From positions 1 through 25,908 of the IMG/VR virus record IMGVR_UViG_3300017987_000328: a stretch of DNA of 25,908 nt, one strand, 5' to 3'. Below the pieces are notes generated by a model, which made no database searches, was not told where the DNA came from, and worked only from the letters and a program-made list of their open reading frames with translations. Positions within the stretch are counted from its first letter, which is position 1. The number at the start of each line of letters is the position of its first letter. Of the stretch, positions 1 through 25,908 are shown one piece after another. The position numbers and the translations under genes were made by a program. Origin of the DNA: a virus.

Positions 1-195
1 GAGGGACTTCCAGGCACGCCAAGAAAGAAACAGCAACCGAAATCGAAAGGATCCTCTCCGGATTTCAGCAAGGCTTTCGAGACGATCCGAGAGTTAATGC
101 CGGAGCCTGGGACTCCGTTGACGTATGATCAACAGCAAGGGTTAACCGAGATGACTGCGGGAGCGATCAAAGTCATGTATCCGATCAAGGACTGA
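1..195 (+). CDS. 3' end of an unidentified phage gene (partial)
   Basis: The reading frame is open from the first base and closes with TGA at 193-195, giving 64 C-terminal residues. The tail is basic and Gln/Lys-rich, followed by a short helical-looking segment and a stretch ending MYPIKD. No motif identifies it. Its position a few hundred bases before the portal gene would suit the C-terminus of a terminase large subunit, but that is inferred from usual phage gene order only and nothing in the residues proves it. A tRNA and a small gene separate it from the portal, which is unusual for a terminase-portal pair. The start lies outside the window. Confidence 0.6.
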   Translation, partial: EGLPGTPRKKQQPKSKGSSPDFSKAFETIRELMPEPGTPLTYDQQQGLTEMTAGAIKVMYPIKD

Positions 196-197
196 TT

Positions 198-232
198 GAT
201 TTCCTACAGTTACGATAGGCCGGTAGGAAATC
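198..232 (+). other. Perfect 10-bp hairpin after the first gene
   Basis: GATTTCCTAC at 198-207 is the exact reverse complement of GTAGGAAATC at 223-232, with a 15-base loop. It starts three bases after the stop codon of the partial gene. No T-run follows, so it is not a classical terminator. The right arm is present again at 288-297, immediately before the tRNA that begins at 299. Roles in transcript end protection, RNase processing or tRNA maturation are possible but inferred. Confidence 0.55.
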
Positions 233-298
233 GAGGGGATGAAAGACGCTAGAAAATCGGGGATATAGCGAGTTAGTAGGTAAATGAGTAGGAAATCA

Positions 299-374
299 GG
301 GAGAGTAGCACGGCGGTTAGTGCACCAGTCTTATAAACTGACGGTCATGGGTTCGAATCCCATCTCTCCTACCA
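299..374 (+). tRNA. tRNA-Ile (anticodon UAU)
   Basis: A full cloverleaf can be folded by hand. The acceptor GGGAGAG (299-305) pairs with CTCTCCT (364-370) with one G-U. The D stem is GCAC/GTGC. The anticodon loop CTTATAA (330-336) reads UAU. The T arm is ATGGG-TTCGAAT-CCCAT (347-363), the discriminator is A371 and CCA is encoded (372-374). The outermost anticodon-stem pair is a C-A mismatch. UAU reads the rare Ile codon AUA; most bacteria use a modified CAU tRNA for it, while UAU versions are seen in phages. It could support translation of phage messages rich in AUA. Confidence 0.87.
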
Positions 375-491
375 GAACTCAACGACTATTGCCTGTTTAG
401 TTATAAGGGAGAATTGTCAGATTTTGTCAAGTTAAGAAATTCATGCCGAGACAGAAGATGTCAGATTTACGAGGTAATACGGAGGAATTGA

Positions 492-875
492 ATGGGAAAG
501 GTATTCTGCAAGGATTGTAAGTATATGGTAGTACATATCTTATTTGATCCCATAAATAGATGCAATTCACCCAAAAGAGGAATTACGGATTATGTAACGA
601 ATTATCCCCCATCATGCGCAAGTCTTAATCCTAAAGGTGAATGCAGTTTGTACGAACCTAAAGATCCGGAACCAACATGGAAATGTAGGTTGTTTGGGCA
701 TCGAATGGTAGGCTCGGAAGGTTTGAGAGGTGGTGTTAGCTATAGGGGAGTAGCAGGCCCATCAGTATGCCGATGGTGTGGGTTGAGGAGGTCCGGTGTT
801 GACTGGCCTCGCCCTGATCCTCCACCGCCGATTGTTCCAAAACCGCCAGCACCAGAACCGGGAAGAATCGCCTAA
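492..875 (+). CDS. Small cysteine-rich hypothetical protein
   Basis: This is a 127-residue protein of unknown function. The start is supported by GGAGG (481-485) with good spacing to ATG 492. It begins with a CxxC pair in a short CKDCKY stretch and has further Cys residues near 24, 42, 51, 65 and 93-96 (CRWC), so one or more metal-binding knuckles are plausible. The last 25 residues are Pro-rich and probably disordered. N-termini of the CKDCKY type are seen in small phage zinc-knuckle proteins. It stands alone between the tRNA and the portal gene, and its DNA looks more AT-rich than the structural genes. No function is assigned. Confidence 0.75.
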   Translation: MGKVFCKDCKYMVVHILFDPINRCNSPKRGITDYVTNYPPSCASLNPKGECSLYEPKDPEPTWKCRLFGHRMVGSEGLRGGVSYRGVAGPSVCRWCGLRRSGVDWPRPDPPPPIVPKPPAPEPGRIA

Positions 876-955
876 TCGATAGAAGGTAGATGATAAATAA
901 ATCAGTCGTGAAGTCATTCGATGATTAAACGATGAAATCAAAAAGGAGAAACGAT

Positions 956-2443
956 ATGGCAAAGAGTAAAGAGGAAAAACAATCGAAGACCAAGGTTAAA
1001 GCCTATATTCTAGGAGACGGGGAGCTGCTTTCAGCAGACACCCTCGAACGATATCGGCTGAAACGAGAAGATGAATCATCGGAAGTCAAAAGTCGGGCAT
1101 TATCGAAGACTGCATCGAGAGAGTTGGGACGTAAAGGTATTGTTATGCCTCCAGTGAATTATGCTTCCCTTGTCAATCTGCTGGACGCAAATACCTGGCA
1201 TAGCAAGTGCGTGAGGGTCAAGGCTCAGGACACGATCGGTCACGGTTGGTTCCTTGAATCCGACACGGACGATGAGGGGAACGCTACCGGATCTGAAGAG
1301 AATTACAACAAGCTATGGAAGTTTTTCGAGGAAGCTGCGATCGAAGACGGTGATACCCTGTTGAATACTATTGATGAACTTCTGATCGATTACGATTCCA
1401 TAGGGGTAATGAGCATGGAACTAATCAGGGCTGATCGGAATGAAGGAGATCCGGTTGGACTGGCTCATATCCCAGGTGATACCGTGTACCGACATAAGGA
1501 TAAGAAAAGGCTGGTGCAAAAAGTCGGGACAAAAGAGGTCTGGTTCAAACGTGCTGGTGTCAAAGAAGTAATGGATAAAGAAACTGGCGAGTTCGATAAA
1601 AGTATTGATTTCACGAAGTCGGCCACGGAAATCATCTATTGGAAGAACTATACTCCCAGGTCGGAACTGTACGGCCTGCCTCAGATTTGGCCAGCGCTCG
1701 GAGCGATCCTGGGAGATATGAATCAGAGGGATTACAACATCTCATTTTTCGAAAACCACGCGGTACCACAGTTCGCGGTGATTGTAGAAGGTGGGGATCT
1801 GGATCCGGAAGTCGAGGCAACGATCAAGGATTACTTCGAGCATAAGATCAAAGACAATCCGCATTCCACGCTGATCATGACAGTGCCACCGAAGGAAGCC
1901 CATCAGAAGGAAGGGGTTAAGATCCGGTTCGAGAAGTTAGCGGTCGATATCAAAGAAGCTCATTTTAGACTCTACCGGATGGACGTTAGGAACGAAATCT
2001 TGGCTGCGCATGCTGTTCCCCTATATCGCCTTGGGATTGCAGAGAAAGGGGATTTGAACTCCAGCACTGCTCGGTACTCGAATGAGATTTACAAGTTTCA
2101 AGAAATAGATCCTCGCCGGCAAATGATTGAGGATAAGATCAACCTCTTTGTTGTTCGCGAAGGCTTTGGCATCACTGATTGGCGGTTCCGGTTGCAAGAG
2201 CTGGATATCTCCGATATCAGGGAAGATTCGGAAATGTACGGGAAGATGATCGACAAAGCCATAAGAACACCGAATCAAGTCCAGGAAGCCCTCGGGTACG
2301 AGAAGTCGGAAGACCCGGCGATGGACATGTATTACCTGAACGGCGCTCCTGTCAGTAAGCTCGGAATGGAGACAGAGGAACGAGCTCGGGAAATCGCTGG
2401 CCGGCAGAATGCCGACGAAGGTAAAGAAGAAGAGGATTCATAG
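956..2443 (+). CDS. Portal protein
   Basis: This is a 495-residue protein forming the dodecameric DNA gate at one head vertex, to which the tail machinery attaches. The sequence fits the phage portal family (PBSX/HK97-like). Features are an N-terminal conserved helix region, a central block with the YGLPQIWPALGAIL segment and an FFENHAVPQ segment (about residues 235-285), and a C-terminal helical part around RNEILAAHAVPLYRLG and a SSTARYSNEIYKF stretch. The C-terminus is acidic and disordered. I chose ATG 956 over the in-frame ATG 932 because AGGAG at 944-948 lies seven bases before it. It heads the head operon and is followed by the nuclease-like gene and the gpF-like gene. Confidence 0.9.
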   Translation: MAKSKEEKQSKTKVKAYILGDGELLSADTLERYRLKREDESSEVKSRALSKTASRELGRKGIVMPPVNYASLVNLLDANTWHSKCVRVKAQDTIGHGWFLESDTDDEGNATGSEENYNKLWKFFEEAAIEDGDTLLNTIDELLIDYDSIGVMSMELIRADRNEGDPVGLAHIPGDTVYRHKDKKRLVQKVGTKEVWFKRAGVKEVMDKETGEFDKSIDFTKSATEIIYWKNYTPRSELYGLPQIWPALGAILGDMNQRDYNISFFENHAVPQFAVIVEGGDLDPEVEATIKDYFEHKIKDNPHSTLIMTVPPKEAHQKEGVKIRFEKLAVDIKEAHFRLYRMDVRNEILAAHAVPLYRLGIAEKGDLNSSTARYSNEIYKFQEIDPRRQMIEDKINLFVVREGFGITDWRFRLQELDISDIREDSEMYGKMIDKAIRTPNQVQEALGYEKSEDPAMDMYYLNGAPVSKLGMETEERAREIAGRQNADEGKEEEDS

Positions 2444-2503
2444 CCGAATATTCGTACTGTAGATTTGGCAATGAGGTAAACTGAAAACGGGAGGATGGAG
2501 ACG

Positions 2504-2971
2504 ATGACGCACGAGGAAGTAACGAAAAGAATTGAACAATGGTTGATTAAGACAAAGCGATGCTCGTTTTCGTTTGTGGAATTACGCAGTTTTACCGATT
2601 CTGGTGAAATACCGGATAACATAGGCTGGCGTTGCACTGATCAAGTATCGATTCTTGTGGAGGCAAAGATATCGAAGACTGATTTTATGTCGGATCAAAA
2701 GAAACCGTTCCGACAGAACCCGATGACGGGTGTCGGTAATTATCGATACTATGCTTGCCCTCCGGATGTGATACATCCAGAGTGGTTACCCGCACAGTGG
2801 GGGTTGTTGTACCTCTATCCGACGTTGATTCGGGTAATCCAGGAAGCAGAACCTTTTCTGCAGCCTATAGTCGGAATGAATGAGAGACCAATATTGATGA
2901 CGGCTCTTCGCCGAGTCCATATCCGTGGTGACCTGCAGAAGATTTATGATCGGAGGACTGTACCTAAATGA
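2504..2971 (+). CDS. MmcB-like PD-(D/E)XK nuclease-fold protein
   Basis: This is a protein of 155 residues. The stretch with Asp46, then Glu53-x-Lys55 (VEAKIS), followed by a TDFMSDQKK block and an RYYACP block with a WGLL strand, matches the layout of MmcB-type proteins, a branch of the PD-(D/E)XK nuclease fold linked to DNA repair. The core residues for metal binding are present, so catalysis is possible but unproven. ATG 2504 is preferred to ATG 2495 because GGGAGG (2489-2494) would directly abut the earlier start. The stop overlaps the next start (ATGA), so it is translationally coupled to the gpF-like gene. Its place between portal and head-morphogenesis genes is unusual. It may act in DNA packaging or end processing, which is inference. 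Confidence 0.65.
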   Translation: MTHEEVTKRIEQWLIKTKRCSFSFVELRSFTDSGEIPDNIGWRCTDQVSILVEAKISKTDFMSDQKKPFRQNPMTGVGNYRYYACPPDVIHPEWLPAQWGLLYLYPTLIRVIQEAEPFLQPIVGMNERPILMTALRRVHIRGDLQKIYDRRTVPK

Positions 2972-3786
2972 ACAACACGATTATTGACGCTCAGGACCAA
3001 CGTATCGCTATCCATGTGCTGCAGCAGACCGGCGAGATGCCGGCATTCTACTCGGTACCGAAGAAACAGCTCAAGCTCGAAAAAGCGTTCATTGCGGAAA
3101 TGCGGAAGGGGCTGGAAGGTCTCGGGACTGTTCTCTTGCAGCATGTCCACCGGAAGGATCGAATCCTCTCTCCAGAGAATCTGTTCGGGTATTTCGAAGC
3201 GGATCTGATGAAGAGGGCTACCAGCTTGGAAGAGGCATACAGCACGCACATGGGCATCGGCATGGAAATGGGATTCATGCGCGGAGCGACCGAGGTGAAA
3301 GAATTGATCGGAGTCACGATGAATTGGGATTTGAAGAATCCGGCTGTCCAGAGGATCCTCCAGGAACAGTCGTTTGTGGCATCAGAAGCAACAATGAACC
3401 GTATGATTAGCGATATTGATACCATCCTCAGACGCGGGTATGATCGAGGGCTCAGTGGCGACCAGGTGGCCAGATTACTCGATCAGAAGTTCTACGAGCT
3501 GAAGCATCAACGACTCGAATTCATCAGCCGGACGGAAATCGGCAGTGCTCAGAACCAGGGTGCGATGATGACTTACGATGAGGCTGATATTCAGAATATT
3601 CAGTGGTTGGCCACGAAAGACGGTCGGACGCGGTATAGTCACCTGCTGGAACACGCAAAAGTAATCAAGCGCGGAGACCGATTCCCGACGACAGGGCTAT
3701 TACATCCTGGCGACAAGTCCGGAGATATCTCGGAGTGGGTAGCCTGCAGGTGCGCTGTCAGGGCTAAAGTGAAAGTTCCGAAATAG
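2968..3786 (+). CDS. Mu gpF / SPP1 gp7-type head morphogenesis protein
   Basis: This is a 272-residue minor head protein. The C-terminal third carries the family pattern: RTEIGSAQNQGAM (about 191-203), then WLATKDGRTRYSH (about 213-225), a PGD motif and CRC near the end. Proteins of this family bind the portal and enter the procapsid in small numbers, and SPP1 gp7 influences DNA ejection. The N-terminal half is helical and variable, as usual. The start overlaps the upstream stop by four bases. A non-coding gap with a promoter candidate and an operator follows, so this is the last gene of the first head block. Confidence 0.85.
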   Translation: MNNTIIDAQDQRIAIHVLQQTGEMPAFYSVPKKQLKLEKAFIAEMRKGLEGLGTVLLQHVHRKDRILSPENLFGYFEADLMKRATSLEEAYSTHMGIGMEMGFMRGATEVKELIGVTMNWDLKNPAVQRILQEQSFVASEATMNRMISDIDTILRRGYDRGLSGDQVARLLDQKFYELKHQRLEFISRTEIGSAQNQGAMMTYDEADIQNIQWLATKDGRTRYSHLLEHAKVIKRGDRFPTTGLLHPGDKSGDISEWVACRCAVRAKVKVPK

Positions 3787-3837
3787 TAGAACCGTCCCCG
3801 TACCCTCTTCAGCCATTGGTTATTACGTAGTAAACTA

Positions 3838-3855
3838 TGACAACTATCGTGTTCA
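3838..3855 (+). promoter_or_regulatory. Operator-like palindrome, site 1
   Basis: TGACAACTATCGTGTTCA is an imperfect copy of the 18-bp palindrome TGACAACTATAGTTGTCA. The same element occurs at 7150-7167 and, on the other strand, at 25887-25904. All three lie in intergenic DNA near probable transcription starts. A phage repressor or activator site is the simplest reading; the cognate regulator is not in the window. Confidence 0.6.
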
Positions 3856-3871
3856 ATTTTGCTATAAAACC

Positions 3872-3900
3872 TTGACATAAGAACTAACATATATTAGACT
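3872..3900 (+). promoter_or_regulatory. Promoter candidate for the SNF2 cassette
   Basis: TTGACA (3872-3877) is followed after 17 bases by TAGACT (3895-3900), which matches four of six bases of TATAAT. The pair lies 40 bases before the SNF2 start and just downstream of operator site 1. An exact -35 with optimal spacing supports it; the -10 is moderate. Confidence 0.55.
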
Positions 3901-3939
3901 TAAAACATAGGAAATATACCAAACACGAAGGAGAAAACG

Positions 3940-5898
3940 ATGGTTCTTACTCACGTAGATGGTAAGTTCCTTTGGGAAGGCGGATTCGAGGAACGGTTTA
4001 TTCCGAAAGAAGCCCGATTCAGGTGGGACCCTCACGGTAATGATTGTGGGCAACCAAAGACCTGGTGGACAGATGACCCTCAGCAAGCAATCCGCTTGAT
4101 CGACTACGCAATCCCTGAAACCCGCGCCGTGCTGGAACAGAGGGAGACCGAGCTAAAAGCCACGATCGAAGCGAGTAAGGCGACGGTCGTTGATATTGAC
4201 ATCCCTGCACCTGAAGGGCTGGAGTACATGCCCTTCCAGAAGGCGGGGATAGCTTTTGGAATACCGCTTACCAACGTCCTTATCGGTGACGAGATGGGAC
4301 TCGGAAAAACGATTCAGGCGCTGGGGCTTATCAATGTTGACGAGACAGTAAAAAGAGTCTTGGTTATCTGCCCTGCCTCCCTTCGATTGAACTGGCAAAG
4401 AGAAGCGGAGAAGTGGCTGGTCAGGCCGATGACGATTGGTATTGCCGATAGTAAGAACGGATGGCCTCATTGGGCAGAGATGGTAATTATCAATTATGAC
4501 ATTCTCGAAAAATACCACGATGTTCTCAGAGCCCAACAGTGGGACATGATGATTTGCGATGAAGTACATCTGTTGAAGAACCCGAAGACCCTCCGGACAG
4601 TCAATGTCTTCGGTCGATGGGCTCGGAAAGTCGAGGATCAGGTCGAGCCGATACCGGCAAAAAGACGGGTTTTCCTTACCGGAACACCGATAGTCAATCG
4701 CCCGATCGAAATGTGGCCGATGTTGAAGTCGGCAGAGGTCTTCACCAACTGGAAATTCTACGTAGAAAGATATTGTGACGGCTGTCAGACCAGATATGGA
4801 TGGGACGTAAAAGGCGCAAGCAATCTTCCGGAGCTGCAGGAGAAGTTGAGGTCAACCTTTATGGTGCGCCGGTTAAAGAAAGACGTCATGGCGGATCTTC
4901 CACCGAAACGACGGCAGGTAATCGAATTGCCGGCCAACGGTTGCTCCCAGGTAATCACGGAAGAGCGCCAAGCATGGGAACGGCAGAAGGAGGTCGTTCA
5001 ACAGCTTCAAGTCGCCGTTGAACTTGCAAAAGCCAGTGATGACCCTCAAGACTACAAGGAAGCGGTTCAAGCCCTCAAATCCGGCATCACCGCTGCTTTC
5101 AATGATATGGCCAAAGCTCAGTACAATGTGGCAATAGCCAAAGTTCCGTATGTGATAGAGCATCTGAGGGAAGCCATTGACAGTTCCGGGAAGATTGTTG
5201 TCTTTGCCCATCACCATGACGTGACCGATGCAATCATGGAAGCCTTCGAAGGACAAGCTGTAAGGCTTGATGGCCGAGATAAGATGGCTGACCGGCAGGA
5301 GTCGGTAGATCGGTTCCAAGGTGATCCGAGTTGCAAGCTGTTCGTTGGTTCGATTGGTGCTGCAGGAGTGGGTATCACTCTGACGGCTTCAAGCCATGTT
5401 GTTTTCGCCGAACTTGATTGGGTGCCAGGTAATCTCAGTCAAGCCGAAGACCGGTGCCACCGAATCGGGCAGGAGGAATCGGTGCTGGTTCAGCATATCG
5501 TACTCGAAGAATCGCTCGACGCAACGATCTCTCACAGGGTTGTCGAGAAGCAGGCTGTGATCGATAAAGCGCTTGACGATGAGATCGAAATCAAACGGAC
5601 ACCGATAGCTCCGACAGTAATCACGAAGACAGCTACCAGCAGCACCAGTCGGAAGGATATCGCGGAAGAAGCCGAGAAGATGACCGGAATCGAAATCGCC
5701 GAAATTCACGCAAATCTCCGTTTTCTGGCGATGCGGTGCGACGGCGCTCATGCAATGGACGGAATAGGATTTAACAAGTACGATGCTCCGATAGGACGCG
5801 ATTTGGCCTCAAGGCCGACGTTGACTCCGAAACAGGCTGCTTTAGGCAAACGGATATGTAAGAAGTATCAAGGGCAGTTGAGTTCGGTATTTGCATAG
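3940..5898 (+). CDS. SNF2-family DNA helicase/translocase
   Basis: This 652-residue superfamily 2 ATPase probably moves on or remodels DNA during phage replication or recombination. Visible motifs are Walker A GDEMGLGKT (116-124), motif Ia around VICPASLRLNW, DEVH box (207-210), motif III LTGTP (246-250) and motif VI QAEDRCHRIGQ (501-511). Overall order and length resemble SMARCAL1/annealing-helicase-like phage proteins. An N-terminal stretch (about 1-60) with the FRWDPHG and WWTDDPQQA elements may be a substrate-recognition part. The C-terminal ~100 residues (LTPKQAALGKRICKKY) lie outside the helicase core. AAGGAG sits just before ATG 3940. It leads a four-gene cassette placed between two head gene blocks. 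Confidence 0.9.
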   Translation: MVLTHVDGKFLWEGGFEERFIPKEARFRWDPHGNDCGQPKTWWTDDPQQAIRLIDYAIPETRAVLEQRETELKATIEASKATVVDIDIPAPEGLEYMPFQKAGIAFGIPLTNVLIGDEMGLGKTIQALGLINVDETVKRVLVICPASLRLNWQREAEKWLVRPMTIGIADSKNGWPHWAEMVIINYDILEKYHDVLRAQQWDMMICDEVHLLKNPKTLRTVNVFGRWARKVEDQVEPIPAKRRVFLTGTPIVNRPIEMWPMLKSAEVFTNWKFYVERYCDGCQTRYGWDVKGASNLPELQEKLRSTFMVRRLKKDVMADLPPKRRQVIELPANGCSQVITEERQAWERQKEVVQQLQVAVELAKASDDPQDYKEAVQALKSGITAAFNDMAKAQYNVAIAKVPYVIEHLREAIDSSGKIVVFAHHHDVTDAIMEAFEGQAVRLDGRDKMADRQESVDRFQGDPSCKLFVGSIGAAGVGITLTASSHVVFAELDWVPGNLSQAEDRCHRIGQEESVLVQHIVLEESLDATISHRVVEKQAVIDKALDDEIEIKRTPIAPTVITKTATSSTSRKDIAEEAEKMTGIEIAEIHANLRFLAMRCDGAHAMDGIGFNKYDAPIGRDLASRPTLTPKQAALGKRICKKYQGQLSSVFA

Positions 5899-5911
5899 GA
5901 GGAAAAGGAAG

Positions 5912-6358
5912 ATGGCACAAGATGTTCGAAAAACGATGTCGGACAATGACACTAAGATAATGAGGACCCAGGGTAAGCGAACGCTCGTTTATAGATGGGA
6001 CGATGCTAACTGTAAATTGAATGCGAGATATTACCGGATAGGCGGGTTCGCTATTGCGATGAAGGAGTTCGAATCCGCACCCATGATACCTGGCCCTCAA
6101 GCTAGTTTTGGCGCTATGCACCAAGTCGGGGAAACGATGTTTTACGGGAAAGGCTTTATCGGAGAGGTCGGTGAGGTCTTGGCTATTCATCAGGAAGAAT
6201 CTGACGAAGACCGGCAATGGGATGAGGTTATGAAGTTAGCTGAAAAGTATGGCCTGATCCGGCAAGCCTATGGCGGTGTTGCGGTTTTGGCACATCAGAC
6301 CGTAGAGTTCCCTGGTGCTGTGAAAAACGCAGCCAAAAAGGTTGGAGCAACTCGATGA
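5912..6358 (+). CDS. Unknown protein in the SNF2 cassette
   Basis: This is a 148-residue protein I do not recognise. It has no membrane segment or clear motif. A central part (LVYRWDDANCKLNARYY, then YRIGGFAIAMKEFES) looks like alternating strands, followed by a helical C-terminal half. ATG 5912 is preferred to the in-frame ATG 5891 because AGGAGG lies shortly before it and 5891 overlaps the SNF2 end. Its stop overlaps the start of the DUF2786-like gene (ATGA), so the three genes are likely co-translated and may work together. Confidence 0.75.
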   Translation: MAQDVRKTMSDNDTKIMRTQGKRTLVYRWDDANCKLNARYYRIGGFAIAMKEFESAPMIPGPQASFGAMHQVGETMFYGKGFIGEVGEVLAIHQEESDEDRQWDEVMKLAEKYGLIRQAYGGVAVLAHQTVEFPGAVKNAAKKVGATR

Positions 6359-6774
6359 TTGATGCAGATTTGAAGCAGAAGCTCCTGCAAATTCAAGCCC
6401 TGGCCGAACGCGGAGTCGGTGGCGAGAAAGTTAACGCAGCACGGATGTTGAAGGATCTACTCGATAAGAAAGGGCTCACTATCGAGGACTTGAACGACGA
6501 ACCGGAACGGCAGATCTACTGGTTTAAGTACAACACGGTGTACGAGAAAAATCTTGTTCATCAGATTGTTACCTCGGTTTGGCAGGCAAAATCGATCAGA
6601 TTCTACCTGAGGAAAGGGAAAGCAATGCACGGTTTCAAATTGACTGCCGAAGAGTACGAGTCTGTGAACCGCCAGCACGATATCTATCGGAAGGAACTGA
6701 AGGGAGAGATGGATATGCTGTTCTCTGCCTTCATCCAGAAGCATAAACTAGTGGCACCGGCAGAAGTTACCTAG
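6355..6774 (+). CDS. DUF2786-like protein
   Basis: This is a 139-residue protein. The N-terminal 45 residues (LALAERGVGGEK-type pattern: ALAERGVGGEKVNAARML, then LLDKKGLTIEDL) match the DUF2786 signature, a small helical domain found in many phage and bacterial proteins of unknown role. The rest contains a YWFKYNTVYEKNL strand region and a long C-terminal helix, as in longer DUF2786 proteins. It overlaps the previous gene by four bases and is probably in the same operon as the SNF2 helicase. No activity can be stated. Association with DNA-processing genes is a contextual inference. Confidence 0.75.
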   Translation: MIDADLKQKLLQIQALAERGVGGEKVNAARMLKDLLDKKGLTIEDLNDEPERQIYWFKYNTVYEKNLVHQIVTSVWQAKSIRFYLRKGKAMHGFKLTAEEYESVNRQHDIYRKELKGEMDMLFSAFIQKHKLVAPAEVT

Positions 6775-6786
6775 GAATGGGACGGA

Positions 6787-6930
6787 ATGCCGGAGCCACA
6801 GCCGAAAGTGAACCCCGAATATTTAAGAAGGCTATTCGCAATGATAGGCAACTTGGCGGATGTCCAGATCCCACAGCCGGAGAGTAGGCGCTTAGAAGCA
6901 GAAAACAACAGCGTTGAAAGTCTAGTCTAG
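6787..6930 (+). CDS. Small hypothetical protein (47 aa)
   Basis: This is a short ORF starting 12 bases after the DUF2786-like stop, with a weak purine-rich stretch before ATG 6787. The product starts MPEPQPKVNPEYLRRL, has one amphipathic helix-like segment and no Cys. It ends with TAG at 6928-6930 just before the repeat array. Close spacing in the same direction favours a real gene. Its shortness and weak ribosome site keep confidence modest. The function is unknown. Confidence 0.5.
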   Translation: MPEPQPKVNPEYLRRLFAMIGNLADVQIPQPESRRLEAENNSVESLV

Positions 6931-6943
6931 TAGACTTCTCAGA

Positions 6944-7054
6944 ATTACCAGGAATGGTAACTTTAGCCCCTTTTTGCTCTCAAGAATTACCGCCAGTGGT
7001 AACTCTGAAGAAGGATTACCAGTAGCGGTAACACTGATTACCAGTAGCGGTAAC
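6944..7054. repeat. Array of four 18-bp palindromic repeats
   Basis: Four copies of ATTACC-N6-GGTAAC start at 6944, 6986, 7015 and 7037. The last two are identical (ATTACCAGTAGCGGTAAC); the first two differ only in the central six bases. Start-to-start spacing shrinks from 42 to 29 to 22 bases. Each is an inverted repeat with TTACC/GGTAA arms, as expected for a dimeric DNA-binding protein. The array lies in non-coding DNA between the SNF2 cassette and the promoter of the head maturation operon. An operator cluster or an origin with iterons are both possible. Near 6918-6937 there is also a 7-bp hairpin (AAGTCTA/TAGACTT). Confidence 0.85.
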
Positions 7055-7149
7055 TCCACACGAACGCTCTTTATAGAAAGAAAATTGTAAGAAAGAATCT
7101 TGCCGGCTTTTGCCGGTCGCTTCCTCTAATCGTATAAACGATGCTTAAA

Positions 7150-7167
7150 TGACAACTATAGTTGACA
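7150..7167 (+). promoter_or_regulatory. Operator-like palindrome, site 2
   Basis: TGACAACTATAGTTGACA contains the perfect 12-bp palindrome CAACTATAGTTG. Its last six bases are the -35 hexamer of the promoter at 7162-7190, so a bound protein would compete with RNA polymerase. It is the same element as sites at 3838 and 25887. Confidence 0.7.
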
Positions 7168-7190
7168 GGTTTTAAGAATTATGGTATTGT
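7162..7190 (+). promoter_or_regulatory. Sigma70-type promoter for the tRNA and head operon
   Basis: TTGACA (7162-7167), 17 bases, TATTGT (7185-7190; four of six consensus bases). Transcription would start a few bases later, just ahead of the tRNA at 7209. The -35 overlaps operator site 2. Confidence 0.75.
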
Positions 7191-7208
7191 GTTGACCAAA
7201 GGACGCCG

Positions 7209-7283
7209 TGCAGGGAAGTTGTTGGCAACTCGCCGAGCTTCATAACCTCGGATTCGCGGGTTCGATTCCCGCCCCTGCTACCA
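7209..7283 (+). tRNA. tRNA with CAU anticodon (Met, initiator-like or Ile2), atypical D arm
   Basis: The 3' half is canonical: T arm GCGGG-TTCGATT-CCCGC (7256-7272), acceptor strand CCCTGCT, discriminator A7280 and encoded CCA (7281-7283). The 5' acceptor TGCAGGG (7209-7215) pairs except for a T-T at the first position. The anticodon loop TTCATAA (7239-7245) reads CAU. The D arm is short: GTTG/CAAC leaves a four-base loop, or AGTT/AACT leaves six bases. The pair closing the anticodon loop is C-C. An unpaired first position is an initiator trait, but the GC-rich initiator anticodon stem is missing, so Met, fMet and Ile2 cannot be separated by eye. Confidence 0.7.
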
Positions 7284-7315
7284 AAGGATTACGGGGTAAT
7301 AGTCCCCGAAGGAAA

Positions 7316-7349
7316 AGGATAAGGAAACGGAAGTCTTGTCCTATTTTTT
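7316..7349 (+). terminator. Rho-independent terminator/attenuator after the tRNA
   Basis: AGGATAAG (7316-7323) pairs with CTTGTCCT (7335-7342) with one G-U, loop of 11 bases, followed by six T (7344-7349). A small hairpin CGGGG/CCCCG (7292-7308) precedes it. It lies between the tRNA and the ribosome site of the protease gene, so it would end most tRNA transcripts and let only readthrough reach the head genes. Confidence 0.6.
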
Positions 7350-7360
7350 CGGGAGACAAA

Positions 7361-8842
7361 ATGATCGAAACAGTACAGAAAGACGAAAGCCTCGGACAGA
7401 AAGAAAACCGTATTCGGCAAGCCTTCTATAACCTGGTTAACCCTCCATCCAGCACTCAGTACGTTGATATTTGGGTGCGCGAAGTCTACAGCGATTACCT
7501 AATTACTGAAACTCCTCAAGGACTCCTGAAGTATTCCTACGTTGATGCTGATACCGGCATTACCTTCTCCGAACCGATCCCGGTCGAAATCACGTTTATA
7601 GCCAAGGGAAAGGAACGGATTACATCGATACTAAAAAGTTGTTTTGCGATGTTGAGCGGCACTTCATCGCAGCAAGACCCCCCAAATAAAGGGATTGAGG
7701 ATCAGAGACTCATGACCAAAGATGTTGAGATGAAGATCTGCTCTTCAGACGAACGCATGGTTGGAGGTCTGACCCTCGTCCCTGGAGAAGTAGACTCCCA
7801 GAATGATTTCTGGAGAGCTGAAGATATTCGCAAGGTTTCCTCCGGTTTCATGGAGAAATCACAGGTAATTGACTTCATGCACACGTCACTTCCGGTTGCG
7901 ACAGTGGTTGAAAGTATGTACCTGCCCACTCCAGAGGAAGGAGGGCAAGAAAATTACACCCTCTATGACCAAGAAGCTCCGGCCGGCGCGTGGTGGCTTA
8001 CCGTAAAAGTCTACGACGACGACGCCTGGGATTTGGTTAAGAATGGCGATCTTACCGGTTTTTCGATCTTCGGGATTAAGAAATCGAAGAAAGCCAGTTC
8101 CGTTTCTAAGTCTGCTAATGGAGATTCACAAGCCGGAGCACGACTGATGGACGGCGATGAATGGGACGTTACGATGGTTTCTTTGGTTGATAAACCAGCC
8201 GTGAGTAAAGCCACGTATTACGTTGTAAAGCGAGACCACTCCGGAAGTCCTCAGTTTGTCGAATACAAAGGACGGAAGATCAGCGATGACACCCTGCTAA
8301 AGTTGCAAGACGCTTATTTCAGCATCGGTTCTCTGATTTCCTTTGCTGAAGGCGAACGGACAAAAGAAGTGTTTTCGGTAACATCTGAAAAGGAGGCAAA
8401 GAAAATGAAAACTCCGGAACAAATTGCGGTAGAGGAAGCTCAGAAGGCGGTCATTGCGGTAGAGGAAGCTCAGAAGGCTTTCGATGAAGCATCCAAGACT
8501 CTTGGGGAGGCTCAGAAAGCTGCGGGAGTGGAACCTTCTGTGCTTATCGTGGAGGACAAAGACCTGCAGGCGGATCCGATTGCCGAGGGAGTCCAGAAGG
8601 CGCTCGACGCTCTGACAGCTACCGTGAAGGATCTCGAACAGAAAGTATCTGAGATCACTGCAAAGGCAGAGGAAAAGCCGGAACTCTCGGAAGAGGTATC
8701 GAAACGGCTTGAGGATATGGATACCGTCATCAAGGCTATCGCCAGACAGTCCAATTCCATCAGCGTTGAGGACGTCAGGAAAGGCGAGGAAGGACCAACC
8801 GGGAAGCCCTCATGGGTTTCGAATGGCGGGGATAAGGGCTAG
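7361..8842 (+). CDS. XkdF-like head maturation serine protease fused to a scaffold-like domain
   Basis: This is a 493-residue protein. Residues about 125-240 fit the XkdF-type phage protease (Peptidase_S78_2-like): a GLTLVPGEVDSQND block, His174 in DFMHT, a GAWWLTVKVYDDDAW block and Ser235 in GFSIFG, the likely catalytic His and Ser. Such proteases cleave scaffold and capsid proteins during head maturation. After about residue 345 the sequence becomes Glu/Ala/Lys-rich coiled coil, typical of scaffolds, with a 10-residue tandem repeat. ATG 7361 is chosen because GGGAG precedes it and a longer frame from GTG 7208 would run through the tRNA. An internal start at 8405 is listed separately. The major capsid gene follows. 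Confidence 0.82.
   Translation: MIETVQKDESLGQKENRIRQAFYNLVNPPSSTQYVDIWVREVYSDYLITETPQGLLKYSYVDADTGITFSEPIPVEITFIAKGKERITSILKSCFAMLSGTSSQQDPPNKGIEDQRLMTKDVEMKICSSDERMVGGLTLVPGEVDSQNDFWRAEDIRKVSSGFMEKSQVIDFMHTSLPVATVVESMYLPTPEEGGQENYTLYDQEAPAGAWWLTVKVYDDDAWDLVKNGDLTGFSIFGIKKSKKASSVSKSANGDSQAGARLMDGDEWDVTMVSLVDKPAVSKATYYVVKRDHSGSPQFVEYKGRKISDDTLLKLQDAYFSIGSLISFAEGERTKEVFSVTSEKEAKKMKTPEQIAVEEAQKAVIAVEEAQKAFDEASKTLGEAQKAAGVEPSVLIVEDKDLQADPIAEGVQKALDALTATVKDLEQKVSEITAKAEEKPELSEEVSKRLEDMDTVIKAIARQSNSISVEDVRKGEEGPTGKPSWVSNGGDKG
8405..8842 (+). CDS. Nested in-frame scaffold-like protein (internal start)
   Basis: Inside the protease gene, AGGAGG at 8391-8396 sits eight bases before ATG 8405, which is in frame (Met349 of the long protein). 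Translation from here gives 145 residues of helical, Ala/Glu/Lys-rich sequence with little hydrophobic core, the usual look of a capsid scaffold. Known precedents are lambda C/Nu3 and other protease-scaffold fusions where an internal start makes free scaffold in excess. The ribosome site is as strong as those of the major capsid and tube genes. That this start is used is an inference. Confidence 0.65.
   Translation: MKTPEQIAVEEAQKAVIAVEEAQKAFDEASKTLGEAQKAAGVEPSVLIVEDKDLQADPIAEGVQKALDALTATVKDLEQKVSEITAKAEEKPELSEEVSKRLEDMDTVIKAIARQSNSISVEDVRKGEEGPTGKPSWVSNGGDKG
8423..8478 (+). repeat. In-frame 30-bp tandem repeat in the scaffold region
   Basis: A 26-base stretch beginning ATTGCGGTAGAGGAAGCTCA occurs at 8423-8448 and again at 8453-8478, offset by exactly 30 bases (10 codons). 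It encodes two copies of IAVEEAQKA. It extends a coiled coil and may be a recent duplication. Confidence 0.85.
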
Positions 8843-8872
8843 AAGCACAAAACAGTAGGAGGTACGAGAAAC

Positions 8873-9853
8873 ATGACTGACGAACAATTATTGGCCCTGG
8901 TGAAAGAGAAAATTTCCAAGGCAGCCCTGACCAGCTCGGATCTTGCCAGTGGTGGAAAGATGAATCCTGAGACCGCTGATCGATTCTTAAAGAAGGCGAT
9001 CGATACCTCGAAGATCCTGAAGGTTGCCAGAATCGAGCAGATGAAGTCTGATATTAAAAACATCGACAAGATCGGCTTCTCCGGCAGGATTATGCAGGCT
9101 GCGACGGAAGTCACCGCGCCTGAAACCACTTCAAAGCCAACCCCAAGCCGGAATCAGCTCATTGCCCAGGAAATTATCGCGGCTGTCAACGTTTCCTATC
9201 AGTGGTTCGAAGACAACATTGAAGATGAGAACTTTGTGCAAACGCTGATCGATTTGATCGGTGAACAGTCGAGTGCGGACATTGAAGAGCTGGCTTTGTA
9301 TGCCACGGCGATTCAGGACCCCGTTGTGGATGCTTATCTGGAGGTTCTCGATCACAGAGGGTGGCTGACTTTCACCAACGGCGACGATGGGTGCTACGTG
9401 CAGGACTGGTCAAGCGCGGTTCCGACCGGCGGAGTATCCGCCGTATTCAAAGACCTTCTCGCTGGTATCCCGAAGAAGTATTTCTCTGTTGGCGGAATGG
9501 CTTCATGGAGGTTCTACGTATCTTGGGAAACCGAACAGGAATACAGATCGGAACTGGCGGAACGTGCCACGATGGCCGGCGATCGCGCATTGCTCGAAGA
9601 CGTACCGGTATATTACAAAGGTGTTCCTGTAATCTGGGTACCGAAAATCGCCACAAGCGGGTCCAATGTTACCGACGGTATGCTGGCGCACCCGAAAAAC
9701 CTCATCGCCGGCTTCAAACGGGATGTTGACATGGAAACCGAGCGTGCTCCCAGGAAACGCCAGATGGAGTACACCCTGACGGCCAGACTGGATGTGGGCT
9801 TGGAAGAGTATGAGGCTCACGGCATTGCCAAGAACTTCAAATATGCTGCCTAG
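8873..9853 (+). CDS. Major capsid protein (HK97 fold, probable)
   Basis: This is a 326-residue protein directly after the protease-scaffold gene, the standard place for the major head subunit. It begins with a helical N-terminal arm of about 70 residues (candidate protease-removed delta region) and then a mixed alpha/beta core. Blocks such as RFYVSWETEQEYRSELAERA, VPVYYKGVPVIWVP and DGMLAHPKNLIAGFKRDV (about 210-300), with a C-terminal LTARLDVGLEEYEAHG segment, resemble capsid proteins in which a late beta hairpin is followed by a P-domain helix. AGGAGG precedes ATG 8873, and its leader is nearly identical to that of the tail tube gene. Confidence 0.85.
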   Translation: MTDEQLLALVKEKISKAALTSSDLASGGKMNPETADRFLKKAIDTSKILKVARIEQMKSDIKNIDKIGFSGRIMQAATEVTAPETTSKPTPSRNQLIAQEIIAAVNVSYQWFEDNIEDENFVQTLIDLIGEQSSADIEELALYATAIQDPVVDAYLEVLDHRGWLTFTNGDDGCYVQDWSSAVPTGGVSAVFKDLLAGIPKKYFSVGGMASWRFYVSWETEQEYRSELAERATMAGDRALLEDVPVYYKGVPVIWVPKIATSGSNVTDGMLAHPKNLIAGFKRDVDMETERAPRKRQMEYTLTARLDVGLEEYEAHGIAKNFKYAA

Positions 9854-9885
9854 CTGAATCCTAGCTGGACACGAAGGAGGACAAT

Positions 9886-11097
9886 ATGTCTGGTACGTAT
9901 CCTGACAATATCGGGCAAGGTGGGGCAGGATTAAAAGATCTGAAAACCTACCTTGATGAAATATGGACTGAAATCACTGCTCTCGGCGCAGCCAGCGGAG
10001 TAACGATTGCTGATGCCGGCAGCCGGTTTACAGGTGAGGATGTGGAGGCAGCTTTGCAGGAACTGGCCGGTGCAGACCGAACCAGTGAAACAGTGAAAGC
10101 CAACAAAGCCCTCATTGACACCCTAAATGCCTTGAATCCGATGGCCACCCAGGTTGCTGATCTGATTATCCAGTATAAGAAGGTCACGCTTCGGGGGGCG
10201 AACCCGACTGAAGTTGCTTTCAATGCTGCTACTGCAGCCGTGGTCGAAGGTGATAACGCGGAGACGTTCGACATCAATGATGGCCAGACGTTTATTGCCA
10301 ACATCGATGGTGGTGGAGCTGAGACGGCCACATTCAATGGGGCTGCAGCCACGTTCGATGGTGGGGCAACCGCATCGACTGATATCTCCGGAGGACCAGA
10401 CACGAAGCTCAGTATTGCGGTAGATGCTGATGTTGATACTCCGAGCTACCACGAAATTGAGCTGACCATCGCTGGAAAGAATACCGGCAACCTGATTGCC
10501 GCCGAAATTCAGACCAAGGTTCAGGCTCTCGGCGGAATCTATGCCAGTGTGACCTGCGTATTCAGCGTGAATAAGTACGTTGTTACCAGCGGATCTGCCG
10601 GCACCGGCTCGAAAGTTCGGTTCGGATACCCTGCGGATCATTCCCTGGCGGAAGAGCTGCAACTGAATGCTGACGATGGCAGTCCGACCGATGGAACCGG
10701 CGATGCTGTCGATATTACCGCGTACACTGCCGACGAGGTTGTGACCTGCATCAATGGTGATCTCACCGGAACGCCGGCCAGTAAAGACGGAAGCGATAAG
10801 ATCGTCATTACGTCGCCGACAACCGGAACCAGCTCGACAATCGCCATTGGTAGTGGTACCGCAAACACAGCTCTTGGGTTTACCAATAGTGAAACTGATT
10901 CAGGGGCTCTCGGTGCCGGCCTCTCGGAAATGGGCGACACGAGCTACCTGGTCTTCCTTGCGTTGGACGATGCAAGTGATCAATCCGCCCGAGGGCTCAC
11001 TGTTAAAAATAAAGCCACGACCGGTTTTGATATCTATTGCGAGACTGCGGGAGCGACGGACGATGTGAGTGTGCTGGTAATTGGAGCAAAGGCTTAG
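9886..11097 (+). CDS. Probable head decoration/fibre protein
   Basis: This 403-residue protein follows the capsid gene and precedes a strong terminator. It is rich in Gly, Ala, Thr and Asp, with almost no Cys. The N-terminal ~80 residues are helical and include FTGEDVEAALQELAG, a motif common at the start of phage fibre-like and structural proteins. The rest is beta-rich with repeated units: DGQTFIANIDGGGAETATF, and later DKIVITSPTTGTSSTIAIGS leading to TANTALGF. Such units occur in surface-exposed phage structural domains. The ribosome site is AAGGAGG before ATG 9886. A capsid decoration or head-fibre role is inferred from position and composition. Confidence 0.6.
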   Translation: MSGTYPDNIGQGGAGLKDLKTYLDEIWTEITALGAASGVTIADAGSRFTGEDVEAALQELAGADRTSETVKANKALIDTLNALNPMATQVADLIIQYKKVTLRGANPTEVAFNAATAAVVEGDNAETFDINDGQTFIANIDGGGAETATFNGAAATFDGGATASTDISGGPDTKLSIAVDADVDTPSYHEIELTIAGKNTGNLIAAEIQTKVQALGGIYASVTCVFSVNKYVVTSGSAGTGSKVRFGYPADHSLAEELQLNADDGSPTDGTGDAVDITAYTADEVVTCINGDLTGTPASKDGSDKIVITSPTTGTSSTIAIGSGTANTALGFTNSETDSGALGAGLSEMGDTSYLVFLALDDASDQSARGLTVKNKATTGFDIYCETAGATDDVSVLVIGAKA

Positions 11098-11123
11098 AGG
11101 AAACCTGCTAAATTCAGAAACCG

Positions 11124-11162
11124 AGGGCTGGCTAGGTAGTGGGTACCTAAGCCAGCCCTTTT
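11124..11162 (+). terminator. Strong rho-independent terminator between head and tail genes
   Basis: AGGGCTGGCT (11124-11133) pairs with AGCCAGCCCT (11150-11159). The stem extends inward through AGGTA/TACCT with one bulged A, closing on the loop GTGGG, and TTTT ends it. It follows the decoration gene by about 25 bases and would keep head transcripts from running fully into tail genes. Confidence 0.88.
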
Positions 11163-11178
11163 GAGTAAAGGGGTCGAT

Positions 11179-11532
11179 ATGCCGTCAATGAAAGACCAGT
11201 TGGAAAAAGCTTTTAACCAGATCGATCAAATGGCAGGTCATGTCGCGGCAATCCCGTATATACAAAAAGACCTCGAAGAGAATGCGAAAAATATCCAAAC
11301 TCTCTTCGGGCAAACCAGGGCACTTGATAAGGCAGTAGCAGCACAGCAAGCGACATGCAAAGCAAGACACAACGGGAACGGATCGAAACCAGATCCGGTC
11401 GAACCTGAGTGTAACAATCGAGTGGAATTCTCGGTTCGAATCCCATTCTCGGGCAAACAGGTTGCGACGGGATTCGCAACATTGTCGGCGTTGATCATTC
11501 TCGTCTCGACGCTGGCTACAGTTCTTAGTTAG
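11179..11532 (+). CDS. Membrane-anchored coiled-coil protein
   Basis: This is a 117-residue protein. About residues 5-60 form a heptad-rich helix (QLEKAFNQIDQMAGHV, later KNIQTLFGQTRALDKAV). A short polar linker with two Cys follows, and then a single C-terminal membrane segment of about 20 residues (GFATLSALIILVSTLATVL). The layout resembles XhlA-type or other phage tail-anchored membrane proteins, some of which act with holins, but no family can be fixed. ATG 11179 is chosen over the in-frame TTG 11161, which lies in the terminator T-run; AGGGG is its weak ribosome site. It is the first gene after the terminator. Confidence 0.7.
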   Translation: MPSMKDQLEKAFNQIDQMAGHVAAIPYIQKDLEENAKNIQTLFGQTRALDKAVAAQQATCKARHNGNGSKPDPVEPECNNRVEFSVRIPFSGKQVATGFATLSALIILVSTLATVLS

Positions 11533-11544
11533 GAGGTAGTGGCT

Positions 11545-12063
11545 ATGAATCTGAAGGATTTAATCAGGGCGCTTAGACCGAAAATGATCGCGAGGCCGGT
11601 GGCAAACGCGCTTACTTCTACCGGAGAACAGCTCTCCACGAGTTATCAGCAAACCAACAGCGATACAAAGGAAGAGTCTCTGTACGAACACCATGAGTCG
11701 ATCGATGGAGTGATTGACGGAAAGGAGACGGACGGACGAGTTTTCATCGTTGCCTCAGTGTACGTGGAAGATCCGGAGGATAACGCAGACAATCTTGATT
11801 GGTGTCCGATCATCCGAAACGAAGGGGAATCGACCTGGGAATACCCGCTTCTCAAAACGGGCGAGGCTCCAAACATGAGAACGATTTCGGCGGTTGGCAG
11901 TGGAGGCCATTACGATACGTGCGTTGGATGGATGGCCACGACAGCCGGATTCAATAATACCAACTTCGAGATCGGAGTTCGATCGGAATCAGGCAATAGC
12001 GATACTAAAATTTACCTGACTGAAGCCACAGTCGTCGAAGCATACTACGTACCGCAATCATAA
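11545..12063 (+). CDS. Hypothetical structural protein
   Basis: This is a 172-residue protein of unknown function. The N-terminal 40 residues are basic and helical (LIRALRPKMIARPVANAL). The rest is acidic and beta-rich, with a WMATTAGFNNTNFEIGVRSE region near the end and no membrane segment. AGGAGG at 11531-11536 is eight bases before ATG 11545, which favours it over GTG 11539. It sits between the membrane protein and another unknown gene in the head-tail junction block, so a virion or accessory role is possible. Confidence 0.65.
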   Translation: MNLKDLIRALRPKMIARPVANALTSTGEQLSTSYQQTNSDTKEESLYEHHESIDGVIDGKETDGRVFIVASVYVEDPEDNADNLDWCPIIRNEGESTWEYPLLKTGEAPNMRTISAVGSGGHYDTCVGWMATTAGFNNTNFEIGVRSESGNSDTKIYLTEATVVEAYYVPQS

Positions 12064-12078
12064 CGAAGGAATAAAGTT

Positions 12079-12810
12079 TTGAAGAATCGAGACTGGTTGG
12101 AATTCGAAAGCTATTTGAGATCGGAGATCGGAGGTATAGCCTTCTGGCTTCCTCTATCGAAGATGCCTCAAATAATCAATATGAGTGACACAGTTTCTAT
12201 TCCTTCGAGAGATCCGCATCGTTTGCCGTTTGTTGCTCTCGCATCCCCTGATTATATTCCTCTTGGGATGCTGTGTGAGGGCGAGGAAGATGCTATAGGG
12301 GTTATAGAGGGAGGTGCTGGAACCTGGCAAGGGCTTGATTTCGACGATGAAAAGGGAGTAACGATCATTTCCTGGATGAATCCATACAGTACAGCTTTGG
12401 TGGGACTTGGGGTGTATTTCTTTACGCTGTTAAATAAATATTTAGCGATTGTTTTTACGGTTGATAGTAGCCATTTAGCGTTTTATACGAAGACCCCTGC
12501 GGGAGACAGTACAACTGCGATGGATCTGTCTAGTTATTGGGAAGAAAAGACATCTCTGAAGGTTTTTGGAGCCACCTGCAAAAATGGTGAAGCAAAATTA
12601 CTACTTGGCGATATCGAAGCTCCTGATTATGAAGAGAAAGAGACTCATGCGTTTCCTGTGTGGGGGGCCATGGCAAAGAATCTAGTTATAGGAGTCAGTC
12701 TGACCGGTAATACAGGGACTTTTGCGTTAGCAGCAACGCTCGTTATAGATCACGCGCTATCAATTCAACACATGGCTGAGATCGGGCGTCTAGGGAAAGA
12801 GGTCTTATGA
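12079..12810 (+). CDS. Hypothetical beta-rich protein, AT-rich gene (TTG start)
   Basis: This is a 243-residue protein I cannot place. GAAGGA at 12065-12070 lies eight bases before TTG 12079, and no ATG in the first 30 codons has a better site. The middle (GTWQGLDFDDEKGVTIISWMN, then LAFYTKTPAGD) has a rhythm reminiscent of concanavalin-like lectin domains, at low confidence. One 60-base line of it (12421-12480) is 32% GC by hand count, well below neighbouring structural genes, which hints at separate acquisition. The stop overlaps the next start by four bases. Confidence 0.6.
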   Translation: MKNRDWLEFESYLRSEIGGIAFWLPLSKMPQIINMSDTVSIPSRDPHRLPFVALASPDYIPLGMLCEGEEDAIGVIEGGAGTWQGLDFDDEKGVTIISWMNPYSTALVGLGVYFFTLLNKYLAIVFTVDSSHLAFYTKTPAGDSTTAMDLSSYWEEKTSLKVFGATCKNGEAKLLLGDIEAPDYEEKETHAFPVWGAMAKNLVIGVSLTGNTGTFALAATLVIDHALSIQHMAEIGRLGKEVL

Positions 12811-13349
12811 TCGAGGTAGTAATAATTAGCGTCATGGTGCCAATGAGTCAAGTTAAGGACAGCAAGTCTGACTTGGACAAGATGGGTGAGTTGGTTAAAC
12901 AGATAGCCGATATAGCTCCGAAGTCGTTTGTCGATTGGGGACGTGATTATTCAGCCGCTCGATGGGATGTGTGCACACTTCCCGCTATTTCAGGGTATAA
13001 CGCCGAGTTCCATTTCGATGATAAATCCAGAATTGAAGCCGAACCGTTGTTGGAAGAACTGTTGGTTTTATATACCGCAATGATCCCTCGGATGGTCGGT
13101 GGCGAGGAAGGACCTCTGGATGTCCAGTTCATCCCAGGGCTGGCAAGAAAAGCCGGATACTACGGGCCACCAACTCCTAAGACGTATCGGTTTGAAACCA
13201 GAATTAGCGGGAAGGATGACCGCAAGCAAGGCACTCCCTGGTTCAATGTTGCGAATCACCGAACTTACCACGAGATTGCCGAGGCAGCATGGAGCCGGTG
13301 CGGAGTTGCGATTGAAAAGGCAGTCAAGGACGGTATTACGGAGTTATAG
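12807..13349 (+). CDS. Hypothetical protein in the head-tail block
   Basis: This is a 180-residue protein, start overlapping the upstream stop (ATGA), stop directly before the connector gene. It begins with a hydrophobic strand (VVIISVMVPM) and has mixed alpha/beta sequence with a PFxxGxARKAGYYGPP-like loop and a C-terminal helix. It has no Cys-rich motif and only one short hydrophobic stretch. Tight coupling on both sides suggests co-expression with the connector genes. I do not recognise the family. Confidence 0.65.
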   Translation: MIEVVIISVMVPMSQVKDSKSDLDKMGELVKQIADIAPKSFVDWGRDYSAARWDVCTLPAISGYNAEFHFDDKSRIEAEPLLEELLVLYTAMIPRMVGGEEGPLDVQFIPGLARKAGYYGPPTPKTYRFETRISGKDDRKQGTPWFNVANHRTYHEIAEAAWSRCGVAIEKAVKDGITEL

Positions 13350-13955
13350 ATGACACGCGCATATATCACTAAAGCAGATGCCAAGCTTCTCGTTGGATTG
13401 GCTGAGGCCGATACGAAGTGGGATACCCATATCGATAGCATGATCGAAGCTGTTTGTCATGCTGTAGATCTTGCCTGCAAGCGGACATTTGTAGTCAGTG
13501 TTGATGAATCCGAAATCAGATACTTCCACACCGAGGCCGGGAGGAAAATGCTGTCAGTCGATGATATCCGGACGTTGGCAAAGCTCGAATGGGACTATGC
13601 CGGCGATGGTACGTTTTCAGTGGAGTTGGTCGAGAATACCGATTTCATCCTGGAGCCGATGAACGAGACCCCGAAGAAATGGATCACGCTATTACCGGAT
13701 GGAAAGATCGCAAAGTTCGTGCAGCAATACAGGGCGATCAAGGCTACCGCGCTTTGGGGATATGGATCTGAGGTGCCGGATGCAGTGAAGCAGGCTTGCA
13801 AGATGATTGTTACCCGACTTTACAAACGGAAGGACACGTCGTTTGCGACCATGATTTCCTCGACCGTTTTCGATGGCGTGGAGATTTACCGGGGACTGGA
13901 TCCGGACGTCTCCATGTTGCTTGTGCCGGTGAAACGACGGAGGTTGATCCTGTGA
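13350..13955 (+). CDS. Head-tail connector protein (gp6/gp15-like)
   Basis: This is a 201-residue protein. The N-terminal helical bundle (ITKADAKLLVGLAEADTKWD, then IDSMIEAVCHAVDLACKR) is typical of the adaptor that docks under the portal (HK97 gp6, SPP1 gp15 family). The middle has short strands, and a C-terminal helix VPDAVKQACKMIVTRLYKRKD with a GLDP segment near the end matches the usual ending. It is followed by gp10-like and tail-terminator genes, the standard order. The stop TGA overlaps the GTG start of the next gene. Confidence 0.78.
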   Translation: MTRAYITKADAKLLVGLAEADTKWDTHIDSMIEAVCHAVDLACKRTFVVSVDESEIRYFHTEAGRKMLSVDDIRTLAKLEWDYAGDGTFSVELVENTDFILEPMNETPKKWITLLPDGKIAKFVQQYRAIKATALWGYGSEVPDAVKQACKMIVTRLYKRKDTSFATMISSTVFDGVEIYRGLDPDVSMLLVPVKRRRLIL

Positions 13956-14419
13956 GGATAGAGTTGGAAGGTCTGGACGAATTCCAGAAGAAGATCAATC
14001 CGACGACTCTGCTTGGGCCTGCATTCAGAAGGTCTCACGAACAGTCGATCACCTTACTGGAAGGTGCCACCAAAGCCGGCACTCCGGTCGATACGGGGAC
14101 AGCACGAAGAGATATCTCTCACGCTACCGATACCGCATCGATACCCTTGTGGAGCCAGGTGGGAGGTAATGTTAAATACTTGCCACCTCTGGAATACGGG
14201 CGAAAGCCTGGGAACCCCCCGAGAGTGGAATATCTTAAACCGTGGGCAAAGCGGAAAGGTATTCCGGAAGAGGCTTTATTTGCCATTGTCCGATCGATTG
14301 CCAGGAAAGGGACCAAAGGCCGGTTCATGTTCAAGAAAGCCTTCGAACGCAATGTCGAGAATGTTAAGAGAATATTCGACCACAATCTCAAACAGGTCGA
14401 GAAGGATTTTCACCGATGA
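13952..14419 (+). CDS. HK97 gp10-like head-tail joining protein
   Basis: This is a 155-residue protein. It starts at GTG 13952, overlapping the connector stop, which gives MRIELEGLDEFQKKI, the typical beginning of this family. TPVDTGTARRDIS (about 46-58) and a YLPPLEYGRKPG segment are the conserved DTG and EYG landmarks. The C-terminus is a long helix. Family members act at the neck between head and tail. A longer frame upstream only reads antiparallel shadow of the connector gene, so GTG is preferred. The stop overlaps the next start (ATGA). Confidence 0.82.
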   Translation: MRIELEGLDEFQKKINPTTLLGPAFRRSHEQSITLLEGATKAGTPVDTGTARRDISHATDTASIPLWSQVGGNVKYLPPLEYGRKPGNPPRVEYLKPWAKRKGIPEEALFAIVRSIARKGTKGRFMFKKAFERNVENVKRIFDHNLKQVEKDFHR

Positions 14420-14847
14420 CGGATCCGACGATTAAGGAAATGGGCGAAAAGCTGCGAGACACCTTCAAGGCGATCGAAAGTATTACTTATGGCTTTGCTC
14501 CGCATGAGATTCCGGAGACGCTTCCGGATACGCCGTGTTTCGTCATCTTCCTGGGAGACGTTAAATATCCCGAGAACGACGTAGCCCACCGGCTGAAAAT
14601 TACCTTCAAAGTGCAGTTATTTGTAGTCAGGGGGGATCAACCGACGGCACTGGCCACAATCCTGAAATATATCGAACGCACCGGCGATGATTCGTTCGAA
14701 GCAGCCCTGCAGGGCAATTACAGACTCGATGGCAAAGTTGATTGGGCTAAGATCACAGCCAATTCAGGCCAGAGCAGTCTTTCATGGGGGGAAGCCCCAT
14801 ATCTCGGAACGGAGTTTGAGGTACAATGTACAGCTCGTTACACATAG
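14416..14847 (+). CDS. Probable tail terminator protein
   Basis: This is a 143-residue protein. Position after the gp10-like gene and before the tail tube is where siphophages keep the tail terminator, the ring that stops tube growth and joins the head. The sequence fits: an N-terminal helix (IKEMGEKLRDTFKAI), a VIFLGDV strand, LKITFKVQLFVV beta strand, a helix near ALATILKYIERTG and a final YLGTEFEVQCTARY strand. No catalytic motif is expected. It starts with a four-base overlap. Confidence 0.68.
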   Translation: MTDPTIKEMGEKLRDTFKAIESITYGFAPHEIPETLPDTPCFVIFLGDVKYPENDVAHRLKITFKVQLFVVRGDQPTALATILKYIERTGDDSFEAALQGNYRLDGKVDWAKITANSGQSSLSWGEAPYLGTEFEVQCTARYT

Positions 14848-14856
14848 GAGAGCCCA

Positions 14857-15015
14857 ATGGCGACGTTCCTAAAAGTAACACTCATGATGATGGTGGAGGA
14901 TGCCATGTGGTATGGAGCAGGAAGGTTCGGCAACATGCCGACCTGGGTGGTCGTAATTATTTGGGTTGTAGTTGCCGTTGTATTTACTAAGTGGATACGA
15001 CGAGGAAAAACATAG
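14857..15015 (+). CDS. Small single-pass membrane protein (52 aa)
   Basis: AGGAG lies five to nine bases before ATG 14857 and the frame closes at TAG 15013-15015. The 52-residue product has an N-terminal half with an amphipathic stretch and a membrane helix at about 29-46 (TWVVVIIWVVVAVVFTKW), then the basic end IRRGKT. The positive end suggests that the C-terminus stays in the cytoplasm. It fills the gap between the tail terminator and zinc-finger genes exactly. Single-pass phage proteins of this kind include holins, superinfection-exclusion proteins and inhibitors, and no choice can be made. Confidence 0.68.
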   Translation: MATFLKVTLMMMVEDAMWYGAGRFGNMPTWVVVIIWVVVAVVFTKWIRRGKT

Positions 15016-15025
15016 GAGGGTTGAC

Positions 15026-15442
15026 ATGGAAGAAGCAAAACTGAAGTTCATCGGAGGGGACAGGCATTGCCCGACGGTACCGGCCAAAGATTTAACTCAA
15101 GAGGATATCGATGTTCTTGGCCGGAGAAAGAACCCGATTTCGGTAGAGGATCTGCTCAACAGCGGGTGCTACGTGAAGGTTGAGGAAGGGCCGGAAGAGC
15201 CGAAAACGGAAGCCGTTGAAGTGGTTGAGAATCCGGTGGAAGAAACAAAGACTCCCGATGATGAGGCTGAAAAGATAGTGGAAACGGAAGCCGTGACGGA
15301 AGAAGAAACGGAAGAAGGAAAACTTCCGTTCGAGCCGGATCCCGCCGAAAACGAACTCGCTTGCCCTCATTGCGATTTTGTAGCCAGAACCAAGTCCGGC
15401 CTACAAACGCATATCAGTGCAAAGCATAAAGACAGTAACTAA
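15026..15442 (+). CDS. Acidic protein with a C-terminal C2H2 zinc finger
   Basis: This is a 138-residue protein with AGGAGGG before ATG 15026. Residues 1-52 form a small folded part (LKFIGGDRHCPTVPAKDL, then ISVEDLLNSGCYVKV). Residues about 53-110 are very Glu-rich and probably disordered. The last 25 carry CPHCDFVARTKSGLQTHISAKH, with spacing C-x2-C-x12-H-x4-H, a textbook C2H2 finger with the expected aromatic and Leu core positions. C2H2 fingers are uncommon in bacterial viruses. It lies directly before the tail tube gene, so it may bind DNA, RNA or a tail protein. The function is unknown. Confidence 0.8.
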   Translation: MEEAKLKFIGGDRHCPTVPAKDLTQEDIDVLGRRKNPISVEDLLNSGCYVKVEEGPEEPKTEAVEVVENPVEETKTPDDEAEKIVETEAVTEEETEEGKLPFEPDPAENELACPHCDFVARTKSGLQTHISAKHKDSN

Positions 15443-15472
15443 TTACGCAGTAATAGTAGGAGGTAACGAGAA

Positions 15473-16453
15473 ATGACCACAGGATTGTATGCGTTTAGAG
15501 ATGTAAGGTGTGTCCCGGAAACAGTTGCCGGCACCAAAATTGACGCTGCGACTGCACGATTGCTAGGGAAGCTCACCGCGCCGATCTCTGCCCCGATTCT
15601 ACATAAGCCAGAGGACGAGATCGGTAGTTTGGCTGCTAACACCAGGGCGGTCGTGGTCGGTGAAGATGCCAACCTGAGCTTCGAAGGCGATTGCACGTTC
15701 GAGCAGTTGATCTATCTCTTGGAGATGGGGATTCTTGCTAACGGGTCTCCCACCGGCGAAGGCCCTTATGTCTGGGAATACAAGCATGACCTTACTGCCC
15801 AGAGTACCCCGAAGTCGTTCACTTTCCAGTATGGAGATGACGAGGCTCAGTACGACGTGGCATACGTTGTTGCCAAGTCACTACAGATCTCGGGTAAAAT
15901 GAATGCCCCTATGACCATGAAGGCCGAGATGTTTGGCAGGAATCTCGAAGCGACTGTGTGGAATCCAGTAGTCGGGGCGCTTGCCAGCCAGACTGTCGAG
16001 ACGATGCTTGGCAACAAAATGAGACTCTACATCGACGCTGCCGGAGGGACGATCGGAAGCACTGAAAAATCCGCAACGATTATCAGTATGGACTGGAAGC
16101 TGGACACTGGTTACCTCCCGAAAATGAGGGGAAGTGCCAACAATTTCTTCACTGCATTGGGGCAAAAGAAACCACAGTTGACGGTGGACATCCGGGCTGA
16201 ATTCAACTCCGACATGGAAGCCGAGGCTGCTATTGCCAGGGCCGGGACTCGCCGATTGTTCCGCTTGGCAGTGGCAGGTGCAGGTACGTCAGCCTTGCAA
16301 CTCGACTGGTCTGGCGTGTACGACGTATTCGGGCCTCTGGAAAATGAAGAGGGGATTGATGTAGTGAAGTTCACCACCAGCTTGCAGTTGGATACGGTCT
16401 TCGCAGACCTGCTCATTGCACAAGTAACCAACAGCGTATCAGCGCTGACATAA
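15473..16453 (+). CDS. Major tail tube protein
   Basis: This is a 326-residue protein, assigned from position (after the tail terminator, before the G/GT chaperone and tape measure) and sequence. It has a long beta-rich N-terminal part with FEGDCTFEQLIYLLEMG, a QYDVAYVVAKSLQISGKM segment and a GKMNAPMTMKAEMFGRN strand-loop-strand typical of tube subunits. The TLGQKKPQ-like ALGQKKPQLTVDIRAEF segment and a C-terminal FTTSLQLDTVFADLL strand pair complete the fold. It is larger than simple tube proteins, leaving room for an extra domain. AGGAGG leads ATG 15473 in a leader nearly equal to that of the capsid gene. Confidence 0.82.
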   Translation: MTTGLYAFRDVRCVPETVAGTKIDAATARLLGKLTAPISAPILHKPEDEIGSLAANTRAVVVGEDANLSFEGDCTFEQLIYLLEMGILANGSPTGEGPYVWEYKHDLTAQSTPKSFTFQYGDDEAQYDVAYVVAKSLQISGKMNAPMTMKAEMFGRNLEATVWNPVVGALASQTVETMLGNKMRLYIDAAGGTIGSTEKSATIISMDWKLDTGYLPKMRGSANNFFTALGQKKPQLTVDIRAEFNSDMEAEAAIARAGTRRLFRLAVAGAGTSALQLDWSGVYDVFGPLENEEGIDVVKFTTSLQLDTVFADLLIAQVTNSVSALT

Positions 16454-16473
16454 ATTAAAAGGAGGGAGGATAT

Positions 16474-16605
16474 ATGCCGAGAGGAGATAGAACGGGACCG
16501 CCAACCGGAGCAGGAGGATCAAGAACAGGACGAGGTGGTGGTGGTGGACGAGCACCGGGACCTGGCGCAGGCCCGCGGACTGGTGGCGGAAAAGGTAACT
16601 GCTAA
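16474..16605 (+). CDS. DUF5320-like glycine-rich small protein
   Basis: A GGAGGGAGG ribosome site precedes ATG 16474; the product is 43 residues, ending at TAA 16603-16605. The beginning MPRGDRTGP and the ending GPRTGGGKGNC match the small Gly/Arg/Pro-rich DUF5320 family, normally a chromosomal bacterial protein with a TGRG repeat and a terminal Tyr/Asn-Cys. Nothing about its biochemical role is visible. It sits between tail tube and tail chaperone genes, so it may be co-transcribed with virion genes. Confidence 0.68.
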   Translation: MPRGDRTGPPTGAGGSRTGRGGGGGRAPGPGAGPRTGGGKGNC

Positions 16606-16629
16606 AAAAGGAAGGAGGGGAAGGTAAAA

Positions 16630-17031
16630 ATGGGAAGATTTATTATCACGGACGACGATCTACATCGGATCGATCTCGGAGACGGTGAATGGGTCGATAT
16701 TCTGGAACAGGTCACAGGAACAATCAAGAGAAAAGCCCACGAAGCAATGACCAAGGCCGGGGGGAAATTCACTCCGAAGAAAAGCAAAGACAAAAGCAAA
16801 AAGAAGGATGATGTTGATACGGAGATCAGTTTCGATTTCCGGTCAGGCGAATTCAACCGAGTCTTGCTGCAGGAAGTGGTCAAGGATTGGTCGTTTAAGG
16901 ATAAGGACGGCAATAAGATTCCTTGCGACGCAGAAAACAAAGCAAAAATGTCCGAAGAACTTGAAGATAGCATCCTGAAAACGATTGAGGAACTGGATCC
17001 TCTGAGGGATGACGACGAAAAAAAAGACTAA
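16630..17031 (+). CDS. Tail assembly chaperone, short form (gpG-like)
   Basis: This is a 133-residue acidic/basic protein just before the tape measure. It begins with GRFIITDDDLHRIDLGDGEW, has a lysine-rich linker near 50-60 and ends in an acidic helix. It is the 0-frame product of a G/GT pair: a run of eight A lies near its end and the next frame stays open to the tape measure gene. In lambda gpG and gpGT bind the tape measure and recruit tube subunits. GGAGG precedes ATG 16630. Confidence 0.78.
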   Translation: MGRFIITDDDLHRIDLGDGEWVDILEQVTGTIKRKAHEAMTKAGGKFTPKKSKDKSKKKDDVDTEISFDFRSGEFNRVLLQEVVKDWSFKDKDGNKIPCDAENKAKMSEELEDSILKTIEELDPLRDDDEKKD

Positions 17032-17228
17032 AGTACGCCGTCTTCAATGCTTTGAGGGACGGAACGGCATGGCCTCCCGAGTTGAGCTACATCTTGGAAA
17101 TGCAGCGCATGAGGGTTAACTGGTTTGAATACCAGGCCATGCCGGAGTCAGTTTTAGAAGACTACCGAATCATATTCAAAGCAGAGTTGATGGTGGCAAG
17201 GGACCAAGAAATCAACAGCACAGAGTAA
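16630..17228 (+). CDS. Tail assembly chaperone, frameshifted long form (gpGT-like)
   Basis: A -1 shift on A-AAA-AAA (17019-17025) joins the first 132 residues to 67 residues read from 17025 to the TAA at 17226-17228. The extension has no stop and looks like real protein: AWPPELSYILEMQRM, WFEYQAMPESVLEDY and ELMVARDQE. This matches T-type extensions, which are short helical domains contacting the tape measure. The stop comes three bases before the tape measure ATG, so the extension fills the gap completely. The shift itself is inferred from sequence and the conserved tail-gene pattern. Confidence 0.78.
17019..17025 (+). promoter_or_regulatory. Programmed -1 frameshift slippery site
   Basis: A-AAA-AAA in frame with the short chaperone, inside a run of eight A (17018-17025), followed by G. 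The two Lys codons can re-pair one base back. The 0-frame stop TAA is at 17029-17031. Confidence 0.72.
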
Positions 17229-17231
17229 AAG

Positions 17232-19880
17232 ATGGCATACATACTGAGCATGATGCTTCGGGCCGATGAAGAGGCCAGTGAAGTCTTCCAGAAACTTGAA
17301 GGCGAAACTGCCAAATTCAAGTCCGACATCATGAAGCATAGCAAAGAAATCGGCATGGGCATGACTGCTTTTGGCGGGAGCATCCTCGCTATCGGCGGAT
17401 TTTCTGTCAAGGCTTTTTCCGAATTCGATGCCGGCATGCGCTCAGTCAATTCCATGATGAACTTGGGGGACAAAGAGTTCGCGGAATTCTCCCAGGAAGT
17501 TCGGCACATGTCTGTTGAACTCGGTGTAAATGCAGTTGAATCCACCAAGGCACTTTATCAGGCAATTTCCGCAGGTGTCCCGAAAGAGAACGCAATCGAT
17601 TTCCTTGAGGTCGCATCGAAAGCAGCAATCGCGGGGCTGACCGATACCGAAACAGCCGTTGATGGGCTCACCACAGTTATCAACGCCTTCAAGATCCCGA
17701 TGGAGGATGCTCAGGAAGTAGCTGACATCTTCTTTGCCACTGTCAAAGGTGGGAAGACCACTTTCCCTGAATTGGCCTCATACATGTCCCAAGTAGCCCC
17801 GATCGCAGCCAGTATGAAGCTGGACTTCAAAGAAGTGGCAGCAGCAACGGCTACCTTGACCAAACAAGGGACCCCAACATCTCAGGCGATGAGGCAGATC
17901 CGAGCATCACTGATATCCCTGACAAAACCAACTGAGGATATGAAGACCCTGCTCAATGAGATGGGGTATGAATCCGGTGAAGCAGCTTTGCATTCGTTAG
18001 GTTACGCAGGAGCTATGGAGGAACTTCGGATCGCAGCCAATGGGAACAACGAGGCTTTGGCCAGAGCTTTCGGATCTGTTGAGGGGTTGAATGCAGCTCT
18101 TGCCGTGAGTGGTAATAACGCTGTAATGGCAGCGCAAGACCTGGAAGCTATGAGCGCAGCTACCGATGGTGCCGGCGCAGCTACCGATGCGTTCAGTATT
18201 ATCAACGATGGTGCCGGCAGGCAGTGGGAATCGCTGATGGCAACCATTGATGAATGGAAAATGCAAATCGGCGAAACCGTGATTCCGGTTCTACTCTCAC
18301 TTATGGGAACGATGGGTGGCGTGATAACAAAGGTTACGGACTGGATGGAAGACAATCCCACATTGGCTAAAACGATTATCGCTATTGTGGCAGTCGTAGG
18401 AACCCTCGCTGCTGTTTTAGGGCCGATCCTGATCATCTTGCCAACTTTGGTGACAGGTTTCCATCTGCTGGTAGGAGCATTGGCAATAGCTAAGACCGCG
18501 ATGATTGCTTTTGGTGCCACTATGACAACCACGACGGGAATTATTGGTGCTGTAGCCTTAGTAATAACAGGGGTCGTATTGGCACTGCAGCACTTCCATA
18601 AAGAGTCGAGCAATATAGTGGAGGTAACCAAAGGATTGTCGGAGCATTCCCTGCCTCAGTTGCGGAATATGCACGAAATCGTGGCCAACCAACTGCTAAC
18701 TTCCACTGAAGGATCTAAGGAATATTACTCGATATTACAGCGTTTGAAAGATATCGACGAGGCGATTACCCAGGCAGAGCAAGACAATGCATACGCACAA
18801 GAAGCTGTGGCTGAAGCCACTGCTATTGCGACCGGCGCGGCTGAAGAGCAGGCGCGAATCGCTGCTGAACAGGAAGCTGCTCTCAAAAGTGCTACCGATG
18901 AAATCGGTTCATACGAGGAAGCCCTGGAAATGGCTCAGGCAGATCTTGAAAGAACCAGGGACGCCTTTGAAAAGACGAAAGAACAGGTAGCTGAACTCGA
19001 AGAAAAGCTCAGGGAAACTAAGAGCGCCTTGCAGGATCTGAAAGCCCCTCGCTTGACAGGGACCCAGGAATTTGAAGACGAGATGTTCCGGATCCAGCAT
19101 AACATCAATCAGCTCAAACTGGCCACGATGGACGAAGCAATGAATGTCACCCTGCAGGTCAAGGATGAGAACGGAAATATCGTCGACAAAGTGATCCCTC
19201 AAGAGGCGTTCGAACAGACGATGGAGGATCTGAAAAAACTCGAAGAACGAACGGAACTGAAATGGACGGTTGATACTGAGGGAGCAACGCGGGAAATCAG
19301 AGAAGCTGCAGAGCAAGCCCTGGGAGAGAACACGGAAATCGGTGCGCAGGATGCTCTTGATCAAATCGCGGATCTGGCAGCACAAATTGCTCCCGATGGC
19401 GAGTTGATGACGAACCTGAATCAAATGAAAGCAAGGATGGATATGCAAGAAAACGCCGTCAAGATTAAAGAGGACGTTGTTCGTGAACTGTCGGCGATGG
19501 TAGTTGAATCGAAGAAGAAATTGGAAGCCTTGAAAGCAGAATTCGAGGGTAAGACTCAGGATATCGTGGATATGGCCACCAGAGCAATGGTTGCATGGGA
19601 GAAGGTCTTGTCAGCCAGACTGGCAGCCGAAAGCGCCAGCTCAAACGGAGGGAGCAGCGTTCCTTCAATGGCCACCGGTGGAATTGTCCCTGGTCGACCA
19701 GGTGAACCAGTAGCGATCATCGCCCATGGTGGCGAGGAATTTTTGGGAGTAGGTCAGTATCGTAAGTCTTCTGGCCCTCAGACCGTTGTTATCCCGATCA
19801 ATCTTGGAGGCCGTGAGATTGCCCGTTATACGGTGAATTTGATAACCGAAGAGGTAGAATCCCAGGGAGCGTTGAATTAA
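17232..19880 (+). CDS. Tape measure protein (TP901-type)
   Basis: This is an 882-residue protein that sets tail length and is ejected with DNA. The N-terminal part (about 50-330) fits the PhageMin_Tail/TP901 core: FSEFDAGMRSVNSMM, ELGVNAVESTKALYQAISAG, and GGKTTFPELASYMSQVAPIAA. Hydrophobic segments at about 350-440 (IAIVAVVGTLAAVLGPILIILPTL and others) could insert in the host membrane. Residues about 495-780 are coiled coil. The C-terminus has a Gly/Ser linker and then GGIVPGRPGEPVAIIAHGGEEF, a common ending. By the usual 0.15 nm per residue rule the tail would be about 130 nm. No clear ribosome site precedes ATG 17232, so coupling to the chaperone is likely. Confidence 0.92.
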   Translation: MAYILSMMLRADEEASEVFQKLEGETAKFKSDIMKHSKEIGMGMTAFGGSILAIGGFSVKAFSEFDAGMRSVNSMMNLGDKEFAEFSQEVRHMSVELGVNAVESTKALYQAISAGVPKENAIDFLEVASKAAIAGLTDTETAVDGLTTVINAFKIPMEDAQEVADIFFATVKGGKTTFPELASYMSQVAPIAASMKLDFKEVAAATATLTKQGTPTSQAMRQIRASLISLTKPTEDMKTLLNEMGYESGEAALHSLGYAGAMEELRIAANGNNEALARAFGSVEGLNAALAVSGNNAVMAAQDLEAMSAATDGAGAATDAFSIINDGAGRQWESLMATIDEWKMQIGETVIPVLLSLMGTMGGVITKVTDWMEDNPTLAKTIIAIVAVVGTLAAVLGPILIILPTLVTGFHLLVGALAIAKTAMIAFGATMTTTTGIIGAVALVITGVVLALQHFHKESSNIVEVTKGLSEHSLPQLRNMHEIVANQLLTSTEGSKEYYSILQRLKDIDEAITQAEQDNAYAQEAVAEATAIATGAAEEQARIAAEQEAALKSATDEIGSYEEALEMAQADLERTRDAFEKTKEQVAELEEKLRETKSALQDLKAPRLTGTQEFEDEMFRIQHNINQLKLATMDEAMNVTLQVKDENGNIVDKVIPQEAFEQTMEDLKKLEERTELKWTVDTEGATREIREAAEQALGENTEIGAQDALDQIADLAAQIAPDGELMTNLNQMKARMDMQENAVKIKEDVVRELSAMVVESKKKLEALKAEFEGKTQDIVDMATRAMVAWEKVLSARLAAESASSNGGSSVPSMATGGIVPGRPGEPVAIIAHGGEEFLGVGQYRKSSGPQTVVIPINLGGREIARYTVNLITEEVESQGALN

Positions 19881-21980
19881 ATGGAAGCGAAGTTGCTGAT
19901 TGACGATGTAGATCTCTCTTCGAAGTGGGACGCTTTAGGGTCGAGAATTACGAACGTGCTCTCTCAGCGTATTGATACGGCCACGATCTTTATCGAGGAC
20001 GACGACGATTCGCTCGATATCGAAGAACTTGCGCCTGTCGTAATATCGAATGCTGCTGGTGATGAACGCTACTTCTCTGGCTACATCGGCACGTCAGATC
20101 CGGAAATCGAAGGGGTGAAGAAGCTCTATAGGTTTGACTGCAGAGATAATTCGGGAAAGCTCGATCGGAAGAAGATTTATGAAGTCTACGAAGATAAGAC
20201 GTCGAGAGCTATCCTGCAACATGCCTTCCAGAAGTACAAACCCGAAATCCGGACTGCTCCTGCAATACAGTTTGCTAACGGTACGGCGTGTACAGTAAAT
20301 TGTGGCACGGATCACAGTTTAGACTTTGATGCCAGCGAAAAGTACACTTGGGCTTTTTGGCTATATATTGATACACTGCCTAGCGTCATTGGTAAAGCTG
20401 GCTTGGTAATCAACAAAGGTACAACCAGTTCAGGATATCGTATCTCAATAGGGTCAAATGATAAAATCGCCTTTACGTCCTATCAAGCAGGCCCTTCCCA
20501 CAACGAGGTATCTTCAGACACAACTTTGAAGGCAAAGCGATGGTATCGTGTAGTAATCACATACGATAATGGTTTGGTTGAGATCTACGTAAATGCTGCA
20601 TTGGATAAATCAGACACTCTAGCGGGTACGCCTGTAGACGATACAACAAGCGCGTTTAAGTGGGGGGCAGGGGGTGCTACGTACACGTTATCAGGAAAGT
20701 TGGCTGACGGCAGGCTTTACTCTCGAAAATTGAACAATGTAGAGATTGGCCGGTTATATCGTGGTGGATCTGTTGATGATACAGACCTTGAATTGTGGAC
20801 GATGTTCGATGAAGGTACTGGTTCAACTGCTGAAGATGACAGCGGGAATGATAACGATGGGACAATAACTGGTGCGACATGGGCTTTGGTTGATTACGTG
20901 GAGGAAGGACTGACGATCGAGCGGCTGGAGTGCAAGGGTTGGGATCTCATGCGCCTGGTAAAGTGGCTGGCGGATTACAATGGTTTTAGCTGGTACATAG
21001 ACTATTGGGAAAACCTTCGGTTTTTTGCGGATCAGACGGAAGAGGCCCCGTTTTCAATCGATCGAGATAATCCGGATGGCGTGAACTCGTTCGGTGCCAA
21101 TATTACGAGATACCGGAAGAACGGGAACCGGATAGTCAATCGAGTCCTCGTCAGGGGTGGATCTTACCGAAGCTCCGATACCGAATACGAAAGGTCCGGA
21201 GACGGCAACACGACGGACTTTGCCCTGCCATATCCGATGCACGCTCCTGAAGGCGAAACTGCCCTGCTCGTTTATAAGAATACCGGCACCGACGAGGCTC
21301 CGGTCTGGACAGCGCAGACCGTAGGAGCTGATTACATCAACAGCCTTGATGATTATGATGTGCTGCATAATTACCAAGAGAAGATTCTCAAGTTTGCCTC
21401 AGCGCCCTCGAAACTGGATAAAGGGTGGAAATTCGAAGGCCAGTACGATGTCCCGATCTCTCAATGGGTACCTTCCCAGTCATCGTATGACAGGTATGGT
21501 GAATGGTACGAAGATGAACTCGTGGATGACACTATAACGTCGGTTGAAATGTCGATCCTGAGGGGGCAAGCATACCTGGCTGAAACCGCGTTTTCCAAAG
21601 AGCAAGGCGCGTTCTTAATTGATGGGCAGGATGGTCTCCGTTCCGGAATGAAGATCTATATCAAGGATAGCCAGCGCGGGATTGATGATTGGTATCACAT
21701 TCAGAAAGTAGAGACAGGTTTCCTGGGAACTGGAGTGGCACAATATAAAGTCGATTTTGGCGAGTACAATCCGGATGTCATTGATATGCTGATTCAAGTA
21801 AAGAAGGCCAGCGATCCGAAAATTCCGATGGGCAGCACCGAGAAAATGAACGAAATGTTCAATCCGGAAGAGTGGGTAGCTCTCTGGGATTCGGCTGAGA
21901 TTTCGTCTCATGCGACCGAGGACTATAATTGGGGGCCGGATGACGATGAATTAGTATGGAGTTTTTCAACATGGCAGTAA
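19881..21980 (+). CDS. Tail hub/baseplate protein with an inserted LamG-like lectin domain
   Basis: This is a 699-residue protein whose ATG follows the tape measure stop directly. The N-terminal ~125 residues and residues from about 340 on resemble phage tail hub proteins (LEVKGWDL-type LECKGWDLMRLVKWLADYNG, WYIDYWENLRFFA, later YLAETAFSKEQGAFLIDGQDG and the DVIDMLIQVKK end). Residues about 126-335 are a separate beta-sandwich: SLDFDASEKYTWAFWLYID, a KRWYRVVITYDNGLVEIYVN strand pair and LADGRLYSRKLNNVEIGRLY, characteristic of LamG/concanavalin-like domains. This suggests a carbohydrate-binding insertion in the hub. Two lines in the insert are 40% GC against 48% in a flanking line. Confidence 0.78.
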   Translation: MEAKLLIDDVDLSSKWDALGSRITNVLSQRIDTATIFIEDDDDSLDIEELAPVVISNAAGDERYFSGYIGTSDPEIEGVKKLYRFDCRDNSGKLDRKKIYEVYEDKTSRAILQHAFQKYKPEIRTAPAIQFANGTACTVNCGTDHSLDFDASEKYTWAFWLYIDTLPSVIGKAGLVINKGTTSSGYRISIGSNDKIAFTSYQAGPSHNEVSSDTTLKAKRWYRVVITYDNGLVEIYVNAALDKSDTLAGTPVDDTTSAFKWGAGGATYTLSGKLADGRLYSRKLNNVEIGRLYRGGSVDDTDLELWTMFDEGTGSTAEDDSGNDNDGTITGATWALVDYVEEGLTIERLECKGWDLMRLVKWLADYNGFSWYIDYWENLRFFADQTEEAPFSIDRDNPDGVNSFGANITRYRKNGNRIVNRVLVRGGSYRSSDTEYERSGDGNTTDFALPYPMHAPEGETALLVYKNTGTDEAPVWTAQTVGADYINSLDDYDVLHNYQEKILKFASAPSKLDKGWKFEGQYDVPISQWVPSQSSYDRYGEWYEDELVDDTITSVEMSILRGQAYLAETAFSKEQGAFLIDGQDGLRSGMKIYIKDSQRGIDDWYHIQKVETGFLGTGVAQYKVDFGEYNPDVIDMLIQVKKASDPKIPMGSTEKMNEMFNPEEWVALWDSAEISSHATEDYNWGPDDDELVWSFSTWQ

Positions 21981-22498
21981 TAAAAGCAAAAGAAGGCAAG
22001 ATAGCGCTTTGGGGTAGAGTCCGGGTCCGGAAACGGCTAAAAAGCGATCTCCCCCCAGATCAGGGCGATTGGACTATCGCGAAGGATTGGGGACCGAATT
22101 GCATCCTGTATGTCGGACTGCACATGATTGCGTATTGGGCAATCAATGACGCTGCAAAGTATCAGACAGGATTCCTTTATCAGTGTATCGGGACGGATGG
22201 CACGGATCCTGCCAATGATGATGAAGGGCTCGGGGCTGAAGTCGCTCGAAAGACCTTTACTACAAAAAGCTACAGCGAAAGTACCCGAGTAATAAGCCTC
22301 AGCACCTTCTTCGCTGCTTCCGAATGCGATGATGATATCCAGGAAGTGGGGGTTGCTGGCACGTCTGATGCAACGGCAACGCTGGATACCGGTGTGTATA
22401 TCAACCGATTCCAGGTTGATTTCGATAATTCGAGCGGGGAATATGATCTGACTGTAGATACTGAGATCGGCCTGCAGGAAGGGTCAGCCCCATCTTAG
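21971..22498 (+). CDS. Distal tail protein, unknown type
   Basis: This is a 175-residue protein whose start overlaps the hub gene. GGAG at 21958-21961 is nine bases before ATG 21971, which is preferred to ATG 21956. The N-terminus (KEGKIALWGRVRVRKRL) is basic, followed by beta-rich sequence (TIAKDWGPNCILYVGLHMIAYW, then FLYQCIGTDGTDP) and a C-terminal beta stretch. The layout is like small phage tail tip or fibre-adaptor proteins. No domain name can be given with confidence. Confidence 0.62.
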   Translation: MAVIKAKEGKIALWGRVRVRKRLKSDLPPDQGDWTIAKDWGPNCILYVGLHMIAYWAINDAAKYQTGFLYQCIGTDGTDPANDDEGLGAEVARKTFTTKSYSESTRVISLSTFFAASECDDDIQEVGVAGTSDATATLDTGVYINRFQVDFDNSSGEYDLTVDTEIGLQEGSAPS

Positions 22499-22507
22499 AG
22501 GTGGAAT

Positions 22508-23005
22508 ATGGCAACTAAACCAACAGCGGTAAATGCCGGAGATGCAGCAACAGCCGCAAATTATAACGACCTCTGTGATTACGCGGAGGATATTCAACAA
22601 GAGTATGCCCCGGCTGAACGGACTGGAATCTGGACTGGAACCCTTGCGAATATTCCGTCTGGATGGTACCTGGAAGACGGGAACAACGGCACTGTGAATA
22701 TGCTAGATCGATTTATTCAAAGTGTTCCAGATGCTATGACCGATCCGGGAACTACCGGCGGAGCTACGGCCAAAACAACCAGCGGTCACTATCACGCTCA
22801 GAAGATGAGTGCTGCAGGTGGATTATCGAGACAGAAAGATACATCTATCGGATCAGAAAACTCAGATGGATATGACGATCCGATGTATACCACTACTGGT
22901 GTTGGAACCATGACCGGTATCAGAACGGGGACCCAATCGAAGACCGATGGAATCAGTGACATCAGGCCAAAATATTATGAAGTAGCGTTCATCCGACGCT
23001 CATAG
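22508..23005 (+). CDS. Tail collar-like short fibre protein
   Basis: This is a 165-residue protein with GAGGTGG before ATG 22508. Residues about 40-80 have the tail-collar pattern: IWTGTLANIPSGWYLEDG, then NGTVNMLDRFIQSVP, comparable to the usual GW.LCDG..GTP.L..RF motif. A Gly/Thr-rich part with SGHYHAQKMSAAGG and a final YYEVAFIRR strand, as at the ends of fibre tips, follow. The likely role is contact with the host surface. It is short, so it may be a tip or a trimming of a larger fibre family. Confidence 0.72.
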   Translation: MATKPTAVNAGDAATAANYNDLCDYAEDIQQEYAPAERTGIWTGTLANIPSGWYLEDGNNGTVNMLDRFIQSVPDAMTDPGTTGGATAKTTSGHYHAQKMSAAGGLSRQKDTSIGSENSDGYDDPMYTTTGVGTMTGIRTGTQSKTDGISDIRPKYYEVAFIRRS

Positions 23006-23015
23006 GAGTTATGAA

Positions 23016-23729
23016 ATGCTTATCTATAATTGTGTTAGGTGTGGCGAAGAACTAGAGATCGCTGATGATATTGTATATCCGGTCAGATGTCCGAAGTGTG
23101 GAAAGTTTTACCAAGCGGGGTGTTTTCGTTGTAATATCCCCTTACCTGATGCCAGTTATCGAACAGCCGTTTACGGCATAGTTCCTGAAGCTATGGGTAC
23201 TCGTGAAAAAGATTGTCAGATTGCCCTGGTAGACAATCGGAAGGAAGAAGATAAGTACCGGAAACGACCCAACCCAGACACCGGGGAATTAGAAGACGAA
23301 TACATTGATCCTTGCGACTTATCTGATGATGAGTTGGATGGCGTGGACGTAACTGAGGCATACGAAGAAGTAGCAGACAAACATGGTAAGAAAACTGTCC
23401 AGGTAGTTCCTGAAAACACCGTTCGGGTTATTCATCGGATTAAGACGGTTCCACAGCAGAAAACTGCAGTAGTTTGTCGGGAGTGCTACAATCCGGAAAC
23501 TGATCAGCGGTTCTGGGGCAGCCCAGAGGAAATCGACGCAAGTGATGTGATGACAATGGCACGAGCAGTTGCTGAATCGATCGTGGAGGATGCAAAGGTA
23601 GCAGTCCAAGGGAAAACGCCGGCAGAAAAGAAAACAGCTCTCAGAGCTGCTAAAAGCGAAGGGGACCAAATCGTCGAAGAGGCGAAGCCCCAGGCAAGGG
23701 CTATGTTGGAACCCAAGGAAACTGAATGA
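23016..23729 (+). CDS. Zinc-ribbon hypothetical protein
   Basis: This is a 237-residue protein with AGGAG before ATG 23016. The N-terminus has a treble-clef/zinc-ribbon layout: YNCVRCGEEL (Cys6, Cys9), RCPKCGKFY (Cys25, Cys28) and CFRC (36-39). Another CRECY pair is near residue 154, so a second knuckle may exist. The middle is acidic and disordered (PNPDTGELEDEY, DLSDDELDGVD). The C-terminal ~60 residues are helical, Ala/Glu/Lys-rich. Its stop overlaps the start of the membrane HExxH gene, so the two are coupled. The function is unknown. Confidence 0.7.
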   Translation: MLIYNCVRCGEELEIADDIVYPVRCPKCGKFYQAGCFRCNIPLPDASYRTAVYGIVPEAMGTREKDCQIALVDNRKEEDKYRKRPNPDTGELEDEYIDPCDLSDDELDGVDVTEAYEEVADKHGKKTVQVVPENTVRVIHRIKTVPQQKTAVVCRECYNPETDQRFWGSPEEIDASDVMTMARAVAESIVEDAKVAVQGKTPAEKKTALRAAKSEGDQIVEEAKPQARAMLEPKETE

Positions 23730-24184
23730 AGTTGAAGCTGTATGGTATTTTAGTCTGTATCTTGCTGTTTTACCTCATGTCTATACCTCTCCATGAATGG
23801 GGCCACTATTGGGCAAGTGAGATTATGGGTGGAGAATCTAGTATCACATTCCCAACGCCAGTCAGCGGTTTTATCCACACGAGCAATTTAGAAAGTGGAA
23901 TTGAACGATGGCTCTTCGGTTTCGCCGGCGGTTTCACTGTTTTTGCGGTTTTCCTTTTGCTCTGGATCCAAGCTCGTTGGAGCCCAACCAAGTGGGATCT
24001 GGATGACGAGTTTGCCCTGGCTATCGTTGGAAGCTGTCAGTTGGTCTACGCTTTTTTCGAGGCATGTTCTCCGGATCTGGCAAGCTCCTGGATAATGGCA
24101 CCGGTATCGATGACTGTGGCTACGATTGTGGGAGTGGCGTATCTTAACCCGCTGTTAGGGTTTTTGTCCCATAAGGATCAGTAA
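23726..24184 (+). CDS. Membrane protein with an HExxH zinc-protease motif
   Basis: This is a 152-residue protein. HEWGH is at 23-27, at the end of the first membrane helix (about 5-22). Three more hydrophobic helices follow near 63-84, 96-115 and 121-145. HExxH inside or beside a membrane segment is the hallmark of M50/site-2-type intramembrane metalloproteases. The usual third metal ligand motif (NPDG-type) is not evident; a PLHE plus LNPLLG pair is the nearest. So it may be a small, diverged or inactive M50 relative. It overlaps the preceding gene by four bases and the stop lies tail-to-tail with the lipoprotein gene. It sits after the tail genes, where phages keep accessory genes. Confidence 0.68.
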   Translation: MKLKLYGILVCILLFYLMSIPLHEWGHYWASEIMGGESSITFPTPVSGFIHTSNLESGIERWLFGFAGGFTVFAVFLLLWIQARWSPTKWDLDDEFALAIVGSCQLVYAFFEACSPDLASSWIMAPVSMTVATIVGVAYLNPLLGFLSHKDQ

Positions 24185-24576
24185 GCTAAGGATACAACAC
24201 CGTAAGCTGCATCCGTCCATTCATACTTCAAAGCATTTTCGCCCTCGATCAGCTTCACAGACAGCACCCCGAGTTCGCCTTGGTTTTGGAAGACACACGA
24301 AACCGATGTCCCTTTGACAGTGTAAGTTGCCGGGACTTTCCCTTCAACGCTTTTCTGAGAACTGGATCCGTCAGCTTTCATTACGAGGTAATTCCCACTG
24401 AATCGAACGAAGTCGTTCGTCCCGATTTCTATAGTGAAAGTTCGATCGGTAATGGGTGGAGGGTTGAAGGAAGTGTCGGTCGGGGTCACTGTTTCTGTAG
24501 ATCCATCACTGCCACCGCATCCGAACAAACAGGCCAGCACGGTTGCCAGAATAATGTATGCGAATATTTTCTTCAT
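24178..24576 (-). CDS. Lipoprotein (probable lysogenic-conversion gene)
   Basis: This 132-residue product reads right to left, against all genes to its left. A signal sequence MKKIFAYIILATVLACLFGC has a basic n-region, a hydrophobic core and Cys16 or Cys20 as lipidation site, followed by the Gly/Ser/Thr linker of a mature lipoprotein. The rest is beta-rich (RTFTIEIGTNDFVRFSGNYL, later AYGVVSLAY). Its start is preceded by GAGAGGTG and by a promoter of its own (24603-24631), a mark of moron genes that are expressed in lysogens. Superinfection exclusion or host surface change are common roles of such lipoproteins; none is proven. Confidence 0.78.
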   Translation of the reverse strand: MKKIFAYIILATVLACLFGCGGSDGSTETVTPTDTSFNPPPITDRTFTIEIGTNDFVRFSGNYLVMKADGSSSQKSVEGKVPATYTVKGTSVSCVFQNQGELGVLSVKLIEGENALKYEWTDAAYGVVSLAY

Positions 24577-24602
24577 AAGTACACCTCTCTCTAGTTATAT
24601 TG

Positions 24603-24631
24603 AGTATAAGGATGTTATCGGATTTGTGCAA
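24603..24631 (-). promoter_or_regulatory. Promoter of the lipoprotein gene
   Basis: On the minus strand TTGCAC (complement of 24626-24631), 17 bases, TATACT (complement of 24603-24608). Five or more consensus bases in each box with ideal spacing. It lies 27 bases before the lipoprotein start. Confidence 0.82.
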
Positions 24632-24677
24632 GTCAAACACCTACAAGATAGATAACGCCGGTCTATCGCATTTCGAG

Positions 24678-24706
24678 AAAAGGCAAAAGCTCGACAAAAG
24701 CCTTTT
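24678..24706 (-). terminator. Possible terminator after the integrase gene
   Basis: AAAAGGC (24678-24684) and GCCTTTT (24700-24706) form a 7-bp stem with a 15-base loop. It lies 60 bases after the integrase stop on the minus strand, between it and the lipoprotein promoter. The stem is AT-rich and the T-run is the stem itself, so the call is weak. The rest of 24577-24768 shows no further gene. Confidence 0.35.
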
Positions 24707-24768
24707 ACCGAGTTCCATAACCAACCACACACGAAGCACGATTTACTCGCGTATATTCGCATTCCGCA

Positions 24769-25770
24769 TTATAGCTTCCAGGTTTTGAATGGTGTAGATA
24801 GTTGATGCCATTCCATAGAGTCTTCGGCAGTGAGTGTCCGAACGTATATCTCAGTGGATTGAAGTGTAGCATGCCCCATGACTTCCTGTACAAATCTGAT
24901 GTCTTTGCCTGCTCTCAGAAGGTTAACTCCGAAAGTATGGCGAAATGTGTGAGGAGAGCATCGGGCGTCTTCGATTTTGGCGGATTTCCCGATTCTAGCA
25001 ATGAGCTGTCGTAAGCCATTCGGTTCCAAAGGAGCCAGGAAGTTCTTATGATTGAAGGATAGAAAAACCCGATCATGTTCTGTTTTTGGCCGTAACATTA
25101 GCCAGTTTATAAAAGCCTTGGTCAATCGGGGGTCCATGAAGACCTTTCTTTCTTTGTCTCCTTTGCCATATATCTTGATATAGTGCTCACGAAAATATAG
25201 GTTGCTTATTTCGAGGTTCGAAAGCTCTTCGCATCGAATCCCCGATAAGAGGAATGTCAGAATTATAGCACGATCCCTTATCCCCCATCGTTTGTTCGGG
25301 GGACATAGTTTGAGCATTTCAGTAATATGATGCTCTGTGAAAGTCGGAACGATTTTCTTTTGGGCTCTGGGTGGCTTGATACCATCGGTAGGATTCTTGT
25401 TGATTTTATGACAACTCTCGTGTAGCCATGTGTAGTACAGCCGAATACCGCGCCAATGTTTATTGATGGTATTCTTTTCGAGTTTTTTCCCAGGCTTTAG
25501 ATTGTTGTCACGTTCACGAAGGTTGGCGAAGTAAGCGACGAGGTGTTCTTTGGAAAAGTCATCAACTGAAAGTGGGATGCAAAAGGAAGATCGAAAGCGC
25601 CGGAGATCGTCGAATATCCACCTGAGAGTTTTAACGGTGGTTTCAGAACATCCTTCAGCATATTTTGATAGTAGGAAGAACTCTATGGAGTCTTCATCCG
25701 CAACATAGGACTGTGGTTCATGGCTATGACCATCTTGTCTCTGGTTATCCAGCATAGGACTGCGTTCCAT
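24769..25770 (-). CDS. int: Tyrosine recombinase (phage integrase)
   Basis: This is a 333-residue site-specific recombinase catalysing integration and excision. The N-terminal core-binding domain (about 30-125) has the SAM-like helices; the catalytic domain follows with Arg179 (SGIRCEEL), Lys203 (GKGDKER), His274-x-x-Arg277 (HTFRHTF), His300 (GHATLQST) and nucleophile Tyr309 (TEIYVRTL). All catalytic residues are present. No Shine-Dalgarno lies close to ATG 25770, and no better upstream start exists in frame; ATG 25755 is an alternative. It reads away from a tRNA-Ile fragment 55 bases upstream, the attachment site it presumably uses. Confidence 0.92.
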   Translation of the reverse strand: MERSPMLDNQRQDGHSHEPQSYVADEDSIEFFLLSKYAEGCSETTVKTLRWIFDDLRRFRSSFCIPLSVDDFSKEHLVAYFANLRERDNNLKPGKKLEKNTINKHWRGIRLYYTWLHESCHKINKNPTDGIKPPRAQKKIVPTFTEHHITEMLKLCPPNKRWGIRDRAIILTFLLSGIRCEELSNLEISNLYFREHYIKIYGKGDKERKVFMDPRLTKAFINWLMLRPKTEHDRVFLSFNHKNFLAPLEPNGLRQLIARIGKSAKIEDARCSPHTFRHTFGVNLLRAGKDIRFVQEVMGHATLQSTEIYVRTLTAEDSMEWHQLSTPFKTWKL

Positions 25771-25825
25771 ATAGCCATTTGGGGGGTTCCGCCTCTAAAT
25801 TTTTTGATCGTACCCTGATCGAATA

Positions 25826-25873
25826 TGGTGGGCGATCCTGGGCTCGAACCAGGGACCTCAGTCTTATCAGGAC
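25826..25873 (-). other. attP core: 3' half of a tRNA-Ile(GAT)
   Basis: On the minus strand the stretch reads from the anticodon loop CTGATAA (25864-25870) through GACTG, variable AGGTC, T arm CCTGG-TTCGAGC-CCAGG, acceptor ATCGCCC, A and CCA (25826-25828). The D arm and 5' acceptor are absent: the bases where they should be do not pair. This is the classical phage copy of a tRNA 3' end, with crossover in or near the anticodon stem-loop. Because the integrase side is present and the 5' tRNA half is missing, it is attP or a copy of it and not a host tRNA. Confidence 0.83.
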
Positions 25874-25886
25874 ACGATTCAGAAAA

Positions 25887-25904
25887 CCAACACTATAGTT
25901 GTCA
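25887..25904 (-). promoter_or_regulatory. Operator-like palindrome, site 3
   Basis: On the minus strand the sequence is TGACAACTATAGTGTTGG, sharing TGACAACTAT and the following GTGTT with site 1, and the first 13 bases with site 2. It lies 14 bases from the att core, at the window end. It could regulate a transcript running into the int region or be part of attP control. Confidence 0.6.
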
Positions 25905-25908
25905 CCAA

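Follow-up and report, generated by a model that had tools for sequence, protein, structure and literature searches.

What do four palindromes with identical arms do in the middle of a phage head operon? The question is raised by IMG/VR record IMGVR_UViG_3300017987_000328, a linear stretch of 25,908 bp that was analyzed at its full length and is referred to below as the window. The original prediction had proposed either an origin with iterons or an operator cluster for a protein encoded by the adjacent gene cassette. The origin half of this proposal gained support, the motif being the O-type iteron in most array-bearing phages, and the half concerning an operator cluster for a cassette-encoded protein gained none.

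Organization of the Palindrome Array

The four sites are as follows.

6944..6961, no strand: palindrome 1, iteron-like, ATTACC-AGGAAT-GGTAAC
6986..7003, no strand: palindrome 2, iteron-like, ATTACC-GCCAGT-GGTAAC
7015..7032, no strand: palindrome 3, iteron-like, ATTACC-AGTAGC-GGTAAC
7037..7054, no strand: palindrome 4, iteron-like, same sequence as palindrome 3

As originally described, the array (6944–7054) consists of four exact copies of ATTACC-N6-GGTAAC within 111 bp, with start-to-start distances of 42, 29, and 22 bp. The inverted arms proper are 5 bp long (TTACC/GGTAA; TTACC-N6-GGTAA starts at 6945, 6987, 7016, and 7038). Flanking them are an invariant A and C that are not complementary to each other, and the central six bases always begin with a purine and end with a pyrimidine, giving the consensus A-TTACCR-N4-YGGTAA-C. 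No further ATTACC-N6-GGTAAC was found in the rest of the 25,908-bp window. Under a first-order model, 0.01 occurrences of TTACC-N6-GGTAA are expected in the window versus the 4 seen, and in 60 simulated windows any palindrome with 5-bp arms reached at most two copies per 130 bp, compared with four in the real window. Arrays of at least four palindromes of any kind were present at one locus only in 2.29 Mb of DNA from related phages. The array is real, lies far beyond chance, and has the form of an iteron cluster, with several inverted repeats of the same sequence in ∼100–150 bp. A likeness of site 2 to lambda OL1 was dropped because the dyad centers do not coincide.

The surroundings of the array contain the following features.

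3940..6930, plus strand: inserted cassette upstream of the array, encoding an SNF2-type helicase and products of 155, 139, and 47 amino acids
3940–5898, plus strand: SNF2-type helicase gene, the first gene of the cassette
7068..7097, plus strand: AT-rich tract of 30 bp (80% AT, 70% purine), candidate DNA-unwinding element
7103..7116, no strand: GC-rich short inverted repeat CCGGC-TTTT-GCCGG, without a T run
7150–7167: palindrome TGACAACTATAGTTGACA, overlapping the −35 element of the head promoter-like site
7162–7190, plus strand: promoter-like site TTGACA-17-TATTGT, reading into tRNA-Met and the head genes
7209..7283, plus strand: tRNA-Met(CAT) gene, between the array and the protease gene

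The AT-rich tract, for which an unwinding role is predicted, begins 14 bp past the last site (counted from GGTAA). Stretches of 30 bases with at least 80% AT occur in just four places in the window, and ∼1% of positions lie within 25 bp of such a stretch. The tract beside the iterons is support for an origin and not proof, because intergenic DNA tends to be AT-rich. No terminator was called around the array or at 7103–7116. GC skew did not change sign at the array, contrary to what the original prediction had expected of an origin, although the test is weak when nearly all genes run in one direction and the window is a fragment. The 13-base half TGACAACTATAGT of palindrome TGACAACTATAGTTGACA recurs on the minus strand at 25892–25904, beside the attP-like sequence at the contig end described below; chance repeats of some 13-mers are expected at such a size.

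Genomic Setting of the Array

Because the record is linear, the window is probably a fragment of a phage genome. Its genes run in the order portal, MuF-like protein, SNF2 helicase, unknowns, array, tRNA-Met, S78 protease, capsid (XkdG type), tail genes, and integrase, and the source phage is temperate. Near the right end, adjoining the integrase gene, positions 25826–25870 correspond to a tRNA gene in its 3′ half only, the 5′ half being absent. This sequence may be read as half of a tRNA-Ile(GAT) gene in the attP form, beyond which the early region is missing. When a single genome for each GTDB species was searched for a host, the 45-base attP core matched none of them exactly. Alignment of the portal revealed two more contigs of the same phage (L197 and L198), as well as distant relatives. 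L197 extends the phage leftward by 2,420 bp, adding terS and terL and bringing the total to 28.3 kb; other ends of this phage were not found among the viral contigs searched. In L197, terL is present in two overlapping frames (693–1406 and 1381–2109 of 693–2109), for which a frameshift, a split gene, or a sequencing error is possible. Searches with the 139-residue product, the capsid, and the SNF2 protein found no close relatives.

Comparison with relatives places the array in a phage-specific insertion at the MuF-protease junction. The MuF and protease genes adjoin each other in Methanobacterium virus Drs3 and in contigs L199–L202, and the SNF2 cassette is missing from the junction in relatives. 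Further relatives carry different insertions there, such as a TnpB-like gene in L206, and an array was found at the junction in none of the relatives examined. The junction (3786–7361 in the window) is an insertion hot spot in the related phages, with varied cassettes.

A cassette-encoded binder, either the 47-residue or a DUF2786-like product, had been proposed for the array. The 155-, 139-, and 47-residue products gave no match to any Pfam or NCBIfam family, DNA-binding families included, and the 139-residue protein has no significant DUF2786 match. The motif had also been expected beside SNF2 genes in relatives. It was absent from the regions checked of Thermus MN1 and Rhodothermus RM378, where a related SNF2 gene is present, and it has not been kept beside such cassette genes in relatives, an outcome that the original prediction had itself counted as adverse.

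Distribution of the Motif in Viral Contigs

Two TTACC-N6-GGTAA sites lying 1–31 bp apart were sought in 2.9 million viral contigs, which yielded 101 stretches, compared with 10 for the reversed word used as a control. Clustering of the flanking genes, performed without reference to their labels, revealed one family with a member at 64 of the 101 stretches, and 18 of 19 sampled members of this family matched Pfam PF04492 (Phage_rep_O). The association was most pronounced for arrays of at least three sites, 38 of 42 of which lie inside genes of the Phage_rep_O-type (lambda-O-type initiator) family; the window iteron is in sequence of the kind known from O-family origins. Within such O genes, the replication origin is made up of iterons together with an AT-rich tract. 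Two-site stretches were mixed, with 24 of 59 in O genes and some beside Cro/CI-type regulators, and TTACC-N6-GGTAA alone is therefore not proof of an origin. In the O-phage records with listed positions the motif occurs only in the O gene, and in the window it is likewise confined to one place.

Four of the 42 arrays are outside the O family. In L070 the array is within an HTH_36 gene that has a helicase nearby, and in L034 it directly precedes a gene for a DnaC/IstB-like ATPase. L069 carries four tandem 21-bp TTACC sites at 1105–1200, intergenic and downstream of apparent tRNA genes, in a 55-kb phage that yielded no Phage_rep_O match. The fourth, L094 (IMGVR_UViG_3300031227_006314), has five sites and an A-rich tract at 4133–4330, intergenic between terS and terL, with O-like sequence downstream of the array although it is outside any O gene; no O gene was found on its 6.2-kb contig. 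Like the window, L094 combines a stand-alone array and an A-rich tract amid late (packaging) genes on a contig without an O gene. It differs in its position between terS and terL and in the shortness of the contig, and the likeness is one of the array only, with no kinship implied. L094 provides a precedent, and a stand-alone array among late genes is not unique to the window.

Comparison with Known Origins

The anatomy of O-gene arrays was derived from 50 non-redundant examples. Their commonest spacings are 22, 23, 24, 68, 21, and 18 bp, with 22 bp at the top, which is also one of the window spacings; the 29 and 42 bp of the window are absent among them, although 30, 31, and 43 bp are present. 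The 68-bp neighbor spacing recurs 14 times in the 50 arrays, in different phages. The base preceding an O-gene site is mostly G or A and the base following it mostly C, compared with A and C in the window. Downstream of O-gene arrays comes a tract rich in AT and in purines, the best 30-mer having a mean of 80% AT and a median offset of 25 bp; the window tract has the same 80% AT at an offset of 14 bp. IMG/VR O-family arrays (e.g. L007, L009, L031, L032, and L074) share with the window identical arms and spacer, 3–6 sites, and an AT-rich, purine-rich tract downstream. Unlike the window array, they lie inside the initiator gene, and their centers are mostly A-rich.

Similar features are found in characterized phages. 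ori-lambda, inside gene O, contains four inverted-repeat iterons and, beyond them, ∼30–40 bp of AT-rich sequence (PMC6022878, PMC7466680). The window resembles it in having four inverted-repeat iterons with an AT-rich tract after them and differs in arm sequence, in its wider and uneven spacing, and in its location outside any O gene, in the head operon. The annotated gp15 sites of phi80 are of the TTCCC-N6-GGGAA type. They too are four in number with 5-bp arms and a 6-bp center, and each arm differs by one base from that of the window (TTCCC versus TTACC); unlike the window sites, they lie ∼21 bp apart within gene 15. Among titles and abstracts in the literature, the anatomy of ori-lambda was found, and no report of a TTACC-N6-GGTAA iteron class.

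A Candidate Lambda-type Origin and Its Rivals

These comparisons suggest that the array is probably a lambda-type replication origin, or an origin module, standing apart from any O gene. The reading draws directly on the sites, the AT-rich tract, and the motif shared with O-gene origins, from which we infer binding of an O-like protein to the array and a start of replication there. A Phage_rep_O-type winged-helix initiator, like lambda O or phi80 gp15, would bind as a dimer at each of the four inverted-repeat iterons, and the initiator complex would open the adjacent AT-rich tract for helicase loading. The origin would thereby lie outside its initiator gene, alone in a cassette within the head operon, and the initiator would act in trans, supplied either by the missing early region of the phage or by another phage. 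No Phage_rep_O (PF04492) gene was matched in the window or the 2.4 kb to its left, a search in which positive controls matched and which covers the 28.3-kb fragment, the early region beyond attP being missing from it. The array is not classed as ori-lambda proper because it proved intergenic, a place within the initiator gene being a defining feature of that origin. Counting against an origin, besides the lack of an O gene in this fragment, are the centers, which are not A-rich as in most O arrays, the spacings of 29 and 42 bp, the position of the array in a late operon and not in the early region, the absence of a GC-skew turn, and the two-site pairs that stand beside Cro/CI-type regulators in other phages.

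The main rival is an operator cluster, in which a repressor or activator from the missing early region would bind the four sites cooperatively and regulate either transcription from the 7162 head promoter or read-through out of the SNF2 cassette. The array is indeed intergenic and near a promoter-like site, and two-site pairs of TTACC-N6-GGTAA stand beside Cro/CI-type HTH genes (e.g. in L080, L053, and L036), so that regulators with such specificity probably exist. However, the end of the last site (7054) is separated by 108 bp from the −35 element downstream at 7162, a distance too great for ordinary repression, and this element is already overlapped by the separate palindrome at 7150–7167. 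The sites neither overlap nor abut a promoter as those of CI/Cro operators do, a minus-strand promoter match at 6983–6954 being weak (9/12) and within chance expectation. Nor is there the adjacent regulator gene of such operators: none is recognizable beside the array, where the neighboring products lack an HTH family match, although a distant regulator is possible. Almost every array of at least three sites lies in an initiator gene, and an operator leaves the AT-rich tract without a role; we consider this explanation unlikely. A role in RNA is very improbable. Hairpins in the transcript, serving for example to process or terminate it ahead of tRNA-Met, would be in keeping with array RNA folding better than shuffled sequences (z = −2.5), but inverted repeats fold by construction, the predicted minimum-energy fold pairs arms across sites in place of four hairpins, and no terminator was called at the array. 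The arms are all identical, with no compensating changes, and the loops differ, which is the pattern of DNA recognition; RNA hairpins are accordingly disfavored.

An ectopic or relic origin is a further alternative, and we judge it quite improbable: a copy of an O-gene origin would have moved to the late operon and be inactive in replication, or would serve as a decoy titrating the initiator of a competing phage. It would suit the position of the array within the phage-specific MuF-protease insertion and the O-like sequence downstream of the L094 array, and plasmid-borne ectopic copies of ori-lambda have been reported to block lambda (PMC4488673). On the other hand, the arms are intact in four of four sites, contrary to decay, no O-gene remnant is detectable flanking the array, and decoy action here is speculation. 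The array as a relic inside an old O gene was rejected, searches for remnants around it having been negative, the second of them run without a positive control.

If the stand-alone lambda-type origin is functional, origin and initiator, which form one piece in lambda, would here be split, and it would become testable whether additional origins exist in phages or one phage exploits the initiator of another. The window and L094 provide two cases of an apparent O-type origin outside an initiator gene. A mobile origin is an improbable elaboration: the SNF2 cassette would bring along an O-type origin of its own but no initiator, giving the phage a second, late-operon origin or allowing the O initiator of another phage to be borrowed or titrated, and L094 would be an independent instance.

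The iteron word TTACC-N6-GGTAA is common to the O-type initiators of many phages and can be used for finding origins by sequence. It also occurs in dispersed form. L104 (IMGVR_UViG_3300027743_000535) has 14 copies over ∼6 kb of a 10.9-kb contig, with a stoperator-like look, and L026 (IMGVR_UViG_3300010151_000043) has eight copies of TTACCA-N4-TGGTAA dispersed across 5.5 kb.
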